Shown one piece after another: positions 1 through 64,000 of a stretch of DNA of 64,000 bases. The stretch is from Desulfocapsa sp. (GTDB lineage Bacteria > Desulfobacterota > Desulfobulbia > Desulfobulbales > Desulfocapsaceae). The stretch lies in NCBI GenBank assembly GCA_022712895.1, contig JAFLJS010000023.1, positions 122,196 to 186,195 on the forward strand, in the 5' to 3' direction. The notes under the pieces were generated by a model. That model saw nothing but the letters and a program-made list of their open reading frames with translations, ran no database searches and was not told where the DNA came from. Position 1 is the stretch's first letter. The number at the start of each line of letters is the position of its first letter. Made by a program: the position numbers and the translations under genes.

Positions 1-1
1 C

Positions 2-817
2 GGTACGGTTTCCACATCTGGATACTCACCCAAAAATGCCAGTATTGGTTATTACGACAGTGCCTATATCGACTGGGTAACGATCTTCTTTATGTTTCTT
101 GGAGGCCTGAGCTTTGTGTTGCTCTATCAGATCTTACTGGGAAATGGAAAAGCGTTACAGATCAACACTGAATTTCGCTGGTATATAGGTTTTCTTATCT
201 TTTTCTGTGGAGGAGTCAGCCTTATTCTCTGGGATAATGGTGTCTATACAAGCCTTGTTGACAGTGTACGCTATGGAACTTTTCAAGTTATGTCACTACT
301 GACAACCACCGGTTTTTCCACAGCAGACTATGAACTATGGCCGCAATCTGCCCAGATGCTACTCTACGTTGTCTGCTTTATTGGTGCCTGTGCAGGTTCC
401 ACCACCAGTGGCATAAAGATTATCCACTACGTCATTCTCTGCAAATTCATGTATCAGACCATCCGCAAAATATTTTTCCAGCCCATGGCTATGGTCTCTG
501 TTCGCCTAAATGGCAAGGCAATTGATGACACTATCATCAACCTTGCCATCTGCTACTTTATTATCAACATTTTTATGATTTTTATTGGTGGCTTTGTGAT
601 GACGCTCACCGATGACATGGACTATGTCACAGCAATGAGTTCGGTAATTGCCACACTCATGAATATCGGACCGGGATTTGGCATGATTGGCCCAACGGAA
701 AACTATGCCTTTATTTCAGATAGTGGCAAATGGTTTCTCTCCTGGAATATGCTGGTGGGACGTCTGGAGATGTTTTCAGCCCTGGTAGTTTTTTATCCTT
801 CTTTCTGGGAAAAGTGA
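2..817 (+). CDS. trkH: Trk-type K+ uptake membrane subunit TrkH (5' end outside window)
   Basis: C-terminal part of a TrkH/TrkG potassium translocation subunit of the inner membrane. The frame is open from base 2, so the true start lies upstream. Visible are several hydrophobic helices and the family's pore-loop signatures: TTTGFSTADY, the GSTTSGIKI segment just after the next helix, and a last loop NIGPGFG followed by a final helix. In this family the pore loops form the selectivity filter, and a cytoplasmic NAD-binding TrkA partner gates the pore. A trkA gene lies about 6 kb away on the other strand (6381-7775) and is the likely partner. The gene ends with a normal TGA. High confidence in the family, none about its N-terminus. 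Confidence 0.93.
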   Translation, partial: GTVSTSGYSPKNASIGYYDSAYIDWVTIFFMFLGGLSFVLLYQILLGNGKALQINTEFRWYIGFLIFFCGGVSLILWDNGVYTSLVDSVRYGTFQVMSLLTTTGFSTADYELWPQSAQMLLYVVCFIGACAGSTTSGIKIIHYVILCKFMYQTIRKIFFQPMAMVSVRLNGKAIDDTIINLAICYFIINIFMIFIGGFVMTLTDDMDYVTAMSSVIATLMNIGPGFGMIGPTENYAFISDSGKWFLSWNMLVGRLEMFSALVVFYPSFWEK

Positions 818-844
818 TCTTAAACCTTACAGCAAAATATCGAT

Positions 845-1210
845 TCAGGCCTTGTCAACCAAGGCAATGATGTCTTCTTTATTGGGAATCAAGCAGATAA
901 AGACATAGTCCTCATCGGTAGAAGCTTTGTACCAGTGGGGAACACCTGCGGGGATCAGTAGCACGTCATCCTGTTTTAGCTGATGCACAGTATCACCAAT
1001 ACCAACTTCTGCTGAACCAGATAACACATACTGCTCATGCTCCACCGAGTTCGTGTGGTTTGGCATGAACCCGCCTGCCTTAATAACAATCCTTCGCATA
1101 ATGAAATTTTCAGCAGCAGAAGGGGGTATAAGTACCTGCATGGAAGTGCCAGTGGCAGCGCCTATGGCTGTTGGCTCGACTTCAGAGCTTGATGTTATAA
1201 GGGGAAGCAT
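845..1210 (-). CDS. small single-domain cupin protein
   Basis: A 121-residue protein made of one cupin beta-barrel. Cupin motif 1 is recognisable around HTNSVEHEQYVLSG, with His and Glu residues suited to binding a divalent metal. Motif 2 is DVLLIPAGVPHWYKA, ending in the metal-ligand His. There is no signal peptide or membrane segment, so it is probably cytoplasmic. Single cupins of this kind act as isomerases, dioxygenases or ligand sensors, and the sequence does not tell which. It is convergent with trkH (27-bp gap) and probably a separate transcription unit from nosL upstream (209-bp gap). Confidence 0.75.
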   Translation of the reverse strand: MLPLITSSSEVEPTAIGAATGTSMQVLIPPSAAENFIMRRIVIKAGGFMPNHTNSVEHEQYVLSGSAEVGIGDTVHQLKQDDVLLIPAGVPHWYKASTDEDYVFICLIPNKEDIIALVDKA

Positions 1211-1419
1211 AACGAATTATCCTTGTTAGATGGTATCTTACTGAGCTGGTACTCTCGCACCCTTTCTCCTCTGCCCTTAACGGTTGAGGCGGGTACTTTG
1301 GGAGAGGATAGTCTGCGTATTACGTTGGCTAAATGCCAAAACATGGACACATGCCTCCTGTGGCACAACCTCCTGAACATACATGGATAATTGACACCAC
1401 AGAGAGAATGTATGTTTGC

Positions 1420-2427
1420 TTACTTCCCGCTAAGCACTGCCGGAGTAAGCTCAAGAAAAGACACTATTTTCCCGCCATTGTTTTCCACAAAGGCCTGAGC
1501 ATTTTTTTTATCCTTAAAAGGAAGAGCCTCCACACCCATTGGCCCATGTACTTTTGAGCCAACCACATAATATGGACCAAAAGCCGATTCATACATGCCA
1601 TCGGAAAAAAGAGTTACCCATGCCATTTTGGTCATTACTGCTTTTCCCACATATTTTGCAGGCTCAGCGTTAAAATTCACAAAACAGTGTGTCGAGCAGA
1701 AGTGAATGGTCTTTCCGCCCTTGGCCCAAATCTGAGCATTATGCTTTGGGTACCTTGCTGGATACATGCCGCAGACTACGCACGTATCTTTTTCATTTGG
1801 TTCCTTTATTTTTCCGGTTTTCTTCCGCTTTGCATCAATCATCATTCTGGATTTTGATAACTCCATACCAGCCGCTTTGAAGGCACCATCAAAATCAGTG
1901 ATGTGCCCACCATATTCGGCCACGAATTTTTCAGCCTCCTGCGCATCGGTAAAAGCAATCTTTGAATTCATGGTCATGGTTCCTTTAGCCGAAGATCCCA
2001 CAACATAAACAGCTTTTTCGGCAGGAAATGTAATCTCCGGTGTAAGGTAGATCGCCACCTGAGTATCAGTTACCATATCTCCTGAATTTTCTACTTTATC
2101 CGCCAGGCACCGAATGGAACAGGTTGTAAAATCCCCTTCCGGGTGAGAAAAAGAATGTCTGGTACGCGCCCACATATTAATCATCATCCCACAGTTTGGA
2201 CATCGCTTAACCTCGCTGTACATCTTGGGCTTCATCATCGGATGCTCAACAGCAGGTTTTTTCTTCTCACCCTGCATCATCATCTGTCCCTGCCCATCAC
2301 CTTTTTTATTACCATGTTCCATGGCAAAGGCTGCAGTCACACTGATACAAATCAGAAAAAAACAGATAACGAGACTCTCCAGCAACCTGTTTCCTGCTCC
2401 AGTTTTCTTGTAAACTTGCTTATGCAT
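1420..2427 (-). CDS. tandem NosL-domain copper-binding protein
   Basis: 335 residues. An N-terminal hydrophobic signal (about residues 15-36) precedes a Met/His/Lys-rich linker and two NosL-like domains. Domain 1 begins at CPNCGM (about residue 76) and domain 2 at CVVCGM (about residue 217). Each continues with a second Cys site (TTCSIRC and HFCSTHC) and the terminal region typical of NosL. NosL is a Cu(I)-binding lipoprotein first known for maturing nitrous oxide reductase. Stand-alone NosL-like proteins also occur in organisms without nosZ, and no nosZ is seen here. The Met-rich MMMQ stretch after the signal would fit copper binding. It lies 121 bp downstream of the RegA-like gene on the same strand and may be a target or end of that unit. 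The duplication of the domain is unusual. Confidence 0.82.
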   Translation of the reverse strand: MHKQVYKKTGAGNRLLESLVICFFLICISVTAAFAMEHGNKKGDGQGQMMMQGEKKKPAVEHPMMKPKMYSEVKRCPNCGMMINMWARTRHSFSHPEGDFTTCSIRCLADKVENSGDMVTDTQVAIYLTPEITFPAEKAVYVVGSSAKGTMTMNSKIAFTDAQEAEKFVAEYGGHITDFDGAFKAAGMELSKSRMMIDAKRKKTGKIKEPNEKDTCVVCGMYPARYPKHNAQIWAKGGKTIHFCSTHCFVNFNAEPAKYVGKAVMTKMAWVTLFSDGMYESAFGPYYVVGSKVHGPMGVEALPFKDKKNAQAFVENNGGKIVSFLELTPAVLSGK

Positions 2428-2548
2428 TTTTCCCTCTTCTGGTTAACGTTAGCGAGCGGTGTCTATATGCCCTTTGTTCGGGTGAAACACTTTATAATCG
2501 AGAAACATGCCCCCGCAGGAGTCTCAGCTCTCTTGAAATTCCTTTTTG

Positions 2549-3079
2549 TTATTTTGGCGCATACTTGTAGAGTTTACGTTGCAGGGTTCTCCTGTGAATA
2601 CCAAGCCTTTTGGCAGCACAACTGACATTCCCATCACAATCTGTCAAAACCCGCTGGATGTGCTCCCACTCTACTCTGGCCAGGGAGGGTGGTTGGATTT
2701 CCTTCTCGGAGAGAACTTCAGCATGCCCGCCATCCTCACCGAAGGCTTTAATAATTTCATCAACATCGGCGGGCTTGGCAAGATAGGAAATAGCACCCAG
2801 CTTAATAGCTTCTGTGGCAGTTGCGATGGAGCCATAACCGGTGAGCACAACAATACTCAGCTGCGGCAGAGTTCCCAAAGCATCCTTCAACAACAGCAGG
2901 CCACTTTTCCCGGGCATTTTTAGATCGATAACAGCCAGTGGCGGTTTATGCTCTTCTATAACGTTCATGGCTTCATCGTAACAGGAAGCCGTATGAGTAT
3001 CATACCCTCTACGTATAAATGCGCGATTCATTCGATCCAGAAAAAACTGTTCATCATCCACCAGTAAGATCGTTTCCAT
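2549..3079 (-). CDS. regA: RegA/PrrA/ActR-type redox response regulator
   Basis: Receiver domain plus Fis-type helix-turn-helix, 176 residues from the chosen start. The receiver has the acidic pair VDDE near residue 8 and the phospho-acceptor Asp about residue 52 in AVIDLKMPGKSG. The C-terminal helix-turn-helix GIHRRTLQRKL is nearly the signature of RegA/PrrA/ActR regulators. I chose the second Met (3079) because AAAGGAG sits 6 bases before it; the longer frame to 3106 overlaps regB and lacks such a site. It is translated right after the regB-like kinase (10-bp gap), so the two form one unit. In known species this pair controls redox-dependent energy metabolism. Confidence in the subfamily is high; the regulon here is unknown. 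Confidence 0.9.
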   Translation of the reverse strand: METILLVDDEQFFLDRMNRAFIRRGYDTHTASCYDEAMNVIEEHKPPLAVIDLKMPGKSGLLLLKDALGTLPQLSIVVLTGYGSIATATEAIKLGAISYLAKPADVDEIIKAFGEDGGHAEVLSEKEIQPPSLARVEWEHIQRVLTDCDGNVSCAAKRLGIHRRTLQRKLYKYAPK

Positions 3080-3089
3080 CTTTTCTCCT

Positions 3090-4427
3090 TTACAACAGAC
3101 TGGCAAGCGGCAAACTCACGGTAACAGTACTTCCTCGTCCCGGCTCGGAGACAATATCCATGGTTCCATGCAACTGGTCAGCCAGCGTTTTAGCGAGAAA
3201 AAGCCCCAGACCTAAGCCGGATTCTTTGGTGGTAAAAAAAGGAGTGATCACAAGTTCCATATTTTCCTCCTTGATCCCCACTCCGTGATCCATAACTTTA
3301 ATACAGAGCATATCAGCATCGACAACCCACTCCATGGCGACCTCTGAATCCTCAGTCGATGCTTCTAGCCCATTGAGCAGAAGCCCTTTTATGGTACGAC
3401 ACAATGAACGCAAAGGAATGCGAATGGGATCGATCACACCTTTAATATCCACCCGTATACGCTGACACTGTTCAGGAGTCAGCCCCTCAAGAATCTGGGC
3501 AACAACCTCTTCAACCGGATACCGTTCACTCCCTTCTCCCAGATGCTCCCCTGCACCAGCTGACATCTGATAAAGTATTTCCTTACAATCTGTGACCTGC
3601 TTTCGTATCAACCGGGCATCGTCAAGCAGTTCAGCACTGCATCCCTGTTCCTTGAGGCTATGGATCATTTCATTCGAAACAATTGCGACAGTTCCAAGGG
3701 GTGTTGACAGCTCGTGAGCCGCACCTGCGGCTAAGGTTGTCAGGGAGGAAAGCTTTTCATTGCGGGCCTCCTCTTTTTCAAGACTTTGCAGTGTCGCACG
3801 ATGCACCGTCAACGCCTTTTGAATTTTACTGACAAAAAAAACTATAAAGCAGGATGTTATCACAAAGGCCACCCACATTCCCTGGAGGTGGATCTGAAAA
3901 GAACCGGGAATGCCATCTATGAGATGACATCCTGCCAGATCACTTAGCTGAGAAGCCCCGGAAAGATCTGTGACCACAGGAGGTGGGAAATAGAAGAGCA
4001 ATCCATAGCAGAGCAGGGTCATAATGGTGATCATCCAGGAACAGATTTCACTAAGAATAATGGCCCCCAACACAATATGCAGAAGATATAGAAAGACAAA
4101 AGGATTCATTACTCCACCCGTGACATAGAGAAGCAGGGTAAGAAAAATTGTATCCATAAGAAGGATCACAAAAATTATGCGGTTGGAGATGAGCTTATTG
4201 GATTTTTGCCGAAGATGAAGGTACAGATTCGATGAGCCTTCAAAAAGAAAGATGAGAGCAACAAGAAGCCCCGGAACGGAGATCTTCATTATCAACACGA
4301 CAGCAAAAAGAAGAAGTATCTGACAGAGGATCTCTCCCCAACGCAGGGCAAGTAACCAGGGAATTGCCACATTGTCTGCGGCATCTTTTGTAGAATAAAA
4401 ATAAGATCTTATTTTTGAATGGGTCAT
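3090..4427 (-). CDS. regB: RegB/PrrB/ActS-type membrane redox sensor kinase
   Basis: 445 residues with six predicted membrane helices in the first 200, then HisKA and HATPase_c domains. Three RegB hallmarks are visible. One is the quinone-site motif GGVMNPF (residues 104-110). Another is the H-box AAGAAHELSTPLGT with phospho-His about 238. The third is a redox-box Cys in DCKEIL (about 281), which in RegB forms a disulfide that switches the kinase off under oxidising conditions. The ATP lid GLGLGLFLAKTL is intact. It is therefore probably an active quinone/thiol redox sensor phosphorylating the adjacent RegA-like protein. The upstream intergenic region carries a RegA-like palindrome (4526-4552), suggesting autoregulation. 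Confidence 0.92.
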   Translation of the reverse strand: MTHSKIRSYFYSTKDAADNVAIPWLLALRWGEILCQILLLFAVVLIMKISVPGLLVALIFLFEGSSNLYLHLRQKSNKLISNRIIFVILLMDTIFLTLLLYVTGGVMNPFVFLYLLHIVLGAIILSEICSWMITIMTLLCYGLLFYFPPPVVTDLSGASQLSDLAGCHLIDGIPGSFQIHLQGMWVAFVITSCFIVFFVSKIQKALTVHRATLQSLEKEEARNEKLSSLTTLAAGAAHELSTPLGTVAIVSNEMIHSLKEQGCSAELLDDARLIRKQVTDCKEILYQMSAGAGEHLGEGSERYPVEEVVAQILEGLTPEQCQRIRVDIKGVIDPIRIPLRSLCRTIKGLLLNGLEASTEDSEVAMEWVVDADMLCIKVMDHGVGIKEENMELVITPFFTTKESGLGLGLFLAKTLADQLHGTMDIVSEPGRGSTVTVSLPLASLL

Positions 4428-4525
4428 AGATTGGTGTTATTTCAAAAAATCCAAATGATGCCGATAATTTATTTTCCTCCCGAAACATACCCGTATTTTC
4501 TGAGATCCCCAAACAATTGTTGCGG

Positions 4526-4552
4526 GTGCGACAATCTGCCACATTGTCGCAC
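4526..4552. promoter_or_regulatory. 10-bp perfect inverted repeat, candidate RegA operator
   Basis: GTGCGACAAT, 7-base spacer CTGCCAC, ATTGTCGCAC. The arms are perfect. The core GCGAC...GTCGC resembles the RegA/PrrA half-site pattern GCGNC-Nx-GNCGC known from proteobacteria. It lies between the divergent regB-like gene (start 4427) and the XRE gene (start 4669), about 100 bp from each, so it could serve either promoter. Assignment to RegA is inference from motif and position. Confidence 0.6.
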
Positions 4553-4668
4553 TCACACCCCTCTGCTATTCTTAAGCAACATTCGTAAATAGTGGAAGCG
4601 GATAGAGATATCACTCCTCGTTCTTTATTTACATAATCAGACTGAAACCCTGGGAAGAGGATACTCCG

Positions 4669-4974
4669 ATGAAAGGACTGGCGATCAGCGAATCAAGATA
4701 CAGCAGTGACTGCAAGACAAAAACCTCTCAAACACCGAAGATCACGCTAAGAAATATCAACAACTTACACGTACCTGTGGTAAAGGAATATACTCCATTT
4801 AAAATTATCAATATCAGGAAAAAGGTGCGATTAAGCCAGGCAGCCCTGGCAAAAGTCTTCAACATCTCACCCTCAGCGGTACGACAGTGGGAAATCGGCG
4901 ACAAGCGACCATCAGGGGCTTCAAAAAAACTCTATGATCTAATAGAAAGAAAAGGTCTGGAAGTACTAATCTGA
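4669..4974 (+). CDS. XRE-family helix-turn-helix protein (NadS/HigA-like)
   Basis: 101 residues. The C-terminal half is a clear lambda-Cro/XRE helix-turn-helix: RLSQAALAKVFNISPSAVRQWE followed by KRPSGASKKLYDLIERKG. The WE.G.R.PSG pattern is typical of antitoxins of the HigA/NadS type, which usually sit next to a HigB-like ribonuclease. No toxin gene is visible on either side, so this is a solitary regulator or an orphan antitoxin. The N-terminal 45 residues are polar and not recognised. A GAGG ribosome binding site precedes the ATG by about 9 bases. Confidence 0.75.
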   Translation: MKGLAISESRYSSDCKTKTSQTPKITLRNINNLHVPVVKEYTPFKIINIRKKVRLSQAALAKVFNISPSAVRQWEIGDKRPSGASKKLYDLIERKGLEVLI

Positions 4975-5050
4975 ACTCTTTACAGCTGTCCGGATTTTGA
5001 ATATTAGGCCCCTCTTTCAAAACCCACTACCCTATAAAATCGACATTCTT

Positions 5051-5434
5051 TTACTTCACTAGAGCAACAGCCTCAATTTCAACCAATGCCCCCAACGGCA
5101 ACGCTGCGACCTCTACAGCACTGCGAGCCGGTGGGCTATCGGGAAAAAACTCGCCATACACCTCGTTCATAAGCGCGAACTCGCCCATATCCTGTAAAAA
5201 AACTGTGCATTTCATAACAGAATCCAAACCAGCTCCGCCAGCTTCCAACACTGCCTGTAAATTTTTCAACACCTGCCGGGTCTGTTCTTTAATTCCACCT
5301 TCAACCATACTGCCAGTGGCAGGATCTAAAGGGATCTGACCGGCAGAAAAAACTAATTCTCCGGTTCTGGTTCCTTGTGAATAGGGGCCGACTGCTCCGG
5401 GTGCCTTATCGGTTTGTATAAGCTGACGAATCAT
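5051..5434 (-). CDS. ridA: RidA family enamine/imine deaminase
   Basis: 127 residues, the usual RidA (YjgF/YER057c/UK114) length. The conserved features are all there: KAPGAVGPYSQG near the start, the VFSAGQIPLDP strand, and the C-terminal signature ARSAVEVAALPLGALVEIEAVA. The Arg in that signature (about residue 106) binds the carboxylate of the imine substrate. RidA hydrolyses reactive 2-aminoacrylate released by PLP enzymes such as threonine and cysteine dehydratases, and works as a cytosolic trimer. It is in the same orientation as the downstream-numbered MBL gene but separated by 65 bp. Confidence 0.93.
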   Translation of the reverse strand: MIRQLIQTDKAPGAVGPYSQGTRTGELVFSAGQIPLDPATGSMVEGGIKEQTRQVLKNLQAVLEAGGAGLDSVMKCTVFLQDMGEFALMNEVYGEFFPDSPPARSAVEVAALPLGALVEIEAVALVK

Positions 5435-5499
5435 CTTCCACTCCTGTTAAAATTTCGTGTATCTTTTCCTGATTTCCAGCACAAACTATTCACCACCGG

Positions 5500-6336
5500 C
5501 TAGCCTTCCAGAACTGCACCCACAGTACCAAAGAAAAATCGTTTTCCCAGGTGTGCGTGCAGCATTGAGGCTTTTTCCAATCCTGTACAGTGCGAAACGC
5601 CGAGATGCTCTATATTATACTGATCAATAACTTTCAAAGTTTCATCAAATTGCTGCGAAGACGAAAACCCAAGATGTGTACCACCGATCACAGCAAAGAT
5701 ATGCTTATCGCCCAACTGACGAATCACATAATTGAGAATATTGACCATACCGGCATGGGCACATCCTAAAACGACTATCAGGCCTTTGTCAGTGTCTAAG
5801 ATCATGGAAAGATCGTCCACCATGGGATCAGGGTTAACCTTACCACCATCAGAAGAGATGAGGGTCATATTTGGATCGTTTTTTTCAAACGTACTTGTTC
5901 GTGGAATTTCACCACTCAGATAGACACCTGGGCCAACTTCCACCAACTTTGTACCTAATTTGAACGTAGCACCCAGAGACTCAAGGTAACTCCGTCGATA
6001 CGGTATGCCTATATCACGAGCCACATCACCTTGGGACCAGATTCGCTGTGCAAACATTTCACGGTGCCCATAGACATCCACTGCTCCTTTCTGTTTCAAA
6101 ACTGCCGGTAATCCACCCGTGTGATCATAATGGCCATGGCTGACCATAATCGCTTTGATACTTCGCAGATCCTTATTCAGCGCCAGAGAATTTTGCGTAA
6201 TACTTAATCCCTGCCCGGTATCAAACAGATAATTACCGTTATCCGTTTCCACAAAACAGGAGAATCCATGCTCACCAAGCACATCAAGAGAAACTCCCAC
6301 AGAATTTTCACATATAATTGTTACGCGTGCTTTCAT
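5500..6336 (-). CDS. MBL-fold metal-dependent hydrolase
   Basis: 278 residues from the chosen ATG at 6336. The first Met of the longer frame (6426) would lie inside trkA and adds 30 unrelated residues. The metallo-beta-lactamase motif is present as SHGHYDHTGG, with further ligands in VLGCAHAGMVN and GGTHL and a final SHCTG. This layout, with a long insert and terminal H-C-T-G, fits the branch once annotated as dihydropterin-linked 'beta-ribofuranosylaminobenzene 5'-phosphate synthase-like' hydrolases. The substrate is unknown. No signal peptide is present. The 44-bp gap to trkA suggests co-transcription with it. Confidence 0.85.
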   Translation of the reverse strand: MKARVTIICENSVGVSLDVLGEHGFSCFVETDNGNYLFDTGQGLSITQNSLALNKDLRSIKAIMVSHGHYDHTGGLPAVLKQKGAVDVYGHREMFAQRIWSQGDVARDIGIPYRRSYLESLGATFKLGTKLVEVGPGVYLSGEIPRTSTFEKNDPNMTLISSDGGKVNPDPMVDDLSMILDTDKGLIVVLGCAHAGMVNILNYVIRQLGDKHIFAVIGGTHLGFSSSQQFDETLKVIDQYNIEHLGVSHCTGLEKASMLHAHLGKRFFFGTVGAVLEG

Positions 6337-6380
6337 AGGTATTTGGGTATCAGATATAAAAAACGAAAAACGGCCAGACG

Positions 6381-7775
6381 CTACAAAAACAGTTCTCGCA
6401 CATCCTTTAAATGCAGAGAGTCGCAAATCACAATGGCCCGATCCCCTGCATTGATCCGGGTTTCACCCACTGCAGTCTCCCAGAGACCATCTCGAAAAAC
6501 CGAACCAACAATAATATGATCTGCAAGTGTTGTATCAAGCTTTGCCAGTTTTTTTCTGGTGATGGGAGATCCTGGAGCTGCTATCAGATCTACAACTTCA
6601 GCATCAAAACCATGCATATGTAATACGGACAACATCTCACTGCGCTGGATAAAGGTGAAAATTTCATTGCCTGCCAGAATTTTTTTATTAATAGCAATAT
6701 CGGAGCCGCTGGTGGACGCCAGAACCACGTATTCTTCCTTATTCACGAGAGAAATCGTCTTGGTTTTATCGCTGCCATTATCACCTCTTCCAGCCAGGTG
6801 CTTCACCAGCATACAGGTCATAATATTGGTTTCATTCTCTCCAGTTGCTGCAATAAAAGTATCGATATCTACGATTCCTGCGGCAATAAGCACGTCTTTA
6901 TCCGAGCCATCACCCAGCAGCACTTCTGTATCGGGAAGCATGGACGAGAGTTCTTCAGCCCGTTTCTCATTTTTTTCTAGTAACTTCACCCGCACTGTTC
7001 GCCCAAGCAATTCAGCTATACGGCTTCCAACCAACCCACCGCCCACAATCATCACTCGCAGGCGACGCTCTTTCTGTACACCTGTTATTTCCATCAAACG
7101 GGGAAGATCTTCAGTGCCGGCCATAATCAGCACCTGATCGTGAGGAAAAATCTCAGTATGGCCATTGGGAATAATCGTTTCAATTCCCCTGGCGATTGCC
7201 ACTACACGGAAAGAAATATCATTATAACTACGAGCAATATCAATGAGGCTTTTCCCGGCAAAAGGGGAATCGTCATCAATACGGGTGGCCATGGCCTGCA
7301 TTTTCCCCAGGGCGATATCGATAATTTCATCACCAGCCGCTCGCTTAATAAGCCTTTCAATTTCTTGAGCAACAAGCTCTTCAGGATGGATAAAAAGATC
7401 GATTTTCAAATCGTCAGCAGAAAGGAAGGAATCTTTACGACCATATTCACCAGATCTTACACGGGCAATCTTTTGCTCTATGCCAAAACGATTGGCAATG
7501 ATGGCAGATAGCATATTCACCGCATCATTATCAGTGACCGCGATCATAAAATCCATGGCTCCAGCATTCGCTTCCTGCCAGTTGGTTATGGACATGGCGT
7601 TACCGGTTATCAAGCGGGCATCCAGATGTTCATCAGCCTTACGCACCAGATCGGCATCCGGTTCAATAACGGTTAGAGCATACCCTTCGCGCACCAGTCG
7701 TTTAGCAAGATAGAGACCGATGCCACCAAGGCCGATAATCAATATGTTTTCTGCTTTTTTCTTTTTTCTGAACAT
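6381..7775 (-). CDS. trkA: Trk K+ transporter peripheral NAD-binding subunit TrkA
   Basis: 464 residues with the duplicated RCK layout of TrkA: Rossmann domain 1 (IIGLGGIGLYLAKRL, residues about 14-28), RCK_C 1, Rossmann domain 2 (IVGGGLVGSRIAELLG, about 242-257), and RCK_C 2. It sits on the cytoplasmic face of TrkH and couples nucleotide binding to potassium uptake. The first glycine-rich loop reads GLGGIG rather than GxGxxG in the classic order but keeps the glycines needed. The partner TrkH is probably the truncated gene at the start of the window, on the other strand. The Lys-rich start FRKKKKAE is a little unusual. Confidence 0.92.
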   Translation of the reverse strand: MFRKKKKAENILIIGLGGIGLYLAKRLVREGYALTVIEPDADLVRKADEHLDARLITGNAMSITNWQEANAGAMDFMIAVTDNDAVNMLSAIIANRFGIEQKIARVRSGEYGRKDSFLSADDLKIDLFIHPEELVAQEIERLIKRAAGDEIIDIALGKMQAMATRIDDDSPFAGKSLIDIARSYNDISFRVVAIARGIETIIPNGHTEIFPHDQVLIMAGTEDLPRLMEITGVQKERRLRVMIVGGGLVGSRIAELLGRTVRVKLLEKNEKRAEELSSMLPDTEVLLGDGSDKDVLIAAGIVDIDTFIAATGENETNIMTCMLVKHLAGRGDNGSDKTKTISLVNKEEYVVLASTSGSDIAINKKILAGNEIFTFIQRSEMLSVLHMHGFDAEVVDLIAAPGSPITRKKLAKLDTTLADHIIVGSVFRDGLWETAVGETRINAGDRAIVICDSLHLKDVRELFL

Positions 7776-7981
7776 GATTACGGGTTATACGAAATATGGC
7801 CTTAGAAAGCCAGTAGATATTCATTCCTACCAACTGACCCAAAATCAACTGTTGGCTTCAAGAAAAAACAGCTCAAAATGCTTCACAGAAACCAGCATTG
7901 CTGGTATAAATAGTCAAACATGTTCCATTACCTTAAATATCCTGAGGAAAACTCTTTTATTAGTTTACACATCACACCTGA

Positions 7982-9019
7982 ATGAACCTATTACTTATCT
8001 ATCTCTTCCTTGCCATTGGCGTGTCTTTTTTATGTTCTATCCTTGAGTCAGTTTTGCTCTCCACCAACATGGCCTACATTGCCGTACTAAAAAAAACACG
8101 ACCGCATGCAGCCAAACTCCTGAAAATCCATAAGCAGGATCTTAACAAATCAATCGCTGCCATCCTGATTCTTAACACTATTGCCCATACTCTTGGTGCA
8201 GCAGGCGTTGGAGCCCAGGCGGAAACAATATTTGGCACCGGCTCGGTCTTCTTTGTATCTGTGGTACTCACCTTTGCCATTCTCTTTCTCTCGGAGATTA
8301 TTCCCAAAACCATTGGTGCCGTTTTCTGGAAAGAACTGGCACCCGTTTCTGCTTACATCATACGTTTTTGTATCTGGATAACCTATCCAATTATTATGCT
8401 CACTCTTTTTGTAACAAATTGGATATCCAAGAACAAAGACTGTACAAATTCGCTTACTAAAGCAGAGTTACTTGAATCCACACTACTCAGTGAAGACGAT
8501 GGAGTGATAGATGAACAAGAATCAGATGTTATTGAAAATGTCCTCCACCTCGACGAAATTAAAATCCAAGAAATATTAACACCACGGTCCGTTGTCTACG
8601 CCCTTGAGGAAAATGCCACTATTAAAGAGGTCATAGAACAAGAAGATCTCTTTCAGTTTTCCAGAATCCCTGTCTATAAAGATTCCATTGATAATATTAC
8701 CGGCATAGTGCTCACCAAAAACATCTTCTTCCAGGTGACCCGTGACGATTCCCTGACCTTAAAAGAAATAAAAAAAGAATCCTATTCCATCAACGAGAAT
8801 ATCCCAGTTTCCAAAGCACTGAACCTCTTTATCAAAAGGAAAGAACATATGTTTATCGTCGTTGACAGTTACGACCAGACGGAGGGTATCATTACCCTGG
8901 AGGACTGTGTGGAAACCATTCTCGGAGTGGAAATCATGGATGAAAGCGATTCCGTTGAAGATATGCGTGCCTATGCAAAACAGCGGATGAAAATGAAAAG
9001 AAAACACAACAGCACATGA
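7982..9019 (+). CDS. CNNM/HlyC-CorC family membrane protein
   Basis: 345 residues. An N-terminal DUF21/CNNM transmembrane domain has three or four helices, including FLCSILESVLLSTN, FLSEIIPKTIGAVFW, which carries the conserved SEIIPK motif. A pair of CBS domains follows (about residues 185-310), with the family's EIMTPR-like site present as EILTPRSVV. There is no C-terminal CorC_HlyC domain, so the protein is shorter than the full version. CNNM proteins transport or regulate magnesium and related cations, with the CBS pair sensing adenine nucleotides. It lies 17 bp upstream of the K+ channel gene, suggesting one transcription unit with it and the PilZ gene. Confidence 0.88.
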   Translation: MNLLLIYLFLAIGVSFLCSILESVLLSTNMAYIAVLKKTRPHAAKLLKIHKQDLNKSIAAILILNTIAHTLGAAGVGAQAETIFGTGSVFFVSVVLTFAILFLSEIIPKTIGAVFWKELAPVSAYIIRFCIWITYPIIMLTLFVTNWISKNKDCTNSLTKAELLESTLLSEDDGVIDEQESDVIENVLHLDEIKIQEILTPRSVVYALEENATIKEVIEQEDLFQFSRIPVYKDSIDNITGIVLTKNIFFQVTRDDSLTLKEIKKESYSINENIPVSKALNLFIKRKEHMFIVVDSYDQTEGIITLEDCVETILGVEIMDESDSVEDMRAYAKQRMKMKRKHNST

Positions 9020-9036
9020 TTTACGGATAGCAACTG

Positions 9037-10731
9037 ATGAAACTCTTTATGGTCCAGATTCTCTTTTTTGTCCGCAATAAAGAAGCAAAAAAGAACGTCC
9101 TGCTTCTCGCCAAATTCCTCATTTTTCTGGCTGCAATTATTACCTTATACAGCACTGTTTTTCACCTGCTTATGGTGTATGAAGGAAAGAATTACAGCTT
9201 GATAACCGGATTCTACTGGACCCTCACGGTCATGTCCACCTTAGGGTTTGGAGATATCACCTTTTCTACGGACCTGGGTCTGCTCTTCACTCTGCTTGTG
9301 CTGCTCTCCGGGGTGGTGCTGATGCTGATAATGCTGCCCTTCACCTTTATCCAGTTTTTTTATGCACCCTGGCTTGAGGCCCAGAGTCAGGCACGCACAC
9401 CACGTAGTTTGCCCAAAACCACCCGAAATCATGTTATACTTACCAGCTACGACCCTCTCTCCAGAAATCTAGTCAAAAAACTTAGAAAGCATGACTACCA
9501 GTACTGTTTTGTTACCAGTGACCAGCACCAGGCCATGGAAATTTATGATGCCGGCTACCATATTGTGCTTTCTGAAGTGGATGCACCGGATACCTACACA
9601 AAGTTACGTGCAGAGCAGGCAGCACTCATTGTCGCCACAGGCGATGATTTAACGAATACCAACATCTCTTTCACCGTGCGGGAAGTGTGTGAAACCACGC
9701 CCATTGCCTCCAGTGCCGACAAAGAGCACTCCCTTGATATTCTGAATTTCTCTGTAAATACCCATGTTTTCCCCTTTATGAAAATGCTGGGTATCACTAT
9801 GGCCGAAAAGACCTTGCCTTTCACCGAGCCTCATATTACCGGCCGCTTTGAACAATTATGCGTTGCAGAGGTCCCAATAAGAGACACAGCCTTAACCAAC
9901 CAGACTCTCGCCCAGGCAAATCTCAGACAAAAACTGAACATTACAGTTATCGGTATCTGGGAAAAGGGGAAAGTGCTGCAACCAACGGCAGCTCACCTAC
10001 TGGAAAAAACAAATATCCTCATTATTGCAGGATCTGAAGAAGCCATAACAGAGGCTAACAGACTTCTGAGCACAGCAGATGTTACACATTTTCCGGAACC
10101 AACTGTTTTAATCCTCGGTGGCGGCAGAGTTGGTGAAGCGGCGGCAGATTTTTTGAATGAAAAAGCCATCCCCTATATTGTCATTGAAAAGCGAAAGGGA
10201 GCTTTTAAGAATGACAATTTTCACGTCTATGGTGATGCTGCCGATATCGAAGTCCTGAAAGAAGCTGGTATCAATCAGGCGAGCTCTGTACTTATTACCA
10301 CCCATGACGATGCCATGAACATGTATCTGGCATTTTATTGTCGGCAGTTACGCCCGGATATTCAAATTATATGTCGGGCAACAGAAGAGCGAACTATCCC
10401 CAAACTACATCGAGCCGGAGCTGACCTGGTTGATTCTTCTGCCGTTATGGGAGCAAGCACTATCATGAATATACTTCAACCTGCCGATGTCTCTTTCTTC
10501 TCAGAGGAGATGAATGTCTTTGAGGTTCCGACACCCGAAGGTTTTTACGGAAAGAGCCTAACTGATTTAGAGGTGCGAAAAAGAACAAATTGTAGTTTAC
10601 TGGCTATAAAAAAAGGGGAATCATTTATTACAAACCCAAACCCTGAAACAGCATTCCCTAAAGGGGGTAAACTCATCCTGGCTGGCTCTCCAGAATCTGA
10701 GAAGCTCTTCCGGCAGGAATTTATGGAATAA
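9037..10731 (+). CDS. two-TM potassium channel with tandem RCK domains
   Basis: 564 residues. Two membrane helices (about residues 25-45 and 82-107) flank a pore loop whose filter reads TLGFGDI in place of the usual TVGYGD. Two TrkA_N/TrkA_C (RCK) modules follow; the second has a clear Rossmann loop ILGGGRVGEAAADFL (about residue 352) and the first is degenerate. This is the Kch/MthK-like architecture with two RCK units in one chain. The GFGD filter is a known variant of GYGD in potassium channels. The gene sits between a CNNM protein and a PilZ protein, with only 3 bases to the latter. Confidence 0.87.
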   Translation: MKLFMVQILFFVRNKEAKKNVLLLAKFLIFLAAIITLYSTVFHLLMVYEGKNYSLITGFYWTLTVMSTLGFGDITFSTDLGLLFTLLVLLSGVVLMLIMLPFTFIQFFYAPWLEAQSQARTPRSLPKTTRNHVILTSYDPLSRNLVKKLRKHDYQYCFVTSDQHQAMEIYDAGYHIVLSEVDAPDTYTKLRAEQAALIVATGDDLTNTNISFTVREVCETTPIASSADKEHSLDILNFSVNTHVFPFMKMLGITMAEKTLPFTEPHITGRFEQLCVAEVPIRDTALTNQTLAQANLRQKLNITVIGIWEKGKVLQPTAAHLLEKTNILIIAGSEEAITEANRLLSTADVTHFPEPTVLILGGGRVGEAAADFLNEKAIPYIVIEKRKGAFKNDNFHVYGDAADIEVLKEAGINQASSVLITTHDDAMNMYLAFYCRQLRPDIQIICRATEERTIPKLHRAGADLVDSSAVMGASTIMNILQPADVSFFSEEMNVFEVPTPEGFYGKSLTDLEVRKRTNCSLLAIKKGESFITNPNPETAFPKGGKLILAGSPESEKLFRQEFME

Positions 10732-10734
10732 GTA

Positions 10735-11673
10735 ATGGCCGACGAAGAAAACCCTCAAGTCTTACTGCGTCAGAACGTGCAAAAAAAGCTGAGTCTTTTT
10801 TTTCCAGAAGATAACTACTCGTTTACCAACCAGGCAGTTGACGATGGTCTTGAATCAGGTGAATTCATGATTAAGCCTGTCACCATCCTACCGTTCCTAC
10901 AGACAGCTCTTCTTGACGATAAAATTCTTGAAGTGGAAATGGACGGTATGACCCGCGTCTATTTCAGCCGTCTCTACGATGAACTGCCCGAGCTTGAAGA
11001 AGTTGAAGGTGAAGACGGTCAAACCAGTCTTCTAGAACCTGAGTATATGGCAGGCGATTATCTCAAGCTGATGCACCATATTATCTGCTTGCCACTGGAA
11101 CCAGGGCTGGGAAATCTGACGATTCGTAATTCTCAAAAAGTCGTGCTCCGGCTTTTCACCTCTTCCATGGCCATTGAACTAGGTACATTTTTTAAGGGCC
11201 TTACGGTGGTGCGTGGTCTACCGGTGTTACAGCTCTCCTTTCCCATTATTGGCAGAAAGGTGAAAGGCAACCGTGCATTTCGGGCAAAAGTAACACTGGA
11301 AATGGATTTTTCACTTTTTATTAAGGGGAAGAAGAAACGTCCAGATATCCAGACCCATGCAATCGACATATGCAGCGACGGCATGTCATTTGAAATTCAA
11401 AAAGAGGAACAAAAACTCTTTAAAGAAGATGAGATCTGTTCAATTCAATTTATTCTGAACGGTGAACCACTGACAAAAGTCAACGGAACAGTACGACACA
11501 ATTCAAAAATTCGAGAGAAAAAGGGAATCCAATACCGTATAGGCGTACAGTTTGACCTTCCAACCCGTTCCCTCGCCGCAACAATTGAAACTCTGGTTGC
11601 AACTGTACAGCGTGTACATTTGCAGGAGCTGTCAGATCTCTCCGAAGAAAGCGGTATAGATTTAATAGAATAG
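10735..11673 (+). CDS. PilZ-domain protein
   Basis: 312 residues. The N-terminal 175 residues are not recognised as a named family; they resemble the flagellar-brake-like N-domain of two-part PilZ proteins in length only. A PilZ domain covers about residues 178-290: the basic start is NRAFRAK and the second motif is DICSDGMSFEI, corresponding to the D/NxSxxG c-di-GMP contact. The RxxxR motif is imperfect, so nucleotide binding is probable, not certain. It starts 3 bases after the channel gene, implying translational coupling, and is convergent with pdxH. Confidence 0.75.
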   Translation: MADEENPQVLLRQNVQKKLSLFFPEDNYSFTNQAVDDGLESGEFMIKPVTILPFLQTALLDDKILEVEMDGMTRVYFSRLYDELPELEEVEGEDGQTSLLEPEYMAGDYLKLMHHIICLPLEPGLGNLTIRNSQKVVLRLFTSSMAIELGTFFKGLTVVRGLPVLQLSFPIIGRKVKGNRAFRAKVTLEMDFSLFIKGKKKRPDIQTHAIDICSDGMSFEIQKEEQKLFKEDEICSIQFILNGEPLTKVNGTVRHNSKIREKKGIQYRIGVQFDLPTRSLAATIETLVATVQRVHLQELSDLSEESGIDLIE

Positions 11674-11690
11674 AAAGAGCATAACCTCTT

Positions 11691-12329
11691 TTACGGAGCC
11701 AAGCGCTCAACCACCCACTTGTTGTCTTCACGTTGATAGAGAAAACGATCATGGAGACGATTTTTGCGTCCCTGCCAGAACTCTATGCTCGTGGGTTCCA
11801 CCCGATACCCTCCCCAGAACGAGGGAAGCGGAATTTCTCCCTTACCAAACTTTGCTTTCATATCTGAAAAACTTTTCAACAATAGCTGCCGCGACGATAT
11901 TCTTTGGCTTTGGGTCGAAATCCAAGCTGCAATTTGTGAATCCCGGGGTCTTGTAATAAAATAGCGGGCCGATTCGGCGGCGCTAATTGCTCTGGCACTT
12001 CCATTAATGGATATTTGCCGTTCCAGATCCAGCCATACAAAATGGAGATTAACCTGATCATTTTCGGTAATTTCCCGCGCCTTCTGGCTCTCCTGATTGG
12101 TAAAAAACACAAACCCACTTTCATCATAGTATTTGAGCAAAACTGTACGCTGACTTGGCCGCCCATCTTTTGAGACAGTTGCCAGAACCATAGCATTAGG
12201 ATCTGAGATGCCGGTGTCTTGGGCCTGATTAAACCAGTGGGAAAACTGAGCCATGGGATCAGTTAACAGATCCTTTCGCTCAAGGCCGCTCTTTAAATAT
12301 TCTCTGCGAAACTGACTGATATCCATCAT
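11691..12329 (-). CDS. pdxH: pyridoxamine 5'-phosphate oxidase
   Basis: 212 residues from the start at 12329, chosen because AAGGGG lies just upstream and alignment with E. coli PdxH begins here (FRREYLKSGLERKDL). PdxH oxidises pyridoxine or pyridoxamine 5'-phosphate to PLP using FMN and oxygen. Signature segments are MVLATVSKDGRPSQR, RQISINGSA, TRPRDSQIAAWIS and the C-terminal FWQGRKNRLHDRFLYQRE, which holds substrate-binding Arg and His. The oxygen-dependent enzyme is notable in a presumed anaerobe. The start is 1 base after the stop of the nitroreductase gene. Confidence 0.94.
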   Translation of the reverse strand: MMDISQFRREYLKSGLERKDLLTDPMAQFSHWFNQAQDTGISDPNAMVLATVSKDGRPSQRTVLLKYYDESGFVFFTNQESQKAREITENDQVNLHFVWLDLERQISINGSARAISAAESARYFITRPRDSQIAAWISTQSQRISSRQLLLKSFSDMKAKFGKGEIPLPSFWGGYRVEPTSIEFWQGRKNRLHDRFLYQREDNKWVVERLAP

Positions 12330-12330
12330 C

Positions 12331-12870
12331 TCACCCCTTCTTTCCAAAACACTCGAAATGCAACCTTTCATTCAGGAGCGTAGATGTATCATGTCCCTTC
12401 ATCTCTTTTGTGGGATAGCCGATGGCAATTATTGTCTGCACCTCAAGACCATTATTAATTCCCAGAATTTCAGCAGCTTTTGCAGATGCACTCTTCTGCT
12501 CATCATACTCCCGCAAACGTAACTGTATCCAGCAACTGCCAAGCCCCAAATCGGTGGCGGCCAGATGAAGGAGTATAGAAGCAATAGAACAGTCTTCAAT
12601 CCAGACATCACACTTTGCAGGATCTGCGCACACCACAATTGCCAGAGGCGCATTCTTCAGGAATGCTGCTCCATTGGGTTTTACCTGAGACAAGGCTTCA
12701 AGAGTCTCTTTATTCTGTACAACGATAAATTCCCAGGGATTCAGGCTCCTTGATGAGGGGGCACGCAAGGCGGCTTCGATAAGTGTATTGATTTTTTCCT
12801 GCTCCACCGCTTTCTCCTGAAACTGGCGGATGGATCTGCGTTTTCGTAAAAGATCGATAAACATGGTCAC
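12331..12870 (-). CDS. nitroreductase-family flavoprotein
   Basis: 179 residues, a compact nitroreductase fold. FMN-binding elements are the start KRRSIRQFQEKAV, the ALRAPSSRSLNPWEFIVVQ segment, the LGSCWIQL stretch (usually GLGSCW) and the terminal AIGYPTKE. Such enzymes reduce nitro groups, quinones or flavins with NAD(P)H; the physiological substrate cannot be read from sequence. It is translationally coupled to pdxH, itself an FMN enzyme, and lies 2 bases downstream of the YgjP-like gene, so this looks like a four-gene unit ung-ygjP-nitroreductase-pdxH. Confidence 0.86.
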   Translation of the reverse strand: MTMFIDLLRKRRSIRQFQEKAVEQEKINTLIEAALRAPSSRSLNPWEFIVVQNKETLEALSQVKPNGAAFLKNAPLAIVVCADPAKCDVWIEDCSIASILLHLAATDLGLGSCWIQLRLREYDEQKSASAKAAEILGINNGLEVQTIIAIGYPTKEMKGHDTSTLLNERLHFECFGKKG

Positions 12871-12872
12871 TA

Positions 12873-13613
12873 TTATTCCTGTTTAAGAAGTAAATCAATA
12901 TCACGCCATTCTGGCATGAAAGCATCCAGATGCGCGTAAAATTTTTCAGTATGTCCCGGCTCCAGCAGATGAACCATTTCGTGTACAAGTATATATTCCA
13001 GACACCGTTCCGGCTTTTTGATCAGTTCAAGATTCAACCAGATCCTCTGCTTGCGGATATTACACGTTCCCCAACGAGTTTTCATCCTCTTTATCCGAAA
13101 TTCAGCAACCTCTTTTCCAATCCGTGGCTGCCATTTTTCCAGTAATGGAGAGACACGGAGGGTGAGTTGTTCCCTATACCATTTCAGCAACAGGTTCTGA
13201 CGTTGCTGCGCACTGCTTTTTCGCCTGACATGAAGTGTAATTCCAGCTAGTTGATCAAAACACACAAAATGACGACGACCGCCTTCTGCTATGTACAGAG
13301 GATATTGCTTTCCCAGAAAAAGATGCCTCTCTCCCGGAATATAATGCAGCTGCATGGTGGGTTTTCGCTCACGAAACATACTCTGCTGCGCTCTAATCCA
13401 TAACATTCGGGCTTCAATTGTCTCCTTCACCCTCGACATTGCGGTTGAGAATGGCACAGAAATCCTTACCCTGCCATCAGCTGCATAGACAACAAGATTG
13501 ATACGTTTTACAGCCTTCCACCACACTTCCACCTGTAGCCCTGAAACGGTGATATGCTCTTTTTTCACACGTCTTAATCTCGTGCTCGGTTTCTTATAAA
13601 AAAACATTTCCAA
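12873..13613 (-). CDS. YgjP-like zinc metallopeptidase domain protein (DUF45)
   Basis: 246 residues. The active-site helix HEMVHLLEPGH, with the downstream pattern FYAHLDAFMPEWR, matches the YgjP/SprT-like WLM metallopeptidase family (DUF45), in which HExxH binds zinc. A conserved MKTRWGTC segment precedes it, another family hallmark. Function in E. coli is unclear; there it is called a UTP pyrophosphatase or a putative protease. The first codon at 13613 is TTG, directly after the ung stop; an ATG two codons in (13607) is an equally possible start. Confidence 0.85.
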   Translation of the reverse strand: MEMFFYKKPSTRLRRVKKEHITVSGLQVEVWWKAVKRINLVVYAADGRVRISVPFSTAMSRVKETIEARMLWIRAQQSMFRERKPTMQLHYIPGERHLFLGKQYPLYIAEGGRRHFVCFDQLAGITLHVRRKSSAQQRQNLLLKWYREQLTLRVSPLLEKWQPRIGKEVAEFRIKRMKTRWGTCNIRKQRIWLNLELIKKPERCLEYILVHEMVHLLEPGHTEKFYAHLDAFMPEWRDIDLLLKQE

Positions 13614-14315
13614 TCACAGCTGTGGTAATTCCCACTCAATTGGACTTTTCCCAACACCTTCGAGATACGAATTTGCCTGCGAGAAATGTTTATTCCCAAA
13701 AAAACCTCGATAGGCTGACAGGGGTGACGGGTGCACCGATTGCAACACCAGATTCCTTGTTCTATCAATGATTTTCCCCTTTTTCTGCGCGTAACTACCC
13801 CACAGAAAATAGACGACCCCGGAACGTTCCGTATTCAAGGTATTGATAACAGCATCCGTAAAATACTCCCAACCTTTCCCCTGGTGCGATCCTGCTTTAT
13901 TTTTTTCAACTGTAAGAACACTATTAATCAGCAACACACCCTGCTCAGCCCAGCTCTTCAGGTATCCATGTTTACTGATGGCAATGCCCAGATCATTGTG
14001 TATTTCTTTATAAATATTTACAAGGGATGGGGGTATTCTCACGCCCGGTTTTACGGAGAAACAGAGTCCATGCGCCTGACCTGGCCCGTGATAAGGATCC
14101 TGTCCCACAATCACAACCTTAACGCTATCAAAGGGGGCGAGATTCATACTGTTAAAGATATCTTCCCCTGCCGGGTATATTATTTTCCCCTGCTGTTTTT
14201 CAGTGATAAGAAACTGCCTGAGATTTTGCATATAATCCTGCTCAAACTCACGGCCTACCCTTTTCTTCCATGAGGGCCTTATCTGAACCCGATCCTGTAT
14301 TTCTGACATCTTCAT
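13614..14315 (-). CDS. ung: uracil-DNA glycosylase
   Basis: 233 residues, family 1 Ung. The water-activating loop [18 protein letters not shown] is intact with the catalytic Asp, as are the uracil pocket [16 protein letters not shown] and the minor-groove intercalation loop [18 protein letters not shown]. It removes uracil arising from cytosine deamination or dUTP misincorporation, starting base-excision repair. It appears to be the first gene of the leftward unit that continues with the YgjP-like gene. Confidence 0.97.
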
Positions 14316-14491
14316 TTTTCCTCAAAATAACGCATGCTGCTTTCACAAAAATCACTTTTCTAAGATGCAACCGTAATTTGTCCATCACTTAGTTGTAAAA
14401 AGTAGTAATAGATCATATTCTATAAATGCAAACAACACGTTGATTCCAAATACACTATAGACACCACAGCAATCTACCAGCGGAGGACTCC

Positions 14492-15319
14492 ATGCTGCGC
14501 AAGCTTCTCTTTCTTATTACCCTTTCCTGCATCATCATTCCACAAACTCTTGTGGCGGGAACAGTAACTGAGCGCATCAAATCTAGCCAGACACTGGTTG
14601 TGGGTACCACCGGAGACTTTCCGCCATTTGCAGCCAACACAAGTCAAGGGACGATAATCGGTTTCGACATTGACCTTGCCCACCAGCTTGCAAATGGTCT
14701 CGGGCTCAAATTGCAGTTAAAACGGATGGAATTTGCCAAGCTTCTACCCGCCGTCAAAGATGGCAGTATAGATATTGCCCTCTCTGGAATTACCATGACA
14801 CCCAATCGTAATCTGGAGGTTGCCTTTATTGGTCCCTACACCACTTCCGGCCAATCACTCCTTGGCAGAGAAGAGCTCATATCTTCGATCACCAGCAATA
14901 AAGATCTGGCAAATACGACTCTCAAGATTGCTGTCTTAAAAGGCTCAACCAGTCAAAAAGTAGCACGCGAAGGAACACCGCATGCAAAGATCACCTTGAC
15001 AGCAACCCATGACCAATCACTTATACTCTTAATCAATGGTGAGGTGGATGTCATCCTTGCCGACTTTCCCTTCTGCAAGGTTGCAGAATTCCGCTATCCG
15101 CAACACAACTTCAAAGCCCTTGAAAAGGCTCTCACTTTTGAACTTCTAGGGATAGCTATCTCTGGTGACGACCCGCTCTTTCACAACTTGATACAAAACT
15201 TTCTGCTCGTTATGGAGAGCAGTGGTACTCTGGAAAAATTAAAGAAAAAATGGTTTAAAAACAATGGCTGGATAGAAACACTGCCGGACATGGATTTTTT
15301 TAAAAACCTGGAGCAGTAA
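14492..15319 (+). CDS. periplasmic amino-acid-type substrate-binding protein
   Basis: 275 residues with a cleavable signal peptide (about residues 1-23). A bacterial extracellular solute-binding family 3 domain follows: VVGTTGDFPPFA, GFDIDLAHQLA and DIALSGITMTP, ending in EKLKKKWF. This family binds polar amino acids or similar small acids in the periplasm. No ABC permease or ATPase gene is adjacent. Instead the hybrid kinase follows after 6 bases, which suggests the pair acts in sensing or that the permease lies elsewhere. A CGGAGGA ribosome binding site precedes the ATG. Confidence 0.86.
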   Translation: MLRKLLFLITLSCIIIPQTLVAGTVTERIKSSQTLVVGTTGDFPPFAANTSQGTIIGFDIDLAHQLANGLGLKLQLKRMEFAKLLPAVKDGSIDIALSGITMTPNRNLEVAFIGPYTTSGQSLLGREELISSITSNKDLANTTLKIAVLKGSTSQKVAREGTPHAKITLTATHDQSLILLINGEVDVILADFPFCKVAEFRYPQHNFKALEKALTFELLGIAISGDDPLFHNLIQNFLLVMESSGTLEKLKKKWFKNNGWIETLPDMDFFKNLEQ

Positions 15320-15325
15320 GCAGTT

Positions 15326-17455
15326 ATGGACAGGATCAAAACACTTGAGCAAGAAAACAAAGAGCTCAGAAAACAGTTACATACGGCACAAGCAGAAATC
15401 AGTAAAAGACGACATCTTTTCCTACAGATTGAAGATTTCTCATCCCGATTGGGAGCAACAGTCCAATTAAAAGAAGCCCACCGCAACTGTCTGCAACTCT
15501 TTAAAGATCTTTTCGACTTGGATTATGCCAGCCTTTTCCTTAAAAAGAGTGGGCATGACACAATGATGATGCAGGACACCCTGGGCTTTCCCGAGTTTCT
15601 GATTAATAACTCAATGATCAGCGAAGGTGTTGGCTTACCTAGCCTTGTTCTCGAAACCCTGCGGGTGGAAATCGTCGAAGATTTTTCAACAGAAAAACGA
15701 ATAAACATCCCCGACATTATCTATCAGGAAAACATCCATTCTGCCATTGCCGTTCCCATGCTGCACAACAATCTGCTTTTTGGTGTCATTGTCGGCCACA
15801 GCAAAAAAAGAATGTGCTTTTCAAAGGAGCAACAGACAGTCAGCCAGATATTTGCCAACCAGTCAGCAACGACAATAAAAAATGCAATACATATTCAGTC
15901 CCTCAAGCGTTCAGATAAAGCACTGCTGGAACGCTCAAACGAGTTACAGTCTATTTTCGAAAATTCCATGGCAGGCATTCTGCTCCTCAAAGGTGACAGC
16001 ATTATTACCCGTTGCAATCAACGACTGGCCGATTTCATGGGGTACGAATCACCAGAAGAAATGACAGGGATCGGTATGAGGAATCTGCATCTTTCTGAAA
16101 AACGATATGTAGAAAACGGCAATTCATCCACTGCCGCTCTTTGCGCTGGAAAACAGATTCGAGAAGATTATCGGCTCCGTAGAAAAGATGGGAGTAGTAT
16201 CTGGTGTGAGATCTCAGGAAAGGCTCTGGACAAGGCCTCTCCACCGGATCTTGCGAAGGGCATCGTCTATGTCGTCAACGACATCAGTCAGCGAAAAAAG
16301 ATGGAAGAGCAACTCCTTAACGGGCAAAAGCTCGAGTCACTGGCAATCCTCACCGGAGGTCTTGGCCATGACTTTAACAATATTATTACCGCCATACTCG
16401 GGAACATCGACCTCTGTCTGGCCACCACAGAACCGGAACACAAATCATATGCTTTTCTGTTACCCGCAAAAGAAGCGACACTGCGAGTTAGGGATTTGAC
16501 CCAGCGTCTGCAAATGCTGTCACGACCCAGTAAGCCTATTCTCAATCCAGCTGCCCTCCCGGAAATTGCAAAAGAAGCAGGGTCCCGAACGCTGCCGAAA
16601 GAAGTAGAAATCACATACGACTTTGCTAAAAACCTGCAAAAAGCCGAGATTGATCCCGGACAGATCTCCAAAGTCTTTGAATATCTCCTTGTAAATAGTA
16701 TTCAGGCCATGCCAGCGAATGGTACGGTTCAGATCAGTTGCCATAACTTCATCAACAATGGAGACATTACAGGGCTGCATCGAGGAAACTATATCAAGAC
16801 ATCCATCCATGATAATGGCCACGGTATTGCTCCCGAAATTTTTGACCAGATATTTGACCCCTATTTTACCACCAGAGGTCGCAGTAAAGAAAAAGGCAGT
16901 GGCCTTGGACTTGCTACAGTTGTTTCCATTTTGAAACGTCATCATGGATTTATCACTGCTGATTCTAATATAGATGAGGGCGCGACATTTACCTTCTACC
17001 TCCCGACATCAAAAAGAGTTGAGAAAAGAACAGCAATGAACGGGAGTGATGATAAAATATCTGCCACCAGTAAGTACAAGGCTAAAATTCTTTTGATGGA
17101 TGACGATGAGAGTGTCAGGCTTACCACACAACAAATGCTGAGCTTAATTGGGTATGAGGTTGAGGTCTCAGAGGATGGAGAGGCAGCTATTGAATGTTAC
17201 CGTTCTGCACTTAATATCGGTGCGCCATTCGATCTACTAATTATGGACTTAAATATCCCTGAAGGTATGGGAGCAATCGCAGCAGCTACAGGAGTATTAA
17301 AGCTTGATAAAGATGCCAAAATTGTTGTTGCCAGTGGTGATGCAATGGATTCCGCAATGCTTCACCATGAAGACTACGGATTTTCCGCATCTCTTGCTAA
17401 ACCCTTTGAATTTGCAAATTTACATAAGATCCTGGCAAAGATGCTCACGTCCTGA
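15326..17455 (+). CDS. soluble hybrid histidine kinase (GAF-PAS-HisKA-HATPase-REC)
   Basis: 709 residues. Order: short coiled coil (1-30), GAF (about 40-185), PAS with PAC (about 205-325), HisKA with phospho-His in LGHDFNNIITAIL (about 350), HATPase_c with the lid GSGLGLATVVSIL (about 530), and a C-terminal receiver beginning ILLMDDDES with the acceptor Asp in LIMDLNIPEG. No membrane segment is seen, so it senses in the cytoplasm even though it is coupled to a periplasmic binding protein. Its end overlaps the convergent sigma-54 regulator by 11 bases. Confidence 0.9.
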   Translation: MDRIKTLEQENKELRKQLHTAQAEISKRRHLFLQIEDFSSRLGATVQLKEAHRNCLQLFKDLFDLDYASLFLKKSGHDTMMMQDTLGFPEFLINNSMISEGVGLPSLVLETLRVEIVEDFSTEKRINIPDIIYQENIHSAIAVPMLHNNLLFGVIVGHSKKRMCFSKEQQTVSQIFANQSATTIKNAIHIQSLKRSDKALLERSNELQSIFENSMAGILLLKGDSIITRCNQRLADFMGYESPEEMTGIGMRNLHLSEKRYVENGNSSTAALCAGKQIREDYRLRRKDGSSIWCEISGKALDKASPPDLAKGIVYVVNDISQRKKMEEQLLNGQKLESLAILTGGLGHDFNNIITAILGNIDLCLATTEPEHKSYAFLLPAKEATLRVRDLTQRLQMLSRPSKPILNPAALPEIAKEAGSRTLPKEVEITYDFAKNLQKAEIDPGQISKVFEYLLVNSIQAMPANGTVQISCHNFINNGDITGLHRGNYIKTSIHDNGHGIAPEIFDQIFDPYFTTRGRSKEKGSGLGLATVVSILKRHHGFITADSNIDEGATFTFYLPTSKRVEKRTAMNGSDDKISATSKYKAKILLMDDDESVRLTTQQMLSLIGYEVEVSEDGEAAIECYRSALNIGAPFDLLIMDLNIPEGMGAIAAATGVLKLDKDAKIVVASGDAMDSAMLHHEDYGFSASLAKPFEFANLHKILAKMLTS

Positions 17456-18869
17456 ACACGTTTCCATCGATATCGTAACGACGTAAAATTTTTTGTAAAG
17501 CTGCCCGGGTAAGTTGTGACAGACGTGCAGCTTGTGAAATATTACCGCCAGTCTTGCTAAGCAATGTGTGCACATACTGTCGGGTAAAAGAATCAAGACA
17601 ACTGTCTTTAGCCAACTTGTAAGGCATCACCTCCCCACGTACTGATAATTGCATCCCACGACCTTGCGCTGCCATCAGTGCCGGGTCCAGCATCAGATGC
17701 TGACTGTCGATTTCCGGCTCATTGCAAAAAAGGAATGCACGTCGAATAACGTTTTGTAATTCCCGGATATTTCCTGGCCAGCGATGAGCACAGAGCACTT
17801 CCAGTGCCGCCGGAGAAAGGTTTTTCTTTTCTTTTCCCAGTTCTTTTCGCACTTCACTTAAAAAATGGGCACTCAAAATAGGAATATCGTCTGCAATTTC
17901 ACACAGTGACGGCATACGCAGCGTGAGCACTTCAAGACGATAAAAGAGATCTTCCCTGAAACTCCCTTCTCCGGTTTTTGCCTCCAGATCCGCATTTGTG
18001 GAGGCGATGATGCGCACATCGATCTTACGCGGGCTTGCAGCACCCAGCTGTTTAATCTCCTGCTCCTGCAAAACCCGTAACAGCTTAATCTGAATGCTTA
18101 CCGGAATATCCCCAATTTCATCAAGACAGATCGTTCCGCCATCCGCCTGTAAGAACAGCCCTTCATGGTTCCTCTCTGCACCGGTAAAAGCTCCTTTTTT
18201 ATAACCAAAGAGTTCAGACTCAAGTAAATGCTCCGGTATAGCCGGACAATTAACCATAACAAAAGGTTTTTCACGACGAGCACTTAAAAGGTGGATAGCG
18301 CGGGCACACAACTCTTTCCCTGTGCCCGAGGCACCACGGATCAAAACGGTATACCCACTGGTAGCTGTTGTTCTAATGGTTTTGTAAAACTGCTGCATAA
18401 GCATGCTTTTACCAACAAATCCGGGAACACTCATTTCCGGGAGTATCTGACTGCGGAGTTGTCTGTTTTCGGTAAGAAGAAAGCTGCGTTCAAGCCCCTT
18501 ACGAATAAGTCTTGCCAAGGCATCAAGCTCCAAAGGTTTCGTTATAAAATCCCAGGCACCTCTTCGAATAGCATCGACAGCAAGCTCTATGGTTCCGTAA
18601 CCAGTCATCATAATAACGGTGAGCTCCGGCCTAATGGTATGAATACGATCCAGTATTTCAAGTCCGTTTGTCTCACCCATCATAATATCCATTAGCACCA
18701 GATCGATATCGCCCTGCTCCAGCTTTTCCAGGGCCTCATTTCCGTCTTTGGCGGTGAGTACCATCACCTCAGGCAAACGTTTGACAAAGGTTCTTTGCAA
18801 CCCTGTGAGAAGATCCGGTTCATCATCAACAATGAGAATGTGGGAAGTTCGCAGTGATTGTTTATTCAT
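17445..18869 (-). CDS. NtrC-family sigma-54 activator (response regulator)
   Basis: Receiver, AAA+ and Fis-type DNA-binding domains. The receiver has VDDEPD and acceptor Asp in VLMDIMMGE. The AAA+ domain (about residues 140-370) has Walker A GASGTGKE, the sigma-54 contact loop GAFTGA and the arginine-finger region. The HTH is NISQAARLSQLTRAALQKIL. I chose the ATG at 18869 (GGAG 6 bases upstream) over 18881. It overlaps the end of the heme-sensor kinase gene, so they are a cognate pair. A sigma-54 promoter for the divergent YeiH operon (21574-21589) is the obvious target. Confidence 0.93.
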   Translation of the reverse strand: MNKQSLRTSHILIVDDEPDLLTGLQRTFVKRLPEVMVLTAKDGNEALEKLEQGDIDLVLMDIMMGETNGLEILDRIHTIRPELTVIMMTGYGTIELAVDAIRRGAWDFITKPLELDALARLIRKGLERSFLLTENRQLRSQILPEMSVPGFVGKSMLMQQFYKTIRTTATSGYTVLIRGASGTGKELCARAIHLLSARREKPFVMVNCPAIPEHLLESELFGYKKGAFTGAERNHEGLFLQADGGTICLDEIGDIPVSIQIKLLRVLQEQEIKQLGAASPRKIDVRIIASTNADLEAKTGEGSFREDLFYRLEVLTLRMPSLCEIADDIPILSAHFLSEVRKELGKEKKNLSPAALEVLCAHRWPGNIRELQNVIRRAFLFCNEPEIDSQHLMLDPALMAAQGRGMQLSVRGEVMPYKLAKDSCLDSFTRQYVHTLLSKTGGNISQAARLSQLTRAALQKILRRYDIDGNVFRT

Positions 18870-21390
18870 TGTGTGCTCCATTTTTGCTTACTGGCAGTAT
18901 CACCGTAAAAGTGGTGCCGTTCTCTTGGGTGGAACGTACTTTTATTTCACCGTCATGTTCCCGAATGATGCCGTAACTAACAGACAATCCAAGCCCTGTT
19001 CCCTGCCCCGGTTCTTTGGTACTGAAAAAAGGATCAAATATTTTATCCTGAATTTCTTTTGCTATTCCGGGACCATTATCCTCAATTGCCACCAAAATGT
19101 GTTCGTCCTCCACACTGGAAGAAATTGTTATTGCCCCTTTACTGCCTATCGCCTGAGCAGCATTCATAATCAGATTGAGAAATACCTGCTTCAATCGCCT
19201 TTCATCAATAAAGCAGTCGGGTAGTGTTAAATCCAGATCTGTTGTCAGTTGAATCTGTTGTTTTAAAAACTGCTGCTGTACCATGGAGCAGACATTCTCA
19301 ATGCTGGCGTTAATAGATTGTTCCTTCCTCTCCAACTGTGACTCTTTACTGCGTGAGAAATCGAGAAGATCTGCCACAATGCGCCGGCAATTTTCTGCGT
19401 GTCTATCTATTATTTCAATATCCGCTATGATTTGAGAATTATCCTCATTATTCTCCCTAATAATATCCGTATAACACAAAATCACCCCCAGGGGATTGTT
19501 GATTTCATGGGCTACACCGGCTGCCAACTGCCCGATGGCAACGAGTTTTTCTGTCTGCTGAATGCGTCGCTCCGCCTCCTTTTCACCAGTGACATCTTTA
19601 GCAAAACAGACGATATCATTTACCGTATTTCCATCACTTAAAATGGGATAAAAAAACATATCAAAAATCGATCCATCATCCAGTTGAATTTCTTCCGTGT
19701 GCGGTGTTTTTATTGTCAGGTCAAGCTCCAGTAAATGACCTTTAAACAGACATTGCTGCTGGGTGCTCAGCTCATCAATCACTTGTCCAATCGCCTCTTC
19801 ACGACTGAGATTATGACGAAGAAGAAAAGCCTGATTCACCATTTTCAATACGCCGTCTGGAGCGAGCAGAATAAGTGGATCACTTATGCCATCAAAAACC
19901 GACTGCAAGAGTTCGCTGCTCCTGCGTAGGCTTTGGATATTATCGAAGCTCTCAACAGTCTGTCCAATCTGGCGACCGATGGAAAGCAGCAAAGCATGCA
20001 GGCAATCATTGAGTACATCCACCGGCAACTCTGTTAACACCAAAACCCCCTGCAACTGATCGCGACAACAGAGAGGAACACTAATATTTATTGTTTCCTC
20101 ATTTGTAGTATCATTTAGTTTAATGCGATCACAGGCGGTAATATATTGCTGCTCAGTAGTTTCGTCACTTGGCGTAAAATCATGTATCAGATCCGGGAGG
20201 ATATCGGTCCCCTGTGAACAACGAAGTTCAAAAGTCCCTTCCACACTATATAAATAGATCCCAGCCCCCTGGACAGGCACTACCTGTAGAACCTCACGAA
20301 GCACCTGATTTAAAATAGTCTGTAGACTTTCTGTGCTGGTTATCAGACCAGCAAGTGTATTGTGGAGTTTAAGCTCCCTGTTTCGTTTATTCACCTGCAC
20401 CCGAAGTTGGCCTTCTGACTTTTCCAGCGCTTCTGTTCGTTCTGCAACCATGACTTTTAAATTGTCGGCATAACTGCGTAGACGGGTACGACTCTTGCGC
20501 AAGTGACCGACCAGAGTTCTCGCCTTTTCAAACAACTCTTTGAGCTCCTCGCGATGTCCTTTTTTTCTGTATGGTTCTGATAAAGCCTCATCTTCATCAA
20601 TGCTGGTTTTGAACAATTCCACCAACTCACGCAGATTGGTGATAATCAGTTGATGGAACAGTAACCAAATTGTAGCGTACAACAGAATGGCAAGGAGCAA
20701 AACAACCCCAAACATTCGAAATGAGTTTTGCCAGATGGAAGCCAGACTGAGCTCAACAGGGATGGAAATAGACTGAATACCTGTCACGACGTCAGTCGTT
20801 CGGTGAAATCCTCTGGAAGCTCCATACATCTCAACAATCGCCGAAGGCGCTGCACTTGGGTCCCCATGACAATGCAGACAACTGCTTTTGAAGGCGATGG
20901 GGAGATACAGGGTATAATATCGACCATTTTCCATCCGGTTCATTCCATGCCACTCCTGCTCCTGTTCGTTCTTACGAAAGAAACCTATCATTTCCTGTTC
21001 CTGACTGTTTGCCTCAAAATCCGGGTTTCTGGCATCTATAGCCACTCGTCGATATTTAAAATCGGGTAGTTCTCCCGTGAAACGGTCCATTATAACCCTA
21101 GTGATATAGGAGGTAGACATGGCCTCAATCATAAAGTGATCATCACCCAATTCCGCAAACATTTTAGGCCGTAACACTTCACGAATGTAGCCCCTGGTGG
21201 ACTCAAGAGAGGTCATTATCAATTCAGCCTGCCGAAGCGTTTCTTCTTCAAGCAGATTCTTTTGGAAGTGATAGATGATGGTGGTAGTAAAGAGGCAAAA
21301 GCAGAAGAGAATCACCCCCAGCCCCACCTGGAACTGTAGTTTGAGATTATGTTGATCTCTGTCTGCAAGATCTCGAAGAATATCTTTCAT
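18862..21390 (-). CDS. membrane sensor kinase with periplasmic c-type heme (DUF3365) domain
   Basis: 842 residues from the ATG at 21390; the longer frame adds an implausible 38 residues. TM1 (about 20-42) is followed by a periplasmic DUF3365/Tll0287-like domain ending in CLHCH (Cys171-His175), a c-type heme attachment motif. TM2 lies about residue 225-250. Then come a HAMP-like linker and coiled coil, a GAF domain (about 370-510), PAS (about 525-650), HisKA with AAGVAHEINNPLGVIL, and HATPase_c with GTGLGLSVSYGI. It probably reads periplasmic redox state or a heme ligand and signals to the NtrC-type regulator it overlaps. Its sensory domain is closely similar to that of the kinase-like protein at 27193-28902. 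Confidence 0.92.
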   Translation of the reverse strand: MKDILRDLADRDQHNLKLQFQVGLGVILFCFCLFTTTIIYHFQKNLLEEETLRQAELIMTSLESTRGYIREVLRPKMFAELGDDHFMIEAMSTSYITRVIMDRFTGELPDFKYRRVAIDARNPDFEANSQEQEMIGFFRKNEQEQEWHGMNRMENGRYYTLYLPIAFKSSCLHCHGDPSAAPSAIVEMYGASRGFHRTTDVVTGIQSISIPVELSLASIWQNSFRMFGVVLLLAILLYATIWLLFHQLIITNLRELVELFKTSIDEDEALSEPYRKKGHREELKELFEKARTLVGHLRKSRTRLRSYADNLKVMVAERTEALEKSEGQLRVQVNKRNRELKLHNTLAGLITSTESLQTILNQVLREVLQVVPVQGAGIYLYSVEGTFELRCSQGTDILPDLIHDFTPSDETTEQQYITACDRIKLNDTTNEETINISVPLCCRDQLQGVLVLTELPVDVLNDCLHALLLSIGRQIGQTVESFDNIQSLRRSSELLQSVFDGISDPLILLAPDGVLKMVNQAFLLRHNLSREEAIGQVIDELSTQQQCLFKGHLLELDLTIKTPHTEEIQLDDGSIFDMFFYPILSDGNTVNDIVCFAKDVTGEKEAERRIQQTEKLVAIGQLAAGVAHEINNPLGVILCYTDIIRENNEDNSQIIADIEIIDRHAENCRRIVADLLDFSRSKESQLERKEQSINASIENVCSMVQQQFLKQQIQLTTDLDLTLPDCFIDERRLKQVFLNLIMNAAQAIGSKGAITISSSVEDEHILVAIEDNGPGIAKEIQDKIFDPFFSTKEPGQGTGLGLSVSYGIIREHDGEIKVRSTQENGTTFTVILPVSKNGAHNE

Positions 21391-21440
21391 AGAAAAGCTC
21401 CCACAAATTGTTATACAACGACCGCCATATGCATCCACCA

Positions 21441-21459
21441 GTATACACTTTTCGTATAC
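21441..21459. promoter_or_regulatory. inverted repeat, candidate enhancer site of the NtrC-type regulator
   Basis: GTATAC, spacer ACTTTTC, GTATAC. It lies about 115-135 bp upstream of the sigma-54 promoter at 21574, the normal distance for an activator site, and between the divergent kinase and exporter genes. Assignment is inference from position and symmetry. Confidence 0.4.
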
Positions 21460-21573
21460 AGGTGCAAACACAATGACGCACCACCGTGTAGCAGTAGAGC
21501 CCACACACTATAGCCATTCCATATTACATAGTATTTTCAGCATATTACAGAAACATAAAAGTTTATTGCACAC

Positions 21574-21589
21574 TGGAATAAACTTTGCT
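21574..21589 (+). promoter_or_regulatory. sigma-54 (-24/-12) promoter of the YeiH operon
   Basis: TGGAATAAACTTTGCT: GG and GC are separated by exactly 10 bases and the -12 element TTGCT is perfect. The -24 element TGGAAT deviates from TGGCAC in three positions. It lies about 50 bp before the first gene, which has an AGGAG site. A divergent NtrC-type gene pair is adjacent. Confidence 0.7.
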
Positions 21590-21638
21590 TATTGAAATAA
21601 AACAGGAGTTATCACAAACTATTTTTTAGGAGCATTCC

Positions 21639-21893
21639 ATGAACAGAACTTTTCTCACCCCCATCACCATACTTATTGGCATTGTAGGCAGTGTGGGACT
21701 GATGGCCGGCTCCAATATTTTTGATCCTCTTATTCAGTTTATACACACGGGAGACATTACGCCCACGCAGGCGGTTTTTTGTCTCCTCTTTACCGTAGGC
21801 GGCTTTGCTGCCTATTTCTATCTTTTAAATCTTATCTGCAGTTATTTTGTGCCTCGTATTGATAAGGATGCACAAACCAATGGAGCCAAGTAA
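21639..21893 (+). CDS. small two-helix membrane protein, YeiH-operon member
   Basis: 84 residues with two hydrophobic helices (about 7-28 and 44-70) and a polar C-terminal tail. I do not recognise a named family. A strong ribosome binding site (TAGGAG, 7 bases) supports it as a real gene. It is the first gene after the sigma-54 promoter and is followed 71 bp later by the YeiH-type exporter, so an accessory role for that transporter is plausible. Confidence 0.7.
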   Translation: MNRTFLTPITILIGIVGSVGLMAGSNIFDPLIQFIHTGDITPTQAVFCLLFTVGGFAAYFYLLNLICSYFVPRIDKDAQTNGAK

Positions 21894-21964
21894 AGGAGGT
21901 TTGACACAGCAATAATGGAAACGAACAGAAAAAATTTTACTACAAACAATAAAGGAGGATTTGT

Positions 21965-23593
21965 ATGTCACAAATAAAAGAACAGATGCCGACCCTGATC
22001 ATGGGTGGCTCTTTACTTATGTATGGACTCATTGCAAAATCAGGCGCCCTGTTACCCATGGCGAAATATTTGCAGACCCATAAAACAATGGATTTACAGG
22101 TTACGATGACCTTAATCGTAGGGATTATCGCAATTGTAGGCGCTCTTATTAATACTACAAGAAAATCCGGCACCACCAATATTGATACATTTATTCTACG
22201 GCCACTTGGCGGGATTGTTTTAATTCTGGTAATGGCCATGGCTATTCGCTGGTATGCAGAACCACTGATGAAGCTTATCAGTAAAGGTTTACAGCCAGCC
22301 CTTGGCTTTAAAATTTATAAGGTCTTAAATCTTAACTATGTTGTTTTGGGAATTCTTGCCGGTGTGGTATTAACAAACACCTGGGGTATCCCAAAATTTG
22401 CAGGCGAAGGAGTCAAGTGTGCCCGTTTTGTTCTAAAAATGGGAGTTATCATGCTCGGTGCCCGATACTCATTTGCAGAGCTTGCAAAACTTGGTGCTTA
22501 CTCTGTCATTCTTGTTGGTTTCTTCGTACTTGGTACTGTTTTTCTGGTACTGTGGCTGGGAAATCTGTTTAAACAGCCAAAGTCCATGACTGGGGTACTT
22601 TCTGCGGGTATGGGCGTCTGTGGTGTTTCGGCAACTGTTGCGGTAGCTCCTGTTGTTAAAGCCAAGTCTGCTGAAATGGCCTATACCATCGGCACAATTC
22701 TTTCTTTTGGTATCATCTGTATGTTTGTTTTCCCAACCATCGGAAAACTCGCAGGTATGAGTCCCGTTCAGTTTGGGGCATGGGCAGGAACCGGAATCCT
22801 AAACTCTGCTCAAGTTGCAGCTGCTGCTCTTGCATTTAATGCAGTGGATATTGAAACCCTTAAAGTTGCTGAAATTTTCAACATTACCCGTGTTCTCTTT
22901 CTGCCCATTATTGTTCTTGTGCTTGCCACATGGTTTGGCAAGGAAACCGGACAGAAATTAAGTTTTAAAAGCGTTGTAATTGATAAGTTCCCCGTTTTTA
23001 TCATTGGCTTTCTGATTCTCTTTTTCATGTCCTCAGTTGGTCTCTTTTCACCACCCAGTCATTACAAAGGTAAGTACATAGATGTATCCTATAATGACCG
23101 TAGTCAGGTTACTCCTGAAGAGTGGGAAACGTTAAACGTTGCCATGGAAGCGGGTGAATTTTCCGGCCTTACTCCAACACAGCTTGAAGCAGTAACAAAT
23201 CTTGTGTCGCAACACCAGATTGCAGGGAACTTTGACGACCGTAACGATAAGAAATTATTTGACAAGACCGGTCGGGCCCGTATGACACAGTTGCAAGGGG
23301 TTCTTGCTGCTGCGAAAGCTAAACAGGTACAACTGTCTGCAGATGTTAAGGGCGCTATTAAACACGCCGTTAAGCAGGTGAAAAAGAAATCCAAAACCGT
23401 TGTAACGCTGACTGACTTTATGATCTGGTTCTTTGCCTTTGGCTTAATTGGCCTTGGTATGCAGATTACCAAAAAAGCCATTACTCAAGCGGGTGGATGG
23501 CCCATAGTCATGGGTGTTATTGCAGGAGTCACCAAGGCAACACTTTCTTTCTTTGTTGTCCTTTGGCTGATCAAGGATGTTGTTCTTAACTAA
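21965..23593 (+). CDS. YeiH/UPF0324 family putative anion exporter, extended form
   Basis: 542 residues. The Cons_hypoth698/YeiH core is clear from about residue 120: NYVVLGILAGV, LKMGVIMLGAR and the family signature GMGVCGVSATVAVAPVVKAK, with many membrane helices. YeiH-type proteins are annotated as putative sulfate or sulfite exporters. Usual length is about 340 residues. This one has an extra N-terminal region of about 110 residues with three helices. It also has a soluble insert of about 130 residues (about 365-500) rich in charged residues before the last two helices. AAAGGAGG precedes the ATG. It sits between two tiny membrane-protein genes in a sigma-54-driven operon. Confidence 0.87.
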   Translation: MSQIKEQMPTLIMGGSLLMYGLIAKSGALLPMAKYLQTHKTMDLQVTMTLIVGIIAIVGALINTTRKSGTTNIDTFILRPLGGIVLILVMAMAIRWYAEPLMKLISKGLQPALGFKIYKVLNLNYVVLGILAGVVLTNTWGIPKFAGEGVKCARFVLKMGVIMLGARYSFAELAKLGAYSVILVGFFVLGTVFLVLWLGNLFKQPKSMTGVLSAGMGVCGVSATVAVAPVVKAKSAEMAYTIGTILSFGIICMFVFPTIGKLAGMSPVQFGAWAGTGILNSAQVAAAALAFNAVDIETLKVAEIFNITRVLFLPIIVLVLATWFGKETGQKLSFKSVVIDKFPVFIIGFLILFFMSSVGLFSPPSHYKGKYIDVSYNDRSQVTPEEWETLNVAMEAGEFSGLTPTQLEAVTNLVSQHQIAGNFDDRNDKKLFDKTGRARMTQLQGVLAAAKAKQVQLSADVKGAIKHAVKQVKKKSKTVVTLTDFMIWFFAFGLIGLGMQITKKAITQAGGWPIVMGVIAGVTKATLSFFVVLWLIKDVVLN

Positions 23594-23614
23594 TTTTCAG
23601 CGAAGGAGTATAAT

Positions 23615-23821
23615 ATGAGTGATAAAGATAAAAAAGTAGTTATTGATACCGGTGAGGCCGGTAAAGGAACCACTGAGATTTCAGAAGGTGCAAATACTGA
23701 AGAACTGGAGGAACGTGCTTTATCAGTTTTTTCCAGTGATCGTAATGAAGACATAGTTGCTCTTGTATTTTGTCTCATAACCACCTTTCTGGTTTTGGTT
23801 TTTACCAAGTGGATGGTATAG
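23615..23821 (+). CDS. small tail-anchored protein, end of YeiH operon
   Basis: 68 residues: a charged, probably disordered N-terminal half and a single C-terminal helix (about 47-66) ending KWMV. No family recognised. GAAGGAG lies upstream at good spacing. The gene follows the exporter by 21 bp and is followed by an intrinsic terminator, so it closes the operon. It could be a small partner subunit of the exporter. Confidence 0.7.
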   Translation: MSDKDKKVVIDTGEAGKGTTEISEGANTEELEERALSVFSSDRNEDIVALVFCLITTFLVLVFTKWMV

Positions 23822-23856
23822 TTACTGAGTAAGTAGAAATCGGTAGCTTAAATCTG

Positions 23857-23893
23857 CACCATGACCGGTTCATATACTGGTCATGGTGTTTTT
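23857..23893 (+). terminator. intrinsic terminator of the YeiH operon
   Basis: Perfect 10-bp stem CACCATGACC / GGTCATGGTG with a 12-base loop, followed directly by TTTTTG. It separates the exporter operon from the stress-protein operon that starts at 23919. Confidence 0.85.
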
Positions 23894-23918
23894 GTTTCCT
23901 GGAAAGTGAGTGTCCTCT

Positions 23919-24392
23919 ATGTTTAACAATGTCCTTCTCTGTACCCAAGGTACTGATGGTGCCAAGAAAGCTGAAGTTTTTGTTTTTGAAAAAATGGAAG
24001 CTGCCCCCAAGCTCAAGGTCACTGTACTAACAGTGCTTGATGAAGACTGGCGTGAAATGACGGGTGATGACTGGCTGAATTCAAGCAAGACGCACACCAC
24101 GTTTCTTGACCACGTTGAAAACCAGATGAATGAGGAAATTACAGAAGAGTGGCAACGGATAAAAACAAGTCATCCGGTTGCAGAGCGAGCAACGTTTCTG
24201 CAAAGAACAGGTAATATTGCAGAAGCCATCACAAAAACTGCGAAAGAGCTAGGTTGCGACCTGATCGTTATCGGGGCCTGGCAAAAGAGCAAGAGATTCT
24301 CGATACATAGCACCAGAGTGGGATTGCGGGGCACCATGAAGAATAAGGATTTGCATCCACTCTTACCATGTCCCCTTCTCATAGCCCCATGA
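23919..24392 (+). CDS. universal stress protein (UspA family)
   Basis: 157 residues, one Usp domain. The first strand VLLCTQGTDGAKKAEVFV and the second-half motif DLIVIGAW are visible. The ATP-binding G-2x-G-9x-G(S/T) motif is poorly kept at the C-terminus (GLRGTMKNKDLHPLLPCPLLIAP), so nucleotide binding is uncertain. A GTG three codons upstream is an alternative start. The stop overlaps the next gene (ATGA). It begins an operon that also encodes a Ser/Thr kinase carrying its own Usp domain. Confidence 0.82.
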   Translation: MFNNVLLCTQGTDGAKKAEVFVFEKMEAAPKLKVTVLTVLDEDWREMTGDDWLNSSKTHTTFLDHVENQMNEEITEEWQRIKTSHPVAERATFLQRTGNIAEAITKTAKELGCDLIVIGAWQKSKRFSIHSTRVGLRGTMKNKDLHPLLPCPLLIAP

Positions 24393-24958
24393 AGATGGCC
24401 CATTCTATACTTACAGAGGAAGTGGATCTGGGGCTGCAGGATTTACCAGCATCCTTTGACCTGCAAGCTCTTTTTCCCGAAGACAAGCTCCTGCGCTTTC
24501 ATCCCAACTGGTTTGTCTCTGATTTTCAGCAAAGTGGAACATCCTTCACCGCATCCATAAAAGATTATGTTACGGAGGAGGAATTTCCTCTATCAGGAAG
24601 TTTTCTTTTTAACAGAACTGATGACGAACTGTTACACATTCAATTAACTGAAACCACAGATATAGGAATTTCCTTTCTGAACCGTGACAATACATTAAAA
24701 GTTCAGATTTCTTCAAAGGATGAAAAAATTGACCCCGACGACCCGCTTCTTCTTTGGATACGCGCGATCAAAGAATATATTCGTCTCTATCTGAAACGCA
24801 CACCTGTCACCTTGTTTTTTCGCTTGTTAATGAATAAAATGATTTTAAAGATGGATCCTTCCCAGCGAAAAATTTGCCTGATGATGGCTAAGATCACTGC
24901 TGTAGAACTTCTGGTTATTCTCCTCGTTGTGGTAGGCTACGTTGTCTTTGCCCCCTAA
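24389..24958 (+). CDS. unrecognised protein with C-terminal membrane anchor
   Basis: 189 residues from the ATG that overlaps the stop of the stress-protein gene (ATGA), which fixes the start. The first 150 residues are soluble, acidic and beta-rich in appearance; a single hydrophobic helix (about 168-187) ends the protein. I recognise no family. The overlap implies coupled translation, so it probably works with the universal stress protein, perhaps bringing it to the membrane. Confidence 0.65.
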   Translation: MKMAHSILTEEVDLGLQDLPASFDLQALFPEDKLLRFHPNWFVSDFQQSGTSFTASIKDYVTEEEFPLSGSFLFNRTDDELLHIQLTETTDIGISFLNRDNTLKVQISSKDEKIDPDDPLLLWIRAIKEYIRLYLKRTPVTLFFRLLMNKMILKMDPSQRKICLMMAKITAVELLVILLVVVGYVVFAP

Positions 24959-25065
24959 TTCGGACGTCTCATGAGGATGTCACCAAACGGGAGCTAACAG
25001 CCTTAATTTAAAAATAATTTATGAATATATTAAAAAATAGCTTCTGCACAAAATGTTCATGAAAA

Positions 25066-26433
25066 ATGCGGACTAAACTTGAGAGAGCACTTGAAGTCGG
25101 AGACAGTCTTGACGGTTTTATTTTAGAGGAACAATTATGCCAGGGAGCCATGGCCACCCTGTGGAGAACACGCTCTCCTGAATCCACAAAAGAATTTGTA
25201 TTAAAAATCCCCTGTACTGACATTCTTAATCATCCCATTCTTTTCTATCATTATCAGGCTGAAGCCCAAATCAGCCCCTTGCTGAATCATCCCGGAATTA
25301 TCCGCTTTTTCCAACAAAAAAAAAGCAGACTATATATTATAATGGAGTATGTGGCAGCAAAAGACCTGCGTTCCACGCTCGGTTGTAATCGTGCAATCAC
25401 ATTGGACAATGCCTTGCGTCTGATCATGCAACTCTGTGATGTAACCGCATATCTCCATAAACAATCAATCTACCACTTAGATTTCAAACCGGAGAATATC
25501 CTTCAATGTTCAGATAATACTATTAAAGTAATTGATTTTGGCCTGGCCTACTGTGCCAACTATCCGGACTTACTGGCCGCAGACTTCAACAATCCCCAGG
25601 GAACACCCTGGTATATTTCCCCGGAACAACTGCTTGGCAAACGAAACTCAGCGCAGTGTGATATTTATGCCATCGGTATGATACTCTATGAAATGCTCTG
25701 CGGGGCACTTCCGTGGCCACGCTCCAGAAGACTGGATGTGGCTCGCCGCAGATTACGGCATGAGCCCATCCCACCACGCCATTTCAACTCTGAAATCCCG
25801 CCGCAGATACAGGATATTATCCTAAAAAGTATTGCTCGCAAAGTTAATAACAGATACCAGACTATTGCCAACCTACAGACTGACTTGAATAGCTGGAGAA
25901 ATGGAGCTATTACCGTAACAGGCAGAGAATGCAGGAAACCAAAATTCTGGAAGCGACTTTTTCCTGATGCTGCCATTACCGTTGATTCAAGCTCCGCCAG
26001 TACAACCCTTCGGGCTCCCGGAAAACGACAAATCATCGGAGCAATCATTGATTCCGAAAAGAGCACCCCCATGCTCATGGAAGTCAAAAAGCAGGCATTT
26101 CTCCAATCAGCAGAGGTAACCCTAATCCACGTTATTGAAGAAGACACCGATTCACACGTCAGATGTTACGGAATCAAAGTTGAGGGTGAACAGTTGATGA
26201 TTCGCCTGGAACAGGCATGTCAGTTTCTTCAGTCTTGCAATATCCAGCCAAATATCAGGCTTGTCCGTGGCGAAGTAGTGGAGATACTGACCAGGATCTG
26301 TAAAGAAATACATGCTGATTTGTTGATCATTGGCAGCTCACGAAAAAAAGAAGGATTGTTGCGTAGTGCCTCTGTTTTACGTCGTCTTCAACGGCATAAT
26401 CCATGTCCATTCCTTATTGCTGAGGAGCATTAA
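25066..26433 (+). CDS. Ser/Thr protein kinase fused to a universal stress protein domain
   Basis: 455 residues. A Hanks-type kinase covers about 15-285: beta-3 Lys47 in FVLKIP, catalytic loop HLDFKPEN (Asp139, Asn144), DFG at 157-159, GTPWYISPEQ activation segment. All catalytic residues are present, though the glycine-rich loop is reduced (QLCQGAMATLW). A second domain from about 325 to the end is Usp-like: IIGAIIDSEKSTPMLM, VTLIHVIEED, LLIIGSSRKKEGLLRSAS and CPFLIAEEH, with G-x-S resembling the ATP-binding site. No membrane helix. Such a fusion suggests that Usp nucleotide state or stress signals tune the kinase. The metallophosphoesterase starts 2 bases later. Confidence 0.9.
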   Translation: MRTKLERALEVGDSLDGFILEEQLCQGAMATLWRTRSPESTKEFVLKIPCTDILNHPILFYHYQAEAQISPLLNHPGIIRFFQQKKSRLYIIMEYVAAKDLRSTLGCNRAITLDNALRLIMQLCDVTAYLHKQSIYHLDFKPENILQCSDNTIKVIDFGLAYCANYPDLLAADFNNPQGTPWYISPEQLLGKRNSAQCDIYAIGMILYEMLCGALPWPRSRRLDVARRRLRHEPIPPRHFNSEIPPQIQDIILKSIARKVNNRYQTIANLQTDLNSWRNGAITVTGRECRKPKFWKRLFPDAAITVDSSSASTTLRAPGKRQIIGAIIDSEKSTPMLMEVKKQAFLQSAEVTLIHVIEEDTDSHVRCYGIKVEGEQLMIRLEQACQFLQSCNIQPNIRLVRGEVVEILTRICKEIHADLLIIGSSRKKEGLLRSASVLRRLQRHNPCPFLIAEEH

Positions 26434-26435
26434 GC

Positions 26436-27176
26436 ATGCGACTGATGATTTTCTCTGATATACACGGCAACCTTGAAGCCCTGCAAGAGGTATGTAAAGA
26501 CAGCAGCACTCGTAATGTCCACAGATCCATCTTTCTAGGTGACCTCGTGGGCTATGGCCCCTATCCAAATGAGTGCATTGAACTGGTCCGAAATCTAAAA
26601 AACTGTCGCTGTCTGGCTGGCAACCATGATGTGGCGACATTATGGGAAACATCCCCTTACGGTATGTCAAAAGCAGCAAAAGAGGCCATTCTCTGGACAA
26701 TGGATCAGTTGTCCCCTGAAAATAAAGCGTATTTGAGTTCTTTACCTGACCGACTAGATCTTGGTGAAATGACCTTTGTCCACGCTAACCCATACAACCC
26801 AAAAGGCTGGCGTTATGTAATGGATCGTAAATATGCCCTGCGCAGTTTTGCCGCCACCCGTTCCCGGATCGTTTTTATTGGACACAGTCATCGACCACTT
26901 ATTATCAGTAAAAACCACTGGCTGAAGGTAAGCATTGAGACCATAGTAGGAGATATAAAATCTGCCGTAAACGATTCCAGACGCCGTATTATTAACTGCG
27001 GAAGTGTTGGACAGCCAAGGGATGACGATCCGCGTGCCTGTTACCTTATCTATGACACCAGAAAACAGACAATCCACTTCCACAGAGTTGGATATGATGT
27101 ACAGAAGACTGTACAGGCCATTCAGAACGCAAATCTCCCGCCAGTACTAGGACGAAGAATAGTCAAAGGAACCTGA
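26436..27176 (+). CDS. metallophosphoesterase (calcineurin-like, YfcE/MJ0936 type)
   Basis: 246 residues with the complete dimetal site of the family: SDIHGNLEAL, GDLVGYGP, GNHD, GHSHRP and the end signature NCGSVGQPRDDDPRACY. Proteins of this group are phosphodiesterases or phosphatases of small substrates, and some act on phosphoproteins. Placed between a Ser/Thr kinase gene (2-base gap) and a kinase-like sensor gene (16-base gap), it could be the opposing phosphatase; that is inference from context only. Confidence 0.9.
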   Translation: MRLMIFSDIHGNLEALQEVCKDSSTRNVHRSIFLGDLVGYGPYPNECIELVRNLKNCRCLAGNHDVATLWETSPYGMSKAAKEAILWTMDQLSPENKAYLSSLPDRLDLGEMTFVHANPYNPKGWRYVMDRKYALRSFAATRSRIVFIGHSHRPLIISKNHWLKVSIETIVGDIKSAVNDSRRRIINCGSVGQPRDDDPRACYLIYDTRKQTIHFHRVGYDVQKTVQAIQNANLPPVLGRRIVKGT

Positions 27177-27192
27177 TAATGAGGCAACAACA

Positions 27193-28902
27193 ATGACAAT
27201 TAAGCGCCATGGAAAAGCATCAACCACGAATCTCAAACAGCGTTTTCTTCTCTGGTCTTCTCTTATTTTAATCAGTGGTGGATTGTTACTGTCACTCCTC
27301 TCATTCTGGAATACCCGCAGACTCCTTATGGCCGAGGCCATGGACAAATCTGAAGTATTGCTCCAGGAGGTTGAGGCCATCAGGTCTTATGTAAAAAAAG
27401 AACTGCGCCCCAAAATGGTAGAGCTGCACGGCAAAGATGCGTTTATAATTGAAGCAATGTCCACCACCTATATCAGCACAACAATTATGGATACCTTTGC
27501 CCAATCCATGCCCAACTATATCTATCGTCGCGCTTCTTTTAATCCACTCAATCCACGAAACCTGGCTGACCCATTTGAAGAAAAAATGCTGGACTGGTTT
27601 GAGGAAGACAAAGCTCGAACCTTTTATCAGGGAATAGTGAAAAAAAACGGTGAATCTTTTTTTATTTCCATGATCCCCGATTATTTCACGGAACCCTGCC
27701 TACGCTGCCACGGCAAAGTGGAAGATGCCCCACAATCCCTCATTGATCGTTACGGGTCAATCAACGGTTTTCGTTTTCAGGTTGGAGATCTTGCTGGAAT
27801 TAACTCTGTTGCAATTCCTGTTTCCGCCTCGCTCAGGGCTGCTTGGCAGGGAAGCCTTGTTCTTTTTATTATGACAGTCCCTGCAAGTCTACTCCTGTTG
27901 TGGCTACTGAATCTTCTCTTTCAACGTCTGGTCATCGAACGGCTGGGCTCCATGCTCTCTCTTATGAAAGAAAAGAAAAAAGAGACGGACGCTGAACAAC
28001 CAGGCGATGAACTTGATGCGTTACGTGCCTCCCTCGGCTCCTTGCAACAGTATGTGCATTCTGCCCGCAAAGGCTCATCACTGCAACCAAACTTCATCAA
28101 CGGATATGTAGCAGGCACACCAATCATTGCAGGGGCCATGTCCTGGCTTTATAGAGGATATACGGCAACAGCAGATAACAGAGAAAACGTCGCCATAAAA
28201 ATTGGGTTTGATGAAGCCCTGCAAAACCCTCTCTACAGAGCATGTTTTGAAACAGAACTGCATCTATTTGAAACCCTGTCTCACCCATGTTTACCACGCT
28301 TCAGGGAACGAATTGGTGACGTCGTTATCCTTGACGCCATTGCCGGCGAGTCTCTTTCTTCTCTTCTGGAAAAAGGCCCTTTACAGGAGCCACTTGTGCA
28401 AAGAATATTTTCTCAACTCTGTGACCTTACGTCCCATATGCATGCAACAGGCATTGTTCACCACGATTTACGCCCGCAGATCCTTCATCTTGATAAAAAC
28501 AAAAAACTTACACTTTTGGACATGGGACTCGCAAGCAGTGACCAGCAACCAGATCCCATCGTTGCAGCAGGCCTTGGACCACAAGGAGATTTTCTGTATA
28601 TGGCCCCGGAACAGATCCAGGGCAAACGAGGTGACCCACGTAGTGATATATATACTATTGGAGTGCTTCTCTATCTGGCAAATACCGGCAAACTCCCCTT
28701 CTCATCCAAACAGCGTTCTATACAGAAATGGGTACAGCAGAAGGTTAAATTTGTTGTGCAGAAAGAAGACGAGGAGGCTCTTTCCCCAAAAATGATTGCT
28801 ATTATAACAAAATCCCTCTCCAACACCCCTGAGAAACGATACCAATGGGTAGAAGATCTGCAAGAAGACTTAGAGAAAGAGTTTTTAAGAATGAACAGTT
28901 GA
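27193..28902 (+). CDS. membrane c-heme sensor (DUF3365) fused to a Ser/Thr-kinase-like domain
   Basis: 569 residues. TM1 (about 20-40), a periplasmic DUF3365 domain with heme-c motif CLRCH (Cys169-His173), TM2 (about 221-245), a linker, then a cytoplasmic kinase fold (about 305-565). Kinase elements: Lys336 in VAIKI, Asp425 in HHDLRPQI, Asp443 in DMG, APEQIQ and DIYTIGVLLY. Deviations from active kinases are Arg for the catalytic-loop Lys, Ile for the Mg-binding Asn, and DMG for DFG. It may be weak or a pseudokinase. The sensor half is homologous to that of the histidine kinase at 18862-21390 (shared EAMSTxYI, YRRA/V, GINS/IQSISIPV). It would pass a periplasmic redox signal to Ser/Thr phosphorylation. 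Confidence 0.88.
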   Translation: MTIKRHGKASTTNLKQRFLLWSSLILISGGLLLSLLSFWNTRRLLMAEAMDKSEVLLQEVEAIRSYVKKELRPKMVELHGKDAFIIEAMSTTYISTTIMDTFAQSMPNYIYRRASFNPLNPRNLADPFEEKMLDWFEEDKARTFYQGIVKKNGESFFISMIPDYFTEPCLRCHGKVEDAPQSLIDRYGSINGFRFQVGDLAGINSVAIPVSASLRAAWQGSLVLFIMTVPASLLLLWLLNLLFQRLVIERLGSMLSLMKEKKKETDAEQPGDELDALRASLGSLQQYVHSARKGSSLQPNFINGYVAGTPIIAGAMSWLYRGYTATADNRENVAIKIGFDEALQNPLYRACFETELHLFETLSHPCLPRFRERIGDVVILDAIAGESLSSLLEKGPLQEPLVQRIFSQLCDLTSHMHATGIVHHDLRPQILHLDKNKKLTLLDMGLASSDQQPDPIVAAGLGPQGDFLYMAPEQIQGKRGDPRSDIYTIGVLLYLANTGKLPFSSKQRSIQKWVQQKVKFVVQKEDEEALSPKMIAIITKSLSNTPEKRYQWVEDLQEDLEKEFLRMNS

Positions 28903-28931
28903 ATAGAGTAAAGCAGTATAATTCACCGGCG

Positions 28932-28950
28932 CGGCCTGATCTTCAGGCCG
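28932..28950. terminator. GC-rich hairpin between convergent genes, possible terminator
   Basis: Stem CGGCCTGA / TCAGGCCG with loop TCT, placed 30 bp after the kinase-like gene and just before the end of the opposing gene. There is no clean U-tract on either side, so termination is only a possibility. Confidence 0.4.
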
Positions 28951-28964
28951 GCAGGCATATCATT

Positions 28965-29492
28965 TTATAGGAAATAGTTACCGTTAGAATCCTGTTTTGG
29001 TCCCAATATTTTAAGATTTGGAAAAGCATTTCGGGCAATGTAAAAACTGAGCACAACAACAAAGAAAAGAACAAACAGTTTTAGGGCAACGGTAATAGTC
29101 GAAATTTCAGTAAACAAAATGCTTTCAAATAAATCATACAGACACCACAGGCCAATCAGTCGATAAACCCCTCCATGAAAACGAAAAGTGAAGTATGCAA
29201 AAACGAGCGGTACCAACGTTTTAATAAGAAGGAAAATAGTTGGCTCATTTAGGTCAATCGGTAATTCGGCAAGAACGGTAAGCACGGCGTAGACCACAAG
29301 GAGGAGCGAAAGCAGAGCATTGATGGTCAGATATTGCTTTCGAAGTGTTGGCGTGGGAATGCTTGCGATGCAATAAGCGTATTTAGTAGCTCCTGCCGGA
29401 TCTAATTGTATATATTTTTTAAAAATCTTTTCCCGACTCAATCCAGTTTCTAATTCGGCAGATATTTCATTGCTGATGTTCAGTAAACCCAT
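28965..29492 (-). CDS. unrecognised four-helix membrane protein
   Basis: 175 residues: a soluble N-terminal stretch of about 60 residues, then four hydrophobic helices (about 56-78, 86-105, 108-125, 130-153) and a polar tail. No named family recognised and no catalytic motif seen. It stands alone on the minus strand, convergent with the kinase-like gene, next to the repeat-containing intergenic region. Confidence 0.6.
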   Translation of the reverse strand: MGLLNISNEISAELETGLSREKIFKKYIQLDPAGATKYAYCIASIPTPTLRKQYLTINALLSLLLVVYAVLTVLAELPIDLNEPTIFLLIKTLVPLVFAYFTFRFHGGVYRLIGLWCLYDLFESILFTEISTITVALKLFVLFFVVVLSFYIARNAFPNLKILGPKQDSNGNYFL

Positions 29493-30226
29493 AATGCTTC
29501 CTTTGCTGTTGTGCTGTTAATTCAATATATCTACATAATAATGAAAATTGGTACGTAGTCAATTTTCTTCTTAATTTACTCTCTTCTTTTACTCTATTCA
29601 TTCCAATATGTATATAATCAGGCAAGGTTTTATTGCGGCTCATACAGAATCCATGACGTTATTCCTCCAATTATACACGACTACAGATACAGTATATTTA
29701 TACTCTTTCCCCGATCTTTATTTGTGCAAGGATTTCTCAGCTGTTTATTCTGCACATCGTCTTATTATATATTGATGGCGTCGTAAAAACTCTCCATCTC
29801 CTTCGTTGCTGCACATTTTCTATCATTACGACGTACCTTAGTACGCCGAAATGATAGAAAACATTTGCGCCTCGGATATGAAGTCTTTTACTTAACCATC
29901 TAAATTCTGGGTTTTTACGAGTTTATTATATATTGACAAGTTGGCTTGCCATCACTACCTTGCGTGTGCATATACCCTTAATGCTTCTCTTCGAGAGCAT
30001 TCATTGGTCGTAAATGCTTTGGCTTACCGATGTGACAGTTATGAGAAACCACACGCCTCTTTCAAAAACAAGAGATACCCACTCTGATTTTTTCTTTTAT
30101 AGAATCAGCGAGAAAGCGGCGGTATATAATAAGTCTTCGCTCACCGCCTTCCACGACCATTCACTGAAGATATTTTTTGATCTTGGCCAACAACATATAG
30201 TTAACCAATAAACCCATTCGAAACAG
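29493..30226. other. 734-bp non-coding stretch carrying a mobile repeat
   Basis: No convincing gene. The central part is repeat copy A (29776-29925) with its flanking duplications. The rest is AT-rich; a small hairpin TGCTCTC-GAAG-type sequence occurs near 29985 (GCTTCTCTTCGAGAGCATTC region). A short frame at 30014-30211 has no ribosome binding site or family resemblance and I do not count it. Confidence 0.6.
29776..29925 (+). repeat. 150-bp MITE-like repeat, copy A
   Basis: Begins TGGCGTCGTAAAAACTC and ends GGGTTTTTACGAGTTTA, giving imperfect terminal inverted repeats around CGTAAAAAC. The centre holds a long near-perfect palindrome: arms TTTTCTATCATT...CGTAC and GTACG...AATGATAGAAAA (21-base arms, 2 mismatches, 4-base loop). 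The element is flanked by an 11-bp direct repeat TTATATATTGA at 29765-29775 and 29926-29936, as expected for a target-site duplication. Same family as 49848-49997 and 63545-63694. Non-coding, so it would depend on a transposase encoded elsewhere. Confidence 0.88.
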
Positions 30227-30676
30227 ATGCAACCAAACAAACAATCAACACAGCGACCACCCTTTAGCAAAGTTTTACAGAAAAGCAGTCTCTCATTTCT
30301 GGCCATGATGCCGCTGCTATTAGGAGTAATTGGGCTGGTTGGCCTTTTTCAGGTTCTGGTAACACCTGAAATGCTCGCCTCGTTATTTCAAGGGAATCCT
30401 CTACTCGACACGCTACTTGGCACACTCATCGGTGGAATATCTGCCGGAAACCCTTTTATCAGCTACATTCTTGGAGGAGAACTCGTGGAACAGGGAATTT
30501 CCCTCTATGCAGTGAGTGCGTTTATCCTTTCCTGGGTAACCTTGGGTTTAATCCAATTGCCTGCCGAGGTGGAAATATTCGGGGGTAGATTTACCCTCTA
30601 CCGCAATATGCTCTCCTTTGTTTTTGTTATGCTTATTGCTGCAGCGACCACTTTCAGTCTACAGGTAATCCTATGA
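30227..30676 (+). CDS. half-size DUF318/ArsP-type permease subunit, part 1
   Basis: 149 residues with four or five hydrophobic helices. The segment GTLIGGISAGNPFISYILGGEL resembles the conserved core of the PF03773 (YraQ/ArsP) permease family, whose full-length members are about twice this size. The next gene overlaps by four bases (ATGA) and looks like the second half, so the two probably form one permease as a heterodimer. The substrate is unknown; family members export organoarsenicals or other small compounds. Confidence 0.72.
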   Translation: MQPNKQSTQRPPFSKVLQKSSLSFLAMMPLLLGVIGLVGLFQVLVTPEMLASLFQGNPLLDTLLGTLIGGISAGNPFISYILGGELVEQGISLYAVSAFILSWVTLGLIQLPAEVEIFGGRFTLYRNMLSFVFVMLIAAATTFSLQVIL

Positions 30677-31194
30677 AAAGTAAGGACAAACCCTTAACGT
30701 TTCGTGGGAAACACCTTTTCCTGACTGTCCTTTGCCTATATATTCTCTTTTTTCTATTCAACAGCCAATCCGCGTTCCTTGCCCTGCAGAAAAGCGCAAC
30801 TGTGTTCACTAAAATCCTCCCTATTATCGCCGTAGTTATTATTTTAACCGCCCTACTCAACTTTTTCTTACAGCCCAAACAAATGGCCAGACATCTCGGC
30901 CACGAGAGCGGTATCAGGGGGTGGTTCTGGTCTCTACTTGCTGGTGTGGTCAGCCACGGACCGATATATGCGTGGTATCCCCTGCTTGAAAATCTTCGGG
31001 AACATGGGATGAAAGACGAATTAATAGTGGTCTTTTTTGCTTCCCGAGCCATAAAAATACCACTAATCCCCATTATGATAGATTATTTCGGTCTGCCCTT
31101 CACACTTCTCCTCTCATTTTACATGCTGTTTGGCGCTCTGCTTCAGGGCGTTTGTATGCAGTGGTTACAGTCAACAAAAGTGCAGCAAATATAA
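30673..31194 (+). CDS. half-size DUF318/ArsP-type permease subunit, part 2
   Basis: 173 residues with four or five helices. The central LGHESGIRGWFWSLLAGVVSHGPIYAWYPLLE and FFASRAIKIPLIP segments match the C-terminal half of the PF03773 permease family (G-x-x-x-HGP...YP and the S-R-A-x-K-P motif). Its ATG overlaps the stop of part 1, which implies stoichiometric production of the two halves. There is no frameshift signature to suggest a broken single gene; both halves have sensible ends. Confidence 0.72.
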   Translation: MKSKDKPLTFRGKHLFLTVLCLYILFFLFNSQSAFLALQKSATVFTKILPIIAVVIILTALLNFFLQPKQMARHLGHESGIRGWFWSLLAGVVSHGPIYAWYPLLENLREHGMKDELIVVFFASRAIKIPLIPIMIDYFGLPFTLLLSFYMLFGALLQGVCMQWLQSTKVQQI

Positions 31195-31451
31195 GACACC
31201 CGCAATGTATTCTGGGAACTCTGCATGCAGAGATAGAGCATCGCATTACGTGATGGATCTTGAGAACCATAAAAACCAACCACCACTAAGACTGTCTTAG
31301 CATAATGAAAAGAAACTGCTGAGCAAAGGAGTGGACTCGTTGATTGGAAAATATTGTGTGAAAACGTGGAAAAGCTATGAAAAAATCAAATCGTGCAGCC
31401 GGATCAGATAAAACCTTGGTGACCGTTTTTATGAACTTCACAAGCCCTTTC

Positions 31452-32123
31452 TCATTTTTCCTTACGGAAAAAACGCTTTTTCAGCTGGAAGCCAACTATC
31501 AGGGAAATGATATAGCTTGAAAGGAAGAGTAAGGTCACAGAAATGCCTTGCATACCAAGCGGATGCGAAGGAAGAACAAAGAGATATGCTTGCCCGGAAA
31601 CTACTGGCAGGACACTCTCATCCAGGCTGTTGTTAAGCCAGGCCATAACCAGAAAAAGAGGCAGGAGGTAAATCAGGACGTAGCGAAAATAATGTTGAGC
31701 CAGATAGGTATTAAAATCCTCATCAATGGACTGATCGGCCGAGGTGTACAGTGCATTCCTGTTCTTAGGGTCCGGTATAATACCGATGGTATCACGCTCA
31801 GCCTTCTGGGCCGCAAACTTCACCCTGAACACTTTTTCCTTAACCTCAACGGCGAGCAGTCGACGTAACAAAAAGGCAAACAGTACGGTACAGACAGCAA
31901 CCACAATCACTTGTCCACTTTTAGAAATTGAAAGCAGTGCCAGACTATCAAGAAAGACAACATCAAGAAGCACCTTGGCTCCCAGGAATAATGGCTGAAG
32001 CATCCCGTAATAAATAGCATCAAGAATGGTGTTTACAATTTGCATAAGACTCTGTTGAAAATTCATCAGAAATTTATAGCTCTGCCTGTACAAAACAATG
32101 GGATGAAGTTTCCTCCACCCCAT
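31452..32123 (-). CDS. unrecognised membrane protein downstream of TauE/SafE gene
   Basis: 223 residues with about four hydrophobic helices (about 30-55, 68-92, 146-165, 190-215). A charged cytoplasmic-looking stretch lies between the second and third (KEKVFRVKFAAQKAERD). No family recognised with confidence. It is the last gene of the long leftward unit, 53 bp after the exporter. An alternative start is the Met at 32066. A role as an accessory to the exporter is possible. Confidence 0.6.
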   Translation of the reverse strand: MGWRKLHPIVLYRQSYKFLMNFQQSLMQIVNTILDAIYYGMLQPLFLGAKVLLDVVFLDSLALLSISKSGQVIVVAVCTVLFAFLLRRLLAVEVKEKVFRVKFAAQKAERDTIGIIPDPKNRNALYTSADQSIDEDFNTYLAQHYFRYVLIYLLPLFLVMAWLNNSLDESVLPVVSGQAYLFVLPSHPLGMQGISVTLLFLSSYIISLIVGFQLKKRFFRKEK

Positions 32124-32176
32124 TGCCCCTGGCAGGGCATATTATCACATGCGGCATTCCGCAGTAACGTATTTCC

Positions 32177-33865
32177 CTAGCGCATAAACCAGATGAGTCC
32201 TGTATATTTCAGGCAGGTCAGAATCAAAGCACCAGCCAGAAGTCGCTTGAGTAAAATCTCAGGCATTTTCTTCTGAATCTTCGGACCAATCACCCCGCCA
32301 CACATGGCACCGGCTGCAATGAGAGCCGCCATAATCCAGTCAGGCTGATATCCCATCATTACATACTTGGCAATACCACCAATTGAGGTGGAAAAAGCTC
32401 CGGCAAGAGCAATAGGTACAGCAAGATACATGGGGTATCCTACCATGGTAGTCATAAAAGGCATAAACATGAAACCGCCGCCGACACCAAAGGAGGAGGC
32501 AACAATGCCCATCACCACACCACCGCCGAGCATAAGCATTGGCTTGGCGATAAAGGTCTCACCCCAAAAACGCATCTCAAACTTAACAGGATGAAATTTA
32601 TCAAATTCAATGGAACCGAGTTGCAGGGCTTTACCAGATTCTTTGGCGTCCTTCACTGCTGCATTAAATTTCTGGACAATAGCTTTCATTGCTTTTTTCT
32701 TCTCAATGGAGCTGGCAAGAGATTCGATAAAAAGTTTGATACCGATAACCAGACAGATCATCCCGAGATAAAATTTAAATGCGGCAAGATTCAAGTATTT
32801 TGCTGAAAGTGGGGGCCCGATAAAAAAGGCTCCGATCACGATTCCTATGGCAAAGGGAATAGCCACCGGATAGGCAAATCGTTTTTCTTTAAGATAACTG
32901 AGCAATCCGCTGATGGGAGAGCAGAGAGTGAGAAACAGGTTTGTGGGTTTGATGGTATTACCGGCATTGATTCCAACAGGACCGTTGGTTCCAATAGCTG
33001 TAATTTGAAAAGCAGCAGTAAACAGACCACCTGCAGCACCCATGATTACGAAAAGAATACCAATGATAAAAGCTCCACCAAACACGATCAGTGGATTCAT
33101 ATAGACGTTTCCGGTCTTAAAGAAAAAGCCCGATTTTTCAATGCTAAAGGTATTAATCTTCTGTCCATTTACATAAACAGCCATCACAGTATCAGGACGG
33201 AGGTTTTTGTATGGAGACATCAAAACAGAATACTTTCCGGTAGTCTTGTCTAGCGCTACGGTAACGCCTTCATTCCACTGCTCAGCATCCGTTGCGTAAT
33301 CGCTCATTACCATTCGGGCATTTCCACCAGTGCTTGGTTTTTCCTTCACTATGGTGTTCATTCCAAATTTCTTTTCATGGGCGTACACCAACATCTTCCA
33401 TTGAGCTTCGCTGCTTATTGGGCCCAACATTACCTGACTGCCAGAATCGATATCAGCCCATGGCTTGATCTTATTTACTTTGACATTGTACTTAAAAGGA
33501 GGAAAAGCAAAAATACCCGATGTTTGCCCCTTGGGGGAGATTTTGGGTATTGCAAATACTCCAGGATTACTTGTGACCACGTAAAAAGAGGCTGGAATAG
33601 CAGTGTCACCAAAGACATCTTTCCCTTTTTTACCATTCATCAAACGTTCTTTTTCTTTTGGGCCTGGTGAATCTTTTGCTGAAAATAATTTGTCTGAACA
33701 GACGACTACTACAAGTTCCTGGCCTGGATCGATACTGCCCGCTACCCCAATGGCATCTCCTGCCCTGACCCTGTCTGCACTTAATTTGCCATCAATGGCC
33801 ATGGCGTTGCTGCTCGCAAACACCAGACCTGCGAGAGCAATGAAGAGTAACGAAATACGTTTCAT
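32177..33865 (-). CDS. TauE/SafE family exporter with a periplasmic N-terminal domain
   Basis: 562 residues. A signal peptide (1-23, ending SNAMA) is followed by about 220 residues of predicted periplasmic, beta-rich domain. Then come about eight membrane helices of the TauE/SafE sulfite-exporter fold: GAAGGLFTAAFQITAIG, and the second repeat VMGIVASSFGVGGGFMFMPFMTTMVG. Family members export sulfite, sulfoacetate or related C-S compounds. The extra periplasmic domain resembles in layout the TIGR02186-type proteins that accompany TauE/SafE genes elsewhere, here fused. AAGGAG precedes the ATG. It follows the HisKA protein gene by 48 bp, a gap that holds a hairpin. Confidence 0.88.
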   Translation of the reverse strand: MKRISLLFIALAGLVFASSNAMAIDGKLSADRVRAGDAIGVAGSIDPGQELVVVVCSDKLFSAKDSPGPKEKERLMNGKKGKDVFGDTAIPASFYVVTSNPGVFAIPKISPKGQTSGIFAFPPFKYNVKVNKIKPWADIDSGSQVMLGPISSEAQWKMLVYAHEKKFGMNTIVKEKPSTGGNARMVMSDYATDAEQWNEGVTVALDKTTGKYSVLMSPYKNLRPDTVMAVYVNGQKINTFSIEKSGFFFKTGNVYMNPLIVFGGAFIIGILFVIMGAAGGLFTAAFQITAIGTNGPVGINAGNTIKPTNLFLTLCSPISGLLSYLKEKRFAYPVAIPFAIGIVIGAFFIGPPLSAKYLNLAAFKFYLGMICLVIGIKLFIESLASSIEKKKAMKAIVQKFNAAVKDAKESGKALQLGSIEFDKFHPVKFEMRFWGETFIAKPMLMLGGGVVMGIVASSFGVGGGFMFMPFMTTMVGYPMYLAVPIALAGAFSTSIGGIAKYVMMGYQPDWIMAALIAAGAMCGGVIGPKIQKKMPEILLKRLLAGALILTCLKYTGLIWFMR

Positions 33866-33884
33866 ATTTTCTCCTTAACTTTTT

Positions 33885-33902
33885 TGCTTAGTGAGCTAAG
33901 CA
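33885..33902. other. small hairpin between HisKA-only gene and exporter gene
   Basis: TGCTTAG, loop TGAG, CTAAGCA. It lies in the 48-bp gap in front of the exporter's ribosome binding site. On the transcribed strand it is followed by A residues, so it is not a standard terminator; it may set the relative expression of the two genes or mark an RNA processing site. Confidence 0.4.
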
Positions 33903-33913
33903 TTTTTCTAAAA

Positions 33914-35572
33914 TCACTTTATTGCAACAATTTTTGCCTCACCGACATAGTCTTGACTTTCAAAACCTGTCATGCTTGTCATCTTTTTTGTCAACACCCC
34001 AATTTCTTTTAGATTTCTGATAATTGTATTTACATCATCAATGAGATCCTTATTCTCCAAATCTTCCTCAAGAAGTTGTGCTGTCCCAAGAGCAGCAAAC
34101 AGCGGTGAATTAATTTCATGTGCAACGGTCCCTGCAAGTTCTACAATTCCCTGAAGTTTCACACGCTCCAGTTGTTCCTCTTCCAGTTGTCTTTTAGCAG
34201 TAACATCACGTATTACTTCAATGACATACTCCACCTCTCCATCTGAACCTAACATGGGCGAGGCCGTACGCTCACACCAGTAGACTTCGGTACCCTGTAG
34301 TGTCCTGTGGGTAAAAGTAGCACTTTTCCCCGTCGCTAAAACTCTGGTCACAGGACACTCATGTTCTTCATAATCCTGCTCCTGCCAAAGCCCATCATAA
34401 TCACACCCCAGAAGTTCATTTTCAGAGCGGTTCATCGTTTCCTGCAAAACTTTATTTACAAGAATCAGGTGCTTGGCCTTATCAACAACCAGCAACTGCG
34501 GTCTGATACAATCCAGAATATCGGCAAGAAATCTTTCATTTTCTTCAATCTGATTAAAGAGCAACGTAATCTGCTGATAGGTCTTGGCATTGTGAATGGC
34601 AACGCCACCAACCTCGGCAGCAGTAACCGCGAAATTAATTTCACTGCTAGTGAAACAACGAGCAACATCTGAAAGAATACGCAGCACCCCTATTACTTCA
34701 TGCCCTGCCTTAATGGGAACGGAAAGAAGTGACTGGATGCCCTCTTCTTCCATATTTTTCTTGTAAAAAATCCGGTCATCCCGCCTCACGTCAAAGATAG
34801 AGACAGGAGAACCGGACAGAGCAGCTTCCACATTTTTTTCATTTTCCACTTTTCCGCGCTGCAGATAAGTCTCTGACAGCCCATAGGAAGCCACCAACTC
34901 CAGCTGGTTGTTCTGGGACTGAAGAAGACGGATGCTACAGCCCTTACAACCAAGAGATTTAGGCAAACGTTCAACAATGGTATCGAGTACCGCCGACAGA
35001 TCGAGGCTGGAGTTCACCAGGGTGGAAAGAACCTGCACTTCCTTCATAAAATCAACCTGATTTTCCATCTCGGTAAACATCCGGCTATTGGAAATAGCAA
35101 TTCCTACCTGTTCGGCCAGAGCCATGGAAAAAGAAATCTCATCCGCCGTAAAAATACGTTTATCCCGAGTCAGCAGACGAAGCATACCGATAGTAGCGTC
35201 CTGAAAGATAATGGGCAGGGTGAGGATTGATTTTACCCCCTCACTCTGCACCAATTCCTGGTCATGTTGACTAGTCTCAAGATCCACATCAGTCCTGGCC
35301 ACAGGGTAACCAGAACGAATCATCTCCATGGTCTCTTCCGTATCAATACTGTAGCGGGAGAGATACTCCACAGAAAGGCCATGGGCTGCTCCCATAACAA
35401 ACTGACTGGTCTCGGCATCCAGCAAACGAATGGTTGCTGCGTCCACAGACAGAAGATCGGGCAGGCTGCAAACAATGGTATCCATTACCTGTTGATGGTC
35501 GAGAACCATTGAGGTCAGTTTGGTAACCTTCTGATAGACCTTGAGATATTTTTGTTCTTGCAACAACATCAT
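33914..35572 (-). CDS. GAF-GAF-PAS protein with HisKA domain but no ATPase domain
   Basis: 552 residues. Two GAF domains (about 15-165 and 195-345), a PAS/PAC domain (about 355-470) with the CxxY-type core, then a dimerisation/phospho-acceptor domain with AGTVAHEINSPLFAALG (His about 485). The protein ends about 65 residues later, with no N, G1 or G2 boxes of HATPase_c. It therefore cannot autophosphorylate by itself. It could receive phosphate from the neighbouring complete kinase (38878-40443), act as a phosphatase or serve as a dimerisation scaffold. The stop is TGA quickly followed by an in-frame TAG; I see no hidden continuation. Confidence 0.85.
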   Translation of the reverse strand: MMLLQEQKYLKVYQKVTKLTSMVLDHQQVMDTIVCSLPDLLSVDAATIRLLDAETSQFVMGAAHGLSVEYLSRYSIDTEETMEMIRSGYPVARTDVDLETSQHDQELVQSEGVKSILTLPIIFQDATIGMLRLLTRDKRIFTADEISFSMALAEQVGIAISNSRMFTEMENQVDFMKEVQVLSTLVNSSLDLSAVLDTIVERLPKSLGCKGCSIRLLQSQNNQLELVASYGLSETYLQRGKVENEKNVEAALSGSPVSIFDVRRDDRIFYKKNMEEEGIQSLLSVPIKAGHEVIGVLRILSDVARCFTSSEINFAVTAAEVGGVAIHNAKTYQQITLLFNQIEENERFLADILDCIRPQLLVVDKAKHLILVNKVLQETMNRSENELLGCDYDGLWQEQDYEEHECPVTRVLATGKSATFTHRTLQGTEVYWCERTASPMLGSDGEVEYVIEVIRDVTAKRQLEEEQLERVKLQGIVELAGTVAHEINSPLFAALGTAQLLEEDLENKDLIDDVNTIIRNLKEIGVLTKKMTSMTGFESQDYVGEAKIVAIK

Positions 35573-35589
35573 AAAACTTTTTTCTCCTA

Positions 35590-38448
35590 TCAGATTTTTT
35601 CAATCCTGGTTTTGATATATTTAAGAGGCGGTGTTGCCGTCCACTTACAGGTCGTATTCGGCCTGAGCAGTACGTTTGTATTAAAACCTTTATACTGTGG
35701 ATATTTTGGATCTCCTTCCAGACCATACTTATGGCCAAAGCCACCTGCTGCAGCGAGTACGCCCTGGCGAATCCCCCAGGTTACTTTGGCTATAGCTTCA
35801 ACAGAAGCCCATGGTGAACTGATTCTCACGGTGTCACCATCAGCAATTCCAAGCTCTTTTGCGTCCACGTAATTGACCCATACAGGATTGCTGCCACAGG
35901 CTTTCATCAGGGAAACATTCCAGAAGGTGGAGGTATGTTCATGCTCAAGCACACGGAAGAAGCCCAGAATCATGGGATGGTCACTATCTGGTTCAAGATC
36001 TGGCCAGTCTTCCCAGGGATCTTTGTAGTCAGGAAGTCCATCCACACCGTTTTCTTCAGCCAGCGGATTCATAAAGTTATACTTCCCGGTCTTTGTATTT
36101 CCAGACGAACCGTAACCTGCCGGAGGATTCATCGAACCCCACTCTTTGTATTTAAAATACTCATGCTCATCGGTGATGTGATATCCAACTTTCCTTAACT
36201 CCTCCAGGGTGATATCCTGGTTGCGGAGCTGGTTTTCAAGGAATTCATCTTCGCTTTTCCAGGTAAAATATTCTCCATATCCCAGTCGTTTGGCAATCTC
36301 CTGAAAAATTGAGACCACCGATTTAGAGTCATACATTGGTTTGATGGCCCGCTGGGAAAGCGAAATAAAAGATTCATACATCCAGTCAGCGACGACACGA
36401 CTCTGCTCAAGGTAAGTACAATCAGGAAGCACCACATCACACAACTCGGTGGTATTAGACATGTAACAGTCGATGGAGCAGGAGAATTCCAGTTTTTCAA
36501 TGGCACGCTTGATCGATGGCTCACTGCCACAAGACATAACGGGATTACCAAAATAGCAAAGCATCGCCTTCAGCTTGCCCTCATCCACATCTTTTTCGAA
36601 ATACGCCGGAATCCAGCCGCTCCAGAGATGGCCTTTATCGAGTTTAAATTTTGGAGCATTGTTAGGCGGCTTAGCCTGATCATCACTCCAGGCTGAAGCG
36701 AGTTTTTTCTTGCGAACAAGAGAAGGGCCACCGGGTGCGTCAAAGGTACCCATCAGACCGTTCATCGCAATAAGTGCCTGAGTTGCGTGCAGCGTATTTG
36801 GTGCCTGGCTAACGCCGGTCCAGCTGTTGACCCCAACGGCAGGAGCTGCAATGGCAAATTCATGAGCCAGGCGGGTAATGGTACCTGCTGATATCCCACA
36901 GATTTCAGCTGCCCACTCAGGTGTACGAGCAACGCCATCTTCCTCCCCCATAAGACGCTTTTTGAAAGCGTCAAAACCATAGGTCCAGCTCTCAACAAAT
37001 TCTTTGTTATAGAGATTTTCTTTCACCAGCACATAACACATGCCCATGGCCATGGCACCGTCAGTACCGGGCTTGATGGCAATCCACTCTGAGGCCAGCT
37101 TTGCAGTCTCACTACGCCTGGGGTCTATCACCACCAGCTTGCAGCCACGCTTAACTGCCTTTTTCAGAGTAGCAACTTTTCGCTGTCCTGCAGATGTTGC
37201 CAGTTCGTTGATACCAAAAAGCATGATAAATTCTGAATTTTCATAATCTATCCAGGGACGCTTCTCGCTGAAATTTTTCTCATTTGCCATACGTGCTGGG
37301 TTATCGCACATCTGTCTGTGGGTAACCTTGTTTGGAGTACCGTAAGCAGACATCACTGCCTCATGGCACCAGTTATTGAAATCATTGCCACGATGAAAAC
37401 CAAGCTCTGTAGGTTTGATTCGTTTTAAATTTTCAACGGTACGATCGAGCGCCTCTTCCCAACTGGCCTTACGGAATCTACCATTCTCCTTGATCAGTGG
37501 AGTTTTCAGTCTATACGCAGAGTATGTATTATGATGGGCATTCGCACCCTTAATACAAAGTCTGCCACCACCCTTAGGATCACCAGGCAGCCCCTTACAA
37601 CCAGTTATGATATTGTCTTTAACCTTCATCTCCTGGCCACAAAGTCCCAGACAAATAAAACAATGCGATTTGACACTTTTTAATTTTTCAGGTGCTACTG
37701 TTCCATCGGCAAGAGTTACATAGTCATCACCCAGTTCCAGTGTTGCAACAGCCTTACTCATATGTTCCAGAATATAGGAATAGGATTCATCAGTAGCCTG
37801 CTGTGAAAGCATGGCAAAAGCAAACATGCGCTCATTGAAGAGAAAACTCATGGTGATCTCTGCAAGTCCACGATAAAACTCTGTCTGCGCTGCACTGGTG
37901 AGGACAGCTGAGAATTCAACAACCCAATTCAGAAGATGCCCCCGAAGAAAATCAAACTCTTGATCCTGTTTGACTTCTTTATAGGCAGCCTGTTCCGCAA
38001 AATGCCGCATGAGTTCAAGTTCTGCTGCGATATGGTCGTCCAGGTCAAGAAAGTCTTCACGCTTATGCAATCCGGCCTTATTCAAAACTTCACGCATTTT
38101 GGCAACTGGCTCCTGCATAACCAGAGGTTCACGGGTAACATAGCAGGATTCATATGGAAATGCGGGATTACAGCCAGCATTTAGAAAAAGATCGGCATAT
38201 TCATAGCGCAGTTCATTAAAGACGTCTGCTGCTGACGCAGATTCCAAGGTTCCGCGTATCCGGCCAAGCCCAGAACAGAAATCTTGAATGGTACACACTT
38301 CCTGAAGTTTTTTTATCTGACCAAGGAATGCTTTCTCTCCCATTTTTTCAATAAGCCACAAAGGGATTTCATCGCGATAAAGAGTGGAAAGAAACTGGTA
38401 TATCTTTGCTCGGGCCAGATTTATTGCTTTACTATCCATACTATTCAC
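35590..38448 (-). CDS. TorD-like chaperone fused to molybdopterin oxidoreductase
   Basis: 952 residues. Residues 1-220 are a complete TorD/DmsD/NarJ-type chaperone: the signature YADLFL...PAFPYESCY (83-102) and DDHIAAELELMRHF are intact. From about 255 the protein is a CISM-type molybdoenzyme. It has [4Fe-4S] cysteines 263, 266, 270 and 298, a candidate Mo/W ligand Cys381 in HRQMCDNPARMA, and a C-terminal MGD-binding domain (GFFRVLEHEHTSTFWN...). No Tat signal, so cytoplasmic. No iron-sulfur or membrane subunit is encoded nearby, as in acetylene hydratase-like single-subunit members. Such chaperones are normally separate proteins, so the fusion is unusual. Substrate unknown; the exporter and sensors in the operon hint at a sulfur compound. 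Confidence 0.88.
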   Translation of the reverse strand: MNSMDSKAINLARAKIYQFLSTLYRDEIPLWLIEKMGEKAFLGQIKKLQEVCTIQDFCSGLGRIRGTLESASAADVFNELRYEYADLFLNAGCNPAFPYESCYVTREPLVMQEPVAKMREVLNKAGLHKREDFLDLDDHIAAELELMRHFAEQAAYKEVKQDQEFDFLRGHLLNWVVEFSAVLTSAAQTEFYRGLAEITMSFLFNERMFAFAMLSQQATDESYSYILEHMSKAVATLELGDDYVTLADGTVAPEKLKSVKSHCFICLGLCGQEMKVKDNIITGCKGLPGDPKGGGRLCIKGANAHHNTYSAYRLKTPLIKENGRFRKASWEEALDRTVENLKRIKPTELGFHRGNDFNNWCHEAVMSAYGTPNKVTHRQMCDNPARMANEKNFSEKRPWIDYENSEFIMLFGINELATSAGQRKVATLKKAVKRGCKLVVIDPRRSETAKLASEWIAIKPGTDGAMAMGMCYVLVKENLYNKEFVESWTYGFDAFKKRLMGEEDGVARTPEWAAEICGISAGTITRLAHEFAIAAPAVGVNSWTGVSQAPNTLHATQALIAMNGLMGTFDAPGGPSLVRKKKLASAWSDDQAKPPNNAPKFKLDKGHLWSGWIPAYFEKDVDEGKLKAMLCYFGNPVMSCGSEPSIKRAIEKLEFSCSIDCYMSNTTELCDVVLPDCTYLEQSRVVADWMYESFISLSQRAIKPMYDSKSVVSIFQEIAKRLGYGEYFTWKSEDEFLENQLRNQDITLEELRKVGYHITDEHEYFKYKEWGSMNPPAGYGSSGNTKTGKYNFMNPLAEENGVDGLPDYKDPWEDWPDLEPDSDHPMILGFFRVLEHEHTSTFWNVSLMKACGSNPVWVNYVDAKELGIADGDTVRISSPWASVEAIAKVTWGIRQGVLAAAGGFGHKYGLEGDPKYPQYKGFNTNVLLRPNTTCKWTATPPLKYIKTRIEKI

Positions 38449-38455
38449 CTTTCTT

Positions 38456-38842
38456 TTACACGTTCATTGCGCTTTTCAAGCCTCTTGCCTTCAGGACTTT
38501 TTCAACCTTATCTTCTAATTCATCACGATCGATGGGTTTAACGCAATATTCATCGGCACCCAAACTGATCGCTTCCCGTGCAGTTTCTACTGTGGGATAG
38601 CCTGTAAGCATAATCGCCTTCATAGTAGGCCGTAATTTTTTGAGAATCCCCAGCACTTCAACTCCACTCATTTTTTCCAGTTTGATGTCAAGGATAGCCA
38701 GATCCACGGCATTCTCCTTCGCATGAGCAATGGCCTTATCTTCTTCAGTGAAACAATGTACTTTGTGACCCTTTTTAGAAAGGATCTTCCCAATCAGTAC
38801 TGTTGCATCCAGTACATCATCCAGAGCTAATATTTCAGCCAT
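38456..38842 (-). CDS. single-domain response regulator
   Basis: 128 residues, a receiver with no output domain: acidic pair at LDDV, acceptor Asp in LAILDIKLEKMSG (about residue 54), Thr in MLTGYP and Lys in CVKPID. Encoded 7 bp before the molybdoenzyme and 35 bp after the PAS kinase, it is likely the kinase's direct partner, acting by phosphotransfer or protein contact. The first acidic position reads ALDDV rather than VDDE, a mild variation. Confidence 0.9.
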   Translation of the reverse strand: MAEILALDDVLDATVLIGKILSKKGHKVHCFTEEDKAIAHAKENAVDLAILDIKLEKMSGVEVLGILKKLRPTMKAIMLTGYPTVETAREAISLGADEYCVKPIDRDELEDKVEKVLKARGLKSAMNV

Positions 38843-38877
38843 AACGTCTCCTTTTTATAGTGTATTTCGTATCATAT

Positions 38878-40443
38878 TTATTTTTTGTTTACAGAAACTG
38901 GTTCCCCTGAAAGCACGGGTAATTTCACATAAAAAGCAGTACCCTGCAATTCTCCCTCTTTCCCATGGGCCGGACTCTCAACCTCAATAACACCGCCATG
39001 CTCCTGGATAATTCCATAGGAAACAGAAAGACCCAGTCCCGTTCCTTTCCCAACAGATTTGGTGGTAAAAAAAGGATCAAAAATCTTGGCAATAACATCT
39101 TCTGGAATACCATGTCCAGTATCACGTATTATGGCCACCACCCTGTTACTCTCTTCTTCGAAATGACTGGAAAGAAAGAGATCACCTCCACCCTCTTCTT
39201 CCATGGCATGATGGGCATTATTGATGAAGTTAACAAAAACCTGACGTAACTTTTCCGTATCTCCGACAACGGTTGGTAAGTCTTCACTAAAGTCACGATG
39301 GGCATGGATATGATCCATGTTTAGGGAGTGTTCCGTTACAGCAAGGACATCGCTTAGGACTTCATTGATCAAAATATTTTCCCGAGCACTCTCTGCCTGA
39401 CGAGAGAATTTCAGCAAATCTGCAACAATTTTACGGCACGCTTTTGCCTGGCGTTCTATAACTATCAGACTTTGTCCTTCTTCACTGTCAGGAGTAAAAT
39501 CATCCATCATTAACTGGGAATAACCAAGAATTACCCCTAGTGGTGTATTGATTTCATGGGCCACACCAGCCGCCATTTGTCCAACAGAGGCCATCTTTTC
39601 ACTGGAGGCCAATTGCTCCATCATTGTTCTGACCCGGGTTAGATCTTTGGCAATGCCTTCACAACCAGTAAACTCCCGGTTTTCACCAAACACAGCAGTT
39701 GCTGATAGAAGAACGTAGATAACCGTTCCATCAGCACGTAAGAATTCGACCTCCAGATCTTCCACAAACCCCACAGCAACGATGGTCTCAAGATAGTTTT
39801 CCAAATCCTCTTCATTACAAAAGATGTCGTGTAATTTAAGTTCCTGCTCTTCTTCCATGGAATAGCCAAGCATCTCAAGCCCTGCAGAATTCATATTGAC
39901 TAGCCTGTTAGTAGAGTCACAGAAATAAACCATATCCTTGGAATTGATGAAGAAATTACGAAATTTCTTTTCCGATGCAGAAAGTTTTTTAGTCCGTCTC
40001 TCCACCATGTCTTCAAGATCCACATTCAACTGTAGGAGTTTATCTGCTGATATTTCAAGCTGATCATTGGCTTCTTTTAAGCTATGTGCCTTTCTCTGAA
40101 TGGCACGATACCCCTCTATTCCCTTGTGATAATATATACTTACAGCGGCCAAGGAGATCATCAACAGAGTGTTAAACCCTCCACTGTACGGAGCTAACAC
40201 CTGCCACTGTTCCCTATTATCGAGGATCAACAATATCTGCTTGATAAGATGCCCCACTGCACGAGAAACGGAAAAACAGAACAGAGTAAGGCAAAAATAG
40301 AAAAGAAAACCCCACAGGAAATTCTCAGACTGTTTGCGGAGAAGGAGCCATGCGTAACGCAGTGAGAGAAATGAAAGAATGATAATAACAAGAGACCCTG
40401 CCATATCGATCATTATGGCGGGAAGCATAGGAAGACTGGTCAT
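38878..40443 (-). CDS. membrane PAS sensor histidine kinase
   Basis: 521 residues. The N-terminal 115 residues hold about three helices. A coiled coil (about 115-155) leads into a PAS/PAC domain (about 160-275), HisKA with AAGVAHEINTPLGVILGYS (phospho-His about 299) and HATPase_c with GKGTGLGLSVSYGI. It is a complete, probably active kinase. Its ATG overlaps the stop of the membrane protein upstream (ATGA), suggesting that the small protein is part of the sensor. Partners are the receiver at 38456 and perhaps the sigma-54 regulator at 41339. Confidence 0.92.
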   Translation of the reverse strand: MTSLPMLPAIMIDMAGSLVIIILSFLSLRYAWLLLRKQSENFLWGFLFYFCLTLFCFSVSRAVGHLIKQILLILDNREQWQVLAPYSGGFNTLLMISLAAVSIYYHKGIEGYRAIQRKAHSLKEANDQLEISADKLLQLNVDLEDMVERRTKKLSASEKKFRNFFINSKDMVYFCDSTNRLVNMNSAGLEMLGYSMEEEQELKLHDIFCNEEDLENYLETIVAVGFVEDLEVEFLRADGTVIYVLLSATAVFGENREFTGCEGIAKDLTRVRTMMEQLASSEKMASVGQMAAGVAHEINTPLGVILGYSQLMMDDFTPDSEEGQSLIVIERQAKACRKIVADLLKFSRQAESARENILINEVLSDVLAVTEHSLNMDHIHAHRDFSEDLPTVVGDTEKLRQVFVNFINNAHHAMEEEGGGDLFLSSHFEEESNRVVAIIRDTGHGIPEDVIAKIFDPFFTTKSVGKGTGLGLSVSYGIIQEHGGVIEVESPAHGKEGELQGTAFYVKLPVLSGEPVSVNKK

Positions 40444-40913
40444 ATTTTTTCATCCTCACAGCTGCTACGATATATAGTTTTCATAGCCAGATAGAGAAAG
40501 AAGAGCGACGGAATACTGAAAAGATGATCAAGTTGTGTAAAATAGTACCAAAGTTTTACACCGGTAAATGGTCCCTGGAGATGCGTACTCAAATATCCTG
40601 CCTCACGCGTATAATCTGCATGATCAATAAACGGAGCAAGAAAGTGTCCTGTAAAAGCCACCACGTTCCAAGCGATCATGAAGATGCAGAAGATTTGCAG
40701 AAAACGCCATCCCTGTGATTTAAAAGCGCTCTGTCGAACCCCCCAAAAAAGATACCCCAGTGCGGCAGTATAAAAAATGTGGGCTAATTGATGGACGTAT
40801 AAACCCTCTGGAGCACCGTGACTTTGCACAGCCCACGCATTTCCAGGACACACAGTTACCATCAAAAGGAGGAGAAACGGAAACATCTTTCGTGTGTTTT
40901 TTATAGCATTCAT
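40440..40913 (-). CDS. unrecognised His-containing membrane protein, possible sensor subunit
   Basis: 157 residues with a signal-like first helix (about 10-29, ending NAWA) and three more helices. Several His residues lie near helix ends (SHGAPEGLYVHQLAHIFY, FTGHFLAPF, DHAD), a pattern that could coordinate heme or metal, though no motif proves it. It is the first gene after the sigma-54 promoter and overlaps the kinase gene by four bases. A function as membrane input module of that kinase is a reasonable guess. Confidence 0.68.
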   Translation of the reverse strand: MNAIKNTRKMFPFLLLLMVTVCPGNAWAVQSHGAPEGLYVHQLAHIFYTAALGYLFWGVRQSAFKSQGWRFLQIFCIFMIAWNVVAFTGHFLAPFIDHADYTREAGYLSTHLQGPFTGVKLWYYFTQLDHLFSIPSLFFLYLAMKTIYRSSCEDEKI

Positions 40914-41001
40914 TTCATACCATCAAAATATTTTAGGTTTACCACAAACCTGTCAATACCTGCCCGCAACTAGAAGCAGTAGCCCACATTGCCTATGACA
41001 T

Positions 41002-41017
41002 AGCACAAACAGTGCCA
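41002..41017 (-). promoter_or_regulatory. sigma-54 promoter of the molybdoenzyme operon
   Basis: On the minus strand TGGCACTGTTTGTGCT: perfect -24 element TGGCAC, GG-N10-GC spacing and -12 element GTGCT (consensus TTGCW). It lies about 90 bp before the first gene of the leftward operon (ATG at 40913). The 425-bp gene-free region 40914-41338 otherwise holds the repeats at 41135 and 41262. A sigma-54 activator gene is immediately upstream (41339-42772). Confidence 0.75.
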
Positions 41018-41134
41018 CATTTGGGGAACATTTCAACATTTCACGAAACAACGTAAAATCAGTATGATATTCTAGGCAAGAGATACATCGTGGTAAAATA
41101 CATTTTGGATAACGACAGCAAGGATGTGCACCTA

Positions 41135-41272
41135 AATCGATGCACTGCACCAAAACGAGTGCAGTTCTGCGATGAGGCAATACTCGCGATGTATACTGTA
41201 TCCGCTTGTATTGTTATGGATAAATTGATGCTGAGGGTCTAAACTAAGACTGATGCCGCACAATCGATGCAC
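41135..41272. promoter_or_regulatory. two copies of AATCGATGCAC, candidate activator sites
   Basis: The 11-mer AATCGATGCAC occurs at 41135-41145 and 41262-41272, about 120 and 250 bp upstream of the sigma-54 promoter. The first copy is part of an inverted repeat GTGCA...TGCAC (41126-41145). Position and repetition fit enhancer sites for the NtrC-type regulator encoded next door. This is inference. Confidence 0.45.
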
Positions 41273-41338
41273 CTGAGAAGGCAAGAAAAACTACCTGAAA
41301 ATGATCACTGAGTGTATTGCCTGCGACAGAACTGAAAC

Positions 41339-42772
41339 TCAATCTCTGAACGCCTTGGATATCACCTTAAAACGCTGCATCAGACGTTGAAAAGATTGGC
41401 GTCCCAGACCACTTTCACGGGCAGCAGCAGATACATTCCCGTCACTCATAGTTAAAGCTCTTTTCAGATAGGTGGAAGAAAAAGAAGACATTACTTCCTC
41501 CTTTGCCTCATTGTATGGAAGTCGATGAACACACACAGGGATGTCCACTCCTGGCCTGTTCGTTGAATCGTCTTTTGCTAATTCTTCAGGACTGAGCAAA
41601 TCCTTGGGGGTGATAATACTACCAGGAGTGAGAAGCACTGCGCGATTAATTCTGTTCTGTAACTCACGAACATTCCCCTTCCACTCCCTTCGTTCCAGAC
41701 ATTTCAATGCTTCTTTGGAAAGTTCCATATTGATACGTTGATACTTTTCCACATAAATATTAAAGAAATGAAGGGCCAGCAACGGGATATCCTCCTGCAT
41801 ATCCTGTAGTGACGGCATAACAACCGTCATCACATTCAAACGATAAAAAAGATCTTCCCTAAACTCCCCTTTGGCCATCTTCGCCTCAAGATCCTGGTTT
41901 GTAGAAGCCAGTACACGAACATCAACCTTTACGGTGCTGGTCTGGCCCAGTGGCTGGATCTCTTTTTCCTGCAACACCCGGAGCAGCTTCGTCTGTAGAG
42001 AAACAGGGATATCAGCAATTTCATCAAGCAGGATGGTAGAGCCTGCTGCCTCAAGAAAGAGCCCATCTTTATTATGATCTGCTCCTGTAAAGGCACCTTT
42101 TGCATAGCCAAAAAGTTCACTCTCTAAAATATGTTCTGGTAAGGCCGGGCAGTTGACGATAACCATTTTCCTTGCTGCACGATCACTCATCTGGTGAATG
42201 GTTCTGGCTGCGACTTCTTTACCGGTTCCTGATTCACCACGGATCAGGACCGTTGCATCACTCCGACCCAGTCGAGTCAGTAGAGTGATTGCACTCTTCA
42301 GAGACCGACTGTGTCCTATAAAGTCAGTCGCTCTATTCCCTTTTTGCAACTCTTTTTGCAGTTGGGAATTTTCGCGTAGCAGTTGCGTTCGCTCAAAAGC
42401 ACGGAGAATAATCAGGCTGACTTTTGTATTCTCAAAAGGTTTTTCCAGAAAATCATAGGCTCCATCTTTCAGGGCTGCAACTGCCATTTCAATGGTGCCA
42501 TACCCTGTCATGATAACAACGCTGATGGACCTGTCTATCTCATAGACCGTCCTTAACAATTGCAAACCATCAATGCCTGGCATGACAATGTCAGTCATAA
42601 TCACATCTGGATGCCAGGAGGCGATCTGCTCAAGCGCTTCTTGGCCGGATAGTGCAATGGCAACCTCACAATCACATTTTTTCGCAAGAACTTTGCGCAA
42701 AAGGACAAGCAGATCCATTTCATCATCTACAATGAGCAGTCGTTTAGGTACCAGGGATTCCATGTCTCTCAT
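41339..42772 (-). CDS. NtrC-family sigma-54 activator (response regulator)
   Basis: 477 residues. Receiver with VDDEMD and acceptor Asp in VIMTDIVMPGIDG. AAA+ domain with GESGTGKE, the sigma-54 loop GAFTGA and LLDEIADIP. C-terminal HTH NVSAAARESGLGRQSFQRLM. All parts are intact. It is the last gene of a unit with the PEP-utilising enzyme and phosphatase (2-base gap upstream), and it stands next to the sigma-54 promoter at 41002, its most likely target. No kinase is adjacent upstream; the PAS kinase at 38878 is a candidate partner. Confidence 0.93.
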   Translation of the reverse strand: MRDMESLVPKRLLIVDDEMDLLVLLRKVLAKKCDCEVAIALSGQEALEQIASWHPDVIMTDIVMPGIDGLQLLRTVYEIDRSISVVIMTGYGTIEMAVAALKDGAYDFLEKPFENTKVSLIILRAFERTQLLRENSQLQKELQKGNRATDFIGHSRSLKSAITLLTRLGRSDATVLIRGESGTGKEVAARTIHQMSDRAARKMVIVNCPALPEHILESELFGYAKGAFTGADHNKDGLFLEAAGSTILLDEIADIPVSLQTKLLRVLQEKEIQPLGQTSTVKVDVRVLASTNQDLEAKMAKGEFREDLFYRLNVMTVVMPSLQDMQEDIPLLALHFFNIYVEKYQRINMELSKEALKCLERREWKGNVRELQNRINRAVLLTPGSIITPKDLLSPEELAKDDSTNRPGVDIPVCVHRLPYNEAKEEVMSSFSSTYLKRALTMSDGNVSAAARESGLGRQSFQRLMQRFKVISKAFRD

Positions 42773-42773
42773 C

Positions 42774-43730
42774 TCAGCCTATTCCTGTATCACGTGTAGC
42801 CTGGAAATACTGCTGCACAAAGCGGCCGGAAAGGGTATCGACAATAGAAAAATGCAACGCGTCATCGGCGAGGAATGAATCCGTCAATGCGAGGAAAATA
42901 TCCCTGGAAATTTTTACTGTTATACCCTTGAGCATACTCTTCTGTTCATCATTGCTCACTGTACGGCAACGTAAAGGGCGATGATCACAAATCAGACAAT
43001 TGCCGTCTTCTGCAAGGGGACACAAATAGTTTTCCAGTGTGGAAACATTGACTGCCCGTTCAAGAATGTCATTACGCTTCTCCCTGCTCAACCTTGAATT
43101 TACGACATGACTGACATACACGGCCTCGATCAACTGCAGGTCAAAGGGCTGCTTACAGATAGCAGGATCAAATCCCCCCACCCTGCCATCTGCCAGTAAC
43201 GCATCGTAATCATGGAAAAATGGCAGAAGATCTATTGTGCTGGGATTTTCAATACTTGCCTCCCTTGCATCCAGTTGTCCCTGTTGCTTACTGTACTTTT
43301 TAAGGAGTTTCCACTGGCTATAGTTGGTTGGATTCGCCCTTGTCCCTTTGAGTTTCTTCTCCGTATATTTAAGAGCAAGCCCTCGCCGCAATAAATAAGC
43401 AGAGATAAAAGTGCCTGTTCGTCCATGTCCATGACGACAATGGACAAGAACTTTCTTCTTTAAATAGAGGCTTTCATCCAACCATTCCAGAGCCTCTTCC
43501 ATCTTTTCGAGATCCGGTGCACACTCATCGGGAGTGGGGAGAAAACAGACCTCAAACCCAGCCTGCTCTTCAATTTCATGCAGATCGCTGAATTCTCCGC
43601 AGAGATTAACAATGGCCCCTACCCCTTGGTCTTTGATGGAATCAAGCTCGTCATATGACATGGGAGCATAGCCAACGGCAAGTTGGCTGGTTAACCAGGT
43701 AAGCTGGTATGTCATGTTCAGTTCTGCCAT
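42774..43730 (-). CDS. dual-specificity phosphatase with C-terminal YkgJ-like Cys cluster
   Basis: 318 residues from the ATG that overlaps the stop of the PEP-utilising enzyme (TAATG); the longer frame to 43745 is less likely. The Cys phosphatase loop HCRHGHGRTG (Cx5R) is intact, with an Asp upstream in the DECAPD region. The C-terminal third (about 165-318) carries CPLAEDGNCLICDHRPLRCR, which matches the end of the YkgJ family, thought to bind a metal or Fe-S cluster. The phosphatase plus Cys-cluster combination hints at a metal- or redox-controlled phosphatase. The substrate may be the His- or Ser/Thr-phosphate systems nearby. Confidence 0.82.
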   Translation of the reverse strand: MAELNMTYQLTWLTSQLAVGYAPMSYDELDSIKDQGVGAIVNLCGEFSDLHEIEEQAGFEVCFLPTPDECAPDLEKMEEALEWLDESLYLKKKVLVHCRHGHGRTGTFISAYLLRRGLALKYTEKKLKGTRANPTNYSQWKLLKKYSKQQGQLDAREASIENPSTIDLLPFFHDYDALLADGRVGGFDPAICKQPFDLQLIEAVYVSHVVNSRLSREKRNDILERAVNVSTLENYLCPLAEDGNCLICDHRPLRCRTVSNDEQKSMLKGITVKISRDIFLALTDSFLADDALHFSIVDTLSGRFVQQYFQATRDTGIG

Positions 43731-46174
43731 TAGCCAGCCTCCCAAAATGCTCGTATCTGTTCCTGTACCATATTCTCATCCTTAAGACGCATATCCATGA
43801 GCTTCGTCACTCCAAGGAGACGTCCTACAATCTCTAACTTTTGTAAAAGTTCTTCTGCTGCCAGATGTTGCAACCTGGCATCAAGCAGATCTCCTTTGGG
43901 GATGACCTGAAAACCACTCTCTTCAAGAATGGCCTCAACATATTCTATACGCAGACTTCTTCCGGAAAAACCACCACCACCACCAGCGAAACGTAGCTGA
44001 CAATAATTTTTCGCAGCATCATTGTCGCACATGGTATCAACCAGCGTAAAGTGATAGCCAAATCGCATATTGATATTCACGTAATTGCTCCCCAGTACTG
44101 CAAAGCTTGCAAATTCTGCTGAGTCCTTACTGGCAACCCCACCGGCCAATGCAATTTCATCATAACTTTTCCAATCGTAATGAGAACGTTCGTCCCATAC
44201 CACACTGGGATGAGTCAAACCCCGCCAGAGGGCAAGAAAAGGTGGCGAGTAAACCTCCTCCAGGGACACATCTGCTTTCCCTGTATCTTGCACCGACAAT
44301 CCTCCCCCGATATCTAACAGGAACAAATCAAGGGGCAGGTCAGAAAGCAATTTCCGTTTCCCTTTTGACCTGCCGCTGCCCCTATCCCCAAGAGAAAACA
44401 TGGTACGTACTGCCTTTTCATGAGAAAAGCGTATAATATCATGGAGAGAACGGCAGGACTCAGGGACAAAAGTTTCAGACTCCGGGTCAAGTAAATTCAG
44501 AGGGGTTACAAATTCCAACAGGCCATGCAACCTCCTGAAATAGGGTAGTGATGCCTGCCTTTCATGAATTGCTATGGTTTTCCCTTCCGCAAGACAATTG
44601 CCCTGCCACAGCTCCTGCAAATCAGCAAAAAGGCTTAACTCCTCCCCATGAGTAATGTCTTCAATACTGTCCCCCACAGCCAGGAGCAGAGGAACCCCAA
44701 ACTCCCTGCAAACGGTGGAAAAATGCCCCGCCACAGAACCGAGCTCCGCCACCACACCAACAACCTGTCTTAAAACACGAACAGTGGAAGGCAGTGTTTC
44801 CTTAATCACGAGAATTGCTCCCTGCGACACATCCTCCAGCAGATGATCAGAATCAACAACATATGCGTTACCACAGACTTGCCCCATGGCTGCTGTCACA
44901 CCCGTTTTAAACAGTAGTTGGCCTTTATCAATCAGAGGTTTTACTTCCTCAACAACTACACTTGCATCTTGCGTCTCAAGAGGCCTGTTTTGCAGAAAGA
45001 TAAGGCATCCCTCTTTTGTAATTGACCACTCCACATCCCTTGCAGAAGCAAAGTGATCAGCAATAACTTTGCCCTGCTCTAGAAGATGAGTTCGTTCCAG
45101 GTGTGTCAATATTGATTTATCCGAATTGTCAGGATTTTTTCTTTCAGTCATTACATAAGATTCGGGAATAACCCGTCCACTGACTAAAGCGTCCCCCAGA
45201 CCGTAAACCACATGAATGGACAGTTCTTCTTTTTGTTTCCCGGATGGATCAGCCGTATACAAGACCCCACTGGTAACGGCCTCCACCATTTCAACAACCA
45301 AAACAGCCATCCCCGTCTCCTCATCACCAAGTCCTGAATGAATACGATAGGCCAGCGCTTCCGGGGTGTATTTACTGCTGATTACCTGGCGCCAAGACTC
45401 AAGGATATTGTCACCGGAAACATTGAGCAGGGTCAGATATTGCCCGGCAAAGGAACATGCACCATCTTCATTTAAACAGCTACTTCGCACAGCCATAAGA
45501 GGCGTATTGTCAAATGTATCAGCAAACCTGTTCCAGGCAGCTGTCACTTCATCCCTTATTTCGGAAGGAAGATCACCATGCATTATGAGATCGATGAGTT
45601 GAGCAGAGATTTCAATTAAACTATGCGGATTTGCACTTTCGATGGTGCAGAGAAGAGCATCAACAGACCTGCGTAAATCATTATACTCCATGAAATAATG
45701 GAAACTATTTGCGGTAATTACAAAGCCGTCAGGAATGGGAAGCTTGAGTTCCACAGCAAGAGCCGCCAACTGGGAGGCCTTTCCTCCAACAAGAGAGTCT
45801 TTCCCGGCTCCTTCCTGCAAAAGACAAACAAAGGGAGGAGTACAATCAAGCTGTGGAGGAGCCAGCAGAAATTTACTATAAAAATCAAACTTTTTGTAAT
45901 AACTTTTGAGAGTGATATGAGAGCCCGGTGCCATTTTCTCCAGACTTTCCACCATTCCCAACACATTTGCAGAAAAGCTTTCATAACGCTTTCGAATAGC
46001 ACTGAAGTCTTCCTTTATCCCCTGGTAATACAGAGCCTCCAACTCCGCCATTCCTTCATGAGTCTTTCCATCATATTCCAGGAGTTCCTGAAAAGACTCA
46101 TAGGTTGAGCGTAACACTGCACCAGGAGCAAAGACCCTATACGTCCAGTATTTGAATAAGTTATTCACCAGCAT
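43730..46174 (-). CDS. PEP/pyruvate-dikinase-like phosphotransferase
   Basis: About 814 residues. The start is uncertain: TTG at 46213 is the longest frame, but the ATG at 46174 has GAGG 8 bases upstream. The PPDK_N ATP-grasp domain is visible from GGKASQLAALAVELKLPIPDGFVIT to NRPLETQDA. The mobile phospho-His domain follows (LPSTVRVLRQVVGVVAELGSVAGHFSTVCREFGVPLLLAVG), with His in GHFST. The last 270 residues are not the usual PEP-binding TIM barrel and I do not recognise them. This layout resembles the 'PEP/pyruvate-binding domain' proteins rather than a metabolic PEP synthase, so a regulatory phosphotransfer role, with the coupled phosphatase, is plausible. Confidence 0.8.
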   Translation of the reverse strand: MLVNNLFKYWTYRVFAPGAVLRSTYESFQELLEYDGKTHEGMAELEALYYQGIKEDFSAIRKRYESFSANVLGMVESLEKMAPGSHITLKSYYKKFDFYSKFLLAPPQLDCTPPFVCLLQEGAGKDSLVGGKASQLAALAVELKLPIPDGFVITANSFHYFMEYNDLRRSVDALLCTIESANPHSLIEISAQLIDLIMHGDLPSEIRDEVTAAWNRFADTFDNTPLMAVRSSCLNEDGACSFAGQYLTLLNVSGDNILESWRQVISSKYTPEALAYRIHSGLGDEETGMAVLVVEMVEAVTSGVLYTADPSGKQKEELSIHVVYGLGDALVSGRVIPESYVMTERKNPDNSDKSILTHLERTHLLEQGKVIADHFASARDVEWSITKEGCLIFLQNRPLETQDASVVVEEVKPLIDKGQLLFKTGVTAAMGQVCGNAYVVDSDHLLEDVSQGAILVIKETLPSTVRVLRQVVGVVAELGSVAGHFSTVCREFGVPLLLAVGDSIEDITHGEELSLFADLQELWQGNCLAEGKTIAIHERQASLPYFRRLHGLLEFVTPLNLLDPESETFVPESCRSLHDIIRFSHEKAVRTMFSLGDRGSGRSKGKRKLLSDLPLDLFLLDIGGGLSVQDTGKADVSLEEVYSPPFLALWRGLTHPSVVWDERSHYDWKSYDEIALAGGVASKDSAEFASFAVLGSNYVNINMRFGYHFTLVDTMCDNDAAKNYCQLRFAGGGGGFSGRSLRIEYVEAILEESGFQVIPKGDLLDARLQHLAAEELLQKLEIVGRLLGVTKLMDMRLKDENMVQEQIRAFWEAG

Positions 46175-46386
46175 CAGTAAAGCCTCATGTACACGAGCAA
46201 ACCAGAAGAACAAGTAACAAGAAGTAATACCAGGAAAAACTATTTGTGCATATGTTATTTTTCCATCTTACTCGTTTTGGGAAGAACAGAGGGCGTAAAA
46301 GCACTCCTGCCCGCCAGTAAAATAGGTGAACAAGAGTAGGAAAAGAGGCAATGAATAGTTCCAGAAAAAAAGCCGTTAATTCAGAT

Positions 46387-47415
46387 TTACAGAAGACTCC
46401 CGTCTGGCATCAAGTTATCCGGAATGAGGGAGCCTGCTACTTTCTCTTGCATTCTAACATTATAGCGGCTACATGAATCATGTAATCCCCAGCAAAACTG
46501 CTCCTTATAGGCAGTGGAAATCTCATTTTTTTCTATACGACGAAAAATAGTACACTTCGCATGAAATGGACAATCTGTTTCTCCATCCTGTTCCATCATT
46601 GCGGAAAATGCTGAGGCTAAATATGGGTCATACTGACTGTCTGATCCATTTTGTATTTCCCGAAGAGCAACTTTCTTATCCATCCCTTTACGATACGGTC
46701 TGTCAGAAGTCATGGCATCATAGCTATCAGCAACGGCCACGATCCTTGCCAATAAAGGAATATCCTCTCCTTTTAATGCTTCCGGATAGCCCGTTCCATC
46801 ATAGCGTTCGTGATGATATTTCACGATTGAGATAAGTTGCGAATTTTTATGCTCATGTTTCATGGGCCAGAGAATTCGCTCTCCCTGGCCTGGATGTCTT
46901 TTTATGATTTCATATTCTTCACAGCTAAGTTTCCCCGGTTTAAGCAGTATATGATCCGGAACGCCTATTTTACCGATATCATGCAGTATACCGCCAATCC
47001 GAAGGAGCTCTAGGTCAGATTGTTTCAAACCTATGTTCCGCCCCAAAGCTAAGGAAAGATTAGTAACCCTGCGAGAATGCCCATGCGTATACTGATCCCG
47101 TTCATCCAGTGAATTCGCCAGTACTTCGATTATATGGAGAAAAGATTGTTGTTCTTGCTTGTTTTTCCGGTGAATAACTGATTTCAGAAGCCCGATTATT
47201 GTGCCGACAGCGTACCCGAGAAAACTCGGAACCAAATAACTCTCAAGGCTTCTGGGAAGATCCATTCCACCATGGAAAAAAGAAACAACAATATAGAGAA
47301 GAACTCCAGCTACCTGAAAGAATAAAGTATTCTTAATGAAAAGCCATTTCATTTCTGAGTTCATATATGCAATCTCTTCCGTCACTGACTTCTGGCGTAA
47401 CACAACGGCTGTCAC
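46387..47415 (-). CDS. HD-GYP domain protein, probable c-di-GMP phosphodiesterase
   Basis: 342 residues. Two helices near the N-terminus (about 29-48 and 62-80), then an HD-GYP domain (about 90-270) with HSRRV, HDIGKIGVPD, KRHPGQGERI and HHERYDGTGYP, so the catalytic residues are all present. The C-terminal 70 residues have Cys at CPFHAKC, CWGLHDSC, possibly a small metal site. HD-GYP proteins linearise c-di-GMP. A sigma-54 promoter lies about 160 bp upstream. Confidence 0.9.
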   Translation of the reverse strand: MTAVVLRQKSVTEEIAYMNSEMKWLFIKNTLFFQVAGVLLYIVVSFFHGGMDLPRSLESYLVPSFLGYAVGTIIGLLKSVIHRKNKQEQQSFLHIIEVLANSLDERDQYTHGHSRRVTNLSLALGRNIGLKQSDLELLRIGGILHDIGKIGVPDHILLKPGKLSCEEYEIIKRHPGQGERILWPMKHEHKNSQLISIVKYHHERYDGTGYPEALKGEDIPLLARIVAVADSYDAMTSDRPYRKGMDKKVALREIQNGSDSQYDPYLASAFSAMMEQDGETDCPFHAKCTIFRRIEKNEISTAYKEQFCWGLHDSCSRYNVRMQEKVAGSLIPDNLMPDGSLL

Positions 47416-47570
47416 AGGCTGTTTTGCAACCTGTTACGTTTGAATTTTTTCTAATTTCTTTCGTCTAAAAGCTACCGCTGTTTGTTATCAATTCTCATTA
47501 TCTACTGCTTTTCAAGGTTTCCCTGACACATGACTCCCTAAAACCAAATTGATGTGACCAAGCAATTGCC

Positions 47571-47587
47571 AAGCAGGATACATGCCA
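47571..47587 (-). promoter_or_regulatory. sigma-54 promoter upstream of the HD-GYP gene
   Basis: On the minus strand TGGCATGTATCCTGCTT: -24 TGGCAT, exact GG-N10-GC, -12 CTGCT. It lies in the 462-bp gene-free region 47416-47877. That region also holds the palindromic cluster at 47671-47709 and two short hairpins near 47753-47800. Confidence 0.65.
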
Positions 47588-47670
47588 ACCAGGAAAATCC
47601 CACAAGACAGCGCATACTCACTACCTTAAGCGAATCACCCTTGCACCTGCAAACCTTACACCTTCCCGAT

Positions 47671-47709
47671 TTTCGACAATTTTGTCGTCGCAAGACAGAC
47701 TTGTCGAAA
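47671..47709. promoter_or_regulatory. TTGTCGAAA-type palindromes, candidate activator sites
   Basis: TTTCGACAA at 47671-47679 and TTGTCGAAA at 47701-47709 form a perfect 9-bp inverted repeat; inside it CGACAA-TT-TTGTCG (47674-47687) is a second palindrome. The cluster lies 85-120 bp upstream of the sigma-54 promoter. The TTGTCG core also appears in the 4526 palindrome (ATTGTCGC). Role inferred. Confidence 0.45.
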
Positions 47710-47877
47710 CATGATGGGGGGATTTAAACCATAGATACATCATTGCCTACCCCGCTATGTGTGCGGGAGGAGACAACTCTACGTCCTGTCCAAGAGATGG
47801 ACAGCTCAGTTTTTCTGGAACTAATAACTGTATAAAATTTCTTTTTCCTGGGCCTTGCAACCAGGTCTGATCATTTT

Positions 47878-49725
47878 TTACTCTTTATCAAAAACTTTCC
47901 TGATTGCAGAAGCAATTAAATCAGCCGTCAGAGGTTTCATGATAAAGTCCCTGGCACCAAGCTCACTGGCAGTCCGGGCGTCCAGCATTTCCGTAAATCC
48001 GGTACAGATAATAACCGGCATCTCCGGACGGATATCGAGTATAGCCAGAGTGAGCTCTTTTCCTGTCATTTTGGGCATTGTATAATCGGTGATAACCATA
48101 TCAAAACGATCAGGGGCATCCTTAAAAAGTTTAAGGGCCTGTTTGCTGTCTGTCTGCCCTGTCACGGTGTATCCATAATATTCGAGCATTCTAGTCATGG
48201 ATCTGACCAATGAATCTTCATCATCAACGAGGAGAATACGTTCTGTTCCTCTGGGAATAAATGATTCTTCTTTTTCTTCAACAACAGAACTATCGGAACT
48301 GCAGACTGGTAGAAGTATGGTAAACGTTGTCCCGCTGTCAGGTACACTAACAGCAGTTATTGAACCGCCACATTTCGTTACAATACCATGTACTGTGGAA
48401 AGACCCAGTCCGGTACCTTCACCTGTTTCTTTCGTGGTGAAAAAAGGATCAAAAATCTTCTCCAGAGTAACTAGATCCATGCCGCAACCGGTATCACTGA
48501 TAATCAGTTTCTCATACAAACCGGGTTGGAAATCAGATACTGCCTCACATCCCTTGTCGTCCAGTTCAACAGACAACAACTCGACGGTCAACGTACCGCC
48601 ATGCTCTTTCATTGCATGCAGAGCATTGACTCCAAGATTCATCAGTACCTGATGAATCTGAACAGGATCTGCCAGAATGCACCTATGCGTATTCTCAAAT
48701 TTTTGTTGAATTGTTATGGTACTAGGTAGAGATGAACGCAATAGTTTAAGTACTTCTTGTACGATGTTTGTAAGATCAATCTGGATAAAATGCGTATCAT
48801 TACTTCTACTAAAGGTAAGAATCTGGGCAACCAGATCTTTTGCTCGAAGGCCAGCATTTTTGATTTGCTGCAGATTGGCAGCTAATTCAGATTCTTTGTC
48901 GATTTTAAGCAGACTGAGCTCTGTGTAGCCAAGTATAGCACTGAGAATATTATTAAAATCATGTGCGATACCTCCGGCAAGGGTACCGATAGCCTCCATT
49001 TTCTGTACATGATGAAGCTTTTCTCTGATTTGCTTCTTTTCGAGAAAATCCTGTTCAATTTGTTTTTTCTGCTTTCTCTGCTCTGCACTGAACCGATTAT
49101 AAATTCTCATAGTCAGCCACCAAATACAGACGGTAATACAAAATAAAAGTATACTTGAACTCAGAATTACAACATTCAAAGTATGCTTTTTGGACAGTAT
49201 CAAGGTGTGGGCAGCCTGTAACTCCGCCAGATGAATATCTCTATGAAGGTAAAGCAGTTCATTGAGATCTAAAATGGATTTATGAACAACTTCAGAATTA
49301 TATTTCTGTAGCGTTTCAATATCTACTTGCGATTTAAGTTCATGAAACGCATCAACAGAAGAACGTAGGGCTGTTATTCTTTCTATCAATTTTTCTGCAG
49401 CTTTTTGTTCCTCCTGACCGACATGTATCTCATGGGCAAGATGGATTTCTCCCTGCTTGTATAATGCCTCAAGCGCATTTTCCTGTTTTCTGAGAGATTC
49501 ATGATCAACCTCCTTCCCGAGAGCTATATGTGTCGTGTAGAAACCAACGTCTGAGCCAAGCACAGCCATCTCAGACATTGCCATGGCACCGGGCATAATG
49601 TCTGAGACAATTTCAGAAAGCACCTTCCCCCCCCTCTTAGAGTGCATAAAGAGGAACAGATTACTTACAATTATGAGAACACTGATGGTGAGGAACCCAA
49701 AATAGAGATTTTTCTTCATTATCAA
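47878..49725 (-). CDS. membrane hybrid histidine kinase with C-terminal receiver
   Basis: 615 residues. TM1 (about 8-26), a helical periplasmic domain of about 155 residues resembling a four-helix-bundle sensor, TM2 (about 183-203), HisKA with LAGGIAHDFNNILSAILGY, HATPase_c with GEGTGLGLSTVHGI, and a receiver ILLVDDEDS with Asp in MVITDYTMPKMTG. Complete and probably active. Signal unknown. It reads toward the HD-GYP gene 462 bp away, so shared transcription is unlikely given the promoter between them. Confidence 0.92.
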   Translation of the reverse strand: MIMKKNLYFGFLTISVLIIVSNLFLFMHSKRGGKVLSEIVSDIMPGAMAMSEMAVLGSDVGFYTTHIALGKEVDHESLRKQENALEALYKQGEIHLAHEIHVGQEEQKAAEKLIERITALRSSVDAFHELKSQVDIETLQKYNSEVVHKSILDLNELLYLHRDIHLAELQAAHTLILSKKHTLNVVILSSSILLFCITVCIWWLTMRIYNRFSAEQRKQKKQIEQDFLEKKQIREKLHHVQKMEAIGTLAGGIAHDFNNILSAILGYTELSLLKIDKESELAANLQQIKNAGLRAKDLVAQILTFSRSNDTHFIQIDLTNIVQEVLKLLRSSLPSTITIQQKFENTHRCILADPVQIHQVLMNLGVNALHAMKEHGGTLTVELLSVELDDKGCEAVSDFQPGLYEKLIISDTGCGMDLVTLEKIFDPFFTTKETGEGTGLGLSTVHGIVTKCGGSITAVSVPDSGTTFTILLPVCSSDSSVVEEKEESFIPRGTERILLVDDEDSLVRSMTRMLEYYGYTVTGQTDSKQALKLFKDAPDRFDMVITDYTMPKMTGKELTLAILDIRPEMPVIICTGFTEMLDARTASELGARDFIMKPLTADLIASAIRKVFDKE

Positions 49726-49847
49726 CTCCGCTTAATTCGTATCATCCGCCATCAACCATCAGAATCACTTTCCATTTTATCTTCATAATCACCAATTCAA
49801 AAGATTCTACCAAAGTAGCAAAATGCAACAAACATACTCAAGAATGA

Positions 49848-49997
49848 TAAACTCGTAAAAACCCTGAAGTTGGATGGTTAAGTAAAAAGCTTCATATCCG
49901 AGGCGCAAATATTTTCTATCATTTCGGCGTACTAAGGTACGTCGTAATGATAGAAAAAGTGCAACAACGAAGGAGATGGAGAGTTTTTACGACGCCA
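49848..49997 (-). repeat. 150-bp MITE-like repeat, copy B (inverted)
   Basis: Reverse-complement orientation relative to copy A; exactly 150 bp, with the same ends (TAAACTCGTAAAAAC and GTTTTTACGACGCCA) and the same central palindrome with only a few changes. Flanked by a 10-bp direct repeat TCAAGAATGA at 49838-49847 and 49998-50007, a target-site duplication. It fills the 459-bp space between the hybrid kinase and the rhomboid gene; the rest of that space shows nothing notable. Confidence 0.88.
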
Positions 49998-50184
49998 TCA
50001 AGAATGACCATACCATACAATCAATGTGGATTTTATTTTTTTGTCGACACAAACCCCTCATGGTACTTTGCCACGATCATGTACCACAGCAAATCATATG
50101 GTGGCAGCTCTTCCAGTGCCCTCCTTCGAATTATTGGGGCCGCCTTAAGTTGCCAAATAGAAAAACAGTGACTATCTCTTAGAC

Positions 50185-51105
50185 ATGTTCATGCATGATC
50201 AGGAGCCTCAAGAGACAGACGATCCCCCCGTATACAGTGAAACTGTGCTGGCAACACCGAATGAGCAGAATATTATGGCCTGCTCACTGGTACTGTCGGC
50301 AGTAGGTATCAGCCACAAGATTGCCAACTTGCCGCACAATACTACCTTGCAGGTCTCCACAGAGGATCTGCATGCCGCCCGCTTTCAAATTCAAGCCTAT
50401 GAAGACGAAAACAGGAACTGGCCCCCCAAACCTGATACGTCATTCAAAACATTTGAGCCGTTCCTGCAACCTCCAACCTTACTTCTTATTGGCGCACTGG
50501 CTCTTTTTTTTACAGTGACCGGGCCGTGGTCAGCCCATTCTTTCTGGTTTATACAGGGTGCTGGAGATGCGACAAAAATCCTGCGACATCATGAGTATTA
50601 CCGATTAATCACAGCACTCACCTTGCATGCCGACACAGTGCATCTACTCGGCAACTGTTTCTTTGGTGGGTTTTTATTTCATTTTTTCTGTAGACTGACG
50701 GGAAATGGACTGGGATTATTTGCCATGCTGCTCACAGCTGGCCTTGGAAACTATATCAATGTCGCTCTCCACGGAGAGGAACATCTCTTTGTCGGATTTT
50801 CCACGGCTGTTTTTGCTGTTATCGGAATGCTCTCCATGCTGGGGCCGCACAACAGAGTCAGCAAACGCTATGTTCGAATAATCCCTTTTATGGCAGGAGC
50901 AGCACTGCTGGCCATGATCGGCAGCTCAGGAGAGCGTACAGATCTTGGTGCTCATTTGTTTGGACTCTGCTGTGGATTTGCTTCCGGCTGGATCCTTGGA
51001 CGACCACTGTTTTTACGACTACGCAGATCGATGTGGCTGCAAACTTTTCTTTTTCTACTTTCCATAGCAGTTATAGTACTTAGCTGGCGGGCAGCACTTG
51101 CCTAG
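50185..51105 (+). CDS. rhomboid-family intramembrane serine protease
   Basis: 306 residues. A soluble N-terminal domain of about 95 residues (a DUF2007-like signal-transducer fold is possible: ETVLATPNEQNIMACSLVLSAVGI) precedes six membrane helices. The rhomboid features are HLLGNCFFGGFLFHFF (loop Asn), the catalytic Ser in GFSTAVFAVIG and the catalytic His in DLGAHLFGLCCGFASG. These proteases cleave transmembrane proteins within the bilayer. The gene precedes hflK by about 105 bp on the same strand. Confidence 0.87.
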   Translation: MFMHDQEPQETDDPPVYSETVLATPNEQNIMACSLVLSAVGISHKIANLPHNTTLQVSTEDLHAARFQIQAYEDENRNWPPKPDTSFKTFEPFLQPPTLLLIGALALFFTVTGPWSAHSFWFIQGAGDATKILRHHEYYRLITALTLHADTVHLLGNCFFGGFLFHFFCRLTGNGLGLFAMLLTAGLGNYINVALHGEEHLFVGFSTAVFAVIGMLSMLGPHNRVSKRYVRIIPFMAGAALLAMIGSSGERTDLGAHLFGLCCGFASGWILGRPLFLRLRRSMWLQTFLFLLSIAVIVLSWRAALA

Positions 51106-51210
51106 CAATTTTTTTCCGATAAAACTTGCGCTCATCAAAAGAATCATTACTTTACTGAGGATCGACAATTAACTCTTAACGATTCATCCTTTTATACCCG
51201 GAGACATTCT

Positions 51211-52338
51211 ATGCCAGGTCAGGACCAACAACCGCCATGGGGAAAGAAGAAAAAGCCCCAAACACCTGAAGAGATGGTGGCACAAGTCATCAAAAAAATT
51301 CAGGATTACTTCTCAGATTCACCGAAAAAGAAGGGGCCTTCAGGCCAACCCTCACAACAGGGTGAACCACCCAGTCCTTTTGCCGCCATAGGTAAGGTTC
51401 TTGGCATCGTTTTTATTGTTCTTATTTTGCAGGGTGTATATGCTTCTTTCTACAAAATCACACCCGGTGAAGTCGGTGTTGTCCTACGCCTTGGCGAGTA
51501 CAACCGTACCTCCAACCCCGGTCTGCACTTTAAAATTCCCTACTTAGACGCTCTGTATAAAGTTGATGTGGAAGAGATCAGAAAAGAAGAATTTGGTTTC
51601 CGCAGCCGCTACATAAACCAGCGCAGCAACTCGAACAACCGTCAGGTCTATGACATGGAATCACTGATGCTCACAGCTGACAAAAACGTTATTAACGTTG
51701 CCTGGATTGTCCAATATCGTGTTGACGACCCCAGCGCCTATCTTTTCCAGATTAAAGATGTTCGCTCTGCAGTTCGTGATCTCTCTGAAAGCGTGACCAG
51801 ACGAATCGTAGGAAATATGGACTTTGATTACGTTCTCAGCAACCGTGATCTGCTCGCTGCTGAAGTAAAAGCAGAGCTGCAAAAAGAACTTCGCAACCTG
51901 AAGGCAGGGCTTGTGATTGGAACCGTCCAGTTCCAGGATATCAACCCACCAGATAAAGTAAAACCAGCATTCAATGAGGTAAACGAAGCAGATCAGGACA
52001 TGAAACGTCTGGTCAACGAAGCGGAAGAAATCTATAACCGTAAAATTCCTCGTGCACGCGGTAATGCCAAACAGATCATTGAAGAAGCACACGGTTATGC
52101 TGTTGCTCGCGTCAATGATGCCAAGGGCGAATCCCATCGTTTTCTCTCCATCCTCACCGAGTATAAACACGCACCCGTAGTTACCAAAAAACGTATGTAT
52201 TTAGAGGTCATGCAGCAGATTATGCCGACAGTGGAATCGATTTACATAATGGACAAGAATCAACAAACACCACTGCCGCTGTTAAATTTGAGCCGTGGCA
52301 ATACTGCACTCACTGCTCCAGCAAGAGCTACTAACTAG
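51211..52338 (+). CDS. hflK: HflK, SPFH membrane protease regulator
   Basis: 375 residues: a Pro/Gln/Lys-rich cytoplasmic N-terminus with two GGPSGQP-like low-complexity stretches, one membrane helix (about 61-80), then a periplasmic band-7/SPFH domain (KITPGEVGVVLRLGEYNRTSNPGLHFKIPY) and a long helix. HflK pairs with HflC to form a cage around the FtsH protease. The N-terminal DQQPPWG motif is typical of HflK. hflC follows after 12 bases. Confidence 0.95.
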   Translation: MPGQDQQPPWGKKKKPQTPEEMVAQVIKKIQDYFSDSPKKKGPSGQPSQQGEPPSPFAAIGKVLGIVFIVLILQGVYASFYKITPGEVGVVLRLGEYNRTSNPGLHFKIPYLDALYKVDVEEIRKEEFGFRSRYINQRSNSNNRQVYDMESLMLTADKNVINVAWIVQYRVDDPSAYLFQIKDVRSAVRDLSESVTRRIVGNMDFDYVLSNRDLLAAEVKAELQKELRNLKAGLVIGTVQFQDINPPDKVKPAFNEVNEADQDMKRLVNEAEEIYNRKIPRARGNAKQIIEEAHGYAVARVNDAKGESHRFLSILTEYKHAPVVTKKRMYLEVMQQIMPTVESIYIMDKNQQTPLPLLNLSRGNTALTAPARATN

Positions 52339-52350
52339 GAGGAATAAGAC

Positions 52351-53274
52351 ATGAAACAGATAGTTCAATTTTTTCTCGTAGGTTTGGTACTGCTCAGCGT
52401 CACCGTAATCTACGATGGATTTTTTATTATAAAAGAAGGCCAGCAGGCCATGATCACGCAATTTGGTAAACCGATTGGTGAGTCAAAAACAGCTGCAGGT
52501 TTTTACTTCAAAATGCCATTTGTTCAGGATGTGAGCTATTTTGATAAACGGATACAGATCTGGGACGGCGAGCCAAACCAGATCCCAACAAACGACAAGA
52601 CCTACGTCTATCTTGATGTTACTGCCAGATGGCGTATCACCGACGCTCTACAATATATGCAGGCAGTAAAAACTGAGGCCCGTGCCAAGTCACTGCTTGA
52701 TGATATCATTGACGGTACCGTCCGGGACATGGTGAACAAGAACAATCTTATTGAAATCATACGAAGTTCAGACTGGTCAACAGACACTATGACCAATAAG
52801 GACATCGATAACACTCCACCCATGAGAGGCCGGGATGTCATCAGCGATATGGTTCTTGAGGCTGCTGCCAAAGTGACTCCTCAGTATGGAATCGAGCTCC
52901 TCGATGTTATGTTTAAGCGTGTAAACTATATCGAATCGGTGCGTTTGAAAGTGTATGACCGAATGATTTCTGAACGAAAACGTATCGCTGCTGAGAAACG
53001 TTCAACAGGTGAAGGTCAGAAGGCTGAAATCCTAGGTAAGGTTGAACGTGAGCTCAAAGTTGTTCTGTCTGAAGCCAACAGAGAAGCATCTGTAATCAAA
53101 GGTAAAGCGGATGCAGAGGCCACCAAAATTTATGGTGACATTTATGGCCAAGATCCAGAGTTCTTCTCTTTCTACAAAACCCTCGAGAGCTACTCAGAAG
53201 TTATTGGAGATAATACTTCTCTGATTCTCTCTTCTGATTCTGATCTGTATAAATACTTGCAGAAGGTACAGTAA
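52351..53274 (+). CDS. hflC: HflC, SPFH membrane protease regulator
   Basis: 307 residues: one N-terminal helix (about 5-24), the SPFH domain (FFIIKEGQQAMITQFGKPIGE, DKRIQIWDGEPNQIPTNDK) and a C-terminal helix rich in Ala/Glu/Lys (KGKADAEATKIYGDIYGQD). The ribosome binding site AGGAGG is excellent. It is translated with hflK and the pair ends at a strong terminator. Confidence 0.95.
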   Translation: MKQIVQFFLVGLVLLSVTVIYDGFFIIKEGQQAMITQFGKPIGESKTAAGFYFKMPFVQDVSYFDKRIQIWDGEPNQIPTNDKTYVYLDVTARWRITDALQYMQAVKTEARAKSLLDDIIDGTVRDMVNKNNLIEIIRSSDWSTDTMTNKDIDNTPPMRGRDVISDMVLEAAAKVTPQYGIELLDVMFKRVNYIESVRLKVYDRMISERKRIAAEKRSTGEGQKAEILGKVERELKVVLSEANREASVIKGKADAEATKIYGDIYGQDPEFFSFYKTLESYSEVIGDNTSLILSSDSDLYKYLQKVQ

Positions 53275-53316
53275 CACATACCGTAACGCATGTGCCTCTT
53301 CAGCAAGGCACTACAG

Positions 53317-53353
53317 GGCGCTTTTCCTATGCACAGGAGAAGCGCCTTTTTTT
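53317..53353 (+). terminator. intrinsic terminator of hflKC
   Basis: Perfect 12-bp stem GGCGCTTTTCCT / AGGAGAAGCGCC with loop ATGCAC, followed by seven T residues. Confidence 0.93.
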
Positions 53354-53537
53354 GTTTGTAAAAACCACTGATGAATGACTACACAACAAAAATAGTATCC
53401 GATTTCCAGCTGAGTGAGACAGTAATCATTGCACAAGAGTCCCTCCTTCGCAATGGTCACAAGGTAACGCTAATGAAATATCTTCCCAAACTGCACACTG
53501 CATTGTCTCAACCACTTCCCTTACAATTCACAAAACC

Positions 53538-53575
53538 TTGACAGCCCGTCCCTTAATCGTTACCTTACGATTAAG
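53538..53575 (+). promoter_or_regulatory. promoter and ArsR-type operator of the arsR-hgcAB operon
   Basis: TTGACA (-35, 53538-53543) is followed at 17 bases by a weak -10 TACCTT (53561-53566). That -10 forms exactly the spacer of a perfect 9-bp inverted repeat CTTAATCGT / ACGATTAAG (53552-53575). A regulator bound there would block the promoter, as expected for autorepression by the ArsR-type protein encoded 15 bp downstream. The rest of the 53354-53537 stretch shows nothing I can name. Confidence 0.72.
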
Positions 53576-53589
53576 ATTAAGGAGAACCT

Positions 53590-53922
53590 ATGAGCGACCA
53601 AGCTTCCGCGGCAGTTATCCCCACCACAAACCAGGCAGACATCGACGAGTTAGCGAGCCTGTGCAAAGCCCTCGCTCACCCCGCCCGCATCCTAATTCTC
53701 AAGCACCTGCTTGCAGAAAAACAATGCATCTGCGGACGTATAGTTGAGCTTCTTCCTTTAGCGCAATCAACAGTCAGCCAGCACCTGAAAATTTTGAAAG
53801 AAAGCGGGCTGGTTCAAGGTGAAGTGGAAGGCCCAAAGATGTGTTACTGCGTGGACAAAACAAAACTGGCATCAATCTCTACTGCAATGTCCAGTCTATT
53901 TTCCTCCGAGGATGATCAGTGA
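53590..53922 (+). CDS. ArsR/SmtB-family metalloregulator
   Basis: 110 residues, a winged helix with recognition helix AQSTVSQHLKILKESGLV. The Cys46-x-Cys48 pair in KQCICGR corresponds to the alpha-3 metal/arsenite site (ELCVCDL in ArsR). Cys85-x-Cys87 in KMCYCV lies in the wing and Cys25 is a further possible ligand. It is therefore likely to respond to As(III), Hg(II) or a related thiophilic metal. AAGGAG precedes the ATG. The stop overlaps the GTG start of hgcA (GTGA), so the two are translationally coupled. ArsR-like genes upstream of hgcAB are known in other methylators. Confidence 0.92.
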   Translation: MSDQASAAVIPTTNQADIDELASLCKALAHPARILILKHLLAEKQCICGRIVELLPLAQSTVSQHLKILKESGLVQGEVEGPKMCYCVDKTKLASISTAMSSLFSSEDDQ

Positions 53923-55127
53923 AAAAAAAATGCGAACAACAAAATGGCCCGGAGTTTCCAAACTTGCAACCCATAGGGCAGTTTAAAATGGGACAAGCAA
54001 AAATGCCTCTACAACCCGACAACGTAGAAGACGCACCCTGCTGAGGCCCTAAACCAGATCCCAGGTCAGGGATCAATGAGTTACCTGGATACGCTATTAA
54101 ATCGTATGTGACAGGCTTTACTGAAACAGGGAACGGGGCTGTCCCCCAAGTCAAAACCGTCTTAGATTTCAAAGATCAACTTGGCACTCTGAGGGCACGT
54201 AGCGGTATTGCCCGAAACCAGTACAAACTCAATCCAGGGCTCTACTGTGTCGGCTCCCCGACTCCCGAATCGCCGGTTCTGGTAACGGCCAATTACAAAC
54301 TCAGCTTTGATGCACTACGCAAGGAACTGACAGATCTTGCTGTATGGATACTGGTGATTGATACTCGTGGGATCAACGTATGGTGCGCAGCCGGCAAAGG
54401 CACCTTTTCTGCTAATGAAATCGCCTTGCAGGTACAAAGGGCAGGGCTTGAAAAAATCGTATCTCACAGAGAACTTATTCTTCCGCAGTTTGCTGCGAGC
54501 GGTGTTGCCGCGTACCAACTCAAGAAAAAATGTGGATTTAAAGCGATTTTCGGCCCGCTACGGGCAAAAGATATTCCACAGTTTCTGCAAAACAGCAATA
54601 AAGCTGACGAAAAAATGCGGACCGTTACTTTTTCCTTTTCTGAACGGCTGGTTCTCGTGCCAGTTGAGATCGTACTGGTATGGAAGTTTTTCGTCTTAAT
54701 CACTGTTATTTCTTTTGCCATTTCCGGTATTGGCCAGGAAATATATTCCCTCCAGACGATGTTAACTAGAGGATTGGTAGCTGGCGGTGCAACATTTTCT
54801 GCAATCTTCGCCGGAGCACTGCTTATGCCCATACTACTGCCCTGGCTTCCAGGCCGTCAATTCTGGTTTAAAGGAGCTGTTGTTGGTGCCTTTTCTGGTC
54901 TGGCATATGTTTTGACAATTATGACCGGGGCAGGGATTGTAGAAAAAGCCGGGATCTGGTTCTGGATAGTAGCTGCATCATCATACATGGCTATGAACTT
55001 TACAGGAGCCACTCCTTTCACCTCCCTTTCCGGTGTTGAAAAGGAAATGCGGAAAGGATTACCAGCCCAGCTCATTTGTACAATTGCAGGCCTTTGCCTT
55101 TGGATCACTGCCCCCTTTTTAGGGTAA
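53919..55127 (+). CDS. hgcA: HgcA, corrinoid mercury methyltransferase, probable selenoprotein (in-frame TGA at codon 42)
   Basis: HgcA carries a methyl-corrinoid whose methyl group is given to Hg(II). The corrinoid-ligand Cys lies in the invariant NVWCAAGKGTF (Cys156 here), the TANYKLSFDALRKEL segment precedes it, and four or five membrane helices end the protein, as usual. The frame starts at GTG 53919, overlapping the arsR stop with GAGGA about 7 bases upstream. It runs without interruption except one TGA at 54042-54044 in the context Ala-Pro-Cys-TGA-Gly-Pro-Lys-Pro, and continues in the same frame to 55125. The only start after the TGA, GTG 54108, lacks a ribosome binding site and would drop the PGYAIKSYV segment. 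With the SECIS-like hairpin just after the TGA, I read it as selenocysteine: 402 residues with a Cys41-Sec42 pair. Alternatives are a nonsense mutation, a sequencing error for TGC/TGT, or a 41-codon leader. Confidence 0.85.
54042..54074 (+). promoter_or_regulatory. SECIS-like hairpin following the in-frame TGA of hgcA
   Basis: TGA (54042-54044), 18 bases, then loop AGGTCA (54063-54068) closed by a perfect 6-bp stem GATCCC (54057-54062) / GGGATC (54069-54074). The E. coli fdhF SECIS has loop AGGUCU at 17 bases from its UGA; the GGU that SelB contacts is preserved here. A competing stem CCAGGT (54061-54066) / ACCTGG (54083-54088) would disrupt it. Confidence 0.8.
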
Positions 55128-55140
55128 GAGAGAAGATACC

Positions 55141-55434
55141 ATGAAAGATTTTCGATATATTGACGGAGCTGCCATTCTGACCTTAAATAAAGAGGCTTGT
55201 ATTGGCTGCGGCATGTGCGTGACGGTATGTCCTCACCGCATTTTTGCATTGCAGGACAAAAAAGCAAAAATTGTTGATTTGAATGCCTGCATGGAATGTG
55301 GAGCATGCGCGACCAACTGTCCGACGGAGGCTATTTTCGTCAATCCGGATAATGGCTGCGGATGTGCATCCATGATCATTAACAGCTGGATCTCCAAAGT
55401 CAGAGGCAAGCAGGTAAATGTCTGCAGTTGCTGA
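55141..55434 (+). CDS. hgcB: HgcB, mercury-methylation ferredoxin
   Basis: 97 residues with two [4Fe-4S] motifs: Cys20/23/26/30 (CIGCGMC...C) and Cys50/53/56/60 in CMECGAC, the HgcB signature. Cys73 (in NGCGC) occupies the position of the conserved extra Cys of HgcB. The protein ends Cys-Ser-Cys (95, 97) where others have a vicinal Cys pair thought to hand over Hg(II). HgcB reduces the HgcA corrinoid to Co(I). It starts 13 bp after hgcA behind GAGAGAAG. The stop is TGA right after the last Cys; no SECIS-like hairpin follows, so I take it as a true stop. Confidence 0.95.
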   Translation: MKDFRYIDGAAILTLNKEACIGCGMCVTVCPHRIFALQDKKAKIVDLNACMECGACATNCPTEAIFVNPDNGCGCASMIINSWISKVRGKQVNVCSC

Positions 55435-55567
55435 TTGGACACAGTGATTAGCAAAGGGCTTGAAAAACAGCTCGGCAGACTCTCTTTTGCTCTCTTTTAT
55501 AAAAAGCTATAGATCTAAACAAATACCAGGAAGGGAACGGTAAAGGATATCAGTAAAAAACAGACGA

Positions 55568-56245
55568 CTATTCGCCGGATTCCTCTTCAACCATAAATGT
55601 TGGACGCTGTTCCTTGGCATAGGCAATACGCCCTTTTTGTTCGAGCTTCACAGCAAATTTATCCAGCATTATATCATCTGTAAAGGCTTCTACATCCAGC
55701 TGCTCAAATCGACAGTTACAGTAATTGAGTTGCCCGCGGCACCAGGGGCAGACCTCAACCGGGCAACCCAACGTATGCATGCTTCCTGTTTTCACACCGC
55801 AGGACGGGCAGAGCTCTTCATCCATTCGCTCCAATGACCTATATTCCCTGCATTTTTCCATATCAGAATGTGTTTTTGCAAAACTTTTGCTGTCCGCATA
55901 GCCAAAAAACGTAAGAAGCTGTTTATCCTCCAGTCCCCTATCCCATTCTGAGAGGAAGAAGCTCTCATCGGCATTGGTCACATAGAAATAATGATGTCCA
56001 GTGGTGGAAAGCAGCATCAGAAACACCTGCTCTTTCTCTTCCAGCACTGAAATTTTAATCAGGGCTTCCTCGTAAGCATTGGGCAGAGTCTGGTAGTAAT
56101 CTTTTATGATACCCAATGCAAAAAAGTCTTCTGCAAATGTATTGAGAAATGTATTGGCACTCTCAATTTCTTCGGGAGGCACGGCATAAGGAATAAGGAC
56201 ATTGATTTCCTCTTTTAATTTGCTCAATCGTTCACCTGTCAACAT
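55568..56245 (-). CDS. unrecognised protein with C-terminal zinc-ribbon cysteines
   Basis: 225 residues. The first 130 residues are acidic and mostly helical, with no recognised domain. About residues 143-178 hold four Cys pairs: CPSCG, C in HTLGCP, CPWC and CNC, which would make a double zinc ribbon or similar metal site. No membrane segment. The start overlaps the end of thiE by 14 bases, so it is probably co-expressed with it. Function unknown. Confidence 0.7.
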   Translation of the reverse strand: MLTGERLSKLKEEINVLIPYAVPPEEIESANTFLNTFAEDFFALGIIKDYYQTLPNAYEEALIKISVLEEKEQVFLMLLSTTGHHYFYVTNADESFFLSEWDRGLEDKQLLTFFGYADSKSFAKTHSDMEKCREYRSLERMDEELCPSCGVKTGSMHTLGCPVEVCPWCRGQLNYCNCRFEQLDVEAFTDDIMLDKFAVKLEQKGRIAYAKEQRPTFMVEEESGE

Positions 56246-56957
56246 TACTCTCTCCCTTGATACGTTGCTGCCAAATTGCAGTTTCAGCCACCATATCTCC
56301 TGCCTGACTGATGGCAGTTACCACTGCCACGCGTTTGGCACCTGCTGCCAAAATCGCATCCAGATGCTGCAATTTTATTCCCCCCATAACAGTAAAGGGG
56401 AGCGAACAGTGGCGTGAAAAGGTCTCTACCCCTTCAGCTCCGAGAAAATGATGTAACCCTTCCTTAGTGCCGGTCTCAAAGAGAGGACCGATGTTATAGT
56501 AGGAGACAGCACTTGCCTTCTGCTCAACTTCTCTACCTAGTATTTTAGTCTGTTCTTCAGTATTGCAAGAATGACCTATGAGAATATCGGGAGCCAATTT
56601 TCGGATTTCTTCTGCGGGCAGATCATTCTGCCCCACATGCATGCCATCCGCATTCGTGAGTAATGCAATATCTAGACGGTCATTAAGAAAAAATAACACA
56701 CCGGCCTTTCGAGTTTTCTCACGAAAATAACGAGCTTTGGCCAAAAGCTGACGATCGTTACTCTCTTTATCCCGAAGCTGGACAATCCGGGCACCACCAG
56801 CAATCACCTGATCCAACCATTCGGCATCACTTCTTCCAGCCGCAAGTTTTTCACAACTTACCGGATAAACACCAACTTCTTCTTCAAACTGTGTCAGCCG
56901 TTTTACATACAGCTCTTTATTCTTTACACCTTGTGGTATTCGCATGTTAATCGTCAT
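56232..56957 (-). CDS. thiE: thiamine-phosphate synthase
   Basis: 241 residues. ThiE joins the pyrimidine (HMP-PP) and thiazole (THZ-P) to thiamine phosphate on a TIM barrel. Visible motifs: GGARIVQLRDKESNDRQLL, FLNDRLDIALLTNADGMHVGQNDLP, and the phosphate-binding FTVMGGIKLQHLDAILAAGAKRVAVVTAI. The first 30 or so residues (to EEEVGVYPVSC) are longer than usual for ThiE. No TPP riboswitch consensus is seen in the 173 bp upstream, where the divergent gltA gene begins. Confidence 0.93.
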   Translation of the reverse strand: MTINMRIPQGVKNKELYVKRLTQFEEEVGVYPVSCEKLAAGRSDAEWLDQVIAGGARIVQLRDKESNDRQLLAKARYFREKTRKAGVLFFLNDRLDIALLTNADGMHVGQNDLPAEEIRKLAPDILIGHSCNTEEQTKILGREVEQKASAVSYYNIGPLFETGTKEGLHHFLGAEGVETFSRHCSLPFTVMGGIKLQHLDAILAAGAKRVAVVTAISQAGDMVAETAIWQQRIKGESNVDR

Positions 56958-57130
56958 TATCCCAAAACTTGCTTTTTCAGAGCTTTTCTGTTAGGTTTGT
57001 TTCTTTAAGGAGCCAGTTTACTTTGCCGTCCATGGTAAAGTTCCCCAATAGATGGCCACCCATTTCCCTAAGCATCAAACATTAATAACTCGTAATATAT
57101 CCTTTCGAGCAACAGAAACATAGGTACACG

Positions 57131-58423
57131 ATGTCAAAAGAACATGCAACATTGACCATAGAAGACAAGATTTACAAACTTCCTATTGTACGTGGGACAG
57201 AAGGCGATAAAGCCATCGACATCCGCAAGTTACGAACTGAGACCGGATACATAACCCTTGACTCTGGATATATGAACACCGGCTCCTGCCGCTCTGATAT
57301 CACTTTTCTTGATGGTGAAAAAGGAATTCTCAACTATCGAGGCTACCCCATTGAAGACCTTGCCGAGAAATGTTCTTTTGTTGAAGTTGCCTATCTTATC
57401 CTCATCGGGGAGCTACCGACAAGGGAACAGTTAAATGATTTCAGGGCACTACTTTCTCGTTTTGCTCTGATCCATGAGGATCTCATTCATTTTTTCGATC
57501 ATTTCCCGCCCCAAGCATCTCCCATGTCTATCCTCTCCACCATGGTCAACACGCTCAACAATTTCTATCCTGAAATGAGTGGAGATAGCGACGAGGATCT
57601 GATGATTATCTCTGCACGACTGCTCTCTAAAATCAGAACACTAGCTGCCTTTTCTTACAAGAAATCAGTTGGTCATCCGCTGGTTTACCCTCGATATGAC
57701 CTTTCATACTGCGGCAATTTTCTGAATATGATGTTTGATAAACCCGTCAGACCCTACGTGGTTCATCCTGAAGTTGTGGCCACCCTGAATAAGTTACTCA
57801 TCCTACATGCTGATCATGAACAGAACTGCTCGACATCTACCGTACGGTTGGTTGGCAGTGCAGGAGTCAACCTCTACACATCCATCTCTGCGGGTATCAG
57901 TGCCCTCTGGGGGCCATTGCATGGCGGCGCAAACTCAGCGGTTATTGAGATGCTGGAAGGTATTCGTGCCGACAATAATGATTTTGAAAAATATATTCAA
58001 AAAGCCAAAGATCCCAATGACCGTTTCCGTCTCTCCGGTTTTGGACACAGGGTATATAAAACCTTCGATCCACGGGCAACAATTATAAAACGTGCATGCA
58101 CAAAGACCTTGGAAGCTCTGCAAGTGGAAGATCCACTCCTTGAAATTGCTATGAAACTGGAAGATATTGTCAGACATGATGACTATTTCATCAGTCGTGA
58201 CCTCTATCCAAATGTCGATTTTTACTCAGGAATTATTTATCGGGCCATGGGCATTCCCACCGACATGTTCACAGTAATGTTTGCCATGGGCAGACTCCCT
58301 GGCTGGATTGCTCACTGGAGTGAGATGATGCAAGATACTGACGACAGACGTATTGGACGTCCGCGGCAGGTGTATGAAGGCCCTGTCCAGCGTGATTTTG
58401 TTCCTCTTCATGAACGGAGCTAA
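57131..58423 (+). CDS. gltA: citrate synthase (type II, GltA)
   Basis: 430 residues, the length of hexameric bacterial GltA. It condenses acetyl-CoA and oxaloacetate. The catalytic His/Asp set is visible: HADHEQNCSTSTVR, WGPLHGGAN and the RLSGFGHRVYKTFDPRA segment, with the catalytic Asp in NVDFYSG. The N-terminal strand region (LTIEDKIYKLPIVRGTEGDKAIDI) is the type II extension. A strong terminator follows. Confidence 0.97.
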   Translation: MSKEHATLTIEDKIYKLPIVRGTEGDKAIDIRKLRTETGYITLDSGYMNTGSCRSDITFLDGEKGILNYRGYPIEDLAEKCSFVEVAYLILIGELPTREQLNDFRALLSRFALIHEDLIHFFDHFPPQASPMSILSTMVNTLNNFYPEMSGDSDEDLMIISARLLSKIRTLAAFSYKKSVGHPLVYPRYDLSYCGNFLNMMFDKPVRPYVVHPEVVATLNKLLILHADHEQNCSTSTVRLVGSAGVNLYTSISAGISALWGPLHGGANSAVIEMLEGIRADNNDFEKYIQKAKDPNDRFRLSGFGHRVYKTFDPRATIIKRACTKTLEALQVEDPLLEIAMKLEDIVRHDDYFISRDLYPNVDFYSGIIYRAMGIPTDMFTVMFAMGRLPGWIAHWSEMMQDTDDRRIGRPRQVYEGPVQRDFVPLHERS

Positions 58424-58555
58424 GCAGGGAACGGCAAGCTATCGATGACAAGTCTTATCCTGGATTACTAAGCCCCAATGCCATTTGAGAACAAGGTCCA
58501 CTTTAACTTGCCCACACCAGTGGAGTAGGACTGAAAACTACAGGTTTTTTTTAGA

Positions 58556-58600
58556 AAGCCGAGCAACTTGAGATGGGCAAGAAGTGGCTCGGCTTTTATT
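58556..58600 (+). terminator. intrinsic terminator downstream of gltA
   Basis: Stem AAGCCGAGC / GCTCGGCTT, extended inside by ACTT / AAGT, then TTTTATTAT. It lies about 130 bp after the gltA stop and would also act on read-through. Confidence 0.82.
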
Positions 58601-58662
58601 ATACTGTGGAGAGATCAATTTTAAAAACATGTTCCATAAAACGTTAATGACGCTATGAAATA

Positions 58663-58836
58663 TTATGATTGGGGAACGACACCACCCATTCCTATACACT
58701 CGACACAATATTCCTCATTTGTTTCCGGACTATGACAATCCTCACAGAATTTTTTATCACAACCGACACAGATCGTGATTTTTTCTTTATCTGTTTCTTT
58801 GCCACATACTTCACATTTTACTGTTTCTTTACTCAT
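58663..58836 (-). CDS. small double zinc-finger-like protein
   Basis: 57 residues from the ATG at 58836, which has GAGG 7-8 bases upstream; the frame extends to 58872 without such a site. Four CxxC pairs fill the protein: CEVCG, CVGC, CEDC, CVEC, with a His nearby (CHS). This is a treble or double zinc-ribbon of unknown partner. It stands alone between gltA and polA. Confidence 0.72.
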   Translation of the reverse strand: MSKETVKCEVCGKETDKEKITICVGCDKKFCEDCHSPETNEEYCVECIGMGGVVPQS

Positions 58837-59131
58837 TTTATTGCCTCTTGGTTTTAAATTAGCCGTTAGCACTACACGTTAGCCATAGACACCCATTACA
58901 AGTAATTTGTATCTCTGCATCCTTATACGAAACCACATTAGGAATAACTACTATACCTAGTATGGCAGAATTCGCAAATAGAAAAATGTGTTCCTGTTTT
59001 GTTTATTTTTTTAGAGGATAATTCACGGAAAAGGGTATACAAGAACCGAGGTGTCTCTTGATTCTCAAAACTTTGTGAAACAAATGGGAGTCAACCAACT
59101 GAACCACCAGAACTTCAGATAAATTACGTTA

Positions 59132-61801
59132 CTATTTGGCCAAACTATCCCCAGTTTCAAAATTTACTACCAGGGGCACATCCAATGCAAGAGCCTCTTC
59201 CATAGCCTTTCGCACCACTTCCTTAGTCTTCTTCAGCTCTTCTTCTGGCAACTCAAAAACCAGTTCATCGTGAATCTGCAATAAAAGCTTTGCGGAAAGA
59301 TTTTTCTCTTTGAGAGATGGTACAACTTTAATCATAGCCAGCTTAATGATATCTGCGGCCGTTCCCTGAATAGGAGTATTGATAGCAGTACGTTCAGCAA
59401 ATTCCCGTCTAGTCTTATTCTTGATGTTAATCTCAGGAAGCATCCGTCTTCGATTGAGCAGAGTTGTCACATATCCATCTTCCCCCGCTTGTGCCACAAT
59501 ATTTTTCATAAATGTTTGCACACCACTATACAGATGGAAGTACTTATCAATAAAGCGACTGGCTTCTTTACGACTAATCCCCAGCTGATTGGAAAGACCA
59601 AATGCGGACATACCGTAAACAATGCCAAAGTTAATGGATTTTGCCACTCGTCGCATTTCTGATGTTAGCAACAAGGGCGATACAGCGAACAGTTCTGAGG
59701 CCGTTCGGGCGTGAATATCATCTCCGTTACGAAAGGCATGCAGTAGTGCTTCATCTTGTGAATAGTGGGCAAGAACCCGCAGGTCAATCTGGGAATAATC
59801 CGCTGACAGAAAAACTTTCCCTTTGTCTGGAATAAACGCACCCCGAATACGATTGCCTTCTTTGCTGCGAATGGGAATGTTCTGCATATTTGGATTACTG
59901 GAGGAGAGTCTTCCCGTTGCCGTTACTGTCTGGTTAAAAGACGTATGTACCCTGCCACTCACAGGATTAATCAGTTTCTTCAGTTTTAGAACATAGGTTG
60001 ACTGCAGTTTTGCAAGAATACGATAACGCATGATTTTGGCAGGAATCTCATGTTTACTCGCCAGCTTCTCCAACACCTTCATATCTGTGGAATACCCAGT
60101 CTTGGTCTTGCGACCGTGGGGCAATTCCAACTCTTCGAAAAGTAAAACACCAAGTTGTTTGGGGGAATTCAGATTAAAGCTGTAGCCGGCAAGCCCATGG
60201 ATTTCAACCTGCAAAGAGTCCAGTTCAGTCTGAAACTCCTCTTCGAGCTGCCCTAGCACCTGTTTTGAAACAGTGATTCCGGCAAGCTCCATATCGGCAA
60301 GAATGGGAATCAGCGGTGTTTCCACATTACTGAACAGTGCATATTCTTCCAGCTCCTCCAGCTGTTTTTCGTAATCTTGCCACAGCAACAATGCTCCGTA
60401 CACATCCTCACAACTGTACTTGCACGCTTCTTCCAGACTCACATAGGCAAAACAGTTCTCTTTTTTTGGATCATCTACCACGGCGCTAAAAGGAGTAAGT
60501 TCATACCCATGTTCAAGACATAACTCATCCAACTTCAGGGATCTCCGCCCAGGTTGCACAAGATATGCAGCAATCATGGAATCATAGAGAGGGCCTCGCA
60601 TGGTAAGACCACAGGATTTCTGCAACACCGAGTAGTCGTACTTTATATTATGTCCCAGCTTGGGCAAAGCTTCAGATTGCAGAAACGGCTTCAGTGCTTC
60701 CAGTACAAGGGACTGCTCCAGTTGCCCCTCTTGCAATTCTCCACTCTCCTGTATATGTCCCACAGGTATATACCAGGCAGACTCAAAGTCAGTACACACA
60801 GAGATTCCCACCAGTGTCGCTCGTGAAACATCAAGAGATGTGGTTTCAGTATCAATCACCAGCAAAGCGGTTTTTTCCAACTTCTCAATCAGGTGCAGCA
60901 GGGACTCTTCGGTCTGCACTAACGCAAAACCCTCCGTTGGTACAGGCTTGGTTACTACCGTTTCCTCCACCATGGATTTAAAGCCAAGGCGTGTAAAAAG
61001 ATCCTGTAATTTCTCAGTATCACCTTCTTTAAATGCATATGCTGCAAGCTCAACCGGTACTTCCGCATCATATTTCAAGCGAATCAGATCTCGTGACAGA
61101 AAGGCCTTTTCCTTATTCTCGGCCAGTCGTTCTTTCATCTTCGACTTTTTCATGCCTTCCAGAGCTTCGTACACACCTTCAAGACTTTGATGCTGATTGA
61201 TCAGTTTCTCAGCAGTCTTGGGACCAATCCCCGGAACGCCTGGAACATTATCAGAGCTATCTCCCATAAGAGCATAACAATCGAGTAACTGTTGCGGCTT
61301 TACATTATATTTTTCTTCAACAGCAGCAATATCCATGATCTTATCTTTCATGGGATCCCACATCACCGTGTTCTCATTTACCAGTTGCAGAAGATCCTTG
61401 TCCCCCGAAACCACAACCACAGTATAGCCTTGTTCTTCAAGTATTTTTGCTGAAGATGCTATAATATCGTCTGCCTCAATTCCCTGTTTTTCAAAACAGG
61501 GAATGTTCATGGCCTGCACCAGTTCTTTAATATAAGGAATTTGCACCGCAAGATCATCAGGCATAGGAGGGCGGTTGGCCTTGTAATCCGCGTACATTTC
61601 GTGACGAAAGACAGGACCTCGCATATCAAAAGCCACTGCCAGGTATTTTGGGTTTTTCTCCTTGAGCATTCTTTTCAGAATATTCAGAAAACCGAAAACG
61701 GCATGGGTGGGCATGCCCTCACTATTCGTTAAGGGCGCAATTGCGTGATAAGCACGGTAGATGTAGGCACTGCCGTCAATAAGATATACTGTTTCTGTCA
61801 C
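59132..61801 (-). CDS. polA: DNA polymerase I
   Basis: 889 residues with all three domains. The 5'-3' exonuclease spans about 1-285 (LIDGSAYIYRAYHA, GDSSDNVPGVPGIGPKTA). The 3'-5' proofreading exonuclease spans about 300-490 with the DxE pair kept (VIDTETTSLD) and YSCEDVYGALLLW. The polymerase spans about 500-889 (FLSADYSQIDLRVLAHYS, RRVAKSINFGIVYGMSAFGLS, LLQIHDELVFE). It fills gaps in repair and removes Okazaki primers. Its 3' neighbour region 58837-59131 holds nothing I can name. Confidence 0.98.
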   Translation of the reverse strand: MTETVYLIDGSAYIYRAYHAIAPLTNSEGMPTHAVFGFLNILKRMLKEKNPKYLAVAFDMRGPVFRHEMYADYKANRPPMPDDLAVQIPYIKELVQAMNIPCFEKQGIEADDIIASSAKILEEQGYTVVVVSGDKDLLQLVNENTVMWDPMKDKIMDIAAVEEKYNVKPQQLLDCYALMGDSSDNVPGVPGIGPKTAEKLINQHQSLEGVYEALEGMKKSKMKERLAENKEKAFLSRDLIRLKYDAEVPVELAAYAFKEGDTEKLQDLFTRLGFKSMVEETVVTKPVPTEGFALVQTEESLLHLIEKLEKTALLVIDTETTSLDVSRATLVGISVCTDFESAWYIPVGHIQESGELQEGQLEQSLVLEALKPFLQSEALPKLGHNIKYDYSVLQKSCGLTMRGPLYDSMIAAYLVQPGRRSLKLDELCLEHGYELTPFSAVVDDPKKENCFAYVSLEEACKYSCEDVYGALLLWQDYEKQLEELEEYALFSNVETPLIPILADMELAGITVSKQVLGQLEEEFQTELDSLQVEIHGLAGYSFNLNSPKQLGVLLFEELELPHGRKTKTGYSTDMKVLEKLASKHEIPAKIMRYRILAKLQSTYVLKLKKLINPVSGRVHTSFNQTVTATGRLSSSNPNMQNIPIRSKEGNRIRGAFIPDKGKVFLSADYSQIDLRVLAHYSQDEALLHAFRNGDDIHARTASELFAVSPLLLTSEMRRVAKSINFGIVYGMSAFGLSNQLGISRKEASRFIDKYFHLYSGVQTFMKNIVAQAGEDGYVTTLLNRRRMLPEINIKNKTRREFAERTAINTPIQGTAADIIKLAMIKVVPSLKEKNLSAKLLLQIHDELVFELPEEELKKTKEVVRKAMEEALALDVPLVVNFETGDSLAK

Positions 61802-61860
61802 GTGTTTTCCTTATGTCCTCAATAGAAACTGATTAATCAGCTTTGTTGGATTTATGCTAA

Positions 61861-62961
61861 TTAAGAAATAGCAAGCATCTGTTCTAATGATTTCGCAGCA
61901 CTGGCAGCGATTTCAGGAGCAACAGAGATCTGATTTTTCACTTTTCCTGCCACCAGATTATCAAGCAACCAGAGCAGATACACCGGCTGATTACAATCCA
62001 TGGTTGTACACTGACAAGTCGTCGGTGCAAGCAGATGAATTTCTTTATCGGGATGTTCACGGGCAAGGCGCTCAACAAGGTTGATTTCTGTACCAATTGC
62101 CCACTTACTTCCAGGTTTTGACTGAGCGACTGCTGCGATAATAGCCTCTGTGGAGCCATACTGATCGGCAATACTCACTACATCCTGTGGACATTCCGGA
62201 TGCACAATAATGTTAATCTCCGGCTCTTTGATTTTCCACTGGTGGATGTGCTCTGGTAAAAATCGCATATGCACTTCACAGTATCCGTCCCAAAGAAGGA
62301 TTTGTGCCTGTTTCAAAGCCTCAACAGAGTGGCCGCCAAGTAACTCGCCTCGTCGCCAGAGGAGAACCTGTTCGTCGGGAATCCCAAGGGCGGTGGCGGA
62401 GTTCCTACCTAAATGCTCATCAGGAAAAAAGAATACCTTTTCCCCCTTATTTATAGCCCAGTCCAGGACTTTTTCTCCATTAGATGAAGTACAGACGGAA
62501 CCTTCACGATCTCCGACAAAAGCCTTAATCGCAGCAGATGAGTTCACATACGTAACAGGAACCAAATCCTTCTCGTTTTGCATAATGCCAACTGACAGCA
62601 GTTCTTTGTAGGCCTGCTCCACAGCACCGGTGGTTGCCATATCGGCCATGGGACAACCTGCATGAAGGTGGGGAAGCAGCACTTTTTGATGCTCGGCGGC
62701 CAGGATATCTGCTGCTTCTGCCATAAAATGCACTCCACAGAAAATCAGGAATTCACGATCTGATATCTTGGCTGCTTCACGAGATAATTTCAAGGAATCA
62801 CCTGTGAGATCAGCAAACTGGAAAAGATCCTGCTGCTGATAGTGATGACAGAGGATCAATAAGTTATCGGCAAGCTCTGCCTTCCGTTTGCTGATTCGAT
62901 CCAATATTTCATCACGGCCAAGGCTATAGTATTCTGATCCAAGATTTTGCTGTTTTTCCAT
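61861..62961 (-). CDS. nadA: quinolinate synthase NadA
   Basis: 366 residues from the ATG at 62961, which has AAGGAG 7 bases upstream; the frame to 63003 adds 14 residues without such a site. NadA makes quinolinate from iminoaspartate and DHAP using a [4Fe-4S] cluster. Cys ligands are visible in FCGVHFMAEAADIL, SVCTSSN and the C-terminal CQCTTMDCN region; substrate residues lie in VTYVNSSAAIKA and VHPECPQDV. It is the first step, with NadB, of de novo NAD synthesis. The 59-bp gap suggests co-transcription with polA. Confidence 0.96.
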   Translation of the reverse strand: MEKQQNLGSEYYSLGRDEILDRISKRKAELADNLLILCHHYQQQDLFQFADLTGDSLKLSREAAKISDREFLIFCGVHFMAEAADILAAEHQKVLLPHLHAGCPMADMATTGAVEQAYKELLSVGIMQNEKDLVPVTYVNSSAAIKAFVGDREGSVCTSSNGEKVLDWAINKGEKVFFFPDEHLGRNSATALGIPDEQVLLWRRGELLGGHSVEALKQAQILLWDGYCEVHMRFLPEHIHQWKIKEPEINIIVHPECPQDVVSIADQYGSTEAIIAAVAQSKPGSKWAIGTEINLVERLAREHPDKEIHLLAPTTCQCTTMDCNQPVYLLWLLDNLVAGKVKNQISVAPEIAASAAKSLEQMLAIS

Positions 62962-63099
62962 TTCAAACTCCTTCAGTGGTGCATCGAAAAAAACCGGTTT
63001 CACGCGAATGGTTACGAGTCTGAACTTGTACCACTGGTCGCCAGTTATGGCAACATTACGATATGAAAACCCCGTGACACAATGTGACAGAAACGGCTG

Positions 63100-63540
63100 T
63101 CAGAAAGAGTATTTCAACCCAGCCATAACTTGATAGTCGAGGTAATTGCCAAACTCATCGTTCTCAGAAACAGAATTGACAATCGTATTGTGGAAAAACA
63201 GGACGTTATCATCACCGGACAATCTGCATTTGCCACAAATTGTATTGAATTGTCATCCACATTGGCAGTAGCTGTCAGCAGTAGTTCGATTCGATTTCAT
63301 GATCTCGTTTTGATAATATTGTAGCATTACAGTATTATGATTTAAGAAAACCGGATCATTTTTTCGATACGTGTATTCCATAGACAGGGTTGGAGCAGAT
63401 TCCAAAGTATATGAGAATCCAGCCAGTAGAGCTATTTTCTATAAATAGGCTCTACTGGCATCTGTACTGTAGTTCACATCACCATAAAGCAGCATGGCAT
63501 TAGTTGCTGTCCAGCCACCAAAGGTGCCTGCATTTGATAC
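63100..63540 (-). pseudogene. remnant of a beta-barrel outer-membrane protein gene
   Basis: On the minus strand pieces of one protein can be read in different frames. They are NAMLLYGDVNYSTDASRAYL, a stop, AGFSYTLESAPTLSMEYTYR, then after frame changes GNYLDYQVMAGLKYSF and a stop. The alternating aromatic beta-strand pattern and the terminal Phe are those of porin-like outer-membrane barrels. Internal stops and shifts show decay, and repeat copy C sits directly at its truncated upstream end. No intact frame covers it. Confidence 0.68.
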
Positions 63541-63544
63541 CCGT

Positions 63545-63694
63545 AGTTAGGGTGAGAACTCTCAATCTCCTTCGTTACTGCACATTTCCTATCATTACGA
63601 CGTACCTTAGTACGCTGAAATGATAGAAAATATTTGCGATTCAGATATGAATTTCTTAACGTAACCATCTAAATTCTGGGTTTTTACGAGTTTA
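63545..63694 (+). repeat. 150-bp MITE-like repeat, copy C (diverged)
   Basis: Same family and orientation as copy A. The central palindrome and the right end (GGGTTTTTACGAGTTTA) are well kept; the left 15 bases have diverged (GAGAACTCTCAATCTCC in place of AAAAACTCTCCATCTCC). No clear target duplication remains, so this copy is probably older. It abuts the decayed outer-membrane gene. Confidence 0.82.
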
Positions 63695-63722
63695 TCGTAA
63701 ATAGTTAGAGTCACAAAAAACA

Positions 63723-63771
63723 TAAAAAAAGGCCCCATGCAAAGTTCAATGCATGGAGCCCATATATAGTT
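63723..63771 (-). terminator. intrinsic terminator of the HPF/RaiA-type gene
   Basis: Read on the minus strand: GGCTCCATGCA, loop of about 8 bases, TGCATGGGGCC (one mismatch), then seven T residues. It lies just after the stop of the cold-shock-like gene at 63789. Confidence 0.88.
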
Positions 63772-63788
63772 TTACTTCGATTATTAAT

Positions 63789-64000
63789 TCAATGCCCCAC
63801 ACGCACCCAAGTTGCCTGTGGTCCTTTATCACCCTCGCTTTCAGCATACATGACTTCATCCCCCTCACTGAGGGAATCAAGGGATACATCCTTTAAAGCG
63901 TTTTCATGAAAATAAATTTCACGTGCATCCTGGCTGACGATAAAGCCATAAGACTCAAAAGGTGATAATTTTCGAATCACACCGAGCTGGGCGCCTCCAT
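63789..64000 (-). CDS. C-terminal cold-shock-like domain, probably of an HPF/RaiA ribosome-associated protein (5' end outside window)
   Basis: About 70 residues to the window edge; the frame stays open upstream of the GTG at 63980, so the gene continues beyond 64000. The visible part is a cold-shock-like OB fold: IRKLSPFESYGFIVSQDAREIYFHE, with the RNP-like GFI and YFH patches, and ends GDKGPQATWVRVGH. This exact C-terminal type is common as an extension of HPF/RaiA-family ribosome hibernation factors, so that is the likely full protein. The alternative, a tiny stand-alone protein starting at GTG 63980, lacks a convincing ribosome binding site. Confidence 0.72.
   Translation of the reverse strand, partial: GGAQLGVIRKLSPFESYGFIVSQDAREIYFHENALKDVSLDSLSEGDEVMYAESEGDKGPQATWVRVGH

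What the first reader, a model, noticed from the sequence alone, without database searches (positions are those of the whole stretch)
53919..55127. Mercury methylase HgcA appears to be a selenoprotein
Seen: the hgcA frame starts at a GTG overlapping the arsR stop (GTGA) behind GAGGA and is open to the normal HgcA end except for one TGA at 54042-54044, between a Cys codon and Gly-Pro. The residues just after the TGA (GPKPDP...LPGYAIKSYV) read as coding sequence joined to the conserved HgcA core, and the later GTG (54108) has no ribosome binding site. A SECIS-like hairpin with loop AGGTCA lies 18 bases after the TGA. Known: bacterial Sec insertion needs such a hairpin right after UGA, and selenolates bind Hg(II) more tightly than thiolates. 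From memory, HgcA homologues often carry a Cys-Cys-Gly-Pro motif near the N-terminus; Sec would replace the second Cys. Inference: the Cys41-Sec42 pair receives Hg(II) from the HgcB C-terminal cysteines or positions it at the methyl-corrinoid. I do not know whether a Sec-HgcA has been reported.
Basis: partly seen in the sequence, partly recalled or inferred. Interest (0 to 1): 0.97.

Follow-up and report, generated by a model that had tools for sequence, protein, structure and literature searches.

The report
Mercury methylase with a selenocysteine arm
This bacterium's gene for the mercury-methylating protein HgcA contains an in-frame UGA that is predicted to be read as selenocysteine in a tail that is predicted to be flexible and would likely bind mercury; about a third of the HgcA genes sampled in its phylum have a UGA at this place, and the database copies of such genes compared here start after it, so the tail has likely been easy to overlook.

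Summary
Observation confirmed; the selenoprotein reading is well supported but not new in kind. Haft & Gwadz (J Bacteriol 2023; not held, seen only as cited in PMC13188914 and PMC11588087) already predicted selenocysteine (Sec) in HgcA ('CU') and HgcB ('GVGU'). The window is a new member.

Added here: TGA beside a Cys codon in this tail in 79 of 216 relatives' loci, and in 39 of 108 readable N-termini of an evenly drawn phylum sample. Sec genes with different downstream peptides keep a hairpin in the same register after UGA that Cys homologues lack: >=6-bp stem with centred loop in 32/44 and 26/36 against 0/37 and 3/42; the window's hairpin alone does not beat shuffles. The genome has selA-D. 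HgcA of the model methylator ND132 is on record as 338 aa starting at the codon column after the UGA; its nearest held relatives with readable N-termini have the UGA.

The tail is predicted disordered; its role as a Hg(II)-binding arm is inference.

The parts
53590..53922 (+). arsR-type regulator gene directly upstream, stop overlapping the hgcA start (GTGA)
   Evidence: ORF; PF01022 44.6 bits; NF033788 72.5 bits
53908..53912 (+). GAGGA, likely ribosome binding site of full-length hgcA
   Evidence: sequence
53919..55127 (+). hgcA, 402 residues when the UGA is read as residue 42
   Evidence: NF040863 427.7 bits over residues 75-400
54042..54044 (+). in-frame TGA, predicted Sec42, in the motif APC-U-GPKPDPRSG
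   Evidence: same column TGA in relatives
54057..54074 (+). SECIS-like hairpin GATCCC-AGGTCA-GGGATC, loop 18 bases after UGA
54108..54110 (+). GTG at which the open frame after the TGA begins (339 aa); database proteins of near relatives start here or nearby
54384..54386 (+). codon of the cap-helix Cys156 (equivalent of ND132 Cys93)
   Evidence: ND132 numbering from PMC7305189
55141..55434 (+). hgcB, ferredoxin partner, with Cys (not Sec) at the GCGC site (Cys75, column of the GVGC/GVGU Cys or Sec of relatives) and a C-terminal CSC
   Evidence: NF040864 106.5 bits

Best explanation
The window carries an intact hgcA gene whose in-frame UGA (codon 42) is predicted to be translated as selenocysteine, so that the mercury methylase would bear a Cys41-Sec42 pair on a tail that is predicted to be flexible and that likely binds Hg(II) and would bring it to the corrinoid and to HgcB. 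Shown by sequence and calls: the frame, the TGA, its equivalence to the second Cys of the CCG(P/S) motif of Cys-form HgcA, a hairpin at a fixed distance that marks the Sec forms as a group, the Sec genes in the genome, and purifying selection on the codons after the TGA. Predicted: that SelB reads the UGA through and that the tail is disordered. Inferred: that the Cys-Sec pair (Cys-Cys in other species) is a soft-metal ligand that captures Hg(II) and hands it to the HgcB cysteines or the methyl-cobalt centre, with selenolate binding Hg more tightly than thiolate. The ArsR-type gene that overlaps hgcA presumably co-regulates it. The confidence given is for the Sec reading; for the Hg-binding role alone I would say about 0.45.
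For: TGA beside a Cys in the tail in 79 of 216 loci (74 CU, 5 UC); 39 of 108 readable N-termini in an evenly drawn Desulfobacterota sample; 20 of 22 Pseudodesulfovibrio genomes with an HgcA match have a full-length hit with one TGA. Hairpin, >=6-bp stem with loop centre 22-27 nt from the U of UGA: 32/44 in the CUGP..PR group (window included) and 26/36 in the other Sec genes, against 0/37 for Cys genes at the same column and 3/42 for Cys genes whose last CC lies elsewhere in the tail. The stem register is shared although the peptides differ. Synonymous-shuffle z -0.95 (79 Sec) against -0.02 (79 Cys), Mann-Whitney p 1e-6, rows not independent. Alignment A1: 83.7% of cells paired against 28-64% when slid; 9 cells changed on both sides, 0 of 500 shuffles reach it. 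Own genome: selB 384 bits, tRNA-Sec 77 bits, selA 613 bits, selD 373 bits. selB over cut-off in 38 of 38 further Sec-HgcA genomes of the phylum sample. A Shine-Dalgarno run of 5 or more precedes the first start after the TGA in 0 of 79 Sec loci. Sec tails hold 1.9 Cys and 0.09 CC pairs (78 loci) against 4.1 and 1.48 in tails of pairs without any Sec (92 loci), as expected if one Cys-Sec pair does the work of several Cys pairs (partly so by definition).
Against: No protein-level evidence. The window's own hairpin does not beat synonymous or dinucleotide shuffles, and no Rfam family matches it. On A1 two of the five measures are not above shuffles (pairs changed on both sides 3, 112 of 500 reach it; further pair types 6, 134 of 500), and only 15 of 79 Sec genes pass p<0.05 singly (4 of 79 Cys genes). 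Of 23 Sec-HgcA genomes tested, three (G009, G012, G014; metagenome-assembled) lack a selB match over the cut-off; G001 has no tRNA-Sec over the gathering score, nor has G022 (L055, TGA further upstream), which lacks selB over the cut-off too. selB is near-universal in HgcA genomes (78 of 80), so co-occurrence discriminates little. Counting all starts in the stretch after the TGA, 8 of 79 loci do have one with a Shine-Dalgarno run of 5 or more. HgcA made in E. coli from ND132 hgcA methylates Hg in lysate (PMC11588087, passages); if that construct is the recorded 338-aa form, a Sec tail is not strictly needed. The Hg-binding role rests on chemistry and motif, not on a test.
Confidence: 0.85

Rival explanations
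1. UGA is a true stop: a short leader peptide ends there, and HgcA is made from the GTG at 54108 by re-initiation; the leader and the UGA would regulate hgcA.
For: Databases hold the short form: P0002 339 aa and ND132 P0146 338 aa. HgcA expressed from ND132 hgcA in E. coli lysate methylates Hg (PMC11588087, passages).
Against: The codons after the UGA evolve as protein (pN/pS 0.41 over 21 codons) and align with the same segment of uninterrupted Cys-form HgcA such as P0120 (PCCGPKPGPPSSPYEKPGY). A Shine-Dalgarno run of 5 or more precedes the first start after the TGA in 0 of 79 Sec loci. Of the 95 stops in that stretch 88 are TGA; a plain stop should use all three codons.
Confidence: 0.08
2. 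UGA is decoded as another residue (Cys, Trp or Gly) through a suppressor tRNA or a changed code.
For: None specific.
Against: arsR and hgcB in the window both end with TGA in the expected place. The hairpin marks the TGA forms and the Sec genes are present.
Confidence: 0.03
3. Sec is incorporated, but the Cys-Sec pair serves redox chemistry (a selenenylsulfide switch that protects or releases the corrinoid or HgcB thiols), not Hg binding.
For: Cys-Sec pairs are redox-active in many selenoproteins (recalled). The motif order can be UC as well as CU (5 of 79 loci).
Against: Tails of pairs without Sec carry 2-4 CC pairs in 46 of 92 loci, which fits metal binding better than one redox centre; HgcAB's substrate is Hg(II).
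Confidence: 0.3
4. Assembly error or decayed gene.
For: None.
Against: A TGA beside Cys recurs in the tail in 79 of 216 loci from many assemblies, with the HgcA frame continuing after it.
Confidence: 0.01

Closest known systems
Sec-HgcA predicted by Haft & Gwadz 2023 (NF040863, motif CU; as cited in the PMC13188914 table and PMC11588087)
   Same: Same protein family, same Cys-Sec motif type
   Different: That paper is not held, so its species list, hairpin analysis and remarks on ND132 could not be compared; the window is a further member
Cys-form HgcA with N-terminal CCG(P/S) motif (e.g. P0120)
   Same: Same column, flanks and downstream core
   Different: Cys in place of Sec; the centred hairpin after the codon is rare (0/37 and 3/42); often several CC pairs in the tail
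Sec-HgcB (GVGU, NF040864)
   Same: Partner protein, Sec in the same complex
   Different: Found in 20 loci whose HgcA has no Sec; one clade only
Bacterial SECIS of E. coli fdhF (recalled, from no call)
   Same: Apical loop AGGUC at about the same distance after UGA (recalled)
   Different: 6-bp stem in the window; no Rfam model matched

Membership tests
HgcA (NF040863) | Profile match over curated cut-off | tested here: met
   427.7 bits, cut-off 275
HgcA (NF040863) | Cap-helix Cys in N(V/I)WC(A/S)AGK (motif recalled; Cys93 of ND132 in PMC7305189) | tested here: met
   NVWCAAGK, Cys156
HgcA (NF040863) | hgcB directly downstream | tested here: met
   NF040864 106.5 bits, cut-off 99
HgcA (NF040863) | Mercury methylation activity | not testable with these tools
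   needs culture work
Bacterial selenoprotein gene | In-frame UGA in a column occupied by Cys in homologues | tested here: met
Bacterial selenoprotein gene | SECIS hairpin just after the UGA, conserved among Sec forms | tested here: met
   group level:
Bacterial selenoprotein gene | SECIS hairpin beyond chance in the window's own sequence | tested here: inconclusive
Bacterial selenoprotein gene | selA, selB, selC, selD in the genome | tested here: met
Bacterial selenoprotein gene | Selenium in the protein | not testable with these tools
   needs 75Se labelling or mass spectrometry
Sec-HgcA (CU) of Haft & Gwadz 2023 | One CU in HgcA | tested here: met
   motif per PMC13188914 table; window APC-U-GP

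The most novel reading that the evidence does not exclude
Selenium is a working part of mercury methylation: in a large share of methylators one selenolate per HgcAB complex, in the HgcA tail or at the HgcB GVGU site, is the Hg(II) ligand and replaces several Cys pairs; and the model enzyme of P. mercurii ND132 has been studied without its Cys-Sec tail because the recorded start lies after the UGA.
Probability: 0.4. Interest if true: 0.85.

Novelty: new member of a known kind. Interest (0 to 1): 0.55.

Why it matters
Methylmercury is the form of mercury that builds up in food webs, and the details of how Hg(II) is methylated in the second half-reaction are open (PMC11588087, passages). A Cys-Sec arm that is absent from recorded protein sequences would be a concrete candidate for handling Hg(II). 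It would tie methylation to selenium supply, and would mean that reference sequences used for constructs and models begin too late in many methylators. The comparison of Sec, Cys and Sec-HgcB forms makes the question testable.

Tried and rejected
Mutual exclusion of Sec in HgcA and HgcB as a rule: 0 of 74 pairs with Sec in HgcA and a readable HgcB site have Sec in HgcB (5 more Sec-HgcA loci had no readable site), and 20 of 20 Sec-HgcB loci have no Sec in HgcA. But Sec-HgcB is one clade with 5.8% of the tree length, expected to hold 1.1 of the 19 HgcA changes, P(0)=0.33, so it is a lead only.

Co-occurrence with selB as a test: too common to discriminate (44 of 50; 78 of 80; the two without are Cys-form or no-Sec genomes, one of them 67% complete). 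A second batch of 34 genomes, none with a CU/UC locus, did not complete.

Rfam scan of the region: no match. PDB sequence search: four hits, all corrinoid/iron-sulfur protein subunits, none covering the tail. A Sec at the end of HgcB: hgcB ends in TGA in 129 of 197 loci against 82 of 212 for hgcA, but the 12 extensions printed share no sequence that I could see, so these are taken as true stops.

ND132 DNA: no genome with an identical HgcA among the 36 of the genus or the 288 of the family held (best 69% identity), so the UGA in ND132 itself is unverified. One search's 216 loci dropped three duplicates (L116, L101, L104); L111 could not be anchored; two duplicate pairs in the Cys class (L045/L126, L087/L129) were not dropped. 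The 79 Sec loci include one (L083) whose CU lies at another place in the tail. One search used 210 rows (short or masked ones left out, window added). Labels were given by script from the last 80 codons before the anchor, not by eye for each locus.

Full report
What is there. The encoded protein matches NF040863 (HgcA) at 427.7 bits over residues 75-400, and the next gene matches NF040864 (HgcB) at 106.5 bits. The HgcA match thus begins after the tail at issue.

Is the TGA a codon? A scan for relatives kept the best 80 named loci of 574. In 21 of these 80 the column of the window's TGA is also TGA, preceded by Cys and followed by Gly-Pro; two more have CU or UC elsewhere in the tail. Of the other 57, 38 have a Cys codon exactly at the column, 18 do not, and one runs off its contig. 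I then searched 395 Desulfobacterota genomes drawn evenly; 115 have HgcA, giving 117 loci. Of these, 9 have no readable N-terminus. Of the 108 others, 39 have TGA beside Cys, 6 have TGA near the column without a neighbouring Cys (L196 among them looks non-coding), 40 are labelled CC, 14 single Cys, 5 none, and 4 have some other TGA. Over all 216 loci examined (three duplicates dropped) there are 74 CU and 5 UC. Stops in that stretch are 88 TGA, 4 TAG and 3 TAA, and 84 of the 88 TGA lie 54-61 codons before a core anchor. In Pseudodesulfovibrio, 22 of 36 genomes have a match and 20 have a full-length hit with one TGA, all 20 CU; of the other two, one gene is split over contigs (its N-terminal piece also has one TGA) and one is a fragment (motifs, two of the 20 being the duplicates of L020 and L053).

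The hairpin. Numbering from the U of UGA, the window pairs 16-21 with 28-33 around loop AGGUCA. The same register gives a mean of 4.82 Watson-Crick pairs of 6 in 44 genes of the CUGP..PR type (window included), 3.72 in the 36 other Sec genes, and 1.73 and 1.67 in 37 and 42 Cys homologues taken at the second Cys of their last CC pair. A stem of 6 or more with its loop centred at 22-27 occurs in 32/44, 26/36, 0/37 and 3/42. The Sec groups encode different peptides there (such as GPKPDPRAGV and PPKKRAQVSPP), so protein conservation alone does not explain a shared register. Synonymous-codon shuffling gives mean z -0.95 for 79 Sec genes and -0.02 for 79 Cys genes (p 1e-6, related rows), with 15 of 79 and 4 of 79 below 0.05 singly. 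The window alone is not significant (p 0.17-0.27). In alignment A1 (44 sequences, 43 distinct) 83.7% of cells pair; 9 cells changed on both sides and the covariation score were reached by 0 of 500 shuffles, while the number of pairs changed on both sides (112 of 500) and of further pair types (134 of 500) were not unusual.

Sec machinery. The window's genome has selB (384 bits), tRNA-Sec (77 bits), selA (613 bits) and selD (373 bits, itself with one TGA). Among 38 further Sec-HgcA genomes of the phylum sample all 38 have selB over the cut-off. Among 23 such genomes of the named set 20 do; the other three are metagenome-assembled. tRNA-Sec is over the gathering score in 23 of the 25 genomes searched, the misses being G001 (L009) and G022 (L055).

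Start site. Codons after the UGA evolve under purifying selection (pN/pS 0.41 over 21 codons against 0.34 in 100 core codons, 946 pairs). A Shine-Dalgarno run of 5 or more precedes the first start after the TGA in 0 of 79 Sec loci and some start upstream of the TGA in 36 of 79; of all starts after the TGA in that stretch, 8 of 79 loci have one (several starts per locus were tried, so the numbers are not strictly comparable). Database proteins nevertheless start there. The proteins of D. multivorans (P0183, 335 aa), P. indicus (P0134, 334 aa), P. sediminis (P0136, 342 aa) and P. cashew (P0144, 335 aa) were found identical, after the first residue, in DNA that has an in-frame TGA in PC-U-GPKPDP upstream. 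HgcA of P. mercurii ND132 (P0146, 338 aa, contig 3,858,580) starts MDGF, at the Val(GTG)-Asp-Gly-Phe of these relatives, which matches the published numbering Thr60, Thr66, Val91, Cys93 (PMC7305189, passages). Of the 14 rows nearest to it (L101 and L020 are one gene), 13 show the CU motif and one, L107, begins at a contig end after it. ND132 DNA is not held, so the UGA in ND132 is inference.

What it likely does. AlphaFold2 gives residues 1-58 pLDDT under 50, with strands from residue 64: an arm, predicted flexible, carrying Cys41-Sec42 some 20 residues from the core. Tails of pairs without any Sec carry on average 1.48 CC pairs and 4.1 Cys (92 loci); Sec-HgcA tails carry 0.09 and 1.9 (78 loci); tails of Sec-HgcB pairs 0.30 and 2.2 (20 loci). 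I infer a soft-metal arm that catches Hg(II) and passes it on, one Cys-Sec pair doing the work of several Cys pairs. That HgcA expressed in E. coli from ND132 hgcA methylates Hg in lysate (PMC11588087, passages) suggests, if that construct is the 338-aa form, that the arm is at most an aid under those conditions.

What is known. [quoted passage not shown] Searches pairing HgcA, HgcB or hgcAB with selenocysteine, selenoprotein, selenium or UGA showed no further treatment in the listings and passages I saw. The finding is therefore a new member of a known kind.

On a FastTree tree of 210 HgcA cores, Sec/no-Sec in HgcA needs at least 19 changes and Sec in HgcB one, so the HgcA site appears to switch often.

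Noticed in passing
L037, L044, L046, L048, L050, L052, L056, L064-L066, L068-L071, L073, L076, L077, L080, L081, L084 (hgcB downstream of hgcA): HgcB has TGA in GVG-U, with a near-identical hairpin (TTATCCAGGTCTGGATAA-like) after it: >=6-bp centred stem in 18 of 20 against 9 of 177 Cys-HgcB, though mean folding energy of the 45 bases is the same (-11.0 and -11.1); the residues are IQV in all 20. None of these loci has Sec in HgcA.
   Followed up: partly
L060, L145, L173, L188, L194: The order is UC instead of CU in the HgcA tail.
   Followed up: partly
L149, L178, L189, L205, L212: TGA near the column without a directly neighbouring Cys (GU, LU); coding status less sure.
   Followed up: no
L055, L083: A TGA in CUPPKAPPG about 20 codons further upstream in Desulfuromonas-type HgcA, possibly a separate origin.
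   Followed up: no
L147 (G000:C44:78532-79473): selD of the window's genome itself has one in-frame TGA, possibly a Sec-SelD.
   Followed up: no
window 55351-55434: Window HgcB has an extra Cys (NGCGCAS where many relatives have PGVGCAS) and ends CSC where many end CC.
   Followed up: no
hgcB of 197 loci: hgcB ends in TGA in 129 of 197 loci (111 of these right after a Cys codon) against 82 of 212 for hgcA.
   Followed up: partly
L048, hgcB: A second TGA in ASC-U-DSGCC near the HgcB C-terminus where relatives have Gly.
   Followed up: no
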